NCBI GenBank assembly: GCA_902785785.1
Contig: CADAAA010000003.1
Span: forward strand, 186,001-250,000
Reading direction: 5' to 3'
Length of the DNA stretch: 64,000 nucleotides
From: an uncultured Bacteroidia bacterium
GTDB taxonomy: Bacteria > Bacteroidota > Bacteroidia > Bacteroidales > UBA932
In this document: positions 1 through 64,000 of the stretch, one piece after another
How the letters are laid out: each line of letters opens with the position of its first letter
Position numbering within the stretch: the stretch's first letter is position 1
Program-made: the position numbers and the translations under genes
Notes under the pieces: generated by a model
Told to the model about the DNA's origin: nothing
The model's database searches: none
What the model saw: the letters and a program-made list of their open reading frames with translations, nothing else

Positions 1-809
1 TGGTTCGCTTTGCTTCCGGTGGTGTTGATCTCGCGGCCCATCTCCTGGATGATGAATCCGAGCTTCTTGCCGGGGAAGGGTTCTCCGTCGATGGTGTCCA
101 TGAAGTACTTGCAGTGCTGGCGCAGCCGGACCTTCTCCTCGTTGATGTCGAGTTTTTCAAGATAATATACCATCTCCTGCTCGAAACGCTCGGGGTCTAC
201 CTTGGCCTTGAGCTCCTCGAGGTTCTTCATGAGCCTGGTGCGGACCGCTTCGAGGCGCTCCGCCTCGTGGCTTTCGACCTCGTCGTACAGGCCGAGGATC
301 TTCTGCACGCGGGAGGTGACGTCTTTGTAGAGGGCTTCACCTTCCTTGACGCGGTAGGCGTCGATCGCGGCCAGGGCCTCGTCGACGGCTTTCTCCACGA
401 GCGGCCAGTTGGCGTCGGTGATGACATCCTGCTTCTTGGCGTCGATGACATCCGGCATGCGCAACAGCGTGGCCAGCAGGTAGTTGGGTTCGTGGAGGGG
501 GAGGTTGACGGCACCGATCTCGCTGCCGAGCGCCTGTATCTGCGAGAAATACTCCTTAGCGAGGGCGATGTTGACGGCCTTGGCGCCTTCGGAAGCATTG
601 GGCTCCCAGGTGAGGAACATGTCGATGGTTCCGCGCTGGAGCTTGTCGGCTATCTTTTTCCTCACGCCCATCTCCTTGTCCTTGGGGAGCAGGGAAGTCT
701 TGATGTTGATGTCGGCGTTCTTTCCGTTCACGGAGCGGAACTCCACCGTAAGCTTTCCGTTTTCAAGCAGGGCCTCGGACTTGCCGTAGCCGGTCATAGA
801 TCTTATCAT
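1..809 (-). CDS. yicC: YicC/YloC-family endoribonuclease, 3' end cut by window
   Basis: The reverse strand translates from 809 as MIRSMTGYGKSEA, the hallmark N-terminus of the YicC/YloC family of RNA-processing proteins. The C-terminal DUF1732 part is also visible (KLDINEEKVRLRQHCKYF, then GFIIQEMGREINTTGSKAN just before the window edge). About 269 codons are present against roughly 285-295 in the family, so some 20 residues lie outside. The ATG at 809 was chosen over the internal ATG at 797 because MIRSMT is the conserved start. A TATTTTTG -7 box sits 25 nt upstream. The gene is divergent from glnS. Family members are associated with RNA turnover; the cellular target here is not shown by the sequence. 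Confidence 0.9.
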   Translation of the reverse strand, partial: MIRSMTGYGKSEALLENGKLTVEFRSVNGKNADINIKTSLLPKDKEMGVRKKIADKLQRGTIDMFLTWEPNASEGAKAVNIALAKEYFSQIQALGSEIGAVNLPLHEPNYLLATLLRMPDVIDAKKQDVITDANWPLVEKAVDEALAAIDAYRVKEGEALYKDVTSRVQKILGLYDEVESHEAERLEAVRTRLMKNLEELKAKVDPERFEQEMVYYLEKLDINEEKVRLRQHCKYFMDTIDGEPFPGKKLGFIIQEMGREINTTGSKAN

Positions 810-833
810 GCCGAAATGTTGATTATATCCGTG

Positions 834-841
834 CAAAAATA
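834..841 (-). promoter_or_regulatory. -7 promoter box of yicC
   Basis: The reverse strand reads TATTTTTG, an exact match to the Bacteroidetes TAnnTTTG -7 element, 24 nt before the yicC start codon. I see no clear -33 TTTG at the usual spacing. Confidence 0.6.
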
Positions 842-854
842 CGAATATATTAAT

Positions 855-862
855 TAATTTTG
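855..862 (+). promoter_or_regulatory. -7 promoter box of glnS
   Basis: TAATTTTG matches TAnnTTTG and lies 24 nt before the glnS ATG at 887. It overlaps an in-frame TTG at 860, which argues against that upstream start. It is back to back with the yicC promoter. Confidence 0.6.
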
Positions 863-886
863 CATGTTTTTAGAATAAGAAGTCAT

Positions 887-2572
887 ATGGCCGATATCAA
901 CAAAACCGTAGAGAATGCCGCCGAGCCGCGCAAGCTCAACTTCCTCGAGGAGATCATCGAAAAGGACCTCGCAGAGGGCAAGTACGAAAGCATCCTCACG
1001 CGTTTCCCCCCGGAGCCGAACGGCTACCTCCACCTGGGCCACGCCAAGAGCCTTTGCATCAACTTTGGACTTGCCGAGAAATACGGCGGCAAGACCAATC
1101 TCCGCTACGACGACACCAACCCCACCAAGGAGGATACCGAGTACGTCGACGCCATCAAGGAGGACATCAAGTGGCTCGGATTCCAGTGGGAGAAGGAATG
1201 CTACGCTTCCGACTATTTCGACCAGCTCTATGAGTGGGCCGAGCAGATGATCATGAAGGGGCAGGCCTATGTCGACGACCAGACTCTGGAGGAGATGCGC
1301 GAGAACCGCGGCACCGTGGACAAGCCCGGTACCGACAGCCCCTGGCGCAACCGTTCCGTCGAGGAGAATCTCCGGCTGTTCCGCGAGATGAAGGCCGGCA
1401 AGTACGCCGACGGCGAGAAGGTGCTCCGCGCCAAGATCGACATGGCCCATCCGAACATGATGTTCCGCGACCCTATCCTGTACCGCATCAAGCATGCGCA
1501 CCATCACAGGACCGGTGACAAGTGGTGCATCTATCCGATGTACGACTACACCCACGGTCAGTGCGACTCCATCGAGCATATCACCCATTCCATCTGTACC
1601 CTCGAGTTCGACGTCCACAGGCCCCTGTACGACTGGTTCATCGAGACGCTCGGCATCTATCCGAGCCATCAGTACGAGTTCGCGAGGCTGAACCTCACCT
1701 ATACCCTCATGAGCAAGCGCAAGCTCCTGGAGCTTGTGCAGAAGGGATTCGTCTCGGGCTGGGACGATCCGCGCATGCCTACGCTGTGCGGCGTCCGCCG
1801 CCGCGGATACACGCCCGAGGCGCTCAAGATGTTCTGCGACAAGATCGGCGTCAGCAAGCGCGACCAGCTCATGGACATCCAGTTGCTGGAGTGGTGCGTC
1901 CGTCAGGACCTCAACGCCCGTTCCAACCGCTACATGGTGGTGTCGGACGATCCCATCAAGGTCACGCTGACCAACTGGGAGCCGGGCAAGGTCGAATGGT
2001 TCGACTGCCCGCTCAATCCGGCCGAGCCGGAGGGAGCCACCCGTAGGGTGCCGTTCACCGGCGAGCTGCTCATCGACCGTGCCGACTTCATGGAGGACGC
2101 TCCGAAGAAGTATTTCCGGCTCAAGCCGGACGGAGAGGTGCGCCTCAAGTACACCTATATCATCAAGTGCAACGAAGTGGTGAAGGACGCGGACGGCAAG
2201 GTCGTCGAGCTCAAGTGCACCTACGACCCGTCCACGCGCCCCGGAGGCGGGGAGTGGCGTTCGGTCAAGGGCACCATCCATTGGGTGTCGGCAGCCCATG
2301 CCCGCGAGGTGGAGCTCCGCCTGTACGACCTTCTCTTCACGCTGGCCGACATGAGCCAGGTGCCGGAGGACAAGGACTACAAGGATTTCCTCAATCCCGA
2401 GTCGCTCGTCGTATCCAAGGGATACGCCGAACCCGCCCTGCTTGAGGACGGGTCCGGGATCGCCGTTCAGTTCGAACGCGTAGGTTATTTCTTCAAGGAT
2501 CCAGACAGTACGCCGGAAAAGCCGGTCTACAACAAGACCACGGCGCTGAAGGATTCGTTCAAGATCCAGTAA
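887..2572 (+). CDS. glnS: Glutaminyl-tRNA synthetase
   Basis: Class I aminoacyl-tRNA synthetase that charges tRNA-Gln in the cytoplasm. The HIGH-type motif is PPEPNGYLHLGH at residues 41-52 and the KMSKS-type motif is LMSKRKL around residue 275. The C-terminal half carries the beta-barrel anticodon-binding domains. At 561 residues it is full length (E. coli 554). I chose the ATG at 887 (MADINKTVENAAEPRKLNF) because the -7 box at 855-862 overlaps the earlier in-frame TTG. The gene ends 5 nt before the convergent ROK gene. A GlnRS implies direct charging of tRNA-Gln rather than sole dependence on the amidotransferase route. Confidence 0.97.
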   Translation: MADINKTVENAAEPRKLNFLEEIIEKDLAEGKYESILTRFPPEPNGYLHLGHAKSLCINFGLAEKYGGKTNLRYDDTNPTKEDTEYVDAIKEDIKWLGFQWEKECYASDYFDQLYEWAEQMIMKGQAYVDDQTLEEMRENRGTVDKPGTDSPWRNRSVEENLRLFREMKAGKYADGEKVLRAKIDMAHPNMMFRDPILYRIKHAHHHRTGDKWCIYPMYDYTHGQCDSIEHITHSICTLEFDVHRPLYDWFIETLGIYPSHQYEFARLNLTYTLMSKRKLLELVQKGFVSGWDDPRMPTLCGVRRRGYTPEALKMFCDKIGVSKRDQLMDIQLLEWCVRQDLNARSNRYMVVSDDPIKVTLTNWEPGKVEWFDCPLNPAEPEGATRRVPFTGELLIDRADFMEDAPKKYFRLKPDGEVRLKYTYIIKCNEVVKDADGKVVELKCTYDPSTRPGGGEWRSVKGTIHWVSAAHAREVELRLYDLLFTLADMSQVPEDKDYKDFLNPESLVVSKGYAEPALLEDGSGIAVQFERVGYFFKDPDSTPEKPVYNKTTALKDSFKIQ

Positions 2573-2577
2573 TACCG

Positions 2578-3780
2578 CTAGAGCGGAAGCCCCAGGAGCT
2601 TGCTCCTGGACAGAAGGCAGTCTCCTATCGAGGCTGCCTTTCTTCCCAATTGTGAAAAGCGGATGGTGGTGTCGCTGCTCACCCTGTTGAGGGAGAGCTT
2701 GTTGACGGCGGTCTTGATGGGATACATGAGGTAGTCGCCTCCGACGATGAGACGGCCTCCCACGACCACCAGGCCGGGATTGAAGATATTGATGATGCCG
2801 GCGATGCCGCGGCCGAGCGCGTCGCCGATGTCACCGATGCCGTCGATGGCGAGGACGTCCTCGTCCTCCACGGCCTTGAGGATCTCGTCGAGCGTCACGT
2901 CGCCGCGCTCGGCGAATATCTTGGACAGGGATGAGGTCTGGCCCTTGCTCAGCCTCTCGATGATCATCCTGTGCAGGGCCGATCCGGAAGCGCCGGTCTC
3001 AAGGCAGCCTTTCTTGCCGCAGCGGCAGATGAGGTCGTTGTCGAGTATGGGGAAGTGGCCGATCTCGCCGGAGAATCCTGACTTACCGTAGTAGAGCCTT
3101 CCGTCCAGGATCATTCCCATGCCGAGACCCCAGCTGAGGTTGACGAAGATGAAGTTCTTCTCGTCCTTGACGCAGGTGAGGTACTCGCCGTAGGCCATGG
3201 CCCTCGAGTCGTTCTCGATGCCGACGGGCACGTCCAGCTCGCGCTGGAAGAAGTCCTTGAGAGGGATGTCCTCAGTGACGAAATAGGTGAGACTGTAACC
3301 CTTCTCGGGGTTGACACGGCCGGACAGGCTGACGCCGACGCCGAGCACCTGGTTCCAGTCCCTGCCTGTGTGTACGAAGGAAGCACGTATCATCTGGCAG
3401 AGGGAGCGGAACGACTCCGGACTGTCCTCGAGCACGAACTCGATGTCCTGGATGAAGTCGATGAGCTCTCCCTTGAAGTCGCAGATGGCGATGTGGAAGT
3501 GCTGGCGTGCGATGTCCACGCCGACGAAGAAACCAGCGCCGGGATTGAGGCCGAAGATGGAGGGACGTCTTCCTCCTGAAGTGCCCTGTTTGCCGAGGTC
3601 CTGGAGGAATCCCTCATCGATGAGCTCGTTGATGAGTTTCGTGACCGTAGGCACGCTGGCATTGATCTTTGAGCTTAGGTCGGCAATGCTGTAGCTGCCG
3701 GATTCGATACAGAGTTTTATGATCTGCCGCTTGAGCGCGGCATTCTTGCTGTCTGTCTCGCTAAAGAAGTATTTGTTCAT
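2578..3780 (-). CDS. ROK-family transcriptional repressor (NagC/XylR type)
   Basis: A 400-residue protein with an N-terminal winged helix-turn-helix (about residues 14-70, containing SIADLSSKINASVPTVTKLI) followed by a ROK sugar-kinase-like domain starting at GFFVGVDIARQHFHIAICD. The ROK zinc motif CRCGKKGCLETGASG is present. This architecture is that of sugar-responsive repressors such as NagC and XylR. The start at 3780 (MNKYFFSETDSKNAALKRQI) is preferred over an upstream in-frame extension because the -7 box lies at 3804-3811. No sugar operon is adjacent, so the ligand and regulon cannot be read from context. Confidence 0.92.
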   Translation of the reverse strand: MNKYFFSETDSKNAALKRQIIKLCIESGSYSIADLSSKINASVPTVTKLINELIDEGFLQDLGKQGTSGGRRPSIFGLNPGAGFFVGVDIARQHFHIAICDFKGELIDFIQDIEFVLEDSPESFRSLCQMIRASFVHTGRDWNQVLGVGVSLSGRVNPEKGYSLTYFVTEDIPLKDFFQRELDVPVGIENDSRAMAYGEYLTCVKDEKNFIFVNLSWGLGMGMILDGRLYYGKSGFSGEIGHFPILDNDLICRCGKKGCLETGASGSALHRMIIERLSKGQTSSLSKIFAERGDVTLDEILKAVEDEDVLAIDGIGDIGDALGRGIAGIINIFNPGLVVVGGRLIVGGDYLMYPIKTAVNKLSLNRVSSDTTIRFSQLGRKAASIGDCLLSRSKLLGLPL

Positions 3781-3803
3781 AATTTTACTCCATGTTTGAT
3801 TTG

Positions 3804-3811
3804 CAAATTTA
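3804..3811 (-). promoter_or_regulatory. -7 promoter box of the ROK gene
   Basis: The reverse strand reads TAAATTTG, with a TTG at 3832-3830 eighteen nt further upstream, close to the Bacteroidetes TTTG-N19-TAnnTTTG arrangement. The start codon follows 23 nt downstream. Confidence 0.65.
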
Positions 3812-3903
3812 TAAAAATATTGTAAAATGCAAGGCTTTTGAATAAAATTTTTCACAACCATGTTTGAAATGAGGGGAACGTGTGGCATTTCCGGATAATT
3901 TGC

Positions 3904-3911
3904 TAACTTTG
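3904..3911 (+). promoter_or_regulatory. -7 promoter box of the HAMP-trkH operon
   Basis: TAACTTTG matches TAnnTTTG exactly and lies 22 nt before the ATG at 3934. It is divergent from the ROK promoter with about 90 nt between the two boxes. Confidence 0.65.
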
Positions 3912-3933
3912 TAAATTGATATACAAGGCTATT

Positions 3934-4776
3934 ATGTTTTTGGGCAAGATAAGAAACCGGCTTGCGACCTGGCGCTTGTCGCTGGCGGCCAAACTGACGC
4001 TGAGCCTCAGCGCCATCGCCGTCATCCTGGTCGTTTCCAGCATCATTTCGCTGATGGAGTATCGGCGTATGAGCTCATATGTCTCCGGCCTGATCGCTGA
4101 CAACATCAACTCCATCAACGTCGCTCAGAAGCTCTCCGAGGTGACCGACAAGTACAATCTCGACATCCTCTCGGTCATCGGCGACGAGCAGGCGCTGCTG
4201 CCTACCTTCAACCAGGAGGAGTTCGTGTCCCGCTGCGACAGCCTGAAGAAGAACCTCACTTCGGTCAGCCTGCTTCCCCTTGCCGATTCGGTCATGTACT
4301 CGTACGCCGCTTACATGCTCACCACCCTTGAGTTCGAGGACGTGCTCCTGTCGGATTTCATCGACTCGCGTACATGGTACTTCGACCGCCTTCAGCCTAA
4401 ATTCAACCGCCTCCGCGGTGACATCGACGCCCTGAGCGCAGGGATGTACAACGACCTCAAGAAGAATTCCGAGACGTTCGAGCGCGGCTTCTACCGCAGC
4501 ATCATCCCCGGCCTCGTGGCGGTCCTTGCGGGACTGATACTGGTGGTCCTGCTCCTCTTCTTCATCCTGGCATATTATGTCAGGCCCATCAACAAGATGC
4601 TTGCATCGCTGGGGGACTACCGTTCCTTCGGCAAGAAATACACATACAATTTCGAGGGAGACGACCAGCTCTCCGAGCTCAATGCCGGTATCTCCGACCT
4701 CGCCGGCGAGAACCAGCAGCTCCGCAAACGTCTGACCGCCCTCAGGAACAGCACTATCAATCAGGATGAACGTTAA
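3934..4776 (+). CDS. Membrane protein with periplasmic sensor domain and terminal HAMP-like segment
   Basis: A 280-residue protein. A basic N-terminus leads into a transmembrane helix (about residues 20-42, LSAIAVILVVSSIISL). A mostly helical periplasmic region of about 150 residues follows, then a second transmembrane helix (about 190-218, LVAVLAGLILVVLLLFFILAYYV), a HAMP-like start RPINKML and a short coiled coil (ENQQLRKRL). The topology matches the four-helix-bundle sensors of chemoreceptors and kinases, but no kinase, cyclase or signalling domain follows. The reading frame overlaps trkH by 11 nt, so the two are probably translationally coupled. A role in sensing or in modulating TrkH is inference from context only. 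Confidence 0.75.
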   Translation: MFLGKIRNRLATWRLSLAAKLTLSLSAIAVILVVSSIISLMEYRRMSSYVSGLIADNINSINVAQKLSEVTDKYNLDILSVIGDEQALLPTFNQEEFVSRCDSLKKNLTSVSLLPLADSVMYSYAAYMLTTLEFEDVLLSDFIDSRTWYFDRLQPKFNRLRGDIDALSAGMYNDLKKNSETFERGFYRSIIPGLVAVLAGLILVVLLLFFILAYYVRPINKMLASLGDYRSFGKKYTYNFEGDDQLSELNAGISDLAGENQQLRKRLTALRNSTINQDER

Positions 4777-6220
4777 GGCGATAAGCAGGAATGTGGGCTA
4801 TGCGCTCCTTGTGAGCGCGCTCTTCATGTTGCTGTCGGTCCTTGTATCGGTGGCGAACGGCAATGACAGCGCCCTTGCAGCGCTGCTCATCTCCTTCGTC
4901 ATCACCTTCACGGTGGGTATATTCCCGTTCATCTTTGTACGTCGCACTTCCGTGATTTCCCTTCAGGACGGATACATGATCATCGTCCTGTCGTGGCTGC
5001 TGTCGTTCCTCTTCGGAATGCTGCCGTACGCCCTCTGGGGCGGTCCTTTCACGGTGACCAACGCCTGGTTCGAGAGTGTCTCCGGCTTTACCACCACGGG
5101 CGCGACCATCCTCGACGACATCGAGTCTCTGCCCAACTCCCTTCTTTTCTGGCGCAGCGCAACGCACTTCATCGGAGGCTTGGGAGTAGTGGTGTTCCTG
5201 CTGCTCATCATCCCTTCATCCAGTCCTATACGCCTCAGGCTCACCAATATGGAGTTGTCTTCGTTGTCCAAGGACAGTTATAATGTCCGGGCCAACAAGA
5301 TAGTGATAGTCTTCGCGACCGTATATCTGGGGCTGTTCGCCGCGGCGTTCCTGCTGTACATGCTGGCGGGCATGTCGCCGCTGGATGCCATCAACCATGC
5401 TTTCAGCGTCTGCGCGGCAGGTGGATTCAGTTCGAAGAACCTTTCCATCGCGGCGTTTGACTCGCGTGTCATAGAGGGCCTGACGATGATATTCATGTAT
5501 CTGGCTTCGATCCATTTCGGACTGGTGTACATGGCTTTTGCGACACGCTCCTTCAAGCCTCTCAACAACCCCATCCTGAAGTTCTACACCTTCGGCCTGC
5601 TGCTGTTCACGGTCCTTCTGGCCCTGATCCTCAAGCCGGGAGGTTACGAGGCTACTTGGGGTGACGCCCTGTGGCACAGCGCCTTCCAGGTGCTCTGCAT
5701 CGGCTCCAGTACCGGCTTCGCCATAGTCGACAACGCTTCCTGGCCTCTGTCAGCCGGTGTCATCACCCTGTTCATCGGGATCATCGGCGGTATGGCCGGG
5801 TCGACTGCCGGCGGCATCAAGTCCGACCGATTCGTGATGCTGATCAAGACCATCGCACGCCAGGTACGCCTGGCCCTTCATCCGTCCGAAGTCAGCAGCA
5901 TACGCATAGGCAAGAGCACTGTCCGCGAGGAAGACCTGATGCCCCAGCTGCTCTATGTGTCTCTCTTCACCATCCTGTTGGCGCTGTCGGTCTTCCTGAG
6001 CCTGCTGTACGGTGTCAATACCCACAGCGCCTTCGCTGCATCCGTCAGTACGCTGACCAATGTAGGCCCCGCCCTCGAGGAGCTCGGCACGATGGGCAGT
6101 TACAACAGCGTGCCCGATGCCGCGAAGATCCTCTATTCTATGAACATGTTCTTCGGCCGCATAGAGATCTATCCAGTGCTGGCCGTGATCTCCATGTTGT
6201 TCACCTGGAGAAAGAGGTGA
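4766..6220 (+). CDS. trkH: Trk-type potassium uptake protein TrkH
   Basis: Inner-membrane K+ translocation subunit of 484 residues, rich in hydrophobic helices. The four pore-loop repeats of the Trk/Ktr/HKT family are recognisable: SVSGFTTTGAT (about residue 107), AAGGFSSKN (about 217), GSSTGFA (about 313) and TNVGPA (about 431). The gene overlaps the preceding HAMP-type gene by 11 nt and the following helicase gene by 1 nt (stop TGA and start ATG share an A at 6220). No trkA regulatory subunit is present beside it, although trkA and trkH are often neighbours in Bacteroidales; it may lie elsewhere. Confidence 0.95.
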   Translation: MNVKAISRNVGYALLVSALFMLLSVLVSVANGNDSALAALLISFVITFTVGIFPFIFVRRTSVISLQDGYMIIVLSWLLSFLFGMLPYALWGGPFTVTNAWFESVSGFTTTGATILDDIESLPNSLLFWRSATHFIGGLGVVVFLLLIIPSSSPIRLRLTNMELSSLSKDSYNVRANKIVIVFATVYLGLFAAAFLLYMLAGMSPLDAINHAFSVCAAGGFSSKNLSIAAFDSRVIEGLTMIFMYLASIHFGLVYMAFATRSFKPLNNPILKFYTFGLLLFTVLLALILKPGGYEATWGDALWHSAFQVLCIGSSTGFAIVDNASWPLSAGVITLFIGIIGGMAGSTAGGIKSDRFVMLIKTIARQVRLALHPSEVSSIRIGKSTVREEDLMPQLLYVSLFTILLALSVFLSLLYGVNTHSAFAASVSTLTNVGPALEELGTMGSYNSVPDAAKILYSMNMFFGRIEIYPVLAVISMLFTWRKR

Positions 6221-7653
6221 TGGACCGGGGGACATTCCTATACCGGGACTTCCTGTCTCACCTTGACTACGAGCCGACTTCCTGCCAGGACAGGATGCTC
6301 CGCGACGTCGGGGAGTTCGTTACTTCCGACGATGCGGACATACTTGTCGTGAACGGCTATGCCGGAACGGGCAAGACCACCGCGCTCGCGGCTGTCATCG
6401 CGTCCCTGACGGGCATGCACGTCCCGTGCGTGCTCCTTGCCCCTACGGGCCGCGCCGCGAAGGTCCTGTCGTCGTATGCCCATCGCCCTGCATTTACAGT
6501 CCACAAGCATATCTACCGGCAGAAATCCGTCGGAAGCGACGGTTTCGGCCAGTTTTCCCTCTCGCCGAACAAGGCGAAGGATACACTGTTCGTCGTGGAC
6601 GAGGTGTCTCTGGTCGGCATCGAGGAGATGCAGCGGCAGTCCTCTACAGCGTTCGGAACAGGCAACTTGCTGGAAGACCTCATCCGCTTCGTCCGCTCAG
6701 GTGTGGACTGCCGGCTGATACTGGTCGGCGATGCCGCCCAGCTGCCCCCCGTGGGGCTGGACTGCAGTCCGGCGCTCTCGAAGGAATACATGGAGGGTTT
6801 CGGCGGTGTCCGTTTCTCCGAGCTTACCACGGTCGTGCGTCAGGCGCAGGAGTCCGGCATCCTACGCAACGCCACGATGCTGCGGGAGCGGATATCGTCC
6901 GGTTCCGGCGATGAGATCTTCGAAGACCTCAAGCTCGATATCCGCGGTTTCGACGATGTGGAGAGGCTTTCCGGGGGCGAATTGATAGAGAAGATTTCCG
7001 ATGCTTACGGACGCTACGGCGAGGATGATACCGTCATCCTTTGCCGTTCGAACAAGCGCGCCATACGCTACAACCTCGGCATCCGCGCCACCGTCCTTTT
7101 CAAGGAGGAAAGGCTTGTCAAGGGCGACAAGCTCATGATAGTCAAGAACTGCTACCAGTTCCTCGAGGATGTCGAAGAGCTGGACTATATAGCCAACGGA
7201 GACATCGCCCGGCTGGAGAGCATCAAGCATTTCGAGGAACGCTACGGCCTGCATTTCGCCGACGCGGTGCTTTCCTTCCCGGACTACGGGGATATCGAAG
7301 TGACCGCCAAGCTCTGCCTCGACACTCTTGAGTCGGAGTCCGCTTCGCTGACATACGAGCAGCAGAATGCGCTATACAATGGCGTCAGCGCCGATTATGC
7401 CGACAGGGGGAGCAAGAAGAAGATATGGGAGGCGGTGCGTGAGGACAGGTATTTCAACGCCCTGCAGGTCAAGCATGCGGAGGCGATCACCTGTCACAAG
7501 TCCCAGGGCGGCCAGTGGCGCTGTGTCTTCATCGACTGTCCGTTCTGGCAGGAGGGGCAGACCCTCGACGATCTGAAATGGTTGTACACCGCGCTTACGC
7601 GAGCGGTGGAAAAAGTATATCTGGTCAATTTCAAGGACCGTTTCTTTGAATGA
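6220..7653 (+). CDS. RecD-like ATP-dependent DNA helicase (superfamily 1)
   Basis: A 477-residue SF1 helicase. Walker A is GYAGTGKTT (residues 46-54), Walker B is LFVVDEVSLVG, motif III is LVGDAAQLPPV, and the C-terminal UvrD_C_2 signature is ITCHKSQGGQW followed by WLYTALTRAVEKVYLVN. It is close in size to the short RecD-like helicases common in Bacteroidetes and lacks the N-terminal extension of RecD2. I chose the ATG at 6220, which overlaps the trkH stop in a TGATG arrangement; the open frame extends upstream inside trkH but no homology starts there. It probably acts in DNA repair or recombination. Confidence 0.9.
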   Translation: MDRGTFLYRDFLSHLDYEPTSCQDRMLRDVGEFVTSDDADILVVNGYAGTGKTTALAAVIASLTGMHVPCVLLAPTGRAAKVLSSYAHRPAFTVHKHIYRQKSVGSDGFGQFSLSPNKAKDTLFVVDEVSLVGIEEMQRQSSTAFGTGNLLEDLIRFVRSGVDCRLILVGDAAQLPPVGLDCSPALSKEYMEGFGGVRFSELTTVVRQAQESGILRNATMLRERISSGSGDEIFEDLKLDIRGFDDVERLSGGELIEKISDAYGRYGEDDTVILCRSNKRAIRYNLGIRATVLFKEERLVKGDKLMIVKNCYQFLEDVEELDYIANGDIARLESIKHFEERYGLHFADAVLSFPDYGDIEVTAKLCLDTLESESASLTYEQQNALYNGVSADYADRGSKKKIWEAVREDRYFNALQVKHAEAITCHKSQGGQWRCVFIDCPFWQEGQTLDDLKWLYTALTRAVEKVYLVNFKDRFFE

Positions 7654-7654
7654 T

Positions 7655-9772
7655 ATGGAAATGAGAAGAATTGTGCTGGCCGTTTCGGCCCTGTTGCTCG
7701 TAGCCGCATCGGCGGGCGCGCAGAATGCGCAGGATTTCACACCTGTTCCGTATGCCTGGAAGTGGATAGCTCCCGGCGAGGTCGTGTTCACGTATGACGG
7801 AACTTATACTGACGATGATGCTTTCAGCGTCTCTGCCGCATCCAAGAGCATCACCAAGGGTGTCAAGGCCCCGGAGAAGTTCTCCCAGCTGCCCCTGCGT
7901 CCGGAAGGAGCCGTCAACCTGACGTATTCGCCGGACTCGACCAAACTCGCTTTTACGCGGGCCAACGACCTGTGGGTGGTGGACATCGCTTCCGCTGAGG
8001 AGACCCGTCTGACCTTTGACGGTACCGACCTGATACTGAACGGTTTCGCCTCATGGGTGTACTATGAGGAGATCCTCGGCAGGCCTTCGATGTACCGGGC
8101 TTTCTGGTGGTCGCCGGATTCGCGCAAGATAGCCTTCTACCGCTTTGACAATTCTCAGGTGCCGATGTTCCCGATTTACTCTCCCTTCGGGCAGGACGGC
8201 AGCCTGAACCTCACCCGCTATCCCAAGGCGGGGGAGACCAATCCCTCGGTGCGCATCGGTATCGTGGACCTCGGGTCGCGCGACATCGTGTGGGCGGACT
8301 TCGACGAAAAGGAGGACCAGTATTTCGGCATCCCGTTCTGGGGAGCGGACAGCAAGGGATTCTTCGTGGCGCGCGAACCGAGGCTCCAGCACGACCTAGA
8401 ACTGTTCTGCGTGGATCCTCGGGACGGCTCCAAGCGGCATATCTACAACGAGCATTACGATACCTGGCTAGACTGGCCGGAGGAGATGAGCTTCGGCTCG
8501 AAGGGCCTGTACATGGTCCGGGCCTTCGAGACGGGCTGGGAGCAGATATACTTCCTCTCCTATGACGGCAAGGAATTCCGCCGCCTGACGGACGGCGAGA
8601 ACTGGCGGACGAGCATCGTCCGTGTGGACGAGAAGGCCGGGGAAGTGTACTTCACTTCGAACCGCGATGCCACGGCCAAGGCAGCCTTGTACAAGGTGGA
8701 CTCCAAGGGCGTGGTGACCGCGCTGACCGATCCCGAGTACAATGTTTCGGGGGTGAAGTTCTCCCCTGACGGGAAATGGTTCGTCGCTTCGCTGTCGAAC
8801 TTCACCACTCCCACCCAGGTGTGGTTGTACGAGACTGCCAAGGCGAACCTCGCCTGGAGCGCCCGCAGGACGCTGTCGGCGGCGAGGGGTACGGGCAGGC
8901 GTATGAGCAACCGCTTTGCATCCACAGCTTTCAAGGTGGCGGACATGGCGGGGCCGGGCTTCGACGCTTCGAAGTATGCGCTGCCTCAGATGATACATAT
9001 CACGACTGACGACGGGCTGGAGATCCCGGCCGCCGTCACCTATCCGGTGGACTTCGACCCTTCGAAGAAATATCCGGTGCATTTCGAAATCTACGGAGGC
9101 CCCAATACGGCGTATGTGCGCGAGCGCTGGGTTACGCCATCGGCCTCCAACCAGTGGTGGAGCGAGCACGGCATCATCACCGTCACGGCCGACACCCGCG
9201 TGGCGGGTCACAACGGCCGTGCCGGCACCGACCAGGATTTCCGCAACCTCACCGCGGCTCCGGTCAAGGACTTCGTGGCGTGGGCGGACTATTTCCAAAG
9301 TCTCCCTTATGTGATTCCGGAAAAGATCGGCGTTGAGGGTTTCTCCTTTGGAGGCACGATGACCTCGCTGCTGCTTTTCGAGCATTCTGACAAGTTCCAT
9401 TACGGCATCGCTGGAGGCGGAGTCTATGACTGGATGCTGTACGACAGCCATTATACAGAGCGCTTCATGGAGACACCGCAGGCCAATCCCGACGGCTATG
9501 CCGCATCGCGCGTACTGAGCGCCGTGCCGTCCTATCCCGTAACGCCCTCTACGAACGACGGTTCCGTGATGCTGAAGATCACCCACGGCACCGGAGATGA
9601 CAACGTCCATTTCCAGAATACCTTGCAGCTCATAGACGAGTTGCAGCGGAGGGGCAAGGTGTTCGAACTGATGATCTATCCCGACGGCATGCACGGCTAC
9701 CGCGGCTACCAGGGACAGCACTCCACGGCCGCCGACCGGGAGTTCTGGCTGAAATACCTGAAAGGGGAGTGA
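7655..9772 (+). CDS. Secreted dipeptidyl peptidase IV-type S9 serine peptidase
   Basis: About 705 residues with a Sec signal peptide (MRRIVLAVSALLLVAASAGAQ after the first two residues). An N-terminal beta-propeller (DPPIV_N; SPDSTKLAFTRANDLWVVD, FRLTDGENW-like blades) precedes the alpha/beta-hydrolase domain. The nucleophile elbow is GFSFGG (Ser near residue 564) where most relatives have GWSYGG; the acid is in GTGDDNVHFQN and the histidine in YPDGMHGYRG. The enzyme should remove dipeptides after proline or alanine from peptides in the periplasm. The start is either 7655 or 7661. It follows the helicase by 1 nt and converges on the methyltransferase gene with adjacent stop codons. Confidence 0.93.
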   Translation: MEMRRIVLAVSALLLVAASAGAQNAQDFTPVPYAWKWIAPGEVVFTYDGTYTDDDAFSVSAASKSITKGVKAPEKFSQLPLRPEGAVNLTYSPDSTKLAFTRANDLWVVDIASAEETRLTFDGTDLILNGFASWVYYEEILGRPSMYRAFWWSPDSRKIAFYRFDNSQVPMFPIYSPFGQDGSLNLTRYPKAGETNPSVRIGIVDLGSRDIVWADFDEKEDQYFGIPFWGADSKGFFVAREPRLQHDLELFCVDPRDGSKRHIYNEHYDTWLDWPEEMSFGSKGLYMVRAFETGWEQIYFLSYDGKEFRRLTDGENWRTSIVRVDEKAGEVYFTSNRDATAKAALYKVDSKGVVTALTDPEYNVSGVKFSPDGKWFVASLSNFTTPTQVWLYETAKANLAWSARRTLSAARGTGRRMSNRFASTAFKVADMAGPGFDASKYALPQMIHITTDDGLEIPAAVTYPVDFDPSKKYPVHFEIYGGPNTAYVRERWVTPSASNQWWSEHGIITVTADTRVAGHNGRAGTDQDFRNLTAAPVKDFVAWADYFQSLPYVIPEKIGVEGFSFGGTMTSLLLFEHSDKFHYGIAGGGVYDWMLYDSHYTERFMETPQANPDGYAASRVLSAVPSYPVTPSTNDGSVMLKITHGTGDDNVHFQNTLQLIDELQRRGKVFELMIYPDGMHGYRGYQGQHSTAADREFWLKYLKGE

Positions 9773-10900
9773 TCAGATCCTTTCGGTCACGGCCATCAGC
9801 CGCTCCGAAGGAGCGCCGGTGAAGTCGGCCGTGAAAGCGAATATGTGGGTGTCGCCTTGTGCGACGCCCATTCTTTTTGCCAGCGCGTCGCTGGATATCG
9901 GGAGGTTCCTGGACGTGACGGAGCATTTCGGGAAGGCCTTTCCGAGGGCTTTGATGCTGCGGTTGTCAAAGGGATGTACTTCCTTGATGCTGAATAGCTT
10001 GCCGTGCTCCTTAAGGCTCTCGGAATACTCGGGGGCAAGGTAGAGATGGGTGAAGCGTCCGAGTTTGACGAGGCCGAGGCGGCTGCAGAGGAGATTGAAG
10101 CATCCGGCTTTGAGGAGTGTGGCGGAGGGCTCGAAGAGGACGCCGCCGAGGGCTTCGCGCCCTGGCAGCAACTGCGGCGCGGCCGCACTCTCTTCCGCGG
10201 CGGTGAAGCTCAGGCATTCGGCCACTATGCTGCATCCGCCGCTCCAGCCGCGCTGCAGCCAGGCGAGCAGTTCCTTGCATTCTCCGTCCGCGCCGACGAC
10301 GTGCAGTTCGCGCACTTCGGGTCCAAGCCTGTCGCAAACCATGGAAATGTCGGCCATGGGGGAGAGTTTGACGAGGACGTCGGGCGCGGCGGCCAGGAGG
10401 CCGGCCTTCAGCCGGAGCACGTCCGGGCTGCAGTCTTCCAGGAGGAAGACCTTGCGGCCCGTGCCGCTCCGCCGCGCCGGGTCCAGGAAGATCAGGTCCG
10501 GCCCGTCGGAGACGAGACCGGGCAGCGTCTCTTCCGTCACCTCGACGCTTGAGAACGTGACGTTGCCTATCCCGAGCCTGGCGAAATTCCTTTCCACCGC
10601 AGCGGCCAGGACGGGGTCCATCTCGTTGTAAACCACCTTTTCGGAGATGCCGCTGAAGGCCGCGCAGTCCACGCCCAGGCCGCCCGTCAGGTCGGCCAGC
10701 AGGCGGCATCCGGGGCAGATCCTGCGCGCCAGCGCGGCCTTGTACGCGGCCGTGGCCGACGAGCTGCACTGCTCCGTCGCGAGCTTCGTCGGAAACTCGA
10801 TCCCGGGGGTGTCAGCCCACTCCGGAACCTTCTTCCTCATGCGGGCGGCTCCAGCGTCGGAAATGTCTCCCAGAATGTCCGAAAAAGTCTTCTTTTTCAT
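9773..10900 (-). CDS. THUMP-like class I SAM-dependent methyltransferase
   Basis: A 375-residue protein of a family widespread in Bacteroidales (PG_1098-like ferredoxin-like domain, methyltransferase, Thump_like C-terminus). The SAM-binding motif I is LLADLTGGLGVD (about residues 67-78), an acidic loop NEMDP follows, and the catalytic-loop position holds DLIFLDPARR (135-144) where many RNA or DNA methyltransferases have NPPY. The substrate is unknown; RNA modification is the usual inference. The gene starts at 10900 behind a TATCTTTG -7 box and is divergent from the phosphohexose mutase gene. Confidence 0.85.
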   Translation of the reverse strand: MKKKTFSDILGDISDAGAARMRKKVPEWADTPGIEFPTKLATEQCSSSATAAYKAALARRICPGCRLLADLTGGLGVDCAAFSGISEKVVYNEMDPVLAAAVERNFARLGIGNVTFSSVEVTEETLPGLVSDGPDLIFLDPARRSGTGRKVFLLEDCSPDVLRLKAGLLAAAPDVLVKLSPMADISMVCDRLGPEVRELHVVGADGECKELLAWLQRGWSGGCSIVAECLSFTAAEESAAAPQLLPGREALGGVLFEPSATLLKAGCFNLLCSRLGLVKLGRFTHLYLAPEYSESLKEHGKLFSIKEVHPFDNRSIKALGKAFPKCSVTSRNLPISSDALAKRMGVAQGDTHIFAFTADFTGAPSERLMAVTERI

Positions 10901-10905
10901 GTTTG

Positions 10906-10913
10906 CAAAGATA
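10906..10913 (-). promoter_or_regulatory. -7 promoter box of the THUMP-like methyltransferase gene
   Basis: The reverse strand reads TATCTTTG, only 5 nt before the ATG at 10900. The resulting transcript would be leaderless or nearly so. Confidence 0.5.
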
Positions 10914-10934
10914 GGTATTCTTGCAGATAATTTG

Positions 10935-10942
10935 TAAATTTG
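10935..10942 (+). promoter_or_regulatory. -7 promoter box of the phosphohexose mutase-permease operon
   Basis: TAAATTTG matches TAnnTTTG and lies 37 nt before the ATG at 10980. Confidence 0.6.
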
Positions 10943-10979
10943 TGTCTGTTACCACGACGAACATAAAACCACATACCCG

Positions 10980-12644
10980 ATGAAAGATTTTAACGAAGTG
11001 GCCCAGAGCTGGCTGAACGGAGATTTCGATCCCGAGACCAAATGCAAGATCATTGAGTTGCGCAACAACGACCCCGCAGGCTTCGAGGACGCGTTCTACA
11101 AGAATCTCGAGTTCGGCACCGGAGGCCTCCGCGGCATCATGGGCGTCGGCACCAACCGCATGAACAAGTACACGGTCGGCATGGCCACCCAGGGACTCGC
11201 CAATTACATCCTCAAGCACGTCCAGGGCGACGACATCAAGGTCTGCATCTCTTACGACAGCCGCAACAACAGCCGGGAGTTCGCCCGCATCGCTGCCGAT
11301 GTCCTTTCCTCCAACGGCATCCATGTCTATATCTTCGACAACATCCGTCCCACTCCCGAGATGAGTTACGCCGTGCGCAAGAAAGGCGCCGTCGCCGGCA
11401 TCATGATCACCGCCTCGCACAACCCCAAGGAGTACAACGGCTACAAGGTCTCCTGGTCCGACGGCGGACAGGTGACATCGCCCGTGGACAAGGAGATCGT
11501 GGACGAGGTCGCCAAGATCACCGACCCGTCCCAGGTCAAGTTCAAGTCCGACCTCCGCTGCGGCGCCATCGACGCCATGGGCAAGGAGATGGACGAGGCT
11601 TACCTCTCCGACCTGCTGTCACTGTCGCTCAGCCCCGAGGCCGCTGCGCGTCATTCCGACATCAAGATCGTCTACACGCCGCTTCACGGCTGCGGAGTCC
11701 GGCTCGTGCCGGAGATCCTCTCCCGCGCAGGCTTCAAGAACATCATCCATGTCCCCGACCAGGATGTTTCCGACGGCAATTTCCCGACAGTCGTTTCGCC
11801 CAATCCCGAGGAGCCTGCGGCGCTCAAGATGGCCGTAGAAAAGGCTGAGGAGACAGGCGCCGACATCGTCATCGGCACCGATCCAGATGCCGACCGCATG
11901 GGTATCGCCGTGCGTGACAATGACGGCAAGATCGTGCTCTTCAACGGCAACCAGACCGCTTCCATGCTAACATATTATATCCTGAACCGCTGGAAGGATC
12001 TCGGCAAGCTCGGCGAGGGCAAGTACGTGGTCAAGACCATCGTCACCACCGAGCTCATCACCGACATCTGCAAGAGCTTCGGAGTCCCGGTGTACAATGT
12101 CCTCACCGGCTTCAAGTACATCGCCGAGATCGTCAAGCGCGAGGAGGCCAAGGGCGGGGAGTTCATCTGCGGAGGCGAGGAGAGCTACGGCTTCAACGTC
12201 GGCGAGTTCGTCCGCGACAAGGACGCCCAGGTGTCCTGCCTGATGGTCGCCGAGTGCGCTGCCTGGGCCGCCGACCAGGGCCTCACCCTTTACCAGCTCA
12301 TGCAGAAGATATACGAAGAGTACGGTTACCGCAAAGAAGGTCTCGTGTCGCTCGTTCGCAAGGGCAAGACCGGTGCGGAGGAGATCTCCCGCATCATGGC
12401 GGATTTCCGCTCCAACCCTCCCAAGGAGCTCTGCGGATCGCCTGTGGTCAAGGTCATCGACTATCTCGAGCCCGAGAAGACCGGACAGCCCAAGTCCAAC
12501 GTCCTGCAGTTCTTCGACGAGGCCGGAGACGTCGTCTCCGTACGCCCGTCGGGCACGGAGCCCAAGATCAAGTTCTATTTCGGTGCCAAGGGCGCCGATG
12601 CCGACGCCAAGATCGGACAGTTGAAAGAACAACTCGTTAATTGA
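10980..12644 (+). CDS. Phosphoglucomutase/phosphomannomutase (alpha-D-phosphohexomutase)
   Basis: A 554-residue alpha-D-phosphohexomutase that interconverts hexose 1- and 6-phosphates. The phosphoserine loop is ITASHNPKEYNGYK (Ser near 146), the metal loop is DPDADRMG, the sugar-binding loop is GGEESYGF, and the phosphate-binding loop is RPSGTEPKIKFY. The length places it with the larger PGM/PMM group rather than GlmM (about 450-460), and a GlmM-like paralogue lies at 38075-39529. The purine permease follows after 8 nt, so both are probably cotranscribed. Confidence 0.93.
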   Translation: MKDFNEVAQSWLNGDFDPETKCKIIELRNNDPAGFEDAFYKNLEFGTGGLRGIMGVGTNRMNKYTVGMATQGLANYILKHVQGDDIKVCISYDSRNNSREFARIAADVLSSNGIHVYIFDNIRPTPEMSYAVRKKGAVAGIMITASHNPKEYNGYKVSWSDGGQVTSPVDKEIVDEVAKITDPSQVKFKSDLRCGAIDAMGKEMDEAYLSDLLSLSLSPEAAARHSDIKIVYTPLHGCGVRLVPEILSRAGFKNIIHVPDQDVSDGNFPTVVSPNPEEPAALKMAVEKAEETGADIVIGTDPDADRMGIAVRDNDGKIVLFNGNQTASMLTYYILNRWKDLGKLGEGKYVVKTIVTTELITDICKSFGVPVYNVLTGFKYIAEIVKREEAKGGEFICGGEESYGFNVGEFVRDKDAQVSCLMVAECAAWAADQGLTLYQLMQKIYEEYGYRKEGLVSLVRKGKTGAEEISRIMADFRSNPPKELCGSPVVKVIDYLEPEKTGQPKSNVLQFFDEAGDVVSVRPSGTEPKIKFYFGAKGADADAKIGQLKEQLVN

Positions 12645-12652
12645 TACAGACT

Positions 12653-13975
12653 ATGTCGACATTCATCCGGAAAGCTTTCGGGCTCGATCCCGAGAAGCAC
12701 AGTATCCGTACAGAGATTGTAGCGGGTATCACGACGTTCCTGACGATGGCCTACATCCTGGCTGTCAACCCCTCCATCTTCGGCGCACTGGACGGCATGC
12801 CCAACGGCGCAGTGTTCACGGCTACCGCCCTTGCGGCCATCATCGCGACCCTTGTCATGGCTTTCTATGCCAAGAAACCGTTCGCCCTGGCCCCGGGCAT
12901 GGGCCTCAACGCCTTCTTCGTTTACACAGTCTGTCTCACGATGGGTTACAGCTGGCAGTTCGCCCTGACAGCGGTCCTCATCGAGGGTGTCATCTTCGTC
13001 ATCCTAACGCTCACGAAGGTACGGCAATGGATACTCAACTCCATTCCGCTGAGTCTCAAGAGCGCCATTGGCGCAGGTATCGGCCTGTTCATCGCCTTCA
13101 TCGGCCTGCAGAATTCCGGCCTGATCGTCAACTCCGACTCCACCCTCGTGACTCTCGGTGACGTCTGCCACGGATCCGGCCTCCTGGCCGTCATCGGCAT
13201 CTTCATCACCGCCATGCTCCTGATACTCAAGGTCCGCGGCGGCATCCTGCTCGGTATCCTCGTCACCGCCCTCCTCGGCCTGGTCATCAAGGACCCGGCC
13301 ACGGGAGTAGCCCTCACGCATTTCAGCGGCGTCGTCGATACCCCTCCTTCCATCGCCCCCATCTTCATGAAGTTCGAGTGGAGCCACATCCTGTCCTGGG
13401 ATATGCTCGCAGTGGTGTTCACCTTCCTGTTCATCGATATGTTCGACACCATGGGTACCGTCATCGGCGTGTCCCAGAAGGCCGGCTTCGTGGATGAGAA
13501 GGGCAATGTAGAGGATATCGACAAGGTCTTCATGGCCGACTCCATCGGTACCGTCTGCGGTGCCTGCCTCGGTACTTCCACCACCACGACCTACGTTGAA
13601 AGCTCCGCCGGCGTCGGCGAGGGCGGCCGTACCGGCCTGACCGCCTTCAGCGCGGCCATGTGCTTCGTGCTCGCACTCTTCTTCGCCCCTATCTTCCTCG
13701 GCATCCCCAGCGCCGCTACCGCTCCCGCCCTCATCCTTGTCGGCGTCATGATGATGGAGCCCGTCGTCCGCATCGACTGGACCAACTTCCGCGAGGCCAT
13801 CCCCGCTTTCGTGACCCTCATCCTCATGCCGGTCGCCTACAGCATCTCCGACGGTATCCTCATCGGTATGATCACCTACGTCGTACTCAACGCCCTCACC
13901 GGCAAGGCGAAGGAGATCACCCCGACCATGTGGGTGCTCGCGGTGCTGTTCATAGCACGCTATATTTTCATCTAG
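12653..13975 (+). CDS. NCS2-family purine permease (AzgA/GhxP-like)
   Basis: A 440-residue polytopic inner-membrane protein with the AzgA-family N-terminus EIVAGITTFLTMAYILAVNP, the conserved MGLNAFFVYTV segment and TCGGT-like region GTVCGACLGTSTTTTYVESS. The family carries out proton-coupled uptake of adenine, guanine or hypoxanthine. I chose the ATG at 12653 over an in-frame TTG at 12641 that overlaps the stop of the mutase gene. It converges on nth, and the two stop codons overlap by 4 nt (CTAG at 13972-13975). The precise purine cannot be told by eye. Confidence 0.9.
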   Translation: MSTFIRKAFGLDPEKHSIRTEIVAGITTFLTMAYILAVNPSIFGALDGMPNGAVFTATALAAIIATLVMAFYAKKPFALAPGMGLNAFFVYTVCLTMGYSWQFALTAVLIEGVIFVILTLTKVRQWILNSIPLSLKSAIGAGIGLFIAFIGLQNSGLIVNSDSTLVTLGDVCHGSGLLAVIGIFITAMLLILKVRGGILLGILVTALLGLVIKDPATGVALTHFSGVVDTPPSIAPIFMKFEWSHILSWDMLAVVFTFLFIDMFDTMGTVIGVSQKAGFVDEKGNVEDIDKVFMADSIGTVCGACLGTSTTTTYVESSAGVGEGGRTGLTAFSAAMCFVLALFFAPIFLGIPSAATAPALILVGVMMMEPVVRIDWTNFREAIPAFVTLILMPVAYSISDGILIGMITYVVLNALTGKAKEITPTMWVLAVLFIARYIFI

Positions 13976-14610
13976 GATTGTTTCCCGGAATATTCACGAC
14001 ACCAATCGCTCAGGCCGCACTCCGTGCACCTGGGCGATTTTGCCGTACATACGTACCGGCCGTGCAGGATCAGCCAGTGGTGGGCTGTGGCACGCTTGTC
14101 CACGGGGATGTGTTTTTCGAGCTCGGTTTCGACCGCGAGAGGTGTCTTGCCGTCCGACAGCCCGAGCCGGTGCGAGACGCGGAATACATGGGTGTCAACG
14201 GCGATTACGGGCTCATTGTAGACGACCGAGGCCACTACGTTTGCGGTCTTGCGCCCCACTCCGGGCAGGGTCATCAATGACTCAATGTCGGATGGTACCT
14301 CCCCTCCGAAGTCGGAAATGAGCTTCTGAGAGAGGGCGATTAGGTGGCGGGTCTTGCTGTTGGGATATGATACGGAACGGATGTATCCGTAGAGTTCGTC
14401 GAAAGTGGCTTCTGCCATGCTCTCAGGGGTGGGGAAGCGCCGGAAAAGCTCCGGCGTGACCATGTTGACGCGCTTGTCCGTGCACTGGGCGGAGAGCACG
14501 ACGGCTACCAGTAGCTGGAAAGTCGAATCGAAGTGCAGCTCCGTCTCGGCGACGGGCATGTTCTCCATGAACCAGCCGATGACACCGGCATAGCGCTCGG
14601 ACTTTCTCAT
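13972..14610 (-). CDS. nth: Endonuclease III (DNA glycosylase/AP lyase)
   Basis: A 212-residue base-excision repair enzyme for oxidised pyrimidines. The helix-hairpin-helix is LPGVGRKTANVVASVV, with catalytic Lys121 in GRKTA and Asp139 in AVDTH. The C-terminal [4Fe-4S] ligands are Cys188, 195, 198 and 204 in the spacing C-x6-C-x2-C-x5-C. The start codon overlaps the stop of the upstream FtsE-like gene by 4 nt, so translation is probably coupled. Confidence 0.97.
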   Translation of the reverse strand: MRKSERYAGVIGWFMENMPVAETELHFDSTFQLLVAVVLSAQCTDKRVNMVTPELFRRFPTPESMAEATFDELYGYIRSVSYPNSKTRHLIALSQKLISDFGGEVPSDIESLMTLPGVGRKTANVVASVVYNEPVIAVDTHVFRVSHRLGLSDGKTPLAVETELEKHIPVDKRATAHHWLILHGRYVCTAKSPRCTECGLSDWCREYSGKQS

Positions 14611-15317
14611 ATCGTCAGCGAGAGGTCTATGACTTCATTCTCGAGCCTTTCGTTGCAGGTCTCGTCCTTGCAGATGAACACCCTGCCGGGGTATTTCTCG
14701 AAGATGCCGCGGTTGTGGGTGACCATCACTATGGCTGTGCCGTCCTCCTTGTTGATCTTGGTGAGCAGGCGCAGGATGCCGTCGGCGGTCTCGTTGTCGA
14801 GGTTGCCCGTAGGCTCGTCGGCGATGATGACCGACGGGCGGTTGAGCAGCGAGCGGGCTATGGCGATGCGCTGCTGTTCGCCTCCGGACAGTTGATGCGG
14901 CATCTTGTGGGCCTTGGTCTCCATCCCGACGTCCTGGAGGACCTCAAGGATGCGCTTGTCCATCGCATCGCGGTCCTTCCATCCGGTGGCCTTGAGCACG
15001 AACTCGAGGTTGGACTCTACCGTGCGGTCCATGAGCAGCTGGAAGTCCTGGAACACCACTCCCGTCTTCCTCCTGAGGAAAGGTATGTCCTTGGCCCTGA
15101 TGCCGTTCAGGGCGAAGCCGCAGACCGTACCTTCACCCTCCTTCAACGGGTTCTCGGCGGTCATGGTGCGGATGATGGAAGTCTTGCCCGTGCCGACCTT
15201 TCCGACGATGTAGACGAAGTCTCCGGGATAGATGTCCATGTCCAGTCCGTAGATGACTATGCTCTCTCCGTTGATGATATTGGCTTTTTTGAAAGAAATG
15301 AGGGGTGTATTGTCCAT
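14607..15317 (-). CDS. ftsE: FtsE-like ABC transporter ATP-binding protein
   Basis: A 236-residue ABC ATPase. Walker A is GKVGTGKTS, the signature is LSGGEQQRIAIARSL, Walker B is VIIADEPTGNLD and the H-loop is MVTHNR. Overall similarity to FtsE is clear: the segment VVFQDFQLLMDRTVESNLEF and the small size fit the division ATPase that pairs with FtsX to activate peptidoglycan hydrolases. No ftsX is adjacent, which is usual in Bacteroidetes, so a different permease partner is possible. The ATG at 15317 is preferred over an in-frame TTG at 15338 because of the -7 box at 15347-15354. Confidence 0.85.
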   Translation of the reverse strand: MDNTPLISFKKANIINGESIVIYGLDMDIYPGDFVYIVGKVGTGKTSIIRTMTAENPLKEGEGTVCGFALNGIRAKDIPFLRRKTGVVFQDFQLLMDRTVESNLEFVLKATGWKDRDAMDKRILEVLQDVGMETKAHKMPHQLSGGEQQRIAIARSLLNRPSVIIADEPTGNLDNETADGILRLLTKINKEDGTAIVMVTHNRGIFEKYPGRVFICKDETCNERLENEVIDLSLTI

Positions 15318-15346
15318 ATCGGGGCTTATTTGGCTCAATTGTTGAG

Positions 15347-15354
15347 CAAATATA
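15347..15354 (-). promoter_or_regulatory. -7 promoter box of the ftsE-nth operon
   Basis: The reverse strand reads TATATTTG, 29 nt before the ATG at 15317. It is back to back with the TPR-gene promoter. Confidence 0.55.
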
Positions 15355-15367
15355 GCTTAAAATTGTG

Positions 15368-15375
15368 TAAATTTG
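15368..15375 (+). promoter_or_regulatory. -7 promoter box of the TPR-barrel operon
   Basis: TAAATTTG matches TAnnTTTG and lies 28 nt before the ATG at 15404. Confidence 0.6.
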
Positions 15376-15403
15376 TAGGTTGAAGTAAGATAATTGTTTT
15401 TTT

Positions 15404-18382
15404 ATGCATACAAGGAAAATTTGCGCCGCAGCGGCGGCGCTGGTGATCGGGGCCCTGGCTTTCCAGGCTCAGGCCGCTCCACGTGACGGCGACTTCAAGA
15501 AGGCGCTCAGGCTTTATCGGAGCGGCATGTACGAGAGGGCCAAGGACGTCTTCGAGGACATAGGCCGGAACGGAGACCTCCTCAGCGAAGGCTATTCCGC
15601 GCTCTGTGCCGCCAAGATGCAGACCGAGGGCTTCATGGAGGAGCTCGACTCCTACATGCTCAAGTATCCCGAGTCCTCGCTGATACCGCAGATCCGCTTC
15701 GAGAAGGGCCTTTCCCTGTTCGACGCCGGCGATTATGCCGCGGCGCGCCGCGAGTTCTCCTCCTTCTCCAAGGAGGATCTCAGGCGCGAGCAGGTGGCTG
15801 AGTATGTGTTCAAGCGCGCCTACAGCGACTACGCTCTGCTGGACTATCCCAGCGCCCGCGAGCGCTTCCTCGCCGTGGAGAAGATGCCCTTCTCCGACTA
15901 TACCGCCCCTTCCCGCTATGCGATAGGATACATCGACTATTCAGCCAGCGACTTCGACTCGGCCATCAAATGGTTCGAGCAGGCCGCCAAGGATCCCCGC
16001 TTCGCCGAGCACTCCAATTACTACATCCTCGAGTGCCGTTTCAACAACAAGGACTACCGTTATGTCACCGACAACGGTCCCGCGATGTTCGAGAAGGTCC
16101 CCGCCGAGAGGCAGCCGCATCTCGCGCGCATCATCTCCGAGTCCTATCTGGTGCAGGGCAATGTCGACAAGGCCAAGGAGTACTTCGACAAGAACCTCCT
16201 CTCCAACGAGGCCAAGACCCGTTCAGACTATTTCTATGCCGGTTCCATCCTGTACGCCCTCAAGGACTACGAGGGTGCGGTGGAGAACTTTTCCGGCATG
16301 TCCTCCTTCGCCGACTCGCTCGGCCAGATCGCGTCCTACCAGATGGCTGATTCCTACCTCCAGATGAAGAACAAGGTCAAGGCCATGGAGTGCTTCCGCG
16401 ATGCTTCATCGCTGAAGTTCGACGAAGAGATCCGCGAAGACGCCATGTTCAACTACGCCAAGCTCGCGTTCGACCTGAACCAGGACGGACAGCCTTTCGC
16501 CGATTACATCTCCACATACGCCAAGTCCAAGAGGGGAGACGATATCTACAGCTATATGGCCCTTTCAAGGCTCGCCGCCCATGATTACGCCGGCGCGGTC
16601 GAGGCTTATGACAATATCGATGAGCTCAGCCCGGACATGCGCAGCAACTACATGAAAGCCAACTACCTGCGTGCCAACCAGCTGATCTCCAACGGCTCCT
16701 GGCGCGACGCGGTGCAGTGCCTGCAAGCCGCGGCTTTCTATACCGGCCGCCGCAATCCCTTCAACCAGCTCTCGCGCTACTGGCTTGCCGAGTCTTACTA
16801 CAATTCCGGCAACTATGACGAGGCCGAGAATATCCTTACGGACCTGTACAACGGCTCCGCCCTTGACGGCCACGAGGAGGGCAGGGCCCTGCCCTACAAC
16901 CTGGCCTACAGTTATTTCCGCCACGGAGACTATGCCAATGCCGCCAAGTGGTTCGATACATACCTTTCGTCCGGCGCCAGGGCTTTCAGGCAGGACGCCG
17001 GCGTGCGCCGTGCGGACTGCGATTTCCTGCGCAGGGACTACAAGGCCGCCGCGGGCGGATACGAGTCCGTGCTTGCGGATTTCTCCGATCCGGACGATGT
17101 ATATCCTTACTACCAGCTCGGCCTCGCTTACGGCCTGGCCGGAGAGAAGCAGAAGAAGGTGGATGCCCTCACGCGAGTGAGGAAGGCCTCTCCTTCGGCC
17201 AACTTCTGGCCTGAGGCCATGTACGAGCTAGGCCGCGCGTATGTCGAGCTCGACCGGGACGAGGCCGCGGCCGAGTGTTTCGAGAACCTCCGCGCCAACT
17301 CCAAGGATGGCACCTATGTCGCCCGTTCGCTCATCGAGCTGGGTATGCTGGCGCGCAACAAACGCCAGTACGACAAGGCCCTCGGCTACTACAAGCAGGT
17401 AGTGAGCGACCTCCCGAAGAACGAATACACGGCTGACGCCATGCTCGCCATCGAGTCCATCTACCAGTCGATGGGAGAGCCGGAGGCGTACCTCGCATAT
17501 GCCGAGTCAGTCGGAGACGGCACGACAAAGACCGAGGCCGAGAAGGAGCAGATCTACTTCAACTCCGCCGAGCAGGTCTTCCTGAGCGGCAACTACCAGA
17601 AGGCGCTGACCTCGCTGCAGAAGTATTTCGACGAATATCCCTCAGGGGCGAGGATCACCGAGGCGCGTTTCTACGAGGCCGAGTGCTACATGAACCTCGG
17701 CCAGAAGGAGAATGCCGTCGACAGCTATGCCAAGGTCATGACCGCACCTGACGCCGGTTCGCTCCTCGAGCCTTCCATCCTGAATTACGCCGTTCTCTCC
17801 TACGGTCTCGAGCATTATTCCGAAGCTTACAACGGCTATTCCATGCTCCGGGAGAAGGCACGCATGGATGAGAACGTCTTCACCGCCAAGGTCGGCATGA
17901 TGCGCTCCGCATACCGTTCCAAGAACTACCGCGACGCGGTGGCGGCGGCGGACGGAGTCAAGGCCGACAGCCGCTGTGACGAAGCCCTTGGCCGCGAGGC
18001 CGACTTCGTCAAGGCCAAGTCGCTGATGGGCACGAGCCAGCGCGCCGCCGCCATGGACATCTTCCGCCGTCTGGCTGCCAAGCCTTCGACGGACGAGGGC
18101 GCCGAGGCCGCTTACACTTTGATACAGAGCACGTACGACGAGGGCAATTTCGACTCGGTCGAGAAGATGGTATACGACTTTGCCGCTGACGCCGGCACCC
18201 AGAACTACTGGCTGGCCAAGGCGTTCATAGTACTCGGAGACGCCTTTGCCGAGCAGGACAACTTCAAGCAGGCCAAGGCTACTTTCGAGAGCATCGCCAA
18301 CGGTTATGAGTCCACTGGCCCGGAGGATGACGTCCTCGACGCTGTCGCCATGAGACTCGAGAAACTTTCACAAATGATGTAA
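15404..18382 (+). CDS. Large periplasmic tetratricopeptide-repeat protein
   Basis: A 992-residue exported protein. The signal peptide (about residues 1-24) ends in AFQAQA. The rest is almost entirely TPR-like helical hairpins with repeated patterns such as ALRLYRSGMYERAKDVFEDI, AIKWFEQAAKDPRF, YYQLGLAYGLAGEKQKKV and ALGYYKQVVSDLPKNEYTADA, the last resembling YbgF/BamD-type outer-membrane lipoprotein repeats. No enzymatic domain is visible. The plug-less barrel gene follows after 7 nt, so the two products probably work together at the outer membrane as scaffold and barrel; that is inference from the operon. Confidence 0.85.
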   Translation: MHTRKICAAAAALVIGALAFQAQAAPRDGDFKKALRLYRSGMYERAKDVFEDIGRNGDLLSEGYSALCAAKMQTEGFMEELDSYMLKYPESSLIPQIRFEKGLSLFDAGDYAAARREFSSFSKEDLRREQVAEYVFKRAYSDYALLDYPSARERFLAVEKMPFSDYTAPSRYAIGYIDYSASDFDSAIKWFEQAAKDPRFAEHSNYYILECRFNNKDYRYVTDNGPAMFEKVPAERQPHLARIISESYLVQGNVDKAKEYFDKNLLSNEAKTRSDYFYAGSILYALKDYEGAVENFSGMSSFADSLGQIASYQMADSYLQMKNKVKAMECFRDASSLKFDEEIREDAMFNYAKLAFDLNQDGQPFADYISTYAKSKRGDDIYSYMALSRLAAHDYAGAVEAYDNIDELSPDMRSNYMKANYLRANQLISNGSWRDAVQCLQAAAFYTGRRNPFNQLSRYWLAESYYNSGNYDEAENILTDLYNGSALDGHEEGRALPYNLAYSYFRHGDYANAAKWFDTYLSSGARAFRQDAGVRRADCDFLRRDYKAAAGGYESVLADFSDPDDVYPYYQLGLAYGLAGEKQKKVDALTRVRKASPSANFWPEAMYELGRAYVELDRDEAAAECFENLRANSKDGTYVARSLIELGMLARNKRQYDKALGYYKQVVSDLPKNEYTADAMLAIESIYQSMGEPEAYLAYAESVGDGTTKTEAEKEQIYFNSAEQVFLSGNYQKALTSLQKYFDEYPSGARITEARFYEAECYMNLGQKENAVDSYAKVMTAPDAGSLLEPSILNYAVLSYGLEHYSEAYNGYSMLREKARMDENVFTAKVGMMRSAYRSKNYRDAVAAADGVKADSRCDEALGREADFVKAKSLMGTSQRAAAMDIFRRLAAKPSTDEGAEAAYTLIQSTYDEGNFDSVEKMVYDFAADAGTQNYWLAKAFIVLGDAFAEQDNFKQAKATFESIANGYESTGPEDDVLDAVAMRLEKLSQMM

Positions 18383-18389
18383 TCACGCT

Positions 18390-20177
18390 ATGAGACGATA
18401 TATATTCATTGCTTCAGCCCTGCTGGCATGTGCGGTCGCATCCGCCCAGAACCTCAATCCCACCGTCCAGGTGACAAACGACTATGAGGGCAAGCTCATG
18501 GAGGTGAACAAACAGAACGTCGCCATGGCCGTTCCGGACTCCCTGCTGAAGTTCGACTGGAACTTCAACTATTCGGTGTTCGACAATCCCTATCGCGGAG
18601 CATACGAGTTCAAACCGTACCGTATAGACATGAAGCCTGATCCGACGCGCCGTGACAACGGTGTTTTCTACCTGCGCGCAGGCGCCGGTTTCACGCTGCA
18701 TCCGGAGGTCCAGGCGATTTTTACTCCGTCGACAAAGGGCAGGTTCGGCATATCGGTCTATGATGATTTCAAAGGCTATATCGGACCCTATCATTCGATT
18801 ACAGTTACGCGCGGGACCGGGAACGGCCTTGTAGGCCCTTCAGGGGACCCTTACAACGGCTCTGACCTGTCGAACCGTATCGGGACCACGCTCCGTTTCG
18901 ACGGCGCCTCCACGGTCGTAACGCTTGACGGAGGGTTCGACTTCATCAGGACCAAGGAATGGTTCTTCGGCGGAAACAACGCTTATGGCGGTTCTGCCCT
19001 TCTGAGGGTCCGTTCGGCAGGGGAGGGGGATTTGAGCTATGACGCCTCCCTCGGATGGAACGGATTGTCCAACAAGGTGATGCCCGTGAAGGAATCTTCC
19101 GGGACAGCGACCGAATACAAGGAGAATGACCTGGGAATGGATGTACGGCTCGGCTACCGCCTGGCTGAAAGGCATTCCCTGCAGTTCATCGCCCAGTGGC
19201 AGCATACCATCTTCAATGACGCTCCGGTCAAGCTTTTCGCCGACCGGGTGGACCTCGTGCCGTCTTACCGTTACTCCGAGGACGGATTCTCCGTTTCGGC
19301 CGGCATCCGTTTCTCCGATGTCTGGCGTGATTTCGACGGGGAGATATCCGCTGACGAGGGTTTCCCTTATGTCGACTATACCGGACGCAAGCTCTATCCT
19401 GACTTCCATCTCAGCTATGAGGCGATCCCCGAAAAGCTTGTCCTTTCCGCCAAGGTCATCGGCGGGCAACGTTTCAATACATACGGCTCTTACCTGAGGG
19501 AGAACCATCATTTCTCGATGTACAATTCATCCAGGTATTCCTCCTTCCTCGGAGACGCTACCGTCAACACCTTCGATGCCGGCATAGGCCTCAGCGGACG
19601 TGTCCGCAGCATATTCCAGTATGGTGCGGAGGTCGGTTACGCCCGTTATTTCAACGTCCCAATGGACAGCGTGGAGGGAAGGTCCTATAGCCCCGGCATC
19701 ATATCGTCCTCTGTCGAGACTTTCTATGTCCCGGCGCTTGCCATGATGAATTACGACCTGCTCTATGCAGACTTGAAAGGCATGCTGGGCACGGATCGCG
19801 TGGACGCCTCGGCGCATCTGCGGTTGCAGAAGACCAAAGAGGGGGATTCGGAGAAAGGGTTCTTCGCCATGATGCTGCCTGTTTTCACCGGTTCCGCGGA
19901 GCTTGTGTATAACTGGAACCGCAGGGTTTTCGCCGGGCTTCTCGCCGATTGGGCTACGGCCCGGGAGGGCCACGGATTCTATGAATCCTATCTCCAGTCT
20001 TTCGACTGCCATGCTCCCGGCTGGCTGGACCTGGGCGTCTCTGCAGAGTTCAAGGCGACCAGCAGGTTCTCGCTGTGGGTAGAGGGCAGGAACCTCCTGA
20101 ACCAGACGGTCATGAGGAACTTCATGGTGGCCGAGAAAGGACCGTATGTGACCGCCGGTATTTGCCTCAATTTCTAG
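18390..20177 (+). CDS. TonB-receptor-like outer-membrane beta-barrel protein without plug
   Basis: A 595-residue protein with a signal peptide (MRRYIFIASALLACAVASAQ) and alternating amphipathic strands to the end. The C-terminus GPYVTAGICLNF finishes with the aromatic residue used by BAM, and the last strands (FSLWVEGRNLLNQTV) resemble the end of TonB-dependent receptor barrels. There is no carboxypeptidase-like repeat, TonB box or plug domain, and the length is short for a full receptor (700-1000). It follows the TPR gene directly. It may be a channel or a structural outer-membrane barrel; the substrate is unknown. Confidence 0.78.
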   Translation: MRRYIFIASALLACAVASAQNLNPTVQVTNDYEGKLMEVNKQNVAMAVPDSLLKFDWNFNYSVFDNPYRGAYEFKPYRIDMKPDPTRRDNGVFYLRAGAGFTLHPEVQAIFTPSTKGRFGISVYDDFKGYIGPYHSITVTRGTGNGLVGPSGDPYNGSDLSNRIGTTLRFDGASTVVTLDGGFDFIRTKEWFFGGNNAYGGSALLRVRSAGEGDLSYDASLGWNGLSNKVMPVKESSGTATEYKENDLGMDVRLGYRLAERHSLQFIAQWQHTIFNDAPVKLFADRVDLVPSYRYSEDGFSVSAGIRFSDVWRDFDGEISADEGFPYVDYTGRKLYPDFHLSYEAIPEKLVLSAKVIGGQRFNTYGSYLRENHHFSMYNSSRYSSFLGDATVNTFDAGIGLSGRVRSIFQYGAEVGYARYFNVPMDSVEGRSYSPGIISSSVETFYVPALAMMNYDLLYADLKGMLGTDRVDASAHLRLQKTKEGDSEKGFFAMMLPVFTGSAELVYNWNRRVFAGLLADWATAREGHGFYESYLQSFDCHAPGWLDLGVSAEFKATSRFSLWVEGRNLLNQTVMRNFMVAEKGPYVTAGICLNF

Positions 20178-20179
20178 GC

Positions 20180-20207
20180 TGGAATTACAAGTAATTCCAA
20201 TCTTTTT
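20180..20207 (+). terminator. Stem-loop plus T-tract after the barrel gene
   Basis: A perfect inverted repeat (left arm TGGAATTAC at 20180-20188, right arm GTAATTCCA at 20191-20199) is followed by TCTTTTTT. It fits an intrinsic terminator for the TPR-barrel operon, though the stem is AT-rich. It also lies just upstream of the gyrB -7 box, so an operator role is possible. Confidence 0.55.
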
Positions 20208-20210
20208 TCG

Positions 20211-20218
20211 TAAATTTG
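20211..20218 (+). promoter_or_regulatory. -7 promoter box of gyrB
   Basis: TAAATTTG matches TAnnTTTG and lies 37 nt before the gyrB ATG at 20256. Confidence 0.6.
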
Positions 20219-20228
20219 TCTGTTTTAA

Positions 20229-22268
<2,040 letters not shown>

Positions 22269-22293
22269 TAAGTGTAAAAAACCATAAATCACC

Positions 22294-23556
22294 ATGTTAG
22301 ACATTTTTGACAGAATCGAAAGGGACTCGGGCGGTCCTATCGGACAGTACTTTGAGCAGGGCTTCGGCTATTACATGTATCCCCGTCTCGAAGGCGAACT
22401 CGGCCCCCATATGATTTTCAACGGCATGCCGGTGCTCAACTGGAGCCTCAACAACTATCTCGGACTGGCCAACCATCCCGAGGTGCGCAAGGCTGACGCG
22501 GAAGCCGCCGCGCAGTGGGGTCTCGCTTACCCTATGGGTGCGCGCATGATGACCGGCCATACCCGTTACCATGAGGCTCTCGAGCGCAAGTTTGCGGAGT
22601 TCGAGAAGAAGGAGGACGCTTTCCTTTACAATTTCGGCTATCAGGGTATCGTCTCCACCATCGACGCACTTACCGCCAGGCATGACGTCATCGTATACGA
22701 CGCCGAGTGCCATGCCTGCCTGCTGGACGGCATCCGCCTCCATATCGGCAGCAAGTACAAGTATCGCCACAACAACATGGCCGACTGCGACAAGGTCCTC
22801 GCCCGCGCCTGCAAGGAGGCGGACGAGAACGGCGGCGGCGTGCTCCTCATCACCGAAGGTGTATACGGCATGACCGGCGCCCTCGGCAAGCTCGACGAGA
22901 TCGTCGCCCTCAAGAGCAAGTACAATTTCCGTATCCTGATCGATGACGCCCACGGCTTCGGCCTTCTTGGAGAGCATGGCCGCGGCACGTCGGAGCATTT
23001 CGGCGTGATGGACGGCATCGACCTCTATATCGGCGCCTTCGCCAAGTCCATGGCCTCCATCGGCGGCTTTGTGGCCGGCCCTCACAGCATCATCAACTAC
23101 CTGCGCGCCAACATGCGCTCGCAGATGTACGCCAAGTCCCTCCCCATGCCGCTCGTCATCGGCAACATCAAGCGCATGGAGATCATCGACAGCCCCGAGG
23201 GCGACGAGCTCCGCAAGAAATGCTGGACCATCACCCACGCCATACAGGAAGGCTTCAAGAAGGAAGGCTTCGACATCGGCGAGGCCCAGGCCTGCGTCAC
23301 CCCCGTCCATATCAAGGGCGGCGTCGCACAGGCGACCAAGATGGCCAAGGACCTCAGGGAGAACTACCGCATCTTCTGTTCGATGGTCATTTACCCTGTC
23401 ATCCCCAAGGGTATGGTGATATTCCGCATCGTTTCCACCGCCGCGCACACCATGGAGGACGTCAATTACACTCTCAACGCCTTCAAGGAGATCAAGGCTA
23501 AGCTTGACGCCGGAGAGTACGACGGAGACGACGTGGCCGCCATGACCGTCGAATAG
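22294..23556 (+). CDS. Alpha-oxoamine synthase family PLP enzyme, serine palmitoyltransferase-like
   Basis: A 420-residue fold-type I PLP enzyme of the alpha-oxoamine synthase group (serine palmitoyltransferase, KBL, BioF, HemA). The PLP-binding lysine is in AFAKSMASIGGF, the cofactor aspartate in ILIDDAHGFGLLG, and the N-terminal substrate motif in LNWSLNNYLGLANHP. The family condenses an amino acid with an acyl-CoA and releases CO2. In Bacteroidales close relatives are annotated as serine palmitoyltransferase-like. The directly following SDR gene (1-nt gap) is what a 3-ketosphinganine reductase would be, which supports a sphingoid-base role. 2-Amino-3-ketobutyrate CoA ligase activity cannot be excluded. 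Confidence 0.82.
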   Translation: MLDIFDRIERDSGGPIGQYFEQGFGYYMYPRLEGELGPHMIFNGMPVLNWSLNNYLGLANHPEVRKADAEAAAQWGLAYPMGARMMTGHTRYHEALERKFAEFEKKEDAFLYNFGYQGIVSTIDALTARHDVIVYDAECHACLLDGIRLHIGSKYKYRHNNMADCDKVLARACKEADENGGGVLLITEGVYGMTGALGKLDEIVALKSKYNFRILIDDAHGFGLLGEHGRGTSEHFGVMDGIDLYIGAFAKSMASIGGFVAGPHSIINYLRANMRSQMYAKSLPMPLVIGNIKRMEIIDSPEGDELRKKCWTITHAIQEGFKKEGFDIGEAQACVTPVHIKGGVAQATKMAKDLRENYRIFCSMVIYPVIPKGMVIFRIVSTAAHTMEDVNYTLNAFKEIKAKLDAGEYDGDDVAAMTVE

Positions 23557-23557
23557 C

Positions 23558-24379
23558 ATGGATACCGCATACTTCAAGGACAAAGTTGTAGTCATTACGG
23601 GAGCCAGCTCGGGTATCGGGCTGGCTACCGCCAAATTGTTCGGCTCGTACGGAGCGCGTGTCGTGATGGCCGCGCGGTCGTTCGAGAAGATGTGCGGACT
23701 TGCCCCTCAAGTGTCGTCGGATCCTGACCGGGTATTGTGTGTCCGTGCGGACGTATCTGTCGAGGACGACTGCCGCAACCTCATCGATGCGGCCGTCGCA
23801 AGGTTCGGTGGCATCGACATCTTGGTCAACAACGCAGGAGTGTCGATGCGCGCCATGTTCAAGGACCTTGACCTTAAGGTCATCCATACACTGATGGATG
23901 TAAACTTCTGGGGGACTGTGTATTGCACCAAATATGCGCTGCCCTGGCTCCTGAAGTCCAAGGGCTCCGTGGTCGGCATAGTCTCCATCGCCGGCTTCTC
24001 CGCACTTCCGGCGCGTACCGGCTACTCAGCCTCGAAATACGCGATCCGCGGCTTCCTTGACACGCTCCGCATCGAGCATCTCAAGGACGGTCTCAACGTC
24101 CTCGTCTATGCCCCCGGATATACCTCGTCCATGGTCCGCCGCAACGCCCTTACTGCCGACGGCTCGGCCCAGGGTGAGACTCCGCTCGACGAGAGCAAGC
24201 TTATGAGCGCGGAGGTCGTCGCGGCCAAACTTGCGAAGGCCTTGTATCACAGGCGTTCGCAGGTCACGCTCACTTTCCTTGGACGGCTCACCGTCTATGC
24301 ACACCGGCGGTTCCCACGCTTTACGGACAGGATGACCTACCGTTACATCGCCAGGGAACCCAACAGCCCTTTCAACTAG
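23558..24379 (+). CDS. SDR-family oxidoreductase, candidate 3-ketosphinganine reductase
   Basis: A 273-residue classical short-chain dehydrogenase. The NAD(P)-binding motif is TGASSGIG near residue 14, with ILVNNAGVS, the catalytic serine in IVSIAGFSALPA and the YxxxK pair in YSASKYA. The C-terminal extension is basic and aromatic (YAHRRFPRFTDRMTYRYIA), which suits membrane association. It starts 2 nt after the stop of the alpha-oxoamine synthase gene, so the pair is almost certainly cotranscribed. Reduction of a 3-keto sphingoid base is the inference from that context; SDR substrates cannot be predicted from sequence alone. Confidence 0.8.
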   Translation: MDTAYFKDKVVVITGASSGIGLATAKLFGSYGARVVMAARSFEKMCGLAPQVSSDPDRVLCVRADVSVEDDCRNLIDAAVARFGGIDILVNNAGVSMRAMFKDLDLKVIHTLMDVNFWGTVYCTKYALPWLLKSKGSVVGIVSIAGFSALPARTGYSASKYAIRGFLDTLRIEHLKDGLNVLVYAPGYTSSMVRRNALTADGSAQGETPLDESKLMSAEVVAAKLAKALYHRRSQVTLTFLGRLTVYAHRRFPRFTDRMTYRYIAREPNSPFN

Positions 24380-24385
24380 CAGCCC

Positions 24386-26449
24386 ATGAAAGTCTCCGGA
24401 ATCCCTCCAGCACTAAAGACCTGGCTCCCTTTCATCGTCCTCTTCGTGTTCCTTGCGCTTATCCTGCCCAGGAGCCCGAAGTTCGGTTACGATTACAGGA
24501 AAGGTTCGGAGTGGAAGTATGAGACCCTGTACGCACAGTTCGATTTTCCCATCCTCAAGACCGACGAGCAGATAAGGGAGGAGAGGAGCCGTTCCGTCTC
24601 AAGCGTCATTCCGTACTACAAGTATTCCGAAGACATCGTCAACAAGAACCTCAGGGCCGCTGAAGCCCTTTCCCTCGGAAAGGATGCGGCACTCAAGCCC
24701 GCGATAGTCTCCATTATCCGTGATATTTATGCGCAGGGCGTGGTATCTGACGAGGGCGTCAAGGTTGACCGTAACGCCACCGACCTCTCCGAAGAGGTGC
24801 TGTACGTCCAGAAGGACAAGCGCGCGACCAAGGTTCCTGTCACCGAGATCTACAAGCAGTCCGACGCCAAGTCCAAGCTGATCGCGGAGATGGGTAAGAC
24901 CTACAAGAGCTACAATCTCGACTCAGTATTCAAGGCCAACTCCGTTTACGACCTCATCGTCCCCAACCTTGTCTATGACCGCCAGACCACCGAGGTGGTG
25001 CATGCGGAGTCGGCTCCGTCCATCTCTCCCACCCAGGGGTTCGTGAACGCCGGTCAGCTGATAGTCTCCAACGGTGAGATCGTCACGGCTGAGGTCGCTC
25101 AGTTGCTTGATTCATACAAGGTTGAGTATGAGGCGAATATGGGCTACGGCACTCCGAGGGCGCTGCAGTGGGCAGGCAATATCCTGCTAGCCCTCGTGCT
25201 CTCACTTGCGCTGTACCTGGCTGTGTTCTTCACCAGCCGCAAGGCGCTCAAGGAGCCCAACAAGGTCTGCTACATCATTCTCGTATTCGTGATCTCCACG
25301 CTTTGCGCCATCCTTATCGGGCGTTCGCAGCCACTCTACCTTTTCATGGTTCCGTTCACGCTGCCCGCCCTTTGGCATCAGGCGTTCTTCAGGAACAAGA
25401 TGGTCCTGCCCTTGTACATTGTAACGCTGCTCCCGCTGCTGATTTTCTCGCATTACGGAGCGGTGATCTTCATGTTGTTCCTGTTCGCCGGATTCGTCGC
25501 AATTTACGCTTTCAGGTATTTCTACAAGGGATGGAAGCAGTTCATCACCGGGCTGATCATCTTCCTGGCACTGGCTGTGACCTATTTTGGTTTCCGTTTC
25601 ATCGATTCGATCGGCGGGAACGTGGCGCTGACGCTGACATTCCTGTTCATCGGATCGATCCTTACCGTGCTTGGATATCAGCTGGTTTTCCTCTTCGAGA
25701 ACATGTTCAACCTGGTTTCCAACTCCAGGCTGGCTGAGCTGGGCGATACCAGCAACAAGCTCCTCCGCGAGCTTGAGTCCAAGGCTCCGGGCACCTTCCA
25801 GCATTCGTTGCAGGTCATGAGCATGGCCGACGCGGCGGCGCGCTCTATAGGCGCGAACGTGCTGCTGGTGCGCGCCGGCGCCCTTTACCACGATATCGGC
25901 AAGATGAGCAATCCCCAGTGCTTCATCGAGAACGAAGCCCTGCTGCCTTCGGAGGACAAGAACGGCTATCATACAGGTCTTGACTCCCGTCAGAGCGCCA
26001 GGGATATCATCGCCCATGTCAAGGACGGAATGGAACTTGCCGACCGTTACAAACTGCCCCAGGTCATCAAGGATTTCATCCTTACGCACCATGGCACTAC
26101 GCGTACCGGTTATTTCTACAACAAGTATATCAACGAGGGAGGGGATCCGTCGGATGCCGCAGATTTCTACTATCCCGGCGTAAAGCCGTTTACCAAGGAG
26201 CAGGTGATCCTGATGCTGTGCGACTCCATCGAAGCGGCGTCGCGGACTCTGAAGGCATCGACTCCGGAGGCGTATTCCGAGTTCGTTGAGAAGATGGTCG
26301 ACGACAAGATGAAGTCAGGCCAGTTCGACGAGTCCTCCATCTCGATCAGCGAGCTCAATACGGTCAAGGAAAGCCTCAAGTCCTACCTTGCCCAGCTCTA
26401 TCACGAGAGGGTGGTCTATCCTAAGATGAAAGCGAAGCCGACGCATTGA
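24386..26449 (+). CDS. PgpH/YqfF-type 7TM HD-domain phosphohydrolase
   Basis: A 687-residue membrane protein. An N-terminal transmembrane helix (LPFIVLFVFLALILP) leads into a long extracytoplasmic 7TMR-HDED domain, then a block of about seven transmembrane helices (roughly residues 255-455), then a cytoplasmic HD domain with HSLQVMSMADAAARS, LVRAGALYHDIGKMSNP and FILTHHG. This architecture is that of the PgpH family, known as c-di-AMP phosphodiesterases in Firmicutes. It follows the SDR gene by 6 nt. Whether c-di-AMP is the substrate here depends on a diadenylate cyclase elsewhere in the genome. Confidence 0.9.
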   Translation: MKVSGIPPALKTWLPFIVLFVFLALILPRSPKFGYDYRKGSEWKYETLYAQFDFPILKTDEQIREERSRSVSSVIPYYKYSEDIVNKNLRAAEALSLGKDAALKPAIVSIIRDIYAQGVVSDEGVKVDRNATDLSEEVLYVQKDKRATKVPVTEIYKQSDAKSKLIAEMGKTYKSYNLDSVFKANSVYDLIVPNLVYDRQTTEVVHAESAPSISPTQGFVNAGQLIVSNGEIVTAEVAQLLDSYKVEYEANMGYGTPRALQWAGNILLALVLSLALYLAVFFTSRKALKEPNKVCYIILVFVISTLCAILIGRSQPLYLFMVPFTLPALWHQAFFRNKMVLPLYIVTLLPLLIFSHYGAVIFMLFLFAGFVAIYAFRYFYKGWKQFITGLIIFLALAVTYFGFRFIDSIGGNVALTLTFLFIGSILTVLGYQLVFLFENMFNLVSNSRLAELGDTSNKLLRELESKAPGTFQHSLQVMSMADAAARSIGANVLLVRAGALYHDIGKMSNPQCFIENEALLPSEDKNGYHTGLDSRQSARDIIAHVKDGMELADRYKLPQVIKDFILTHHGTTRTGYFYNKYINEGGDPSDAADFYYPGVKPFTKEQVILMLCDSIEAASRTLKASTPEAYSEFVEKMVDDKMKSGQFDESSISISELNTVKESLKSYLAQLYHERVVYPKMKAKPTH

Positions 26450-26468
26450 TTATTTGAGAATTAATGCC

Positions 26469-26476
26469 TATCTTTG
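26469..26476 (+). promoter_or_regulatory. Promoter of tig (-7 box)
   Basis: TATCTTTG lies 39 nt before the tig ATG, and a TTG at 26446-26448 sits 20 nt upstream of it, close to the consensus TTTG-N19-TAnnTTTG. Confidence 0.65.
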
Positions 26477-26515
26477 CCGCCCGTTCCAGAATAGCAATAA
26501 AACAACAGACATACA

Positions 26516-27832
26516 ATGAACATCGAAAAGAAACAGATTGATGATCTCAACATCAAGCTTACGCTGAACATCGCTGCAGACGACTATGCACCGATCAAGA
26601 AGAAGAAGTTGAACGAACGCCGCCGCACCGCCGAATTCAAGGGTTTCCGCAAGGGCATGGTCCCTGCCTCCCTCATCGAGCGCGTCTATGGCGAGCAGTG
26701 CCTCGGTGATGCCGTCAACGACATCATCTCCGAGCAGCTCGGCAAGTACATGGATGAGAGCGGTCTCAACTTCATCGGTGAGCCTCTGACCAGCGAAGAC
26801 CAGCCGGAGATCGAGTGGAAGGACGGCAACGACTTCACGTTCATGTTCGACCTTGCCGTCGCTCCGAAGATCGATTTCGAACTTTCTTCCTCTGACAAGG
26901 TCGTCAACTATACCATCAAGTCCACGGCTGTCGCCAAGGAGGAGATGAAGCGCAACATGCTCATGCAGTATGGCGAGATGCAGGAGGTTGAGGCTCCCAC
27001 CCCCGAGTCCTATCTCTATGTCGACCTCGAGAATGACGACAAGACCGTCGAGAACGGTTACATCTCCATGCGTGACGTGACCGAGGCTATGAAGCCCGCC
27101 CTCATGGGTGTAAAGGCCGGTGACAAGCTCGAGCTGAACATCAACGAAGTGCTCGACCGCGAAGGTGACCGCGCCACCCTGCTCAAGGTCAAGAAAGAGG
27201 ATCTTGCCGGCATCAATCCCGTGTTCAACGCCACCGTGGTGAACATCAAGAACTTCGAGGCTGCCACGCCGACTCCCGAAACCTTCGACCGCATCTTCGG
27301 CGATGGCAATGTCAAGACCGAGGAAGACTTCGAGAAGGAGGTCGCCAACCGTCTGGCTGAGAACTACCGCCAGGAGAGCGACTACCGCCTCGGCAAGGAT
27401 ATCAAGGACTATCTCGTCAAGAAGGCTGACATCAAGCTTCCCGAGGATTTCCTCAAGCGTTGGCTCTACACCATCAACAAGGAGAAGTATACGATGGAGG
27501 ACATCGAGAAGGAGTTCGATTCGTTCCTTGCTGACTACAAGTGGCAGCTCGTCAGCGACTACCTGATGAAGAAGTTCGACCTCAAGATCGACCGCAACGA
27601 CCTCAGCGAGGCTGCACATGGCTACGTGGCATATCAGTATGCGATGTACGGCATGGCTAATGTCCCGTCCAATTTCATCGACGAGGCCGCCCAGAAGATG
27701 CTCAATGACCGCCAGCAGGTCGAGCGCCTCTCCGAGCAGGTCGCCGAGCAGAAGGTCATCGCCGCCGTCAAGGACATCATCTCCTTCGACAAGAAATCCA
27801 TCTCCGTCGAGAAGTTCCGCGAGTTGAAATAA
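26516..27832 (+). CDS. tig: Trigger factor
   Basis: A 438-residue ribosome-associated chaperone. The N-terminal ribosome-binding signature is GFRKGMVPASLIERVYG (about residues 42-58). The central segment (about 150-240) is in the position of the peptidyl-prolyl isomerase domain but is diverged, as usual in Bacteroidetes. The C-terminal part is helical and charged. It is followed by a terminator and then clpP-clpX, the common tig-clpP-clpX order linking folding and proteolysis of nascent chains. Confidence 0.95.
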   Translation: MNIEKKQIDDLNIKLTLNIAADDYAPIKKKKLNERRRTAEFKGFRKGMVPASLIERVYGEQCLGDAVNDIISEQLGKYMDESGLNFIGEPLTSEDQPEIEWKDGNDFTFMFDLAVAPKIDFELSSSDKVVNYTIKSTAVAKEEMKRNMLMQYGEMQEVEAPTPESYLYVDLENDDKTVENGYISMRDVTEAMKPALMGVKAGDKLELNINEVLDREGDRATLLKVKKEDLAGINPVFNATVVNIKNFEAATPTPETFDRIFGDGNVKTEEDFEKEVANRLAENYRQESDYRLGKDIKDYLVKKADIKLPEDFLKRWLYTINKEKYTMEDIEKEFDSFLADYKWQLVSDYLMKKFDLKIDRNDLSEAAHGYVAYQYAMYGMANVPSNFIDEAAQKMLNDRQQVERLSEQVAEQKVIAAVKDIISFDKKSISVEKFRELK

Positions 27833-27851
27833 ACTCTTCGCACAACCGTTG

Positions 27852-27886
27852 AAAAACAGAGCGCCGTCCAGACGCTCTGTTTTTTT
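27852..27886 (+). terminator. Intrinsic terminator after tig
   Basis: Stem CAGAGCG (27857-27863) pairs with CGCTCTG (27873-27879), extended by an A-run and a T-run, with seven Ts at 27880-27886. It separates tig from the clpP promoter. Confidence 0.85.
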
Positions 27887-27898
27887 GCAAAAATGTGC

Positions 27899-27906
27899 TA
27901 ACTTTG
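27899..27906 (+). promoter_or_regulatory. -7 promoter box of clpP-clpX
   Basis: TAACTTTG matches TAnnTTTG and lies 44 nt before the clpP ATG at 27951. A TTG codon in frame at 27912 lies near the expected transcription start and is therefore unlikely to be the start codon. Confidence 0.65.
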
Positions 27907-27950
27907 AATGATTGAAGAAAGATTTGTGTCGGATAGAAGTATATAGAGAT

Positions 27951-28619
27951 ATGAAAGAGTTTGAGAAATACGCGAGGATGGAGCGGGGGATAAGCTCCAT
28001 GACCCTGCACCGTTTCGAGTCGGTGTACGACTCGTATATCAACCCCACGATCATAGAGGAGCGGAAACTCAATGTCGCTTCGATGGATGTGTTCAGCCGT
28101 TTGATGATGGACCGCATCATCTTCCTGGGAGTACCCATCGATGACGATGTGGCCAATATCATCCAGGCGCAGCTGCTGTTCCTGGCCTCGACCGACCCGA
28201 CTGCGGATATTTCTCTATACCTGAATACTCCGGGCGGGCAGGTGAACAGCGGGCTCGGTATCTACGACACGATGCAGCTGGTGGAGCCGGATGTGGCGAC
28301 CATCTGCACTGGGCAGGCCGCCTCGATGGGCGCCGTTCTGCTCTGCGCCGGCGCGCCCGGCAAGCGCTCGGCGCTGCCACACTCCAAAGTGTTGATCCAT
28401 CAGCCTTTGGGCGGCGCCAAGGGCCAGGCCAGCGACATCCTCATCGCAGCGAAGGAGATTGAAAAATGCCGCGCCGAGCTCGTCGGCATCATAGCCGAGC
28501 ATACCGGTCAGCCTTACGACAGGGTGTTCGCCGACGCTGACCGCGACTTCTGGATGACCGCCCAGGAGGCCAAGGAATACGGCATGGTGGACGAGATCCT
28601 TACGAGAAAGAAGAAATAG
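27951..28619 (+). CDS. clpP: ATP-dependent Clp protease proteolytic subunit
   Basis: A 222-residue serine peptidase of the ClpP family. The catalytic serine is Ser125 in [11 protein letters not shown], the histidine His150 in [11 protein letters not shown], and the aspartate in the [18 protein letters not shown] segment near residue 199. [19 protein letters not shown] is the oligomer and active-site strand. It carries an N-terminal extension of about 25 residues before the core, as in other Bacteroidetes ClpPs. It is cotranscribed with clpX, which starts 2 nt after its stop. Confidence 0.97.
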
Positions 28620-28621
28620 GT

Positions 28622-29854
28622 ATGGCATCCTCCAAGAACAACAAGACCGGACGTCACTGCTGTTTCTGCGGCCGCGGCGAGGATGAGGTGAACCTGCTCC
28701 TAAGCGGCATCGACGGTTATATCTGTGACGACTGCGTGAAGATGGCAGGGGAGTATCTCGCCGAGCTGGGACATGCCCGCGAGAAAGAGGCTCCCGCCAT
28801 CAAGGTGGGCGAACTCCAGAAACCGAAGGCCATCAAGGAGTTCCTCGACCAGTACGTCATCGGGCAGGAACGCGCCAAAAAGCTCCTGTCCGTGGCGGTG
28901 TACAACCACTACAAGCGTATCAACCACAACCTCGTGGAGAAGCCCGACGACGGTGTCGAACTCGAGAAGTCCAATATCCTCATGGTAGGTCCTACCGGTA
29001 CCGGCAAGACCTTGATGGCCAGGACTATAGCCAAGATGCTCGATGTTCCGTTCACCATTGTGGACGCCACCGTCCTGACCGAGGCCGGCTATGTGGGCGA
29101 GGACGTGGAAAGTATCCTTACTCGTCTCCTCCAGGAGGCCGATTATGATGTAAAGAAAGCTGAGCGCGGCATAGTCTTCATCGACGAGATCGACAAGATA
29201 GCCCGCAAGAGCGACAACCCTTCCATCACCCGCGACGTGTCCGGCGAGGGAGTGCAGCAGGCAATGCTCAAGCTCCTCGAAGGCAATGTCGTAAATGTCC
29301 CGCCGAAGGGCGGCCGCAAGCATCCTGAGCAGGATTTCGTCCACGTCAATACGGAGAATATCCTCTTCATCTGCGGCGGCGCGTTCGAGGGCATCGAACG
29401 CCGGATCGCCCAGCGCCTCAATACCCAGGTTATCGGCTTCGGCGCGTCCGGAAAGCAGCGCATCGACAAGGAGAATCTCCTCCAGTATGTGTCTGCAATG
29501 GATCTCCGAGGCTATGGACTCATCCCGGAGATCATCGGCCGTCTGCCTGTCATCACCTATCTTGACGCCCTTGACCGCGATGCCCTCAAGAGCATCCTGA
29601 CCGAGCCCAAGAACGCCATCCTTAGGCAGTACGAGAAGATATTCGAGATTGACGGACAGAAACTTGTCATCGACCCGGAGGTCCTCGATCTCATAGTCGA
29701 CACTTCCATCAAGAACAAGCTTGGCGCCAGAGGCCTGCGCAGTATCTGCGAACAGATCATGAACGACGCCATGTACGAAGCCCCGTCTTCGGGAGAGAAG
29801 ACCTTCCACATCACCCTCGACTACGCCAAGTCTAAACTTGAGAACCAGATATGA
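28622..29854 (+). CDS. clpX: ATP-dependent Clp protease ATP-binding subunit ClpX
   Basis: A 410-residue AAA+ unfoldase. The N-terminal zinc-binding domain has [11 protein letters not shown] and ICDDC. Walker A is GPTGTGKT near residue 122, the pore loop is [11 protein letters not shown], Walker B is [11 protein letters not shown], the RKH loop is [10 protein letters not shown], and sensor II is GARGLRSI. It delivers tagged or unfolded substrates to ClpP. The stop at 29854 is immediately followed by a bidirectional terminator hairpin. Confidence 0.98.
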
Positions 29855-29884
29855 AAAACTGCGGGTGAAAGCCCGCAGTTTTTT
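29854..29884. terminator. Bidirectional terminator between clpX and the M20 dipeptidase gene
   Basis: CTGCGGG (29859-29865) pairs with CCCGCAG (29872-29878) around the loop TGAAAG, flanked by AAAAA on the left and TTTTTT on the right. It can end transcription from both sides, serving the convergent clpPX and peptidase operons. Confidence 0.85.
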
Positions 29885-31229
29885 AATAATACTTGTAGAA
29901 CAATGCTATAGACTCCATTCCGGCGAAGAACTGCTTGAGCAGGTAACTCTCGTTGGGGGAGTGGATGGTATCACGCTCAAGACCGAAGCCCATGAGTAGC
30001 GGGTCGATGCCGAGGATCTTCTGGAACTCGGCCAGGACCGCGATGCTGCCGCCGCCGCGCGAGGGTACGGGCTCGATGCCGTAGACCTCGCCCATGGCGC
30101 GCGCGGCAGCCTTGTAGGCCTCGGAACTGATCGGGATGAGGAAGCCGTCGCCGCCTTCGCACTCCTTGACCTCGACCTTGACGCATTTGGGTGCTATTGA
30201 CTTGAAGTGCTTGGCGAAGAGTTTGGTGATCTCGCCGCTCTTCTGGTCGGGGACCAGCCGCATCGAGATCTTGGCGTGGGCTTCGGACGGGAGGACCGTC
30301 TTGGCGCCCTCGCCGGTGTAGCCGCCCCAGATGCCGCAGACGTCCAGGCACGGGCGGATGCCCGTGCGCTCGAGCGTCGTATAGCCTTTCTCACCTCGTA
30401 TGTCCTTGATATCCAGGAACTCCTTGTATTCCTTCAGGTTGAAGGGAGCGCGGGCGAGCATCTTGCGGTCCTTGCGGGAGAGCTCCACGACCTTGTCGTA
30501 GAAGCCGGGGACATTCACCCTGCCGTCCTCGTCATGGAGCGTCGCGATCATCTCGCATAGCACCGTGATAGGATTGGCGACGGCTCCGCCGTAATGGCCG
30601 GAGTGCAGGTCTTTGTTGGGACCGGTGACCTTGACTTCGAGGTAGGACAGTCCGCGCATGCCGCAGTTGATGGACGGCACTTTCTCGGAGATCATGGTGG
30701 TATCGGAAACCAGGCAGACATCGGCCGCCAGGCGCTTCTTGTTCTGCTTTATCCAAGCCGGAAGGTTAGGACTGCCGATTTCCTCCTCGCCCTCGAACAT
30801 GAACTTGACGTTGTGGCGCAGCTGCCCTGTGCGGACGAGGAACTCGAACGCCTTGATATGCATGAAGAGCTGGCCCTTGTCGTCGTTTGCGCCGCGGCCC
30901 CAGATGGCCCCGTCATGTATGACGGGCTCGAAGGGGTCTGTGCGCCACTTATCCAGTGGCTCCGGCGGCTGGACATCGTAGTGCCCGTAGACCAGGACGG
31001 TCTTGAGGGCAGGGTCAACCATTTTCTCGCCATATACGACGGGGTTGCCGTCGGAAGGCGAGACTTCCGCGAAGTCGGCGCCGGCCTCCATGAGGAGGAC
31101 GGCCAGCCGTTCGGCACAGCGGCGCATGTCGTCCTTGTGCTCAGCCTTCGCGCTGATGGAAGGGATGCGCAGCAGCGAAAACAGCTCTTCGTAGAAACGT
31201 TCCTTGTTCTGTTCGATGTAATTCTTCAT
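29883..31229 (-). CDS. M20-family dipeptidase
   Basis: A 448-residue cytoplasmic metallopeptidase (M20A, dipeptidase PepV/CNDP-like). Metal ligands are in VLVYGHYDVQP, GRGANDDKGQ, EGEEEIGS and CLVSDTT, with the dimer-domain histidine in KDLHSGHYGG and the last ligand near LERDTIHSPNE. No signal peptide is present. It is the last gene of a four-gene operon with two secreted S9 peptidases, starting 8 nt after the stop of the upstream peptidase gene, so it probably hydrolyses the dipeptides that the secreted enzymes release. Confidence 0.94.
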   Translation of the reverse strand: MKNYIEQNKERFYEELFSLLRIPSISAKAEHKDDMRRCAERLAVLLMEAGADFAEVSPSDGNPVVYGEKMVDPALKTVLVYGHYDVQPPEPLDKWRTDPFEPVIHDGAIWGRGANDDKGQLFMHIKAFEFLVRTGQLRHNVKFMFEGEEEIGSPNLPAWIKQNKKRLAADVCLVSDTTMISEKVPSINCGMRGLSYLEVKVTGPNKDLHSGHYGGAVANPITVLCEMIATLHDEDGRVNVPGFYDKVVELSRKDRKMLARAPFNLKEYKEFLDIKDIRGEKGYTTLERTGIRPCLDVCGIWGGYTGEGAKTVLPSEAHAKISMRLVPDQKSGEITKLFAKHFKSIAPKCVKVEVKECEGGDGFLIPISSEAYKAAARAMGEVYGIEPVPSRGGGSIAVLAEFQKILGIDPLLMGFGLERDTIHSPNESYLLKQFFAGMESIALFYKYY

Positions 31230-31237
31230 ATAAAACG

Positions 31238-34078
31238 CTAATCTTCAGTGAGTTCAAATCCGAAATACTCTCCCTTGCGGGCGGTAGGCACGCCGGTCTT
31301 CATCCAAGCCGGCATCGGGTCGCCCTTGAGGTAATGGTCGAAGAACTGCTGCAGGCGGACGGAGAGGTCCTTTGCGTTGCGGCGTTCTGCCAGGTTGTGG
31401 GCTTCGTTGTTGTACTCCAGCAGCCATGCGGGATGGCCGAAGCGGCGGAGTGCCATGAAGAACTCTATGCCCTGGTACCACGGTACGGCTCCGTCATTGT
31501 CGTTATGCATGATGAGTACCGGCGTGGTGACGTTCTGGGTATGGAAAACGGGGGAGTTCTCGATATAGAGGTCCAGGCCACCCTCGTCCCAAAGGGACTT
31601 GCCGATGCGGCTCTGGCCATGCTCGTACTGCATTGCACGGACCATTCCGGACTCCCAGCGGATGCCGCCGTACGCGCTGGTCATGTTGCCGACGGGCGCT
31701 CCCGCGCCGGCCGCGGCAAACATGTTGGTGCGCGTCACGAGGTATGCGGTCTGGTATCCGCCCCAGCTCTGGCCCTGGATGGCCATCTTGTCCTTGTCGA
31801 TGAACGGGAACTGCTCGCACATGGCTTCCGCACCGGAGCAGATGCAATTGTAGGCGCTCTCGCCGGGGTGTCCGTCCTTGTAGACGATGTCCGGTACGAA
31901 CACTATGTATCCGCGGCTGGCGTAGAACGTGAGGTTCACGGTGGAACGGCTCGGAGCTGGGGCTACATAGTTGTACAGGGTCTCGGAATTCTTCTCATAG
32001 AAGTAGATGATCATAGGGTACTTCTTCGCGGGATCGAGATTCTCCGGAGTGAGGAGGATGCCGTCGAGAGGAGTGCCGTCGTAGGCTTTCCAGTGCACCA
32101 GGCGCTTGTCCGCCCAATTGTACTCAGCCTGCTGGGGATTGATGCAGGACCATCTCTTTTCGGACCCCCAACGGTCAAGTGTCGTGTATACATCCGGTGA
32201 TTCCTTGTAACTGCCTTTCTTGTAGGCAATAACCTCGGCGTCCTTGGCCTTGGCTATGCTGGTGAAGGCGTATTTGTCGGTGAAGCAGCTGAGAAGACCG
32301 GGCTTGTCGACACTTATCGTGGCTATGCCGTTCTCCTTGGTGGTGCGGTCGAAGACGGTGAGGAACACTTCGTCCTTCTTGCCTATGGTCTTGATGACAC
32401 CGAGACGGGTGAGTGCAGCCGGGATATCGCTGCGCTCGTAGTTGGCGTAGCTGAGCTGGAGGTTGCCGCTGCGGCCCTTGCCCTGTGTCAGGCAGGTGGC
32501 GTATTTGCCGTCGGGCTGGATCTTCCAGATGTCGTATTTGTCGGAGAGAAGGAACGCCTCGTCGCCGTCCAGCCAGTGCGGACGGTCGACGGCCGGCGGC
32601 GGAGCCGGGTGGTCATCCTCGTCGTCGTAGAACGGAACGCCTGCCGCAGCCGTGACATTTAGGCTCACGCCGTCCGCCATACGGTAAGTGTGCCAGCCGA
32701 GGTCGTCGTCGCTGAACCAGTAGATATATTTGCCGCCCGGCGAGACATTGGCCGTGCCGTTGAGCTTCTCAAAGAGAAGGCGGCGTGCGCCGGTGTTCAT
32801 GTCCACGAGATAGACATCCTGGAAGCTGTTGCTGTCCCATGTGGAACTGATCTGGTAGGGCTTGTTGTCACGCACGAGAGCCCACTGGCCTTCCGCTCCG
32901 TTGAAATAGCTTGTCGTTGCTGTGAGCTCGTGGTTGAGGCGGATGAGCTTGTGGCGGTCGGCGCCGAGGTTGATGACCGACTCGTAGGTGGCGGCCTTCA
33001 GCTGTGAGGCGCGGGCTTTCTGGATGGGCGGGGTCATGTAGATGTCATAAGCCCAGATGTCCAGCTGTGCGGTCTCGAAGTCGATGATCGTGGTGTCTTT
33101 AGGAGGGAGACACTCGGCGATGCCGAGGAGGACGCGGGTGGAGTTCTTGGAGAAGGCAGGGGAGCCGTTCTCGGTGACGCAGAGCTTGCCGTCAACGGTA
33201 TAGTCCTGAGGGATAAGCTCTTCGACATTCTCTATGAGCTGGGCCTTGCGGCCCTTGCCCTGAAGGAGTTCTTCGTAGAGTATGACGGAACAGTGCTTGT
33301 TGCCGGTGGAGTTGGAGTCGGCGGAAGCCAGGAACACGAGTTTGTCGCCGGGGTCGTTGAAGTTGGGCAGCGAGTAGAACTTCTTGCCCTCGGAGAGGGT
33401 CTTGCGGGTCATCGCAGGGAGCTTGAACAGAGCGACCTCGTCCTTGGACAGGGAGTCTTTCTTGTCCTTCTTGAACACGACGGCCAGACGGTCTCCAAAC
33501 CGGTCGAAACCGTATTTGTCGACATTCTTCAGCGTATCGGACTGACCGGTGCCGGGATAGAACACGACAGTGATCTTCTCGGCCTTGGGAGCAGGCTTGA
33601 CGGTGTCGGGTACTTCCTTCTTCCACTCGGTCTGGTAGGCGATGACATTGCGCCTCTCGAGCGTGCTCTTGAAAGCGCTGACATTCGCTATCTTCTTGAG
33701 CTCAAAAGTGTTGAGATCCACGATACCGAGGCTGTCCTTGGGCATGTCATCGGCTTTTTTCTTGTCGATCCTGGCCTGACGGGTGGCGGCGTAGGGCGCC
33801 TTGATCGTGAAGACGGCCCAGCGGCCGTCGCGCGAGATCGTGGCGGCGCCGCCGCGATCCACCTTGAGTTCGCGGCCCGTTGCCGTTTCGACTATGACAA
33901 GCTCGGCGTCACCCTGCTGCGGGGTTATCTGGTAGGCCATGATGCGCCCGTCATCGGTGAGGACCGGGGCGGTCGTGCTCTGCCAGTCGTCATAGACGGT
34001 GTGGTCAAGCACCTTTTTCTGTGCTGTGGCGGTGATGCATACCAGCACGCAGGCCGCCAGTGTCAAAGTCCGTTTCAT
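31238..34078 (-). CDS. Secreted S9 prolyl-oligopeptidase-family peptidase, large
   Basis: A 946-residue exported protein (signal peptide MKRTLTLAACVLVCITATA). A long N-terminal beta-propeller-like region precedes an alpha/beta-hydrolase domain with nucleophile elbow GQSWGGYQT, acid in MHNDNDGAVPWYQ and histidine in YNNEAHNL. This motif set and length match the large S9 acylaminoacyl/prolyl-oligopeptidase-like enzymes of Bacteroidetes. Its start overlaps the stop of the upstream DPP IV-type gene by 4 nt. Substrate specificity is not evident, but a peptide-degrading role is clear. Confidence 0.93.
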   Translation of the reverse strand: MKRTLTLAACVLVCITATAQKKVLDHTVYDDWQSTTAPVLTDDGRIMAYQITPQQGDAELVIVETATGRELKVDRGGAATISRDGRWAVFTIKAPYAATRQARIDKKKADDMPKDSLGIVDLNTFELKKIANVSAFKSTLERRNVIAYQTEWKKEVPDTVKPAPKAEKITVVFYPGTGQSDTLKNVDKYGFDRFGDRLAVVFKKDKKDSLSKDEVALFKLPAMTRKTLSEGKKFYSLPNFNDPGDKLVFLASADSNSTGNKHCSVILYEELLQGKGRKAQLIENVEELIPQDYTVDGKLCVTENGSPAFSKNSTRVLLGIAECLPPKDTTIIDFETAQLDIWAYDIYMTPPIQKARASQLKAATYESVINLGADRHKLIRLNHELTATTSYFNGAEGQWALVRDNKPYQISSTWDSNSFQDVYLVDMNTGARRLLFEKLNGTANVSPGGKYIYWFSDDDLGWHTYRMADGVSLNVTAAAGVPFYDDEDDHPAPPPAVDRPHWLDGDEAFLLSDKYDIWKIQPDGKYATCLTQGKGRSGNLQLSYANYERSDIPAALTRLGVIKTIGKKDEVFLTVFDRTTKENGIATISVDKPGLLSCFTDKYAFTSIAKAKDAEVIAYKKGSYKESPDVYTTLDRWGSEKRWSCINPQQAEYNWADKRLVHWKAYDGTPLDGILLTPENLDPAKKYPMIIYFYEKNSETLYNYVAPAPSRSTVNLTFYASRGYIVFVPDIVYKDGHPGESAYNCICSGAEAMCEQFPFIDKDKMAIQGQSWGGYQTAYLVTRTNMFAAAGAGAPVGNMTSAYGGIRWESGMVRAMQYEHGQSRIGKSLWDEGGLDLYIENSPVFHTQNVTTPVLIMHNDNDGAVPWYQGIEFFMALRRFGHPAWLLEYNNEAHNLAERRNAKDLSVRLQQFFDHYLKGDPMPAWMKTGVPTARKGEYFGFELTED

Positions 34079-36126
34079 AGATAGTCGTCAAAATAGTTGG
34101 TAACTTTCTGCATTAGATGTTCCCTCCACGCTCCGGTGACATTGTGCTCGGAGACTGGGTAGGGGAAATAGTCCACCTGGATGTTGTTTTCGATGCATTC
34201 CTGGATGAAGCTTAGGGAATGCTCCCATACGACGGTGTTGTCGATGGCACCCTGGCAGATAAGGAGTTTGCCCTTGAGGTCCTTGGCCTTGTTGATGAGC
34301 GAGGTCTTCTCAAATCCTTCGGGATTGGTCTCGGGATTGTCCATATAGCGCTCGCCGTACATTACCTCGTACCACTTCCAGTCGATGACCGGACCTCCGG
34401 CCACGCCTACCTTGAATACGTCGGGGTAGTTGGTGATCAGGGAGATGGTCATGAAGCCGCCGTAGCTCCAGCCGTGGACGCCGATGCGGTCTGAATCGAC
34501 ATACGGCAAGGTGCGGAGCCAGTCTATGCCGACCATCTGGTCGGCCATCTCAGCCTGGCCGCACTGGCGGTTGATGGCCTTCTCGAAGGCCGCGCCGCGG
34601 TGTTCGGTGCCGCGGTTGTCCTGCACATATACGATGTAGCCGCGCTGGGACATCAGCATCTCCCACATGCGGACGCTGCCGAGCCAAGTGTCTGTAACCA
34701 TCTGTGAATGAGGGCCTCCGTAGACATAGAGAACCACCGGATACTTTTTCGACGGATCGAAATTGGCCGGGAGGAACATGCGGTAGTAGTTGTCGTACAG
34801 GCCGTCGGCGCTCTTGACGGTGCCAAGGCGGACTTCACCGGTACGGTAGCCCGCGAGCGGGTCATCGGCGGTGAAGAGATTGCGTACGAGCTTGCCGTCG
34901 GCAGAACGGAGGTCGACTACGCGCGGGACGTTGAAACTGCTGTAACTGTCGATGAAATACTTGCAGTCGGGTGAAAGCGAGACACTGTGCCATCCGCGCT
35001 CGGAGGTGAGGCGCTGCGGAACGCCTATCCTTGCCTTGGCAAGCTCCTGCCTGCGGTTCTGGCGTACCTCGACGCGGAAGAGGTGGCTCTCGATGGGGGA
35101 GACCTCCGCGGAGCTGTAATACACATACTGGCCGTCATTGGTCACGTAAGTGACTTCGGCATCGGTGTTTACGAGTCTGCGAACGGTTCCCAGGGTGTCG
35201 CAGAGGTAGAGATTCTTGTATCCGTCGCGGTTGTCGGTGGAGTACAGGAACTGATACGTGCCCTTCAGGAAGAACAAATGCTCATAGGGCTCCACCCACT
35301 GGTCGTTCTCCTCGTTCAGGAGGTTGCGTACGAATGCTCCCGTGGCCGCGTCGTACATGTTGAGGTGCATGTGATGCTGCGGCCGGTCAAGGACCTGGAT
35401 GAAGATGTACCGGTCGTCCGGGCTCCAGCTGATGTTGGTCAGGTAGCGTTCTTCGTCGAAGTCCGTCACTATCATATAGACAGTCGTGCCCTTCTCTATG
35501 TCGTAAACCCCGAGCGTGACGTGCTCGGAGGCCATTCCGTTCATGGGATACTTGAAAGTCACAAGCTCTCCTGTGCGGGTCTTGATGTTGAGGATGGGGA
35601 AATCCGTCACGCGCGACTCGTCCTTGCGGTAGAATGCAATCCTGCGGCCGGAGGGGGACCAGTAGATGCCCTCTCCGATGCCGAACTCGTTGCGGCTGAC
35701 ACTCTGGCCGAAGGTGATCTGGTCGCTGACGCTCTCGGCGACTGTCAGCCGCGCGCCCTGGGCCGTAATGCAGTAAAGGCTGTGGCCTTCGGTGAAGGCG
35801 TATGCTCCCTTGCCGTTCGGGGTGATGTCGCCGGCCCCGCGGGGGATGGCCCTGCGGGCCTCGTCCGCCGCGGGCTCATAGCCGGAGACCTCTCCGGCTA
35901 TCGTCGACACCTTGACCCCGTCCGCGTCGCGGAAAAGGTAGGAGCCTTCGTCCTGCCATTGGGCTGAGAAAGATGCGGCGTAGCCCGTCCTAGAGACGGT
36001 GACATCCTTCATCGTGAAATCCTTTCCGGAATCCTGCGCCGGATGCCTGTCCAGAACGGTTTGCGCCCCGACGCTTGACGACAGGGCGCAAAGGACCGTT
36101 ATACAGGCCAGTAAACTATTTCTCAT
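34075..36126 (-). CDS. Secreted dipeptidyl peptidase IV-type S9 peptidase
   Basis: A 683-residue exported enzyme (signal peptide MRNSLLACITVLCALSSSVGA). The DPPIV_N propeller contains ISWSPDDRYIFIQVLDRPQ and YWSPSGRRIAFYR. The catalytic domain has GWSYGG, the acid in CQGAIDNTVVW and histidine in PVSEHNVTG. It differs from the paralogue at 7655-9772 in keeping the canonical Trp and Tyr around the nucleophile. It overlaps both neighbours in its operon by 4 nt, so the proteins are likely made together. Confidence 0.95.
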   Translation of the reverse strand: MRNSLLACITVLCALSSSVGAQTVLDRHPAQDSGKDFTMKDVTVSRTGYAASFSAQWQDEGSYLFRDADGVKVSTIAGEVSGYEPAADEARRAIPRGAGDITPNGKGAYAFTEGHSLYCITAQGARLTVAESVSDQITFGQSVSRNEFGIGEGIYWSPSGRRIAFYRKDESRVTDFPILNIKTRTGELVTFKYPMNGMASEHVTLGVYDIEKGTTVYMIVTDFDEERYLTNISWSPDDRYIFIQVLDRPQHHMHLNMYDAATGAFVRNLLNEENDQWVEPYEHLFFLKGTYQFLYSTDNRDGYKNLYLCDTLGTVRRLVNTDAEVTYVTNDGQYVYYSSAEVSPIESHLFRVEVRQNRRQELAKARIGVPQRLTSERGWHSVSLSPDCKYFIDSYSSFNVPRVVDLRSADGKLVRNLFTADDPLAGYRTGEVRLGTVKSADGLYDNYYRMFLPANFDPSKKYPVVLYVYGGPHSQMVTDTWLGSVRMWEMLMSQRGYIVYVQDNRGTEHRGAAFEKAINRQCGQAEMADQMVGIDWLRTLPYVDSDRIGVHGWSYGGFMTISLITNYPDVFKVGVAGGPVIDWKWYEVMYGERYMDNPETNPEGFEKTSLINKAKDLKGKLLICQGAIDNTVVWEHSLSFIQECIENNIQVDYFPYPVSEHNVTGAWREHLMQKVTNYFDDYL

Positions 36127-36548
36127 ATCTGTTCCGTTGCAATCGGTATGACAGTGGTGCTGTTGTCGACCTCCCTTACGGAAATGATTCCGTCGACGAT
36201 ATACTTCTCCATACCCCTCCAGGGCAGTGCGCCGAGGTACTCCTTGTAGTGCAGCTCGACATTCTTTCCGCTGCAGCGCATCAGGGAGTCAGCTATGGCT
36301 TTGTCCACGACCGAGAAGTTGAACTCGTTTGACTGGATACTGTTGGTGCCTTTCTGGCCCTTGAAACCCGATTGGATGAGCCTGCCTTCGAAGGTCTTGA
36401 ATACATATCCCTTGTACATCAGCTGGTTGAGCTGTCCTGCCTTCACACCTTCTCCGAATACGAAGCAGAACTTGAAGAAGATGAATGCAGCCAGCGCCAG
36501 GACTAGCACTATGCTGCTGATGGTGATGATCTTTGCCTTGGTCTTCAT
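36123..36548 (-). CDS. Small single-pass membrane protein, Bacteroidales-conserved
   Basis: A 141-residue protein with an N-terminal membrane helix (IITISSIVLVLALAAFIFF) followed by a soluble domain containing GEGVKAGQLNQLMYKGYVFKT, EGRLIQSGF and LHYKEYLGALPWRGM. I recognise the pattern as a family common in Bacteroidales; related entries are sometimes misannotated as 6-phosphogluconate dehydrogenase, but there is no nucleotide-binding fold. Function is unknown. It is the first gene of the peptidase operon and overlaps the DPP IV-type gene by 4 nt. A TATATTTG box precedes it. Confidence 0.8.
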   Translation of the reverse strand: MKTKAKIITISSIVLVLALAAFIFFKFCFVFGEGVKAGQLNQLMYKGYVFKTFEGRLIQSGFKGQKGTNSIQSNEFNFSVVDKAIADSLMRCSGKNVELHYKEYLGALPWRGMEKYIVDGIISVREVDNSTTVIPIATEQI

Positions 36549-36588
36549 AATCTATGTTATCAATTGTATTTCCTTGTTTCCTGATTCA

Positions 36589-36596
36589 CAAATATA
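36589..36596 (-). promoter_or_regulatory. -7 promoter box of the peptidase operon
   Basis: The reverse strand reads TATATTTG, 40 nt before the ATG at 36548. It lies directly downstream of the rpmE2 terminator. Confidence 0.55.
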
Positions 36597-36603
36597 CTCA
36601 ATA

Positions 36604-36639
36604 AAAAAATAAAGTCACGGCCTAGCCGTGACTTTATTT
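36604..36639 (-). terminator. Intrinsic terminator of rpmE2
   Basis: AAAGTCACGGC (36611-36621) pairs perfectly with GCCGTGACTTT (36625-36635) around a 3-nt loop. On the reverse strand the stem is followed by ATTTTTTTAT. The 11-bp stem is the strongest hairpin in this part of the window. Confidence 0.85.
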
Positions 36640-36662
36640 GCCTATCTTGAAGAAAGAAATGA

Positions 36663-36914
36663 TTATTTCTTCCTGCTCTTGTATCTCTGGTAGAACTGGT
36701 CAACGCGACCGGCGGTGTCAACGATCTTGACCTTGCCGGTGTAGAAGGGATGAGAGGTGTTGGAAATCTCAACCTTCACAAGAGGATACTCAACACCCTC
36801 GATCTCGATGGTCTCCTTGGTATTGACGCAGGAGCGGGTGATGAATACATCTTCGTTGGACATATCCTTGAAAGCTACAAGACGGTAGGTTTCGGGATGG
36901 ATTCCTTTTTTCAT
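36663..36914 (-). CDS. rpmE2: Ribosomal protein bL31, type B
   Basis: An 83-residue ribosomal protein ([24 protein letters not shown], then [22 protein letters not shown]). The longer form without the CxxC zinc motif is type B (zinc-independent), the kind normally found in Bacteroidetes. It is monocistronic: its own TACCTTTG promoter box lies upstream and a strong terminator lies 24 nt downstream of its stop. Confidence 0.98.
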
Positions 36915-36950
36915 TTTACGTAAAATTAACTGTTTCGTTCAAACGGACCG

Positions 36951-36958
36951 CAAAGGTA
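36951..36958 (-). promoter_or_regulatory. -7 promoter box of rpmE2
   Basis: The reverse strand reads TACCTTTG, 36 nt before the ATG at 36914. Confidence 0.55.
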
Positions 36959-36988
36959 TGAATTAATTTCGCAATTTCCAACTATTAT

Positions 36989-38071
36989 TTACTTAATGCG
37001 ATACGGCTGTACGTCATAGAGGACGTAACGCTTGGCTTTCCGTATCCATTTCTGTTCCTCTAGCTTGACATGCTCCTGCACGATGTCGAAGGTGATGCCT
37101 CCCTTGATGTACTCGGCAATGACGGGATCCGCGAGCTTGGAGAAGAAGTCGTCCCGTAACGCGAACTGGGAGTAGCGGTCCTTGAAATAGCGGATAAGCT
37201 GTACTGTATGTAGCAGGGAATGGTATTCCGTTCCGGGCTCGAGGATGATCTGGTATCCGGAGCATTTCTCCCCTCTGTACAGGCCTGCGGAAGGCTTGAA
37301 GGTGCAGGGACGCATCATGACTCCCTCCGGAGCGGGAGGGGAGTCCAAGGTTCCGGGTACGATGAACGGGGCGCCGAAGTACTCGTACGGGCGCGCCGTT
37401 CCTATGCCCGGAGTGATGTTGGTGCCGTTCCAGAGGCCGCCGCCGCTGTACATGTAGCATGTGAACATGCCCGGGATATCCGAGGCGGGGGCGATGGTCC
37501 ACGGCATCAGCACCCTGTTGATGTCCGTCGCGCGGGCGGATATGATGTGGAGCGGGAAGCGGGCGCCTATCTCATTGTAGTACAGGTGGCAGAGCTCTCC
37601 GAGAGTCAAGCCGTGACGGTGCGCGATCTTCGGCACCCAGGGCTCGTTGTCGACAACGGGCATGGAACCTTCCACGACCCTGCCCGCAGGGTTATCGTGG
37701 TCTACCACATACAGGGATGGCACAGAGGGATAGTCCTCTCCATCCTCCATCTCGAGGAGCACGGTCATGAGGTGGAATACGTCGCGCGTGTAGTTGAAAT
37801 ACCTCGCACCAGCGTCCTGGATCTCGACCACGATGGCGTTGAGATCCTCGAGGTCTTCGCGCCTGAACGGTATGTGCTCCGTATCCGGGCTGAGTTCGGC
37901 ATCGGAAGGGCTGAAAACCCGAACGAGGTTGCCCCTCTCACGGAAGATGTCATGCATGTACCGCCCGGAAGCGGTATCCCAGCAGTTCTGGGTGCAGAAG
38001 CATGCTACCTTCCCGTCGATGAGGGCCTTGTCCAGCTGGTCCTCCAGTCTCGTGGTCCTGAAAGAGAACAT
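36989..38071 (-). CDS. DUF1343/NamZ-like protein, candidate exo-N-acetylmuramidase
   Basis: A 360-residue protein of the DUF1343 family, whose characterised member NamZ removes terminal N-acetylmuramic acid from peptidoglycan fragments. Family motifs visible are VVEIQDAGARYFNYT, a DHDNPAGRVVEGS segment, HRHGLTLGEL and the GLWNGTNITPGIGTARPYE region. No signal peptide is present (start MFSFRTTRLEDQLDKAL), so the product should stay in the cytoplasm, unlike secreted NamZ enzymes. It lies 3 nt after the stop of the glmM-like gene in the same direction, which fits amino-sugar or wall-sugar recycling. Confidence 0.82.
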   Translation of the reverse strand: MFSFRTTRLEDQLDKALIDGKVACFCTQNCWDTASGRYMHDIFRERGNLVRVFSPSDAELSPDTEHIPFRREDLEDLNAIVVEIQDAGARYFNYTRDVFHLMTVLLEMEDGEDYPSVPSLYVVDHDNPAGRVVEGSMPVVDNEPWVPKIAHRHGLTLGELCHLYYNEIGARFPLHIISARATDINRVLMPWTIAPASDIPGMFTCYMYSGGGLWNGTNITPGIGTARPYEYFGAPFIVPGTLDSPPAPEGVMMRPCTFKPSAGLYRGEKCSGYQIILEPGTEYHSLLHTVQLIRYFKDRYSQFALRDDFFSKLADPVIAEYIKGGITFDIVQEHVKLEEQKWIRKAKRYVLYDVQPYRIK

Positions 38072-38074
38072 CGC

Positions 38075-39529
38075 CTATCCCTTGATGATGCCTTCGGCAA
38101 TGCTGATAACGCGCGCGGCTAGGGCCTCGGCGGCCTCCTGCGTCGGGGCCTCGGCATAGATGCGTATGATGGGCTCGGTGTTGGAGCGGCGCAGGTGGAC
38201 CCACTGGCGTTCGGCTTCGAAGTCGATCTTGACGCCGTCGATGTCATTGATGCGCTCGTCCTTGAAGACCTCCTTCATCTGGGAGAGTATCCGGTCGATG
38301 AGGGCCTTGTCAGACAGCGAGATCTTGTTCTTGGCGATGAAATAAGGGGGATAGGTCTTCTTCAGCTCGGAGACCTTCATCTTCTTGTAAGCCAGGTTGC
38401 TGAGGAACAGTCCTACGCCTACCATGGCATCACGGCCGAAGTGACTGGCGGGATAGATGACTCCGCCGTTGCCCTCGCCTCCGATCAGCGCATTCTCCTC
38501 ATGCATCTTTGTCGTGACGTTGACCTCGCCGACAGCCGCCGCCACATAGCGGCCGCCATGCTGCTCGGCGACATCGCGCAGGGCGCGGGAAGATGACAGG
38601 TTGGAGACTGCTACCGGTTTATAAGGAGCCGTAGCCTCCTCGAGGGAAATCCCTTGTATCTCAGCGAGTTTCTCGGCTTTGGCGAAGAGATACTCCGCCA
38701 CGCTGACAAGTGTATATTCTTCGACGAAAGGCTCGCCGTTCTCGCAGATGAAAGCCAGTCTGTCGACATCAGGGTCGACAGAGATACCCAGGTCGGCATG
38801 CTCGCGGACCACAGTCTCGCTGAGATCGGTGAGGTTCTGGGGCAGGGGCTCCGGATTGTGGGCAAAGTTCCCGTCAGGGGTGCCGTTGATCATGATGCAT
38901 TCGACGCCCATGCGTTCCAGAAGGCGCTTCATGACAATGGCGCCGACGGAATTGACGGGGTCGAGCACCACCCTGAAACCGGCTTCGCTGACAGCCTCCT
39001 CATCGACCGCCTTGAGGTCGATGACGGCCTGGATGTGCTCGTCGGTGAAGTCGTGCTCGGTGATATGTCCCAATTCGTCTACCGGAGCGAAGTCGAACTC
39101 CCCGCTCTCCGCGCAGTCCAGGATGGCCTGTCCCTCAGCCGCATTAAGGAATTCGCCTTTCTCGTTGAGAAGCTTGAGGGCGTTCCACTGACGGGGGTTG
39201 TGCGATGCGGTGAGGATGATGCCTCCATCCGCTTTCGCGAAAACGACCGCCATCTCCGTGGTGGGAGTGGAGGCGTAGCCGGCCTTGACCACGTCAACGC
39301 CGCAAGCTACGAGGGTGCCGCAGACAAGCTGCTCCACCATCTCCCCGCTCAGGCGGGCGTCCTTTCCTACCACGACCTTGTACCGCGAGCCGTCTGCATG
39401 CGGCCGGCGTTCGCGCAGCTTGGCACAGTATGCGTATGTGAACTTGACGATATCTATGGGGGTGAGGCCTTCGCCGGCTGGTCCGCCGATGGTTCCGCGG
39501 ATGCCCGAGATGGATTTAATGAGTGACAT
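38075..39529 (-). CDS. glmM: Phosphoglucosamine mutase (GlmM-like phosphohexomutase)
   Basis: A 484-residue alpha-D-phosphohexomutase with the GlmM-type N-terminus SLIKSISGIRGTIGG, phosphoserine loop LTASHNPRQWNALK (Ser109), metal loop SVDPDVDRLAF, sugar loop GGEGNGGVIYP and phosphate-binding RRSNTEPIIRIYAE. GlmM converts glucosamine-6-phosphate to glucosamine-1-phosphate for UDP-GlcNAc. It is a little longer than E. coli GlmM (445). Bacteroidetes carry several mutases of this type, so phosphomannomutase activity is possible. It is cotranscribed with the NamZ-like gene. Confidence 0.88.
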   Translation of the reverse strand: MSLIKSISGIRGTIGGPAGEGLTPIDIVKFTYAYCAKLRERRPHADGSRYKVVVGKDARLSGEMVEQLVCGTLVACGVDVVKAGYASTPTTEMAVVFAKADGGIILTASHNPRQWNALKLLNEKGEFLNAAEGQAILDCAESGEFDFAPVDELGHITEHDFTDEHIQAVIDLKAVDEEAVSEAGFRVVLDPVNSVGAIVMKRLLERMGVECIMINGTPDGNFAHNPEPLPQNLTDLSETVVREHADLGISVDPDVDRLAFICENGEPFVEEYTLVSVAEYLFAKAEKLAEIQGISLEEATAPYKPVAVSNLSSSRALRDVAEQHGGRYVAAAVGEVNVTTKMHEENALIGGEGNGGVIYPASHFGRDAMVGVGLFLSNLAYKKMKVSELKKTYPPYFIAKNKISLSDKALIDRILSQMKEVFKDERINDIDGVKIDFEAERQWVHLRRSNTEPIIRIYAEAPTQEAAEALAARVISIAEGIIKG

Positions 39530-39555
39530 ATTGAGCTCAGTTGTGATATAATGTG

Positions 39556-39563
39556 CAAATATG
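39556..39563 (-). promoter_or_regulatory. Possible weak -7 box of the glmM operon
   Basis: The reverse strand reads CATATTTG, one mismatch from TAnnTTTG, 26 nt before the glmM ATG. It is the best candidate in this short gap, but it is not an exact match. Confidence 0.35.
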
Positions 39564-39572
39564 CAGAAAAAA

Positions 39573-39603
39573 TTTGGAGGAATGAAAAATTTACCTAACT
39601 TTG
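39573..39603 (+). promoter_or_regulatory. Full consensus promoter of tRNA-Glu
   Basis: TTTG at 39573-39576 and TAACTTTG at 39596-39603 are separated by exactly 19 nt, matching the Bacteroidetes TTTG-N19-TAnnTTTG consensus. The tRNA begins 17 nt after the -7 box. Confidence 0.85.
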
Positions 39604-39620
39604 CATTCCCAAACCACTAT

Positions 39621-39695
39621 GCTGGGTTCGTATAACGGTTAGTACTCAAGATTCTCAATCTTGCAATAGGAGTTCGATTCTCCTACCCAGTACCA
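39621..39695 (+). tRNA. tRNA-Glu (anticodon CUC)
   Basis: A complete cloverleaf with CCA encoded. Acceptor GCTGGGT pairs with ACCCAGT (first pair is a G-U wobble), D-stem GTA/TAC, anticodon stem CAAGA/TCTTG with loop TTCTCAA giving anticodon CTC at 39654-39656, and T-arm AGGAG-TTCGATT-CTCCT. The variable loop has only four bases (no position 47), a feature of tRNA-Glu. A CUC anticodon suits a GC-rich genome that uses many GAG codons. Confidence 0.93.
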
Positions 39696-39698
39696 GAG

Positions 39699-39724
39699 AC
39701 CTGCTGGAGACAGCGGGTTTTTTT
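39699..39724 (+). terminator. Intrinsic terminator after tRNA-Glu
   Basis: ACCTGCTG (39699-39706) pairs with CAGCGGGT (39711-39718), with one T-G pair, around loop GAGA; seven Ts follow. It sits only 3 nt after the tRNA CCA end. Confidence 0.8.
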
Positions 39725-39742
39725 GTTTTCAACCGCATTTTT

Positions 39743-40324
39743 ATGAAGAAAGCTTCAATCTGCTTCGTTTCCCTGCTTCTGCTCTTCTCCTGCGGAGGCA
39801 AGACGTCCGATCCCGTCCGCGAAGCGATCACTTCAGAGATCATGGACAACATGTTCCAGGAGTTCACCGACGTGGAGATCACGAAAGTGGAAAAGATCGA
39901 CTCTACGACATTCCGCACCGAACTGGACCGCCGCAAGAAGGCTTTCACCCTTAAGCGCGACGCCGACAGCGAGTTCCTTCTCAAGTACATGCAGGAAGGC
40001 AAGAAGAAGAATGCTTCGATCAAGTCCGAGAGTTACATGAACGACCTCAGGATCCTCCAGGGTCTCGACAGTCTTGGTAAGGCCAATGTCGCTATCCTCG
40101 ATGACGTAGCCTACTATGACTACAGGTTCAGCGCCACGGCCAAGGGGAAAGATGTAACGATGCAGTTCCGCGACGCGTACATCTCGATAACGCCCGACGG
40201 GCGCGTGATCAGCATGACCGCGGAGCGCCGCGACCTCCACAAGAGCGCTGGCCGCGTCATCCCGGGATACTATGAGCTGGTCAAGGGCTCCGATGAGGAG
40301 GAGGACTTTGAAGTAATTCTCTAG
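39743..40324 (+). CDS. Small lipoprotein of unknown function
   Basis: A 193-residue predicted lipoprotein with signal peptide MKKASICFVSLLLLFSC and lipobox LFSC (Cys17). The mature part is charged, helical first (REAITSEIMDNMFQEF, ELDRRKKAFTLKRDADSEF) and then beta-rich (YYDYRFSATAKGKDVTMQFRDAYISI). I do not recognise the family. It starts 18 nt after the T-run of the tRNA-Glu terminator, with no TAnnTTTG box of its own in the gap, so it may depend on readthrough from the tRNA promoter. Confidence 0.75.
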   Translation: MKKASICFVSLLLLFSCGGKTSDPVREAITSEIMDNMFQEFTDVEITKVEKIDSTTFRTELDRRKKAFTLKRDADSEFLLKYMQEGKKKNASIKSESYMNDLRILQGLDSLGKANVAILDDVAYYDYRFSATAKGKDVTMQFRDAYISITPDGRVISMTAERRDLHKSAGRVIPGYYELVKGSDEEEDFEVIL

Positions 40325-40426
40325 ACGTTGTCCGCTCATCCAGTGTAGTCAGAGATTGATGCCTCTCGATCCGGGTATCACAAATCAAATCTAGTATATA
40401 TTAGTCCCTTTTAGTGTCGCCATCTT

Positions 40427-40687
40427 GTGCGCAGAAGGGCCTTCTCCCTGTCCTCCGCGCACAAATTTCCCGTTTTTGTGCGCCAAAGGGCCTTTTCCCT
40501 GTCCTCCGCGCACAAATTCGCTGTTTTCGTGCGCCAAAGGGCCTTTTCCCTGTCCTCCGCGCACAAATTCGCCGTTTTTGTGCGCCAAAGGGCCTTTTTC
40601 CGTCCTCCGCGCACAAATTCGCCGTTTTCGTGCGCAGAAGGGCCTTTTCCCTGTCCTCCGCGCACAAATTTGCCTTTTTCGTGCGCG
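40427..40687. repeat. 51-bp tandem repeat array, five units plus a partial sixth
   Basis: Units begin with GTGCGC at 40427, 40478, 40529, 40580, 40630 and 40681 (periods 51, 51, 51, 50, 51). Each unit contains an AGGGCCTT core, CCCTGTCCTCC or a close variant, GCGCACAAA and a short variable stretch. GCGCACAAA near the end of a unit is the reverse complement of TTTGTGCGC at some unit junctions, so a 9-bp stem can form there; other junctions have TTTTCGTGCGC and a shorter stem. The array lies between the convergent ends of the lipoprotein and priA-like genes. Function is unknown. Confidence 0.9.
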
Positions 40688-40753
40688 GAGAGGGAGAGAG
40701 GGCGGAAAAAACGAATAGGTCTGCTGCGGAGGACGCTATCAATACATCATAAT

Positions 40754-40793
40754 AGATGGGGGAGAGGAGTATACAGATGGGGGAGAGGAGTAT
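40754..40793. repeat. Two-copy direct repeat, 21-bp period
   Basis: The 19-base unit AGATGGGGGAGAGGAGTAT occurs at 40754-40772 and again at 40775-40793. It lies between the 51-bp array and the priA-like stop codon. Confidence 0.85.
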
Positions 40794-40824
40794 CTCAGTT
40801 TAGGCGTTGTCAGATGGGATACGA

Positions 40825-42738
40825 TCAGACGGGATCCACGTCCAGAGTGATGTGGCCAGTGTATTTGTAAGATTTCTCGAAATCGCTGATAGTTTCGGCG
40901 ATTTCTTTTTTTCGTGTCGGGAGGCGGCGGTCTTTTGGAAGGGTGATGCGGATGACGAGGGCGTCCGGGTCGGTCTCGCGGCCGCGGCGCGGGGCGAAAG
41001 GGCCGGCGAGGGTGAAAGAGCTGGTGGAGGCGAAGCCCTTCAAGGCTTCCGCGAGCAGTCCCGACAGCTTTGCGAGCCGCCCGGTGTTCGTGTCCCTGAC
41101 GATGACATCTACCATGCGGGAATACGGCGGGAGATTGAAGGTCTTGCGCTCCTCGAGCAGGTGAAGGGAATAGTCGTCGCCTTGGAGGAAAACCGGATGG
41201 CCTCCCTGGCGGGTCTGGACGAGCATGTGGCCGGGGAGTCTGCCGCGGAACTGCTCCAAGGTCTGCATGGTCTTCTCATCCGCCCGAAAATCGTGTTTGT
41301 CCATGAGGGTATCAGCGTTCAGCAACACCAGCAGCGAGATATCGGCGATGTCCTTCCGTCGCGCTTCATTTACCGTGGCGAAACCTATATTATCCGTCTG
41401 TCCGGGGAAGACCGCTTCAACCTGTTCCTTGAGGTCGTCCATCGGTCCCCAAGGCCTAAGTATCAGCACTTTGCCTTTATTGTCAAGGATCTCGCCCATC
41501 CTTAAGATGAGGACGCGCGACAGGTCTCCGACCATTCCGCGTTTCCTGGCTTCGACAGAAGTGTCCACGATTTCCATGGCGCTTTCCTCAAGCGGTGTGC
41601 GTACAAGCGCGTATCTACCGGTGATGCAGTTGTAGAGGGATTCCAGCGAGGGGGTGGGGGAGGAGAGGAGCACATGTGCTCCGTGTATGCTCCCGAGCAT
41701 GACGGCAGAGTCGCGCGCTCCGTAGCGCGGGGTGCCGTCTTGCTTGTATGCGATGTCGTGCTCTTCCTCCACGATGACGAGCCCCAGGTCCTTGAACGGA
41801 AGGAACAGGGCCGAGCGTGTCCCAAGGATGAGCCTCGGCCTGTCGTTGCGGCGAAGGAGCGTAGCGACTTCGCGGCGGTTCCCGGCTGTCTCGGCCGAGT
41901 GGAACACGAGCACGGCGTCGCCGAAAGCCTCTGCGAGGACGGCTTGCAGCCTTTTGCTGAGAGTGATCTCCGGTACGAGCATCAGGACGCTGCGGCCGGC
42001 GGCAAGCGTGGCGCGCGCGGCCTCTACGAGGACGCCGATGCGCGCTGCTCCGCCCAGCAGCAGGACGCTCGCGCCTTTGGCGAAAGCCGCCTGCATCTCT
42101 GCAAAAGCAGAATTGTCACTCTGTTCAGAATGGCAGGCGAAGGATGCGAGAACTGTTGTTCCGGCCGGAAAGGAGGTGCCTGTCGCTTCACCATTCTCCA
42201 AAACCTCAAGTCTCCGACATATTTCGGTAAGTTCCGCCAGGATCTTGTCGCGTCCGGCTTCAAGCCCTGCCATGACCTTGGGGTTGTGCTTTCCCGCCAA
42301 TGCGGCTTCCTTTTTGGCAAGCCGCTCCTCGAGCGCGAGGATGCGTTTGCTGTAAAGCTCCGATGTGCGGGCTTTCATCAGTTCCCGACGCTCTTCCGCC
42401 CTTGCACGGACTTCCTCACCGGCGGTCTTGACGGCGGGATAGGCCATCTTGTAGACTTCGCCCATGGTGCAGAGATAGTAGTCGGCCATGAAGCGCCAGA
42501 GCGCAAGCTCCTTCTCTCCGATCGGTTCCATGTGGCGCTCCACGGCATTTACCGGAAGGACCCTGTCAGGGTCCACTTCCGGCGACACGCCGGTCTCGCT
42601 GACCACGCCGATGTATTTGCGCCCGGCGAAGGTTACGCTCACACGCGCCCCTGTCCGGACCTCCTCGGAGATCCGGTAGCAGGGCTCCCACGCAAGCTTG
42701 AGCGGCAGGATGACCTTTATGTACTGCACCTCTTCCAT
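40825..42738 (-). CDS. priA: PriA-like primosomal protein lacking helicase and zinc motifs
   Basis: A 637-residue PriA homologue: N-terminal DNA-binding domain (YIKVILPLKLAWEPCYRI, GRKYIGVVSE), helicase-like core (LVPEITLSKRLQAVL, RLILGTRSALFLPFKDLGL, DGTPRYGARDSAVMLGS) and C-terminal domain (RKTFNLPPYSRMVDVIVRD). Key residues are lost. The Walker A position reads LLGGAARIGV instead of GxTGSGKT; the DEEH box is EEEH; the motif V position reads ATVNEARRKDIADI instead of GTQMxxKGxDF; and motif VI is QFRGRLPG instead of QxxGRxGR. The cysteine-rich zinc segment between the two helicase lobes is absent. Replisome loading without unwinding is the likely remaining role, as suggested for helicase-deficient PriA proteins in Deinococcus and Actinobacteria. 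Confidence 0.85.
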   Translation of the reverse strand: MEEVQYIKVILPLKLAWEPCYRISEEVRTGARVSVTFAGRKYIGVVSETGVSPEVDPDRVLPVNAVERHMEPIGEKELALWRFMADYYLCTMGEVYKMAYPAVKTAGEEVRARAEERRELMKARTSELYSKRILALEERLAKKEAALAGKHNPKVMAGLEAGRDKILAELTEICRRLEVLENGEATGTSFPAGTTVLASFACHSEQSDNSAFAEMQAAFAKGASVLLLGGAARIGVLVEAARATLAAGRSVLMLVPEITLSKRLQAVLAEAFGDAVLVFHSAETAGNRREVATLLRRNDRPRLILGTRSALFLPFKDLGLVIVEEEHDIAYKQDGTPRYGARDSAVMLGSIHGAHVLLSSPTPSLESLYNCITGRYALVRTPLEESAMEIVDTSVEARKRGMVGDLSRVLILRMGEILDNKGKVLILRPWGPMDDLKEQVEAVFPGQTDNIGFATVNEARRKDIADISLLVLLNADTLMDKHDFRADEKTMQTLEQFRGRLPGHMLVQTRQGGHPVFLQGDDYSLHLLEERKTFNLPPYSRMVDVIVRDTNTGRLAKLSGLLAEALKGFASTSSFTLAGPFAPRRGRETDPDALVIRITLPKDRRLPTRKKEIAETISDFEKSYKYTGHITLDVDPV

Positions 42739-42757
42739 GCTTGTGCGAAGATAACGA

Positions 42758-42796
42758 AAAAAAGTGCATCCCCTTCAGAGGAGATGCACTTTTTTA
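42758..42796 (-). terminator. Intrinsic terminator of the OmpA lipoprotein gene
   Basis: GTGCATC (42764-42770) pairs with GATGCAC (42783-42789), extended by A-T pairs, with a run of seven Ts on the reverse strand. It separates the OmpA gene from the downstream priA-like gene. Confidence 0.8.
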
Positions 42797-42814
42797 AGAT
42801 ATGGTCCCTAAGGA

Positions 42815-43504
42815 TTACTGGGCCTTGGCCTGGGCCTCGGCCTGCTTGATCATGTTCTCGTTGGCGGAGATGTAGACCTCGACGCGACGGTTCTGGGCAC
42901 GGCCCTCGGCGGTCTCGTTGGACGCTACCGGCATGTGGTAGGACATGCCCTCGGAGGTCATCCTGCTGCCGGCGATGCCGCAGGACTTGAGATAGTTGAG
43001 CACGGACTCGGCGCGCTGCTTGGAGAGGCGCTCGTTGACTGCATCGCTACCGGTGTTGTCGGTGTGGCCATAGATGGTGATGTCCGTCTCGGGCATGTCA
43101 GCCATCTGGGAAGCGAACTTCGCGAGATTGGCCTTGGAGGCGGCGTTCAGGTCGGCCTTGTTGAGGGCGAAGAGGATACCGCTGTCGAAGGTGACCTTGA
43201 TGGCCTCGAGGCCGTTGGCGTCCTCGACTGTCTCGACCGTGGCGGCCTCGAGAGCTGCAAGCTCTGCGGCCTTCTGGTCCATCTTCTTGCCGATGATGGC
43301 GCCTGCGGTGGCGCCGACGGCGGAACCGACTGCCGCGCCGATGGCGGCGGCCTTGCCGTCCTTACCGATAAGGGCGCCTACGCCTGCTCCGAGAGCTGCG
43401 CCCGCTCCGGTTCCGATGAGGGAATCCTGGGCCATCTTGGACATAGAGGAGCATCCTGAAAGGATCATAGCTCCGCAAAGGAAGAATGCAATGTACTTTT
43501 TCAT
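42815..43504 (-). CDS. OmpA-family lipoprotein with glycine-zipper domain
   Basis: A 229-residue predicted lipoprotein (MKKYIAFFLCGAMILSGC, Cys18). A glycine-zipper membrane segment (GTGAGAALGAGVGALIG ... AVGSAVGATAGAIIG) is followed by an OmpA/MotB peptidoglycan-binding domain with ILFALNKADLNAASKANL, YGHTDNTGSDAVNERLSKQRA and RAQNRRVEVYI. This matches the YiaD type, anchoring the outer membrane to the wall. I chose the ATG at 43504 because the signal peptide starts there; the open frame runs 18 codons further upstream without a better start. Confidence 0.93.
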   Translation of the reverse strand: MKKYIAFFLCGAMILSGCSSMSKMAQDSLIGTGAGAALGAGVGALIGKDGKAAAIGAAVGSAVGATAGAIIGKKMDQKAAELAALEAATVETVEDANGLEAIKVTFDSGILFALNKADLNAASKANLAKFASQMADMPETDITIYGHTDNTGSDAVNERLSKQRAESVLNYLKSCGIAGSRMTSEGMSYHMPVASNETAEGRAQNRRVEVYISANENMIKQAEAQAKAQ

Positions 43505-43555
43505 TTCACAAGTGTATTTAAAATATTGGTTTCCATAGTAACCGTTTAATAAATG

Positions 43556-43586
43556 CAAGTTTAATAATAAAAGTAGAAAGATGCAA
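43556..43586 (-). promoter_or_regulatory. Possible promoter of the OmpA lipoprotein gene
   Basis: The reverse strand has TTG at 43586-43584, then 20 nt, then TAAACTTG at 43563-43556, one mismatch from TAnnTTTG, leaving about 50 nt to the ATG. Confidence 0.4.
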
Positions 43587-43670
43587 TAATCTCGTCCATT
43601 TTCTCTCTTTGCCTCCTTTCCGTTCTCTGCTTCCGACAGGTTTTACAGCCCAATTATTTTGCAAGAAAAA

Positions 43671-43701
43671 TTTGGTAGGTCACATTTTTTGTATATCTTT
43701 G
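43671..43701 (+). promoter_or_regulatory. Full consensus promoter of tRNA-Phe
   Basis: TTTG at 43671-43674 and TATCTTTG at 43694-43701 are separated by exactly 19 nt. The tRNA starts 17 nt after the -7 box, the same geometry as the tRNA-Glu promoter. Confidence 0.85.
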
Positions 43702-43718
43702 CAGTCCCAAAACACAAC

Positions 43719-43791
43719 GGTGCTGTAGCTCAGGTGGTAGAGCAATGGACTGAAAATCCATGTGTCGCCGGTTCAACTCCTGCCAGCACCA
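43719..43791 (+). tRNA. tRNA-Phe (anticodon GAA)
   Basis: Acceptor GGTGCTG pairs with CAGCACC plus discriminator A; D-arm GCTC...GAGC; anticodon stem ATGGA/TCCAT with loop CTGAAAA giving GAA. The variable loop is GTGTC. The T-stem GCCGG/CCTGC contains one C-T mismatch at its middle pair, and the T-loop is TTCAACT. CCA is not encoded (ACATAAAG follows). Confidence 0.92.
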
Positions 43792-43794
43792 CAT

Positions 43795-43830
43795 AAAGCC
43801 CTTCGATTTTCGAAGGGCTTTATTTTTTTT
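43795..43830 (+). terminator. Intrinsic terminator after tRNA-Phe
   Basis: AAAGCCCTTCGA (43795-43806) pairs perfectly with TCGAAGGGCTTT (43810-43821) around a 3-nt loop, followed by ATTTTTTTT. Confidence 0.88.
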
Positions 43831-43833
43831 GCT

Positions 43834-43841
43834 TATATTTG
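43834..43841 (+). promoter_or_regulatory. -7 promoter box of the plug-domain lipoprotein gene
   Basis: TATATTTG lies immediately after the tRNA-Phe terminator and 26 nt before the ATG at 43868. Confidence 0.55.
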
Positions 43842-43867
43842 GGAAACGAAACTTAATAGATACGAAG

Positions 43868-44485
43868 ATGAAGACTCTTATTTCTGTATTACGGGGAATG
43901 TCGGTGAAGGATTTGCTGGTGGTGGCAGGAGTGGCTGGGATGCTTTGCTCCTGTTCCGTTGCCAAGGATGCATCTGAAAGGAAAGACTATGCCCCGGACG
44001 ACCAGGTGAATGTCGGATATGGATCGGTCGACAAGGATAAACTGACTTACTCCGTCAGCCAGCTGGATGTGGATGAGCGGGAGATTTCCCAATACAGCAA
44101 TATTTGGGACTATATGCGCAGCCGGGTGCCCGGCGTGGAGATTGGAGAGTCGGTGGCGGGAAGTACACCTGATATCGTCATACGCGGAAAGAACTCCATC
44201 AATTCTCCGACCCAGCCCCTCATAATGCTGGACGGCGTCGAGGCCCCCGACATTTCCGGCCTCAATCCCAGTGACGTGGCGTCCGTCAGTGTCCTGAAGG
44301 ATGCTTCCGCCTCGATCTATGGTTCGCGTGGAGGCAACGGCGTGATATTGATCACCACGAAGAGCGCCAAGCTCGCGGCGGAGCGTGAGGCCGCCTACCA
44401 GCGCGAGGTCCGCGAAGCCGCCCGCGCGGCGAAGGCGGCACGCAAAGCCGCCAAGCGCGAAGCCAAGGCTTCCCGCGGCAAATAG
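43868..44485 (+). CDS. Free-standing SusC/RagA-type TonB plug-domain lipoprotein
   Basis: A 205-residue protein with a hydrophobic N-terminus ending in a plausible lipobox (LCSC, Cys29). Residues of about 70-165 form a TonB-receptor plug domain of the SusC type: IWDYMRSRVPGVEI, PDIVIRGKNSINSPTQPLIM, LDGVEAPDISGLNPSDVASV and LKDASASIYGSRGGNGVILI. No beta-barrel follows; the protein ends in an Ala/Arg/Lys-rich helix (AREAAYQREVREAARAAKAA and onward). The start at 43868 was chosen because the upstream frame runs into the tRNA. Function is unknown; it may bind a barrel partner or TonB-box-like sequences. Confidence 0.78.
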   Translation: MKTLISVLRGMSVKDLLVVAGVAGMLCSCSVAKDASERKDYAPDDQVNVGYGSVDKDKLTYSVSQLDVDEREISQYSNIWDYMRSRVPGVEIGESVAGSTPDIVIRGKNSINSPTQPLIMLDGVEAPDISGLNPSDVASVSVLKDASASIYGSRGGNGVILITTKSAKLAAEREAAYQREVREAARAAKAARKAAKREAKASRGK

Positions 44486-44502
44486 AATCTAGGATAAAAA
44501 GT

Positions 44503-44967
44503 TTATCGGAGGATCTCCAGATCCTTCTTGAGTATGGTCTTGGGGTCCATGAGGGAGACTTTCTGGAAAAGTCTTATCTGGTTGCCCAGCGAAAGGTGCA
44601 CCTTGTCTTCGTGCTTGCCTTTGCGCCACCATTTGTAGAATCCTATGGGGTCGTTTTCGAAGGGGATGCTGGCCTTGATGCCGCTGCTGTACCCCGGATA
44701 GTCGATGATGAGGTTGAGCCCCATGAAACGCTTGTAGTAGTCGGGATCGGCCCTGCGAAGCTTGCTGACGAGTGGATTGAGGACCTCGAAGGTGTCGACA
44801 TGCAACGTCTTCTCCTTGATGATCATCCTGTGGATACGGACGGGGTCGTAGTTGAGCCACGCGCCCATCCTGAGGGTCACGGGACCCTCAGCCGTATCTA
44901 GCGTCAACTCGTCCATTGAGAAGTAGGTCTTCTCCGGATCGAGAGGGAAAATCTGGTCTGAGTCCAT
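44503..44967 (-). CDS. Conserved hypothetical protein, 154 residues
   Basis: A soluble protein without signal peptide or membrane segment, starting MDSDQIFPLDPEKTYFSMDE. It has alternating strands and aromatic positions (RMGAWLNYDPVRIHRMIIKE, LNLIIDYPGYSSGIKASI, YKWWRKGKHEDKVHLSLGNQ). I do not recognise the family. The start at 44967 is chosen because a TAAATTTG box lies at 44991-44998; the frame stays open far upstream only because of the antisense gene. It is divergent from the arginase-fold gene, and its downstream end faces the plug lipoprotein. Confidence 0.72.
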   Translation of the reverse strand: MDSDQIFPLDPEKTYFSMDELTLDTAEGPVTLRMGAWLNYDPVRIHRMIIKEKTLHVDTFEVLNPLVSKLRRADPDYYKRFMGLNLIIDYPGYSSGIKASIPFENDPIGFYKWWRKGKHEDKVHLSLGNQIRLFQKVSLMDPKTILKKDLEILR

Positions 44968-44990
44968 AAAGGCGTTAGTCAGTCGATTCG

Positions 44991-44998
44991 CAAATTTA
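44991..44998 (-). promoter_or_regulatory. -7 promoter box of the 154-residue hypothetical gene
   Basis: The reverse strand reads TAAATTTG, 23 nt before the ATG at 44967. Confidence 0.55.
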
Positions 44999-45081
44999 AT
45001 GACTATTTTGTTAAAAAACCACCCGTTTTGACCTAAAAAACCGTATCTTGCATTATTGAAATGCCATTTTTTCGGTTTTTT

Positions 45082-45867
45082 ATGAAGAATATCATCCTTG
45101 ACATGACCGGCCTGTGCCGTGACGGAGGGCTCGCGACCTCTCTGGCCTCTCCCGAAACCCTCAGCCTTTCTTCCCTGGAAGGAACCAATTGCTACTGCGA
45201 CCCGGCGGCCGCCTCTGCGATACGCCAGGCGGTGGAGACCCTGCCTGTTTCTGCGCTCCACTGGTGCGACACCGGGGATTACCATTACCTGTCCGGTTTC
45301 TGGCTGGAGAAGGCGGCGAAGGAGATGGGTGAAGAGCCTTTCGCCCTGGTACTGTTCGACCATCATCCGGACATGCAGGAGCCCGCCTTCGGAAATGTAC
45401 TGTCCTGCGGGAGCTGGGCGCGGGACGCCTTCACGGGCATTCCTAATTTAAAGCAGATACTTCTGGTCGGAATCAATCCCGACCTCGAGGTGGAGATCCT
45501 CGACCTGGTCTTCGATGGCGTCCTTGCAGTCACGGCAGAGGATCTGAGGCATACTGGAGACAACCTCTCCCAGGATGTCCTGGAGATGTTTTCGCTGCTG
45601 GATCCGCATGTACCTGTCTATATCAGTATCGACAAGGATGTACTTACAAAGGATTATGCCCGCACCGACTGGGACCAGGGCGGCATGACCCTTCCGCAGT
45701 TGGAGGCCGCGGTGCTCCGCATCGCAGCCGGACACCGGCTGCTGGGTGCGGACATCTGCGGCGGCCTCACTCCCGACAAGGGCGGAAAAAGCGAGGATTT
45801 CGACATAAATCTCAAGACAGACCTGGCTTTGGAAAAACTGTTTGGTAATCTCATAATAGATTCGTAA
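45082..45867 (+). CDS. Arginase/agmatinase-fold (ureohydrolase family) protein
   Basis: A 261-residue protein with the binuclear-metal motifs of the ureohydrolase superfamily: GDYHYLSGFW (first histidine), LFDHHPDMQ (D-x-H-x-D type) and SIDKDVLTKDYARTDWDQG (D-x-D type), then a late GADICGG. Relatives act on arginine, agmatine, guanidinobutyrate or formimidoylglutamate. The sequence is short for a classical arginase and the specificity loops are not recognisable, so the substrate is open. The start may be 45061 or 45082; I prefer 45082 (MKNIILDMTGLCRDG). The gcvT promoter overlaps its stop codon. Confidence 0.8.
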   Translation: MKNIILDMTGLCRDGGLATSLASPETLSLSSLEGTNCYCDPAAASAIRQAVETLPVSALHWCDTGDYHYLSGFWLEKAAKEMGEEPFALVLFDHHPDMQEPAFGNVLSCGSWARDAFTGIPNLKQILLVGINPDLEVEILDLVFDGVLAVTAEDLRHTGDNLSQDVLEMFSLLDPHVPVYISIDKDVLTKDYARTDWDQGGMTLPQLEAAVLRIAAGHRLLGADICGGLTPDKGGKSEDFDINLKTDLALEKLFGNLIIDS

Positions 45868-45872
45868 CTTTG
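45841..45872 (+). promoter_or_regulatory. Promoter of the gcv operon, overlapping the upstream stop codon
   Basis: TTTG at 45841-45844 and TAACTTTG at 45865-45872 are 20 nt apart. The first three bases of the -7 box are the TAA stop of the arginase-fold gene. The leader before gcvT is about 75 nt and contains a partial inverted repeat (AACGATTAAG near 45873 and CTTAAAAATCGTT near 45903). Confidence 0.7.
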
Positions 45873-45952
45873 AACGATTAAGAGGAACAATCCAAAATCC
45901 GCTTAAAAATCGTTATTTCAAAGCTTAATTCAGTTAAAGATCGTAATCCGTC

Positions 45953-47056
45953 ATGGAAGACAATCTCAAAATGACCTGTCTATACGACAAGCATGTGGCA
46001 TTGGGCGCCAAGATGAGCCCGTTTGCCGGTTTCATGATGCCTATCCAGTATGCCGGCATCACCGAAGAGCATCTGGCAGTACGCAATCATGTCGGCATGT
46101 TTGACGTCTCGCACATGGGCGAAGTCTTTATCAGCGGCTCCGATGCCGAATCCTTCGTGAACCATATCTTCACCAACGACGTCCGCGGTCTTGCTCCGGG
46201 CAAGATCCTGTACGGAATGATGCTCTATCCTACGGGCGGAGTCGTGGACGACCTGCTCGTCTACCGTTGCTTCGAAGCGGACACATACCTGCTCGTGGTT
46301 AACGCTTCCAACATAGATAAGGATTACGCGTGGATGCTCGACAATGCATCAGGTTACGATGTCGTAATCGACAACGCTTCCGAAAGCTGGGGCCAGATCG
46401 CGGTTCAGGGCCCTGAGTCCGAGAAGACCGTCGTGGACGTGCTCGGCATCACCGGCGCCGCATCCCTCGGTTTTTATGAGTTCTTCGACAGCGAATGGAA
46501 GGGCGGCCGCATGATAGTCAGCCGCACCGGCTATACCGGTGAGGATGGATTCGAGCTTTATGCCTCTCCCGAGAGTATCGGTGAGATTTGGGATATGCTG
46601 CTGGCGGCCGGCGTAGCGCCGTGCGGCCTCGGCTGCCGCGATACGCTTCGCTTCGAGGCGGGCCTTCCGCTCTACGGCGACGAGCTCAGTGCCGACATCA
46701 CCCCTGTAGAGGCCGGCCTGTCCATGTTCTGCAAGCTTGACAAGGACGGATTCATCGGCAAGGACGTCCTCGTCCGCCAGAAGGCCGAAGGCACGGAGAA
46801 GAAACTCGTCGGTATCGAGATCCATGACAAGGCCATTCCCCGCGCCGGTTATCCCGTCGAACTGGAGGATGGCACCGAAGTCGGAGTGGTCACGACCGGC
46901 TACCGTTCCATTTCGCTTGACCGCAGCATCTGTTTCGCCCTTGTGAAGTCGGAGTATTCCAAGCTTGGCACGCCTCTGTGGATCCGTATCCGCAAGAAGG
47001 TCTTCCCCGGCGAGGTCGTCAAGAAAAGATTCTATCAGACAAACTATAAAAAATAA
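45953..47056 (+). CDS. gcvT: Aminomethyltransferase, glycine cleavage T protein
   Basis: A 367-residue tetrahydrofolate-dependent T protein. Motifs include HVALGAKMSPFAGFMMPIQY, RNHVGMFDVSHMGEV, the substrate strand QGPESEKTV, SRTGYTGEDGFELY and LRFEAGLPLYG. It transfers the methylene group from lipoylated GcvH to tetrahydrofolate and releases ammonia. First gene of a gcvT-gcvH-gcvPA-gcvPB operon, 8 nt before gcvH. The ATG at 45953 gives MEDNLKMTCLYDKH; an ATG six codons later is the alternative start. Confidence 0.97.
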   Translation: MEDNLKMTCLYDKHVALGAKMSPFAGFMMPIQYAGITEEHLAVRNHVGMFDVSHMGEVFISGSDAESFVNHIFTNDVRGLAPGKILYGMMLYPTGGVVDDLLVYRCFEADTYLLVVNASNIDKDYAWMLDNASGYDVVIDNASESWGQIAVQGPESEKTVVDVLGITGAASLGFYEFFDSEWKGGRMIVSRTGYTGEDGFELYASPESIGEIWDMLLAAGVAPCGLGCRDTLRFEAGLPLYGDELSADITPVEAGLSMFCKLDKDGFIGKDVLVRQKAEGTEKKLVGIEIHDKAIPRAGYPVELEDGTEVGVVTTGYRSISLDRSICFALVKSEYSKLGTPLWIRIRKKVFPGEVVKKRFYQTNYKK

Positions 47057-47064
47057 CCGTTGAA

Positions 47065-47442
47065 ATGTCAAAGATTGTAGAAGGATTGCTTTACAGCGAT
47101 TCACACGAATGGGTGAAGGTTGACGGCGACGTCGCCATCATCGGAGTCACCGATTACGCTCAGGCTGAGATGGGCGACATCACCTATGTCGACCTTCCCG
47201 AGGTGGACGACGAGGTGAGCCAGGGTGAGGATTTCGGCGCACTTGAGAGCGTCAAGGCCTCCAGCGAGCTCTATTCTCCCGTCTCCGGTACCGTCGTCGC
47301 GGTCAACGAAGCACTCGAGGATGCTCCCGAGCTTGTCAACGAGGACGCTTTCGCCAACTGGATCATCAAGGTGCAGATGAGTGACAAGGCCGAGCTCGAG
47401 TCCCTCATGGATGCCGCAGCTTACGCAGGTATCACTGGATAG
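47065..47442 (+). CDS. gcvH: Glycine cleavage H protein
   Basis: A 125-residue lipoyl carrier protein. The lipoyl-lysine is Lys64 in ESVKASSELYSPVSG. The N-terminus LLYSDSHEWVKVDGD and the PELVNEDAFANWIIKV stretch are family signatures. It shuttles the aminomethyl group between the P, T and L proteins. It lies between gcvT and gcvPA with 3 nt to the next start. Confidence 0.98.
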   Translation: MSKIVEGLLYSDSHEWVKVDGDVAIIGVTDYAQAEMGDITYVDLPEVDDEVSQGEDFGALESVKASSELYSPVSGTVVAVNEALEDAPELVNEDAFANWIIKVQMSDKAELESLMDAAAYAGITG

Positions 47443-47445
47443 TCC

Positions 47446-48771
47446 ATGGGAAGCTTCTCTTATTTTCCTCACACTGAGGAAGATATCCGGCAGATGCTAG
47501 ACCGTATAGGGGTAAAGTCGCTCGACGACCTCTATGCCGACGTGCCTGCCGGTTTCATTTACAAGGGGGAGTACGACCTCCCGGATGCGCTCTCCGAGCA
47601 GGAGGTGCGCGACTTCTTCGAGCGCCTGGCCTCGAAGAACACCCGCCTCAAGGTGTTCGCCGGCGCCGGCTCCTATGACCATTACACCCCTGCGGTGATT
47701 CCCTACATCATCTCCCGTTCCGAGTTCCTGACGGCGTATACGCCATATCAGTGCGAGATCTCGCAGGGTACACTGCGTTATATCTTCGAATACCAGAGCA
47801 TGGTCTGCGCCCTGACGGGTATGGATGTAAGCAATGCATCCATGTACGACGGACCCACCGCTGCGGCTGAGGCCATGAGAATGGCCGTTGCCAGCGCCCG
47901 GAAGAAGAATACGGTTCTCCTTTCCAGGACCCTTCTTCCGAACGTGGTCAAGACCGTCGAGACCTATGCGAAGTATTACGGTACCAATATCGCCTACATC
48001 GAGGCCGAGGACGGGCAGACGTCGCTCGCCAGCCTTCGCGAGGCTATGGCGTGCGGCGACGTCGCCGGCGCTATCGTGCCGTCAGTCAACCGTTTCGGTA
48101 TCATCGAGGATCTCAGCGGATTTGCCGATACCCTCCATGAGGGCAAGGCTTTGCTGGTCGAGTACTGCGACCCTTCCACACTGGCTGTCCTCAAGACTCC
48201 AGCGGAGTGGGGAGCCGACGTCGCCGTCGGAGACGGCCAGTCGCTCGGCATCCCGATGTGCTTCGGCGGCCCTTATGTCGGCTTCATGGCCTGCACCAAG
48301 GAGCACATGCGCAAGCTTCCCGGCCGTATCGTCGGCGAGACGGTGGACGGGCAGGGGAGGCGCGCCTTCGTGCTGACGCTGCAGGCGCGCGAGCAGCACA
48401 TCCGCCGCGAGAAGGCTACGTCCAACATCTGCTCCAACGAGTCCCTTATGGCGCTCTTCGTGACGGTCTATATGTCCCTCATGGGCCCGCAGGGCCTGAG
48501 GGAGGTCAATGAGAAATCCTATGCCGGAGCACATCTGCTTCACGACATGCTGCTGCAGACCGGCAAGTTTGAGGAAGTCTTCGACAAGCCTTTCCTCAAG
48601 GAGTTCGTCCTGAAACCGCTCGTAGATGCCAAGGCCTTGCAGGCCAGGCTCTGTGAAGGCGGTTTCTTCGGCGCCCTCGAAACCGAAGAGGGATATGTAA
48701 GTTTCTGTGTGACAGAGAAAAGGACACGCGCTGAGATCGAGGCGCTGGTCGCATTGGCAAGGGAGGCATAG
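47446..48771 (+). CDS. gcvPA: Glycine dehydrogenase (decarboxylating) subunit 1
   Basis: A 441-residue N-terminal half of the P protein, encoded separately as in many Gram-positive and Bacteroidetes genomes. Family features include SYFPHTEEDIRQMLDRIG, AGAGSYDHYTPAVIPYI, SRSEFLTAYTPYQCEISQG and MYDGPTAAAEAM. This half does not bind PLP through a lysine; it forms the heterotetramer with GcvPB. The next gene starts 3 nt after its stop. Confidence 0.97.
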   Translation: MGSFSYFPHTEEDIRQMLDRIGVKSLDDLYADVPAGFIYKGEYDLPDALSEQEVRDFFERLASKNTRLKVFAGAGSYDHYTPAVIPYIISRSEFLTAYTPYQCEISQGTLRYIFEYQSMVCALTGMDVSNASMYDGPTAAAEAMRMAVASARKKNTVLLSRTLLPNVVKTVETYAKYYGTNIAYIEAEDGQTSLASLREAMACGDVAGAIVPSVNRFGIIEDLSGFADTLHEGKALLVEYCDPSTLAVLKTPAEWGADVAVGDGQSLGIPMCFGGPYVGFMACTKEHMRKLPGRIVGETVDGQGRRAFVLTLQAREQHIRREKATSNICSNESLMALFVTVYMSLMGPQGLREVNEKSYAGAHLLHDMLLQTGKFEEVFDKPFLKEFVLKPLVDAKALQARLCEGGFFGALETEEGYVSFCVTEKRTRAEIEALVALAREA

Positions 48772-48774
48772 GGT

Positions 48775-50250
48775 ATGAAGTACTACGACAAACTCATTTT
48801 CGAACTTTCGAAACCCGGCCGCAGGGCATATACCCTTCCCGCGGCGGCAGATCCTTCCGCATCGTTCTCCATCCCTTCGGGGCTGCTCCGCGCCGAGGCT
48901 CCAGCTCTCCCCGAAGTCAGCGAGGTCGATGTCGTCCGTCACTATACCAATCTCTCGCAGATGAATTTCGGTGTGGATACCGGCTTCTATCCGCTCGGCA
49001 GCTGCACCATGAAATACAATCCCAAGATCAACGAGGAGATTGCGGGCATGCCAGCGTTCCAGGGACTTCATCCCCTTCAGGACGAAAGTACAGTCCAGGG
49101 TGCATTGGAAGTCTATTACGAGATGGAACGCTCGCTTTCGGCCATTACCGGCATGAAGCATTTCACGCTCAATCCCTGCGCCGGCGCGCATGGTGAGCTG
49201 ACGGGTCTGATGGTCATGCGCAGCTACCACGCTTCGCGCGGCGATACCGCCCGCATTAAGGTCATCGTACCGGATAGCGCACACGGTACCAATCCTGCAT
49301 CGGCTGCTGTCTGCGGCCTGAGCATCGTTGAAGTGAAGTCCAATGCCAACGGCCTGGTCGATGTCGAGGACCTCAAGCCCCTGCTCGGTCCTGACATCGC
49401 CGGCATCATGATGACCAATCCCAATACCCTCGGACTCTTCGAGAGGGACATCAAGGAGATTGCGGAGCTGGTCCATGGCTGCGGAGGTCTGCTCTACTAT
49501 GACGGAGCCAACATGAATCCGCTTCTCGGCGTGGTCCGTCCCGGCGACATGGGCTTCGACATCATGCACCTGAACCTTCACAAGACCTTCTCGACCCCGC
49601 ATGGCGGCGGCGGCCCGGGCTCCGGCCCCGTCGGCGTAGCCGGCAGGCTGGCGGAGTTCCTGCCGACGCCCAAGGTGGAGAAGGGGGAGGACGGCCGTTT
49701 CCACATCGTGGACGACGCCCCGATGTCCGCCGGCCGTGTGTCCGCCTTCATGGGCAATTTCGGAGTCATCCTCCGTGCATACGCATATATCCTGATGCTC
49801 GGGAAGCAGAATCTCGCCATGGCGGGCAAGCTCGCCACGCTTGGGGCAAACTACATCAAGGAAAGCCTCAAGGATGCCTACAAGCTTCCTATCCCGTCAG
49901 TGTGCAAGCATGAATTCGTATTCGACGGACTGATCGACGACGGATCGGCCACCGGCAAGCCCGGCGCGACCACGCTCGACGTGGCCAAGCGCCTGCTGGA
50001 TTTCGGCTATCATGCTCCTACCATCTATTTCCCGCTGCTGTTCCATCAGGCTTTGATGATAGAGCCGACGGAGACGGAGTCGAAGGAGACGCTCGATGCT
50101 TTCATCGACGTGATGCATGTGATTGCGAAGGAGGCTGCAGAGGATCCCGACATCCTGCACGGAGCTCCGCACAATGCCCCTATCTCGCGTCCTGACGAGA
50201 CCATGGCGGCCCGTAAGCCTGTGCTGAAATACTGGGACGGGATCAGTTGA
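48775..50250 (+). CDS. gcvPB: Glycine dehydrogenase (decarboxylating) subunit 2
   Basis: A 491-residue PLP-binding half of the P protein. The PLP lysine is Lys270 in [16 protein letters not shown], with [11 protein letters not shown] just before it and the [14 protein letters not shown] signature near the N-terminus. It decarboxylates glycine and passes the aminomethyl group to GcvH. The 3' end overlaps the convergent SEC-C gene by 8 nt. The operon terminator lies about 110 nt downstream, inside that gene. Confidence 0.97.
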
Positions 50251-51442
50251 GATTCTTGCCGTGGCAGCGTCTGTAGGACAGGCCGCTGCCACAGGGACAT
50301 GGATCGTCGGGGCCGACGTGCCTGACGGCCATGCTGTAACGGTAGAGTTCATTGAGCGGACCGGACAATTCGTCCGGTCCCTTTTTTGTGCCCTCATCTC
50401 CGGAAAGGTCCTCTTCAAAGCCGCTCTCATCGACCTTGATGCTGAGTTTCAGGAGATTGGACTCGGTGGAAGAATGGCCTTTGAGCAGCCATTTTGGAAC
50501 GGAATTGGCGTATTCCGCGATGGTGTCTATGCACCTGCGGTATTCGTCGAATGTCTCGATCTCGTTGATGCGGTCGTTGACGCAGCTGAACATGGCCTCT
50601 GCGCAGGCTTCGTCCATCGCATACTGGGCATTGACCCACACTTCGTTGAGGCAGTCTAGGATGTCCTGGCGGTCATATCCGAGGTCTTCGAGGACCTCCC
50701 ATGCGGCTTTGTATTCGGGAGTGCCGTAGCCGAAGGCGCAGAAAGGGGCGTCGCTGCCGGCGTGAAGGGCTTCCTCTTTCGTGAAACTGGCGAAATCCTT
50801 GGTGTCCGGGAATTCGTCCCAGCCGTCAATAAGCTTCTCGAACTCATAGGCATAAGGGGAGACCAGATACATCTCGCCCTTGTATGTGGCCCTCTGTATG
50901 GCTACAAGGCGGTTCTCGGCGATGCGGGCGAACTCTTCGCCGCGGTTGGTGCCGTCATCCATCATGTCGAAGGCCTGCTTGACGAACCCTTCCACGGTGA
51001 TGACTCCGTAAAGGTTGAGGAGTCCGAGCGCCAGACGCTCGGTCTCGAACGAGCCGTCCACCCTCTTTTCCGCGATGACATGGTCCAGGATGTCCGCCAC
51101 GTGGGAATAAAGGGCCTGGTCAATGCTGGCATAGACGAAATCCTTGTCGGTGTCGTCTATGTAGATGAGGTTCAGCATTTCCAGCATATAGGGGTAGTCG
51201 GGATTGAGCAGTTCCACCCATTGGCCGGGGCCGGCGGACACCAGATCGCGCAGGAGCATGAGGTCGCTCTCCGTGAGCATGTACAACCATGCCCGCGGAT
51301 TGTCTCCGATGAGACCTGCCGTGCGGTCAACAAGCCCGGCTTTCTTCTCGTTCTTGACCAGAGGCTGGTCGAAGAACTCCAGGATGTACGAAAGCTCGTC
51401 CTTGGTGAACCGGCTGAAAAACTTTATAAGTGTCCTGTCCAT
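50243..51442 (-). CDS. SEC-C motif domain protein
   Basis: A 399-residue, mostly helical acidic protein ending in a SEC-C zinc motif ([15 protein letters not shown]), the CxCxSGxxYxxCH pattern found at the end of SecA and in many stand-alone proteins. The long N-terminal part ([40 protein letters not shown]) has no recognised catalytic motif. Function is unknown. The start at 51442 follows a TATCTTTG box by 13 nt. The coding strand near its 3' end also encodes, antisense, the terminator of the gcv operon (50358-50387). Confidence 0.85.
50358..50387 (+). terminator. Intrinsic terminator of the gcv operon, inside the convergent SEC-C gene
   Basis: GGACCGGAC (50358-50366) pairs perfectly with GTCCGGTCC (50372-50380) around loop AATTC, followed by CTTTTTT. 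On the plus strand it is a textbook terminator; on the minus strand the same bases encode the [10 protein letters not shown] part of the SEC-C protein. It would stop transcripts coming from gcvPB. Confidence 0.7.
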
Positions 51443-51455
51443 GCCTAAAAGTGTC

Positions 51456-51463
51456 CAAAGATA
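51456..51463 (-). promoter_or_regulatory. -7 promoter box of the SEC-C gene
   Basis: The reverse strand reads TATCTTTG, 13 nt before the ATG at 51442, so the leader is very short. Confidence 0.5.
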
Positions 51464-51476
51464 GGAGTTTTATTCT

Positions 51477-51484
51477 TATTTTTG
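51477..51484 (+). promoter_or_regulatory. -7 promoter box of the hydrolase/HAD fusion gene
   Basis: TATTTTTG lies 18 nt before the ATG at 51503 and is back to back with the SEC-C promoter, 13 nt away. Confidence 0.5.
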
Positions 51485-51502
51485 TGAAAACGGGTACAAG
51501 AA

Positions 51503-52519
51503 ATGGAATTATACGAGTTCGCACGGCCCGCCCTCATGTCGGGCAAGACCATACTGTTCGTCCACGGTTTCGCGTCCAGCGGACGCAGCGGGACGGCGCG
51601 GGCGCTCCGGACCCTCCTGCCGGAGGCGGAGGTCCTCGCGCCCGACCTGCCGGTCGACCCGCACGAGGCCATGGCGCTGTTGCGCGGCCTCGTCGCGGAG
51701 CGCCGCCCCGACCTTATCCTAGGCACTTCCATGGGTGGGATGTATGCCGAGCAGCTGTACGGCTTCGACAGGATCCTTGTCAATCCAGCCTTCCGGCTTG
51801 CCGATACTATCCTGAAGAACAACGGCTTGGGACGCAAGGAGTTCCACAATCCCCGTGAAGACGGGCAGAAGGACTTTCTTGTGACCAAAGGTCTCCTTGA
51901 GGAGTTCCGAGAAGTATCTTCGCATTGCTTCGAGGGCATCTGTGAAGAAGAAAAGAAACGCGTATTCGCGCTCTTCGGACGGCGTGACACCCTGGTGTTC
52001 ACGCACGACCTTACACGTGAGCACTATCCACAGTGCATCAGCTATGACGGGGAGCACAGCCTTGTCGATTCGTCACTCCTGCATTCTGTGCTGCCGGTAA
52101 TCCAGTGGATAGACGACAGGCAGCGCGGCATCCAGCGTCCTTCAGTGCTGATAGTCTTCGATGATGCGTTGCGCTACCGCCACAACGGCGAGGCCGTGAG
52201 CGCCTCGCTCAAGGCCGTGGAGTATCTCGCGCAGCGCTTTGACCTCCAGTTCGTTGTCAGTGGTGATGCCGACGGATGGGAGGCGATGGAAGATAAGCGG
52301 AAATGGATGGAGGACAGCATCAGCGTCCCCGTATGGAACCGTACGGTACTCACTACCAGGAAGGATCTGCTGCTGGGTGATTATCTGGTCGATGCACATC
52401 CCGAGGAGAACGGCGGTGATTCGTTCATGGGGACCGTCATCAGGCTGGGTGCTCCGGACTTCCGTGACTGGGAGGAGACAATAACCTTTTTCGCAAGAAT
52501 TTGTGGCGATACTCGCTAA
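51503..52519 (+). CDS. Fusion of a YqiA/YcfP-like alpha/beta hydrolase and a 5'-nucleotidase (HAD)-like domain
   Basis: A 338-residue protein. Residues 1 to about 195 form a YqiA-type esterase: ILFVHGFASSGRSGTARAL, nucleophile elbow GTSMGG, acid in GRRDTLV and histidine in GEHSLVD. From about residue 210 the sequence follows the NT5C deoxyribonucleotidase pattern: VLIVFDDALRYR, LQFVVSGDADGWEAMEDKRK, VPVWNRTVLTTRKDLLLGDY, LVDAHPEENGGDSFMGTVI. The first Asp of the HAD DxD motif appears to be Val (VFD), so phosphatase activity is doubtful. I have not seen this combination described. It has its own TATTTTTG promoter box. Confidence 0.8.
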   Translation: MELYEFARPALMSGKTILFVHGFASSGRSGTARALRTLLPEAEVLAPDLPVDPHEAMALLRGLVAERRPDLILGTSMGGMYAEQLYGFDRILVNPAFRLADTILKNNGLGRKEFHNPREDGQKDFLVTKGLLEEFREVSSHCFEGICEEEKKRVFALFGRRDTLVFTHDLTREHYPQCISYDGEHSLVDSSLLHSVLPVIQWIDDRQRGIQRPSVLIVFDDALRYRHNGEAVSASLKAVEYLAQRFDLQFVVSGDADGWEAMEDKRKWMEDSISVPVWNRTVLTTRKDLLLGDYLVDAHPEENGGDSFMGTVIRLGAPDFRDWEETITFFARICGDTR

Positions 52520-52526
52520 CTTTTAT

Positions 52527-52534
52527 TAAATTTG
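52527..52534 (+). promoter_or_regulatory. -7 promoter box of the large lipoprotein gene
   Basis: TAAATTTG starts 7 nt after the stop codon of the fusion gene, leaving a leader of about 45 nt before the ATG at 52579. Confidence 0.6.
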
Positions 52535-52578
52535 TCTGTTCTGAAAAATGCACATGATTAATAACACACTATATCATT

Positions 52579-54789
52579 ATGAAAAGAATTTTAGTAGCAC
52601 TTTTCTCTGCCGCATTGCTGCTCACAGCGTGCGACAAGTATGATGATTCTGCCCTGCAGAATCGCATTGACACCCTCGAAGGCCGTGTCACCGATCTGGA
52701 AACCAAGGTCAACAACATCAATGCCGACATCGCTTCGCTCCAGACGCTTGTCAGGGCGCTTCAGGAGAATGTCACCGTCGATGCGGTAACCAAGACCCAG
52801 GACGGATACGATATCTCTTTCTCCGACGGTTCCACCGTGTCCATCTCCAATGGAGAGAAGGGCGCCACCCCCCATGTCGGAGTCAAGGCTGACGACGGCG
52901 TTTTCTATTGGACGGTCGACGGCGAATGGCTGCTTGACGTTGACGGTAAGCGCGTAATCGTCACAGGTGCCGTACCTCAGGTCAAGATCCAGGACGGCAA
53001 ATGGTTCGTAACGTATGACGGCAAGAACTGGCAGGACATCGGTTCTGCCGAGAGTTTGTCCGGAGTGGTAGTGACCGAGGATGCCAACTTCGTGTATCTT
53101 ACAGTCCCCGGCTCCGGCTCGACCATTACTCTCTCCAAGACCGGTCGTTTCACCTTGGATATCGCAACGCTTGACTATGTGATCCAGCCTGGAGCCACTA
53201 CCGAGATCCCGTATTCGATCTATGGAGCCGACGGCACGGAGAAACTCTTCGTACAGAGCGATGATTTCACGGTGACTTACGATGCCTCGAAGATCTATGT
53301 AACCCCCAAGGCCAACGTTGTCTCGGGTGATGTTTTGGTGATGGCGGTACGCAACTCCGATCAGGCGGTCTGCGGTGTCGTCCTCAGTTTTTCCCAGGGA
53401 GTCTTTGATGTGACTCCTGCTGTCACGATTCCCGCCGCCGGAGGAGATGTCCAGGCTTTCGTGAAGACCAATCTTGACTATGAGATCGTCATTCCTGACG
53501 ATGCCAAGGAATGGCTTTCCGTGGGCCCTGAGACAAAGGCGCTCCGTACCGATACCCTTCGTATTACGGCTAAACCCAATGAGTCTGAGACAGATTCCCG
53601 TACTGCCAAGGTCGAGTTCCGCCCCTCTGAAGGAGCCTCCGTTTTCATGAAGGTATATCAGGAGAGTAAACCCGTGGAATCCAAGTATCCCAAGATCACC
53701 ATCGCCGATTTCCTCGCACTGCCTGACGACGATACCGATATCTACCAGCTCACCGGTGTCATCACCATCGTACGCCATTCGACATACGGCAACTTCGAGA
53801 TGAAGGATGACACGGGTACGGTATATGTCTTCGGACTTACCAATGAGAAAGGAGAGTATGTCTTCACTCCTCTCGAACTCAAGAGGGGTGACAAGGTGAC
53901 CCTTCATGGAACACGCAACGTACACGATGGGAAGGTCGAGGTCAAGGACGCAGTATATGAGAAACATGTTAAGGGCGAGGACATGCCTCAGGTTATTGAA
54001 GAGGTCACCATAGCGGAGTTCCTCAAAAAGCCTGCAGGTACCGACGTGTGGTACAAGCTTACCGGGAAGATAACCGATATAGAGAATGCTAATTACGGGA
54101 ACTTCTATATGGAGGATAATACCGGCAAGGTCTATGTCTATGGTCTCACCGCTACAAAGCAGGACTACAATGACAAGACTTTCTCCACGCTGAAGCTGAA
54201 GGTCGGCGATACCGTGACAGCCATCGGATACCGCACCGATTACACAGGTCCTTCCGGCAAGACCACCGCTGAGTTTGGTGGCGCTAATACTCCCGCATAT
54301 TATGTCAGTCACGTTCCCGGTGAGGGAGGCGGTGATGATAATCCGGACCAGCCGGGCGGGGATGAAGAAGGCTACACTATCTCTTGGGACGGCCAGTCTG
54401 ATTGGATTGGGATAGAAGATGATGAAATTAGCTATGAGTCAGGTGATTATACGGTTACTGTCTCGCTTGGGGGAGGTAAGACTAAGCCCACTGTAAATGC
54501 TAAATCCAATGACTGCCGTGCCTATGCTTTAAACACTGTTACGGTATCCAACTCTTCTACTGATATTACCAGTCTGACTTTCTATATTTCGAGTCAAGGT
54601 AAAAAACGCTTGACTGATATCAGTGCCGATACTGGAGAAGTAACCATTGACGTTGAAGACTGGACAGTGACTTGGACAGGCTCTTCGGATAGTGTGACTT
54701 TCACTGTAGGAGAAAAAGCTACTTATGGAACAGATGGCGCTACTAAGGCGGGCCAGTTCGATTTTGAAAGTATCGTGGCTATGCCTTAA
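52579..54789 (+). CDS. Large surface lipoprotein: DUF4988-like coiled coil, BACON-like and tandem OB-like domains
   Basis: A 736-residue lipoprotein (MKRILVALFSAALLLTAC, Cys18). A coiled coil (residues about 25-65, LQNRIDTLEGRVTDLETKVN) leads into a DUF4988-type segment (ISFSDGSTVSISNGEKG, WTVDGEWLLD). A BACON-like Ig domain follows at about 285-365 (DYEIVIPDDAKEWLSVGPET). Two related OB-like domains resembling DUF5689 come next, at about 370-468 (ITIADFLALPDDDTDIYQLTG) and 472-585 (VTIAEFLKKPAGTDVWYKLTG). A Gly/Asp/Pro linker precedes a C-terminal beta domain (600-736). It is probably displayed on the cell surface and may bind glycans or nucleic acid; no ligand is evident. Confidence 0.85.
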   Translation: MKRILVALFSAALLLTACDKYDDSALQNRIDTLEGRVTDLETKVNNINADIASLQTLVRALQENVTVDAVTKTQDGYDISFSDGSTVSISNGEKGATPHVGVKADDGVFYWTVDGEWLLDVDGKRVIVTGAVPQVKIQDGKWFVTYDGKNWQDIGSAESLSGVVVTEDANFVYLTVPGSGSTITLSKTGRFTLDIATLDYVIQPGATTEIPYSIYGADGTEKLFVQSDDFTVTYDASKIYVTPKANVVSGDVLVMAVRNSDQAVCGVVLSFSQGVFDVTPAVTIPAAGGDVQAFVKTNLDYEIVIPDDAKEWLSVGPETKALRTDTLRITAKPNESETDSRTAKVEFRPSEGASVFMKVYQESKPVESKYPKITIADFLALPDDDTDIYQLTGVITIVRHSTYGNFEMKDDTGTVYVFGLTNEKGEYVFTPLELKRGDKVTLHGTRNVHDGKVEVKDAVYEKHVKGEDMPQVIEEVTIAEFLKKPAGTDVWYKLTGKITDIENANYGNFYMEDNTGKVYVYGLTATKQDYNDKTFSTLKLKVGDTVTAIGYRTDYTGPSGKTTAEFGGANTPAYYVSHVPGEGGGDDNPDQPGGDEEGYTISWDGQSDWIGIEDDEISYESGDYTVTVSLGGGKTKPTVNAKSNDCRAYALNTVTVSNSSTDITSLTFYISSQGKKRLTDISADTGEVTIDVEDWTVTWTGSSDSVTFTVGEKATYGTDGATKAGQFDFESIVAMP

Positions 54790-54798
54790 GGCAGAGTT

Positions 54799-55500
54799 TC
54801 ATACGAGTGTTTCGAAGCCGGTGACCGTAAGGGAGCCGGCTTCTGCTTTGAAATGGATGTCCAGGCCGCCGAAGGGCATGCCGTAGATGCGGTCGGAATC
54901 GTCCTGGTAGCGCGGGCGGGGGTCCTGGGCGAGCGCGCCGATGAGCGCCTCGAGCCCGTCAGGGCCGAGGAGGCGCTTCAGCTGCGCGCGCAAGTCCTCC
55001 GGGACGATCACCGCGAGCGGTGTCCATCCGGCAGCGTCAGTGAATCCGCCCGCCGCCTCCGGATGGGAGTCAGCGTAAGGGATATACGGCTTGATGTCGT
55101 AGATGGGCGTCCCGTCCATAAGGTCGGCGCCGAGTACATGTATGACCGGAGCGTCTTCGCATTCGAAGTCAATGCGTTCTATGCGTACGCTTGACAAGCC
55201 AAGCGGATTGGGCCTGAAAGGGGAACGGGTGGCGAAGACACCCAGACGGGTGTTGCCGCCGAGCCTCGGCGGCCTGACCGTAGGCTGCCAGCCGCAGTCA
55301 GTATCCCGCCGATTGGCGGAGAATCCCCAGATCAGCCAGATGAAATCGAATCCTTCCAGCCCTTTGACGGCCTCCACACGGCGGTAGCTGTCCGTAAAAC
55401 GGATCTCGCCGCGGAGCTCGGGAACGAGTCCGCTCTGTCTCGGGATACCGAATTTGCTGGTAAATGGAGACTTGAAATATGCGATGGGTTCCAGTGTCAT
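54799..55500 (-). CDS. trmO: tRNA N6-threonylcarbamoyladenosine methyltransferase TrmO (TsaA family)
   Basis: A 233-residue UPF0066/VirR-type SAM methyltransferase that methylates t6A37 in tRNA-Thr. Signatures are EPIAYFKSPFTSKFGIPRQS, LEGFDFIWLIWGF, LGVFATRSPFRPNPLGLSSV and DLMDGTPIYDIKPYIPYADS. The C-terminal extension of about 80 residues (DPRPRYQDDSDRIYG) is typical of the longer TrmO forms. Its start overlaps the stop of the M23 peptidase gene by 4 nt. It is the last gene of a five-gene run. Confidence 0.95.
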   Translation of the reverse strand: MTLEPIAYFKSPFTSKFGIPRQSGLVPELRGEIRFTDSYRRVEAVKGLEGFDFIWLIWGFSANRRDTDCGWQPTVRPPRLGGNTRLGVFATRSPFRPNPLGLSSVRIERIDFECEDAPVIHVLGADLMDGTPIYDIKPYIPYADSHPEAAGGFTDAAGWTPLAVIVPEDLRAQLKRLLGPDGLEALIGALAQDPRPRYQDDSDRIYGMPFGGLDIHFKAEAGSLTVTGFETLV

Positions 55501-56729
55501 AGCACCGTGGCAAGAGTGTCTGCGCTGGCAATTGCAAGGCTGTCCATCTCGGCCAGTCTGGCATGGAAAGTTGAGTCGAATGCCGGCATCAACTCTTCCG
55601 GGAGAGGCTCGGCGGAAGGTGATTCGAGCGTCAGGGGATTGATGGCAGTGCCGTTCTGGTACACCCTGAAATCGAGGTGCGGACCTGTGGCGGTTCCGGT
55701 CATGCCCACATAGCCGATGACCTGTCCCTGCTGGACATGAACACCTGCTTTGATGCCAGGGCCGTACTTGGACAAATGCATGTAGCTGGTGGTGTAGACG
55801 CTGTTGTGTCGAATCTTGACGGTATTGCCGCCGCCCCCGGCCCAGCCGGCGCTGACCACCGTGCCGTCGCCGATGGCGACGACCGGGGTGCCTGTCGGCG
55901 CGGCATAGTCAACGGCCGTGTGCGGCCGGACCTGGCCTGTGACAGGATGCCTGCGGGCGTATGAGAAGCCGGATGATATCCTCTTGAATTCCAGTGGGGC
56001 TTTCAGGAAGGCTCTGCGGAGACTTTCTCCCTTATCGTCCCAGTAGACGTTGCCTCCGTCCCCTTGGTCAAACATCACGGCGTACTTGTCGATATCACCG
56101 CTTGTAAACCGTGCGAAATAGACGGTGTCGATGCCGATGCTCTCTCCTTCGACTTCGCTCTCTCCGTAGATGATGCGGAAGCGGTCATCCTTCTGCAGGC
56201 CGAAGAAATCCACGGTCCATGCGAAAATGTCCGAGAGTTTCATGATCAGGGCGGGGGAGGATCCCGCCTTGGCCATGTCTGCCCACAGCGACGAGCTGAT
56301 GCTGACATCGGCATAGCGGCGGTGTTTCACTACGGGCTTTTCATAAATCCATATCGCCATGGAATCCCGGCACTGGAATACAGCCTGACGTATGCGGTCC
56401 ATGTCATAGACCACATATGCGAGTTTGTTGGAGAGAGTGTCGGAATACGAACGCACTGCATTGCCGGCGCGCATCTTGGTGACATCGAATGTAGAGTCGC
56501 ACAGTTGTGCCATGGCATAAGCCTCGTCCATGCTCATTCCCAGCCTGTTCATCAGTCCGGAGAATGTCTCGCCATTATGGACTGCACTCTCTTCGCAATT
56601 GAAATCCTCAGTAAAGAATCCTATCGGAGGGACAGGGCGGGAGACCTCCTCTACGGGGACATCTTTGCTGCGGACGCATGAAACGGCAGCCGCCAGGACG
56701 GCGGCAACTACTAATGGTCGAAATCTCAT
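55497..56729 (-). CDS. M23-family peptidoglycan endopeptidase lipoprotein
   Basis: A 410-residue predicted lipoprotein (MRFRPLVVAAVLAAAVSC, Cys18) with a LysM-like/OapA-type N-terminal region (HNGETFSGLMNRLGMSMDEA) and a C-terminal LytM/M23 domain. The metal motif HTAVDYAAPTGTPV (HxxxD) is present; the second motif is GPHLDFRV, with Asp in place of the second His of HxH, a variant seen in some Bacteroidetes relatives. It should cut peptide cross-links or regulate amidases at the outer-membrane face of the wall. Both neighbours overlap by 4 nt. Confidence 0.9.
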   Translation of the reverse strand: MRFRPLVVAAVLAAAVSCVRSKDVPVEEVSRPVPPIGFFTEDFNCEESAVHNGETFSGLMNRLGMSMDEAYAMAQLCDSTFDVTKMRAGNAVRSYSDTLSNKLAYVVYDMDRIRQAVFQCRDSMAIWIYEKPVVKHRRYADVSISSSLWADMAKAGSSPALIMKLSDIFAWTVDFFGLQKDDRFRIIYGESEVEGESIGIDTVYFARFTSGDIDKYAVMFDQGDGGNVYWDDKGESLRRAFLKAPLEFKRISSGFSYARRHPVTGQVRPHTAVDYAAPTGTPVVAIGDGTVVSAGWAGGGGNTVKIRHNSVYTTSYMHLSKYGPGIKAGVHVQQGQVIGYVGMTGTATGPHLDFRVYQNGTAINPLTLESPSAEPLPEELMPAFDSTFHARLAEMDSLAIASADTLATVL

Positions 56730-57160
56730 AGCATGTCAACGGTTTTCTGGTCAAGCTTCTCGTCGAAATACTTGGCCAGGACCTTGCGGAAAACCTCTTC
56801 CTTGCCGGAAGCTATGTAGAACAGTGTCATGGAGGAGCGGAGCTTCATGGTATCGACAGGGCCGAAGATCTCGGCCGCGGATTTGCCCCTGACCTGGATG
56901 AGAGAGTTGCATATCTCGCGCAAGCGGCTTCCGAGGACCTTGTCGGCAAGGTAGGCCTTGGCCTCACCCTTGCCGATGATCCCGTAGAATGCGGCTGTTT
57001 CCGAACGTCCCAGGCCCCGCAGCTGCGGAAAAACGTACCACATCCAATGCCCTTCCTTGTGACCGTTCCCGATCTCCTTCAGGGCATTCTTGTACGCATT
57101 CCCTTCATTCTGCGCATCCTTGAACCGTTGTAAATCGTAATCCATCTGTATGTTTTTCAT
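56726..57160 (-). CDS. DUF1810-family protein
   Basis: A 144-residue soluble protein of the DUF1810 family: LQRFKDAQNEGNAYKNALKE, the hallmark GHWMWYVFPQLRGLGRSETA, and SSMTLFYIASGKEEVFRKVL. The function of the family is not established; in other genomes it occurs next to or fused with ADP-ribose-related domains. The start at 57160 could also be 57145 (MDYDLQRF). The stop overlaps the M23 gene start by 4 nt, so it is coexpressed with it. Confidence 0.9.
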   Translation of the reverse strand: MKNIQMDYDLQRFKDAQNEGNAYKNALKEIGNGHKEGHWMWYVFPQLRGLGRSETAAFYGIIGKGEAKAYLADKVLGSRLREICNSLIQVRGKSAAEIFGPVDTMKLRSSMTLFYIASGKEEVFRKVLAKYFDEKLDQKTVDML

Positions 57161-57184
57161 TCAATAATACACTATTTAAAAAAA

Positions 57185-58066
57185 TCAACCCTGAGAGGGG
57201 ACTATCAGGCGGACGGCGTCGGGTATCAGCCTGATAGTGAAATGCTTGTCTGTGAGTGACATCCCGTCCAGATCAAGAGTGATCTCCTTGGCGGATTCGA
57301 CCTCGAGATTCTTCACGCGGCGGAGGATGATATCGTCCGTAAAGGCAGTGTCGTCAGTGAGTCCGCCTGAGGCCAGAGCCGGAATGAGTTTCATCATCCG
57401 CGTCGGGGGCAGGGTTTTCACTATACAAAGGTCCATCTTGCCGTCATCATTGGACGCTTGCGGAGCGCAATTCAACCCTCCGGAAGCATATCTGCCGTTG
57501 GCTAACGTGAAAAGGAGTATCGACCCCGTGTCGAGCGGCACACCGTCCGCCTTGATGCGGATGGTCCGGAAACTTCTCTTCAGGATGGTGGAGAGGGAGG
57601 GAATGAATCCCGGCACCTTGCCGTTCATTATTTCCTCGAGCCCGAAGGTGCATGCATTGACCGCGTAGGAATTGTTGATGCGTATCATGTCGATGCCGGA
57701 AGGGGAGCCGGCTATGAGCATCGGCAGGCTGCCGAAATCCACGCCTTCGTAGTATCTTGCCAGGCTGTTGAGGCCTTCGGCGTCATAGACAGCGAGATAC
57801 TTTCCTTCGCCGGAGCCCATGAGGCCGGCTGCGACACCGGCTGTCAAGGCGTCTCCGCCACAGGAGACGAAGCAGGTGTCGATGTCCTTGTGAAGGTCGC
57901 AGAACAGCGATACATGGCGCAAAGCGTCTTCCGGACCGGTGGCCTCGTAGAAATCGTATTCCACGCCGCTGTCCATCTCATGCATCTCCCGGGACAGTTT
58001 CGCCTTAAGATTTGCAGAGGTCTCACTGTCCTCGAGGATGAACAGGTATCGCAGCATCGACATCAT
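57185..58066 (-). CDS. Diacylglycerol/lipid kinase-like protein (DAGK/YegS family)
   Basis: A 293-residue protein with the two-domain DAGK catalytic fold. The nucleotide-binding position reads SCGGDALTAGVAAGLMG, where family members have GGDGT, and the later motifs LLFTLANGRYASGGLNCAPQ and ASNDDGKMDLCIV match the NG..GGG..P.A..DDG pattern. It may phosphorylate a lipid such as diacylglycerol or a sphingoid base, but the altered GGDGT makes activity uncertain. Its start overlaps the stop of the deformylase gene by 4 nt. Confidence 0.78.
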   Translation of the reverse strand: MMSMLRYLFILEDSETSANLKAKLSREMHEMDSGVEYDFYEATGPEDALRHVSLFCDLHKDIDTCFVSCGGDALTAGVAAGLMGSGEGKYLAVYDAEGLNSLARYYEGVDFGSLPMLIAGSPSGIDMIRINNSYAVNACTFGLEEIMNGKVPGFIPSLSTILKRSFRTIRIKADGVPLDTGSILLFTLANGRYASGGLNCAPQASNDDGKMDLCIVKTLPPTRMMKLIPALASGGLTDDTAFTDDIILRRVKNLEVESAKEITLDLDGMSLTDKHFTIRLIPDAVRLIVPSQG

Positions 58067-58683
58067 GGCACGAGCTTATCTATGTACAGAACTCCGTCCA
58101 GATGGTCGGTCTCATGCTGGAATATCACTGCGGTAAAGCCCTTAATCGTCTCGGTAGTGTCACGGCCGGTACGTGGTGAGGTATAAGCGATGTCGATGTC
58201 CTGCCAGCGCAGGACATCGCCCCGGCGGCCCGGAATGGACAGGCACCCTTCGGGGCCGGGTTCCGGGCTGCCGCGCTTCGCGGTTACGCGGATATTGGGA
58301 TAGACCTCGAAAGGTTCGCCCTCCTTGTCGAAACGCTGCACGGCAACGACGCGTCGGCCGATGCCGACCTGGGGGCCGGCTATGCCGACGCCATCCTGCT
58401 CCGGAGATGTCACGGTGACAAGCATCCTCTCCGCCAGCGTGGTGTATTCCGTCGAGCGGATCTCCTTTATAGTCAGGTCTTTGCAGGGAGTCCGCAGGAA
58501 CTGTGAGTCGGACTTGTCCTCGATCGTGAGGACACGCATGACACCCTCGCCGTTGATGATGGTTTTTTCCGATGCGCTCCATCCGGCCCCGGACCTGATC
58601 AGCATGAAGAACAAGATAACGAGAAGCACTATCGCTACAGCGGAAAGGCGCAGGGGCAGTGATTTTGACGGCATTCGTCTCAT
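58063..58683 (-). CDS. def: Peptide deformylase with N-terminal membrane segment
   Basis: A 206-residue PDF. Motif 1 is GVGIAGPQVG, motif 2 EGCLS, and motif 3 QHETDHLDG (HExxH), so all metal ligands are present. An N-terminal extension MRRMPSKSLPLRLSAVAIVL and onward is a signal-anchor-like hydrophobic helix (about residues 12-30), so the catalytic domain would lie outside the cytoplasm or be anchored to the membrane. PDFs normally act on nascent proteins in the cytoplasm. A later start would remove the helix, but the next Met after it (near residue 27) is not preceded by a clear promoter or RBS. Confidence 0.85.
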   Translation of the reverse strand: MRRMPSKSLPLRLSAVAIVLLVILFFMLIRSGAGWSASEKTIINGEGVMRVLTIEDKSDSQFLRTPCKDLTIKEIRSTEYTTLAERMLVTVTSPEQDGVGIAGPQVGIGRRVVAVQRFDKEGEPFEVYPNIRVTAKRGSPEPGPEGCLSIPGRRGDVLRWQDIDIAYTSPRTGRDTTETIKGFTAVIFQHETDHLDGVLYIDKLVP

Positions 58684-58710
58684 AGGCGGAACATGTGCGA
58701 TTTATTCTTC

Positions 58711-58718
58711 CAAATTTA
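58711..58718 (-). promoter_or_regulatory. -7 promoter box of the def-trmO operon
   Basis: The reverse strand reads TAAATTTG, 27 nt before the ATG at 58683. It drives a five-gene run: def, DAGK-like, DUF1810, M23 and trmO. Confidence 0.6.
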
Positions 58719-58738
58719 CGCAATAATTTCCTTTTTGT

Positions 58739-58746
58739 TAACTTTG
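58739..58746 (+). promoter_or_regulatory. -7 promoter box of pfkA
   Basis: TAACTTTG lies 20 nt before the pfkA ATG at 58767. An in-frame GTG upstream at 58695 precedes this box and is therefore not the start. Confidence 0.65.
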
Positions 58747-58766
58747 TGCAACCAGATTTTAAGACC

Positions 58767-59741
58767 ATGAGATCGATCAATTCAATAGGTATCCTCACTT
58801 CGGGAGGGGATTCTCCCGGAATGAACGCGGCCATCCGCGCCGTTACCCGTTCCGCCATCTATGCAGGCATGAAAGTCTACGGCATCTACCGCGGATGGGA
58901 AGGACTCATCAACGGTGAGATCAAGGAGTTTACCACTGAGAGCGTCAGCAACACCATCCAGAGGGGCGGCACTATCCTCAAGACTACGCGAAGCGAGGCT
59001 TTCCGCACCGTCGAGGGCCGTGCCAAGGCTGCTGAGACGATGCGTCGCTTCGGTATCGAGGCGCTCGTCGTCATCGGCGGCAACGGCTCGCTCTCCGGCG
59101 CCGTCGAGCTCGCACGCGAGCACGATGTGCCCGTGATCGGCCTGCCAGGCACCATTGACAACGACCTGTACGGTACCGACTCTACTATCGGCTACGATAC
59201 CGCCCTCAATACCATCGTGGAATGCGTGGACAAGATCCGCGACACCGCCACTTCACATGACCGCATCTTCTTCGTCGAGGTGATGGGACGCGATGCCGGC
59301 TTCCTGGCGCAGAACAGCGCTATCGCCGCCGGTGCCGAGGCTGCCATCATCCCGGAGGATGAGACCCATATCGACCAGCTCGCATCCTTCATCGAACGCG
59401 GCATCCGCAAGAGCAAGAACAGCAGCATCGTCATCGTCTCCGAGAAAGACGGCGGCGCGATGCACTATGCAGAGCGTGTCCGCACGGAGTATCCGCAGTA
59501 CAATGTGCGCGTGTCCATCCTCGGACACCTCCAGCGTGGAGGTACTCCCACGGCGTATGACCGCATACTTGCGAGCCGCATGGGCGTCGCTGCGATAGAG
59601 GCGTTCAACGAAGGACAGCGCAATGTGATGATCGGCATCAAGGACGACAAGATCGTGTATGTCCCCATCGCGCGCGCTGTCAAGATCAACCGCCCTATCG
59701 ACAAGGAGCTCATCAACGTGCTCGGTATCCTTTCCATCTGA
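58767..59741 (+). CDS. pfkA: 6-phosphofructokinase
   Basis: A 324-residue PfkA-type enzyme of glycolysis that phosphorylates fructose 6-phosphate. Motifs are [19 protein letters not shown] at the N-terminus, the catalytic [14 protein letters not shown] (Asp131), [14 protein letters not shown] and [15 protein letters not shown]. The nucleotide-loop motif reads GGNGSLSG (residues 104-111), with Asn where E. coli PfkA has Asp103 of GGDGS. The acyl-ACP thioesterase gene follows after 5 nt and is probably cotranscribed. Confidence 0.96.
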
Positions 59742-59746
59742 CGCCC

Positions 59747-60490
59747 ATGAACAAAACCACAAGAGATTTCGAGGTAAAGTGCTTCATGACGAACCAGGAC
59801 TACAGGCTGCGGGCCGCAGCGTTCCTGGATGAAGCCCAGGACATGGCCCTGCAGGGTTCGGATGAACTAGGGTTCGGGTATGACAATATGAATGAGCACC
59901 GTCTGGGATGGGTGCTTTACAGGATGTACATGAAGTTCCTACGGCCAGTGACATGGCGCGACAGGGTGACCATGAACACCTGGCACAAGGGTATGGAAGG
60001 ACTTGTTTTCCAGCGTGATTTCGAATTGATTGCGGGGGATGGACAGTGTTCGGCAGTAGCAACCAGTTCATGGGTCGTCATCGACATGGATAAAAGGTCT
60101 TTCGTCAGGAAGGAGGATTATCCCGACTTCATCAATACCGATCCGCAGTGTACCGAGTCCGCCGTCGAATTTGCTGCACCTAAGGTCGTGATACCGTCCG
60201 GACTTGAAAAAGTACTTGCAAGGAATCATAAGGTCAAGTACTCCGATACCGATTTCAACCGTCATACCAACAATGTAAAGTATGTGGTATGGGCGCTGGA
60301 CAGCATCGACCAGGATTTCGTGTTCTCACATCCCATACAGGAGCTGGCCATCAACTTCAACCGTGAGACACGGCTTGGTGATGACGTGGAACTCTGGACT
60401 GCTGAACAGGTTACGGACGAGAACCGGGTGTTCTATGTCGAAGGTGTCGTCGACGGACGACAGGTTTTCATAGTAAAACTCGTATTCTGA
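59747..60490 (+). CDS. Acyl-ACP thioesterase
   Basis: A 247-residue double hot-dog thioesterase of the plant FatA/bacterial acyl-ACP TE family. The N-terminal part has FEVKCFMTNQDYRLRAAAFL and LGWVLYRMYMKFLRPVTWRD; the second hot dog has the active-site region KYSDTDFNRHTNNVKYVVWA, matching the NxHxNNxKY pattern. It releases free fatty acids from acyl-carrier protein, setting chain length or supplying acyl groups. It lies 5 nt after pfkA. Confidence 0.92.
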   Translation: MNKTTRDFEVKCFMTNQDYRLRAAAFLDEAQDMALQGSDELGFGYDNMNEHRLGWVLYRMYMKFLRPVTWRDRVTMNTWHKGMEGLVFQRDFELIAGDGQCSAVATSSWVVIDMDKRSFVRKEDYPDFINTDPQCTESAVEFAAPKVVIPSGLEKVLARNHKVKYSDTDFNRHTNNVKYVVWALDSIDQDFVFSHPIQELAINFNRETRLGDDVELWTAEQVTDENRVFYVEGVVDGRQVFIVKLVF

Positions 60491-60508
60491 TACAGCCTGA
60501 GAATAATG

Positions 60509-60540
60509 AAGGCGGGAGCGTCTCACGACGGTCCCGCCTT
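60509..60540. terminator. Hairpin between convergent genes, possible terminator
   Basis: AAGGCGGGA (60509-60517) pairs perfectly with TCCCGCCTT (60532-60540). Neither side has a T-tract, so it may protect 3' ends or act as a factor-assisted terminator for the convergent thioesterase and fimbrial transcripts. Confidence 0.5.
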
Positions 60541-60557
60541 CGGCAGTTCTATGAGCG

Positions 60558-63149
60558 TCAATGGTTTCTGATGTCGCCCCAAAGCCATGAGGCGGAGAAT
60601 CCGTTGACGTTGATTGCTATGGTCCGGACCTCACCTTTATCGATGGTGTCTGTCCAGCGGGTGTTCAGCTTCCAGTTTCCGGAGACGCTGACAACCTCGG
60701 GTGACGGTGCCGATCCGTTGGAGAAGGTGAGTTGGTGTGTATCTCCTTTGTAGTCCTCGTACCAGATCTCCTGCTCGATGTCCATTATGAAGTACGGGGT
60801 ACTGTCATCGGCAGCGATTATGCCGACACTGCCGAGGAACTCTCCGCTGGAATCCGTGTTGACTATAAGAGAATTGACTTCAGCAAATTGAGCGGCTGCC
60901 GGGTAGATGCTCACTTGAAGCGTAACGATATTGGTCTCAATGTCGAATTGCGAGTCTCCTTCCCTGGTATACCCGTTTGACGGGTCGGTGAACCAGACGT
61001 GGAACGGGATATCGCTTCCAAGTCCGAGATATCCGTTACTCAAAGTATACCTGCCACTATCTTTGACCTGGGTGTTACTTGTCCACACCTCCGTGGTCTC
61101 TGACCCATAGAGAGTGGCGACCGCGGCGGGACCAGACCAGCCGTTGGATTCGATCTCTGAATAGTGCCATACAGGTTTCTCCGGGGCGACTTCAGCATGG
61201 GTGTATCCGTGCATTTCTCCGCTTATCTCAACTGACAGTCCTCCGTAGGAGAGTATCAAGGTATATGTAGGACCTGCCGTTACCCAGCTTCCGGACAAAC
61301 CCCACCAGTCTTCTGCGACGAGCTTGGAACCGCTCCAACTGAGGAGGTTCTTGGGAATACCTCCGGTAAACTTGATTGAACAGGATGCTGAAGTGGTGAC
61401 GTAACTTACATTTCCTAGGCCGTCGTCGTATGAAAGAGTGACAGGGTATTCATTACCTCCCCATGTGTCCAGTGCCGTCACGCTCGCGGTAAGTTCTGGC
61501 TCGGGTTTCGGATCGGGCGTCGTTGTGACGATTTCAATTGATGACGAATATCCGTCGTATGATACTGACACCGTCGCGGTTCCAGGACCGGATGCCCAAC
61601 CGAATACACCGCCACCCTCATTGGTGACGTATTCATCGCCGCTCGTCACCGACCAGTCCGCACTTCCGGTGACGTCGGTGGACTTGGTGTATGACGGCTC
61701 AGAACCCGTACGTTCGCCATCCACCGTCTCATACACCCTTTCAATCAGTGTGGCACTGAATTGCACCTGTTGACCCTCGGAAATGGTCGCTGATCCGGGC
61801 TCCGCGATGAGTTCGAACTCGGACTCTTCAGAGTACACAGGATCATGCGTCACGGTAATCGCGCAGGTGGCGGAGAGCATCTTTCCGTCTCCGTAATATG
61901 CGGTGGCCTTGATGGTTGCATGTCCGTCTGACTTGCCTTTGATTTCCATATGGCGGAGGGAGGTGCCGGTGTCCAGCGGAGTCCGCCCGGCGGGCTCGAT
62001 GTATGACAAAGCGTCTCCTACGGATGTCCAGATTGCCCAGGCATCTTCCAGTTCGGTACTCCCATCCTCGTATGTGACGAGGAAATGGCTGGTAATCTCT
62101 GCGAAATCGCCGCCGGTCTTCAGCTCCAGCGTGGAAGGATCCAGTATCAATTCAACGTCCACCACATCGTTCCAAGGCTCGACCTCCACCTTCCAGGATC
62201 CGCGCTCTCCGCGGATCTCCTTTTCCGTGGGCATCAGCGTCACCCGGTAGACGGTATTGCGCTCGACGTCGAAATTCTCCGTGGCATCCTTCCCCAGGTA
62301 CATGCGGTAAGTGACATCATCGTAACCGTACGAGCAATCCACTTCCAGGTATGAGCAGTAATCGCCGGCATCCCCCAGGGACGACGGCACCTTTTTCCAC
62401 GGGTCGGTGTTGCCGGGCAGAAGCGTACCCTGCATGTTCTCGAACGCATACAACGATATTGTTCCTCCCCGGTTGAGGATCGAAACGTCAGATGATGACG
62501 CACTGTCAAAGGTGTACTCGACCCTGCCCCTGTGCTCCTGTCTGACTGCCGGTGTGAAGGGAGAATAGGCATTTATGGCATTGTAGATGCTGACAGACTT
62601 GACGTTGAACTGACTTTGCATCTTCAGCAGTCTTGTATCGACTTTCAGGTCTACCCTGGCAAGCATCCTGGTCAGGAAGACAGTAACGGCCCCGGAATCG
62701 TCCGTAAGCATGATCTCCTGTCCGTCCGGCCCGTTGAACATCGGGATTCCGGAGGCGGCTATCCCGGCCTTGGTAATGCTCCGTGTACCATTTGTAAAGT
62801 CCTGCAGGTCATGCACATCCACCTTTTCGCCCAGATTTGCAGCGGCCCAGATGTGGTATCGGCTGCCGACGTTTCCAGTGAACCCCAGTTCTGATGACGA
62901 ATCGGAGTAGAGGACGTCGAAGACACTTCCATCCTCCTTGGTGATGACTATCTGGATATCGCGGATCTCGTTTTCGCCCCATGTGAATGAAGACCGCGTA
63001 TCAGTGAAGCCATCTGCAACTATGTGGAATGTCACGTCCATCGTCCTTGCGGTCTCCCTTTCATCGGTATATCCGTTGCAGGAAAGCATGGATGCTGCAA
63101 TGACGGCAGCACCGGCGGCGGACAGTGTTTTCTTGAATTGTAAATGCAT
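60558..63149 (-). CDS. Fimbrillin-like surface lipoprotein with Ig-like repeats
   Basis: An 863-residue predicted lipoprotein (signal peptide with lipobox MLSC, Cys24). Residues of about 35-340 resemble the fimbrillin/DUF4906-type modules of Bacteroidales minor fimbriae (MDVTFHIVADGFTDTRSSFT, WKVEVEPWNDVVDVEL near the end of the module). The rest holds at least two bacterial Ig-like domains (LDPSTLELKTGGDFAEITSHF and ELIAEPGSATISEGQQVQFS) and further beta domains up to WLWGDIRNH. It lies 4 nt downstream of the Mfa2-like gene, so it is probably an accessory or tip component of the same fimbria. Family assignment is by pattern only. Confidence 0.75.
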   Translation of the reverse strand: MHLQFKKTLSAAGAAVIAASMLSCNGYTDERETARTMDVTFHIVADGFTDTRSSFTWGENEIRDIQIVITKEDGSVFDVLYSDSSSELGFTGNVGSRYHIWAAANLGEKVDVHDLQDFTNGTRSITKAGIAASGIPMFNGPDGQEIMLTDDSGAVTVFLTRMLARVDLKVDTRLLKMQSQFNVKSVSIYNAINAYSPFTPAVRQEHRGRVEYTFDSASSSDVSILNRGGTISLYAFENMQGTLLPGNTDPWKKVPSSLGDAGDYCSYLEVDCSYGYDDVTYRMYLGKDATENFDVERNTVYRVTLMPTEKEIRGERGSWKVEVEPWNDVVDVELILDPSTLELKTGGDFAEITSHFLVTYEDGSTELEDAWAIWTSVGDALSYIEPAGRTPLDTGTSLRHMEIKGKSDGHATIKATAYYGDGKMLSATCAITVTHDPVYSEESEFELIAEPGSATISEGQQVQFSATLIERVYETVDGERTGSEPSYTKSTDVTGSADWSVTSGDEYVTNEGGGVFGWASGPGTATVSVSYDGYSSSIEIVTTTPDPKPEPELTASVTALDTWGGNEYPVTLSYDDGLGNVSYVTTSASCSIKFTGGIPKNLLSWSGSKLVAEDWWGLSGSWVTAGPTYTLILSYGGLSVEISGEMHGYTHAEVAPEKPVWHYSEIESNGWSGPAAVATLYGSETTEVWTSNTQVKDSGRYTLSNGYLGLGSDIPFHVWFTDPSNGYTREGDSQFDIETNIVTLQVSIYPAAAQFAEVNSLIVNTDSSGEFLGSVGIIAADDSTPYFIMDIEQEIWYEDYKGDTHQLTFSNGSAPSPEVVSVSGNWKLNTRWTDTIDKGEVRTIAINVNGFSASWLWGDIRNH

Positions 63150-63153
63150 TGCT

Positions 63154-63939
63154 TCAGTATTTGAATGTAATGGCTTCGGTGTCCCAACCGTTGACGCTTA
63201 TGGTAATCCTTCCTGAGGAGAACAAGCCAAGGGAGATGTAGATATCCTCCAGGTCTTCCCGTTCCCAGGAGTATCCTGCGTTCAGTATGAGCTCTCCAAG
63301 CAGTACGGTGCGAGACAGTACTCCTTCGAGATACACCTCCAGCTCGAGCGAACCGTCGAACTGCCTAGGAACGCTGACGACATGGTGCATCTCCTTGTCA
63401 AGCGAAGTGAAACTGTGAAACGGACCTTTGACCGGCTCCAAGGTGGAAATGTCGAAGCCGTTGGCATTCCCGACAGCCCTCAGGATGGCTCCACCCGTAT
63501 CCCGTCCCAGAGAGTCAAGCCTGATATGGATGACGGCATATTGCTTATGCAGTGTTATGTGGTCTTCCGCCGTCTCCCCGTTGGCGTCTATTGTATCTCC
63601 TTTGTAAGCCCAAACCGGATCGCATTGGCCCCCTTCAGGGATCAGGAGCCGGTCTCCTTTCTGCGCCATTGAACTGACACCTCCGTAGGCGCAGACGTTG
63701 AGGAATCCTTTAGGAACCTTTTTCTGATAGATGTCAGGATATTTGTCCGTGTCGATACGGTCCAGGAACAGACGTCCCGTACCGTCCCATGCGGACAGGG
63801 CAAGCCGTTCCGCATGGTCGCCGCTGTCTTCCAGGAATATGTCCAGCACGCACGGGCAGGGATCCCTGTCCTCCTTTATGGAGCAGGAGGACAGGGCTGC
63901 CATGAGCAGTGCAGCAAGGAAAAGCCTGGTCGCTTTCAT
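63154..63939 (-). CDS. FimB/Mfa2-family fimbrial anchor lipoprotein
   Basis: A 261-residue lipoprotein (MKATRLFLAALLMAALSSC, Cys19) with the family signature CSIKEDRDPCPCVLDIFL immediately after the signal peptide. Mfa2 and FimB anchor and regulate the length of Mfa1/FimA fimbriae on the outer membrane. Domain features include YPDIYQKKVPKGFLNVCAYG and VHIRLDSLGR-type strands. I chose the ATG at 63939, where the signal peptide begins; the frame stays open further upstream over the end of the preceding gene. It follows that gene by 17 nt. Confidence 0.88.
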   Translation of the reverse strand: MKATRLFLAALLMAALSSCSIKEDRDPCPCVLDIFLEDSGDHAERLALSAWDGTGRLFLDRIDTDKYPDIYQKKVPKGFLNVCAYGGVSSMAQKGDRLLIPEGGQCDPVWAYKGDTIDANGETAEDHITLHKQYAVIHIRLDSLGRDTGGAILRAVGNANGFDISTLEPVKGPFHSFTSLDKEMHHVVSVPRQFDGSLELEVYLEGVLSRTVLLGELILNAGYSWEREDLEDIYISLGLFSSGRITISVNGWDTEAITFKY

Positions 63940-63956
63940 GTACCGTACGTTTTGTT

Positions 63957-64000
63957 TCAGATGGTCTCGGTATAGGGCGTGAGTTCGTCCCATGGAACAA
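63957..64000 (-). CDS. C-terminal end of an upstream gene, probably fimbrillin-type, cut by window
   Basis: On the reverse strand one frame from the window edge reads VPWDELTPYTETI and stops at 63959-63957. A closing strand with Trp followed by acidic and Ile residues is usual at the end of fimbrillin-like proteins, and the position just upstream of the Mfa2-like gene suits a fimbrial subunit. Only 13 codons are visible, so this is a weak call based mainly on context. Confidence 0.45.
   Translation of the reverse strand, partial: VPWDELTPYTETI

Follow-up and report, generated by a model that had tools for sequence, protein, structure and literature searches.

The window (the whole stretch of 64,000 nucleotides that was analysed) carries an intact priA gene whose product is an orthologue of PriA that has lost motor motifs and zinc region, and this protein probably serves as an ATP-independent platform that binds forks and SSB for replisome reloading. 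The gene is under purifying selection, many residues tied to neither ATP nor zinc are retained, and the same loss has been repeated within the family. Pseudohelicase forms of PriA are already known; what is new here, as not seen in print, is the added deletion of the zinc region, repeated and under selection. Among the matches listed in the open-licence literature, searched by titles and abstract openings, we found no published account of a degenerate PriA in Bacteroidales, nor of a repeated and selected zinc-region deletion on top of a pseudohelicase.

An earlier sequence-only reading had described a PriA homologue running from the 3′-DNA-binding domain (3′BD) to the C-terminal domain in an intact frame of 637 codons. 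The frame indeed starts with ATG and has no internal stop, and the homology is borne out by the PriA_3primeBD model PF17764 (cut-off 22.7 bits, scores in Table 1), by the PDB matches and by the predicted fold. In the Pfam scan a DEAD match stayed below threshold and Zn_ribbon_PriA gave no match. All PDB sequence matches were PriA, and so were 13 of the 14 NCBIfam matches, the last one being Mfd at 0.006, although all were under the curated cut-offs. The AlphaFold2 model is of middling quality (mean pLDDT 65.9, the C-terminal domain worst) and its predicted fold has its best matches in PriA structures from E. coli and Klebsiella (PDB 6dgd, 6dcr, 4nl4, 4nl8, 8fak). A better alignment with a non-PriA family, which the reading had named as the case against it, was not seen, since PriA was best by sequence and fold. 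Domain content, sequence, fold and orthology (single copy, nested among the intact PriA of its genus) all identify the protein as PriA, but a definition that includes a working helicase would exclude it.

Table 1. Features of the window priA gene and its product.
Feature	Position in window	Strand	Basis
priA, motor- and zinc-less PriA	40825..42738	-	637 codons; PDB PriA match E 1e-38
3′-DNA-binding domain, kept, residues 8-101	42436..42717	-	Pfam PF17764 62.9 bits
Charged stretch replacing winged-helix domain, predicted helical hairpin, residues 108-176	42211..42417	-	AlphaFold2, composition
Helicase lobe 1, residues ~206-378; Walker A gone, other motifs mostly kept	41605..42123	-	sequence comparison
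Former Walker A, GGAARIGV	42031..42054	-	Arg where E. coli has K230
DEEH box changed to EEEH	41758..41769	-	sequence comparison
Helicase lobe 2, shrunken, residues ~379-512	41203..41604	-	sequence comparison and AlphaFold2
Deletion site of cysteine-rich zinc region	41440..41448	-	alignments: E. coli residues ~429-490 absent
Former motif V, ATVNEARRKDIADI	41338..41379	-	motif reading
Motif VI, truncated, QFRGRLPG	41230..41253	-	motif reading
C-terminal domain, residues 513-637, LDVDPV end	40828..41202	-	conserved columns

The list of lost motifs given in that reading stood for Walker A, motif V and the zinc segment and had to be softened in two places. The EEEH box is a mild change in which the first Asp alone is swapped, for Glu. 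Also, QFRGR is usual for the window's genus, where intact relatives have EQFRGRCGRR, and motif VI has therefore lost only its end (CGRR). No CxxC was found between motifs III and V of the window PriA as against four in E. coli PriA, and these motifs stand 86 residues apart; in E. coli the distance is 174, and zinc-bearing relatives whose sequence does not run off a contig have 173-214. The zinc segment was therefore deleted and not mutated. The winged-helix domain is absent as well, and in its place the model puts a charged stretch with predicted helices at residues 108-147 and 153-176, for which pLDDT is 67-78 per block from residue 121 and below 50 up to about residue 118. Set against an ATP-dependent 3′-5′ helicase, the window PriA lacks Walker A, motif V, a complete motif VI, the four CxxC pairs and the winged helix. 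Set against a Deinococcus-type pseudohelicase, it has by its sequence lost the ATP-site motifs and kept the DNA-binding parts, whereas the zinc region, which that type keeps, is deleted.

The source genome (2.36 Mb, 96% complete, draft in 12 contigs) holds one PriA 3′BD by PF17764 search, so that the second, intact priA whose search the reading had proposed was not found in it. Model TIGR00595 gave three further weak matches of 27-48 bits in this genome; the frames on contigs C6 and C4 overlap RecG-model matches and are tentatively read as Mfd and RecG, and the third is a 726-aa frame on C2. Three MAGs (loci L002-L004; one from sheep omasum, one from water buffalo rumen and one an uncultured Bacteroidales, RUG470) have the same PriA features at 74-77% identity to the window PriA. 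The genes neighbouring priA, by eye OmpA-like, pgm and DUF1343-like, are identical in kind between the window and these MAGs.

In the window's genus, 54 of 61 genomes match the protein. When their frames are read, counting fragments in which the motifs are visible, twenty-five of them (the window's included) have a degenerate PriA and 28 have one with Walker A and zinc, while G022 is too short and was left undecided; among the 28, G010 ends before motif V and G002 before the start of the P-loop. The reading had said that motifs kept in all Bacteroidales would speak against it, and these counts show that they are not so kept. A family sample of 149 genomes contained 139 with 3′BD and 118 with the zinc ribbon, and no zinc match occurred in the sampled members of genera g12, g13, g18 and g22, with which the members read by sequence agree. 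Of 247 genomes at least 90% complete sampled from the order, 241 have 3′BD and 239 the zinc model. Three of this sample (G000, G421 and G441) have 3′BD without the zinc model; the PriA of G421 is apparently cut at a contig end and that of G441 carries four CxxC pairs, which means that the Pfam model missed it. Outside the window's family, then, no zinc loss was confirmed in the order sample (5 genomes with neither model left out). It should be kept in mind that the zinc model matches in both Deinococcota controls and is silent in Corynebacterium and Caulobacter, so absence of a match proves nothing by itself. Co-loss of RecG with degenerate PriA was not seen in the 61 genus genomes: the RecG model is above cut-off in 51 of them, among which are 22 of the 25 genomes whose PriA is degenerate and 23 of the 28 whose PriA is intact, and the matches below cut-off are partial genes or Mfd-like in a set where most genomes are incomplete.

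The pattern of loss was read from a PriA alignment of 110 proteins, two of them outgroups, with 7 fragments left out. Walker A, four CxxC pairs, motif V and motif VI are all kept by 71 of the 108 family proteins, and in one more (L103) motif VI reads X. All four features are gone in 32, and the remaining 4 are intermediate, L024 having Walker A only, L121 Walker A and motif VI, and L130 and L131 motif V only. Of the 36 proteins without zinc two still have GK[ST], whereas none of the 72 zinc-bearing proteins lacks Walker A; in this family the zinc region is therefore lost either before the motor or along with it. A dead motor with the zinc region kept is found elsewhere, in Deinococcota, in one actinobacterium and in G441 from another Bacteroidales family. 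The winged helix of E. coli PriA has about 70 residues. Fewer than 50 residues separate 3′BD from lobe 1 in 24 proteins that bear zinc and in 17 degenerate ones, too few for such a domain, and just 8 of the 108 have 180 or more there. The winged helix seems to have disappeared at an earlier stage across much of the family. Many family genera (loci L103-L150) miss it even with motor and zinc intact, and in g1 and g17 its place is often taken by a charged stretch, which can be as long as about 156 residues.

On an rpoB tree of 92 family genomes (quick search, LG+G4, G027 left out) six changes are needed to explain the degenerate label, each of them required by starred branches: the main genus clade with the window's genome, G054, G035, g12, g13, and g18 with g22. 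Since G035 is a contaminated MAG (72% complete, 5% contaminated), we count five solid losses. The rpoB fragment of G027 (L220) groups with genus g15 and probably lies on a contaminant contig. In the PriA gene tree (FastTree, support values not displayed) the degenerate PriA of the genus all form a single clade. This disagrees with the rpoB tree on G054, which the latter places among the intact G003, G037, G005 and G038. A single loss within the genus, with G054 joined to the main clade, was rejected on rpoB (p-AU 4e-7) in an AU test of 13 rows against 27, where the group was named after the tree was seen and the suspected contaminant G027 and the short G004 and G046 were left out. Lobe 1 of the G054 protein shares 56-61% identity with those of its four intact sisters and 59% with that of degenerate G057, as against 42% with that of the window PriA, and identities in its 3′BD and C-terminal domain separate these cases poorly. 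Gene transfer may be involved in the priA of G054. We would give an even chance to the larger account by which the PriA of this family was dismantled stepwise and repeatedly, first the winged helix and then zinc and motor on at least five independent occasions, and by which an ATPase-less fork clamp of about 500-660 residues still reloads replisomes.

What the degenerate proteins have kept was read from conserved columns, defined as those in which 90% or more of 72 intact proteins agree and called kept when that residue persists in at least 75% of 33 degenerate proteins (the column sets leave out the window, L002 and L004 on the degenerate side and E. coli and L005 on the intact side). By this measure 57 of 134 conserved columns are kept. 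In E. coli numbering they include 18, 29, 87, 88, 90 and 93 in 3′BD; 302, 304, 305, 309, 310, 322, 328, 329, 333, 334, 338, 359, 362 and 366 in lobe 1; 567, 568, 569, 572, 576 and 597 in lobe 2; and 625, 631, 632, 635, 705, 727, 728 and 729 in the C-terminal domain. Columns that miss the threshold are those of Walker A, D320 (67%), E321 (48%), A357, T358, the eight cysteines and motifs V and VI. From what is known of superfamily 2 helicases we take the kept lobe 1 motifs to face DNA and the lost ones to face ATP. All 33 degenerate proteins keep the residues Y21, Y87, Y88 and G93 of the window 3′BD and R531, P537, P538, R541, D635 and P636 of its C-terminal domain. At E. coli columns 371, 697 and 87, presumably SSB-pocket residues, the degenerate set has K/R in 31 of 33, K/R in 28 of 33 and Y in 33 of 33, respectively.

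Selection was measured as dN/dS by Nei-Gojobori, a simple method, with synonymous sites near saturation. For the window priA against L002, L003 and L004 the whole-gene values are 0.145, 0.134 and 0.193. The lobes give 0.09-0.19 and the C-terminal domain 0.294, 0.179 and 0.302; in two of these comparisons it is the least constrained part, and in the remaining one its value exceeds the average. Nine intact pairs gave 0.08-0.17 (a tenth was saturated) and the other degenerate pairs 0.09-0.25. Above an rpoB distance of 0.10 degenerate pairs differ more than intact ones, the median PriA distance at 0.10-0.15 being 0.59 for 74 degenerate pairs as against 0.44 for 117 intact ones, while below 0.10 the degenerate pairs, few in number, are no more divergent than the intact. 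In each of the three comparisons priA also has a higher dN/dS than all three neighbouring genes. The low dN/dS taken with these two results means that constraint is present but reduced. Between the window and L004 the dS of priA is 0.82 and that of the three neighbours 0.19-0.38, a hint at recombination of priA alone. The claim of the sequence-only reading that this is a selected loss and not a pseudogene is supported by the values of 0.13-0.19, by the open frames of most degenerate copies and by the lack of a second priA among the matches in the source genome.

Several known PriA systems offer a comparison. PriB is a proteobacterial protein. The PriA of E. coli and Klebsiella shares with the window PriA the domain order, 3′BD, many lobe 1 columns, DFRxxE and the C-terminal domain, but has a working helicase, a winged helix, a zinc region and PriB docking. 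PMC10175261 describes the E. coli zinc region as a duplex wedge, as the wall of a pore around lagging-strand DNA and as the PriB dock, required for PriB docking and for DnaB loading; the E. coli work leaves open why bacteria retain the helicase although PriA-PriB restart in that species needs none. Like the window PriA, Deinococcus radiodurans PriA has arginine at the Walker A lysine, and according to PMC4504706 it has no ATPase or helicase activity and still binds forks and interacts with DnaB. Unlike the Deinococcus type the window PriA has also lost its winged helix, motif V and the last part of motif VI, and its zinc region is deleted where the zinc model matches the Deinococcota controls Thermus composti and Deinobacterium chartae. 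Actinobacterial PriA is called 'smaller and very divergent' in PMC1193525. The Tsukamurella protein WP_068739079.1 (Actinomycetota) resembles the window PriA in lacking Walker A and motifs V and VI and in its short region between 3′BD and lobe 1; it is also without DEEH, and it differs in that all four CxxC pairs are kept. The statement in the earlier reading that zinc ligands persist in the helicase-deficient PriAs already known is thus consistent with Tsukamurella and with both Deinococcota controls. The PriA of G441 (locus L276) likewise keeps four CxxC pairs after losing Walker A, DEEH and motifs V and VI, which is the Deinococcus/Actinobacteria pattern, and judged by its sequence it is an independent Deinococcus-type pseudohelicase.

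As D. radiodurans PriA binds forks and DnaB without ATPase, a platform of this kind is the most likely reading of the window PriA. In it the 3′BD would grip the end of the leading strand. The fork arms and the SSB tail would be bound by the C-terminal domain together with the DNA-facing side of both dead lobes, and the complex, using no ATP, would recruit DnaB or its loader, the lagging template being made single-stranded by other enzymes. Without the zinc module there would be no duplex wedging, no closure of a single-strand pore and no docking of a PriB-like partner. The pure DNA- and SSB-binding replisome loader of the earlier reading stays a proposal; what the sequences show is an SSB with a DDLPF tail in the genome and the conservation of many residues away from the ATP site. 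However, the zinc region is needed for loading in E. coli, so the deletion could also mean that loading was given up. Two further observations stand against the platform: the C-terminal domain that it requires is relatively unconstrained by dN/dS, and the gene diverges faster at larger distances with dN/dS above its neighbours. The main rival is that the window PriA has left restart for another task on forks or SSB-DNA, e.g. blocking polymerase access or regulating recombination, with restart taking another route. The missing PriB dock and DnaB-loading region, the loose C-terminal domain and the charged stretch at the winged-helix place all favour this, yet key 3′BD and C-terminal columns have been kept across five or six losses, and we regard such a departure as rather unlikely.

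Slow decay of the gene, with selection for the helicase relaxed and priA on its way out, would account for the faster divergence at larger distances and for the excess of dN/dS over the three neighbours. In G081 (genus g22) the degenerate priA falls into two frames separated by unread bases. Yet apart from G081 the degenerate copies are single frames or are cut by contig ends, and the main clade of 14 labelled genomes still keeps the gene. The retained conserved columns and the low dN/dS of the degenerate pairs, those of the window with L002-L004 included, likewise speak against decay, which we hold to be improbable. Still less credit can be given to a non-canonical ATPase in which arginine for the P-loop lysine, along with other residues, would still use ATP. 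At the K230 column arginine is the commonest replacement (70% of the 33 degenerate proteins), so the position is not random, E322 of the DEEH box is unchanged across the degenerate proteins and the box of the window is only mildly altered. But K230R abolishes the ATPase and helicase activity of E. coli PriA, and arginine at this place goes with the dead D. radiodurans enzyme, both as reported in PMC4504706; besides, neither motif V nor the end of motif VI is left. An assembly error, chimera or misassigned helicase paralogue could be suspected from a draft source genome, relatives that are MAGs or drafts and the contaminant-like rpoB of G027, but can practically be dismissed given the same features and neighbours in the three MAGs, degenerate PriA in 24 further genus genomes and PriA as best match by sequence and fold.

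Intact and motorless PriA in sister species amount to a natural experiment, where residues kept through every independent loss mark the core of the restart protein. Pairs of close relatives allow one to ask which change of lifestyle or partner made motor and zinc dispensable. If the larger account of stepwise and repeated dismantling is true, restart would need neither the PriA helicase, nor a single-strand pore, nor PriB docking. Selection on the remainder of the protein suggests that PriA may remain useful at replication forks even without its motor. With regard to SSB, the source genome encodes one with the tail GADDLPF. A second SSB-like protein (L282, contig C3 252969-253268) lies just outside the window and ends in DDFLQYEF without the usual DDxPF tail. 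Just downstream of priA is a tandem array (window 40427-40686, period 51, 5.1 copies, 91% matches), which reads open in more than one frame of either strand.
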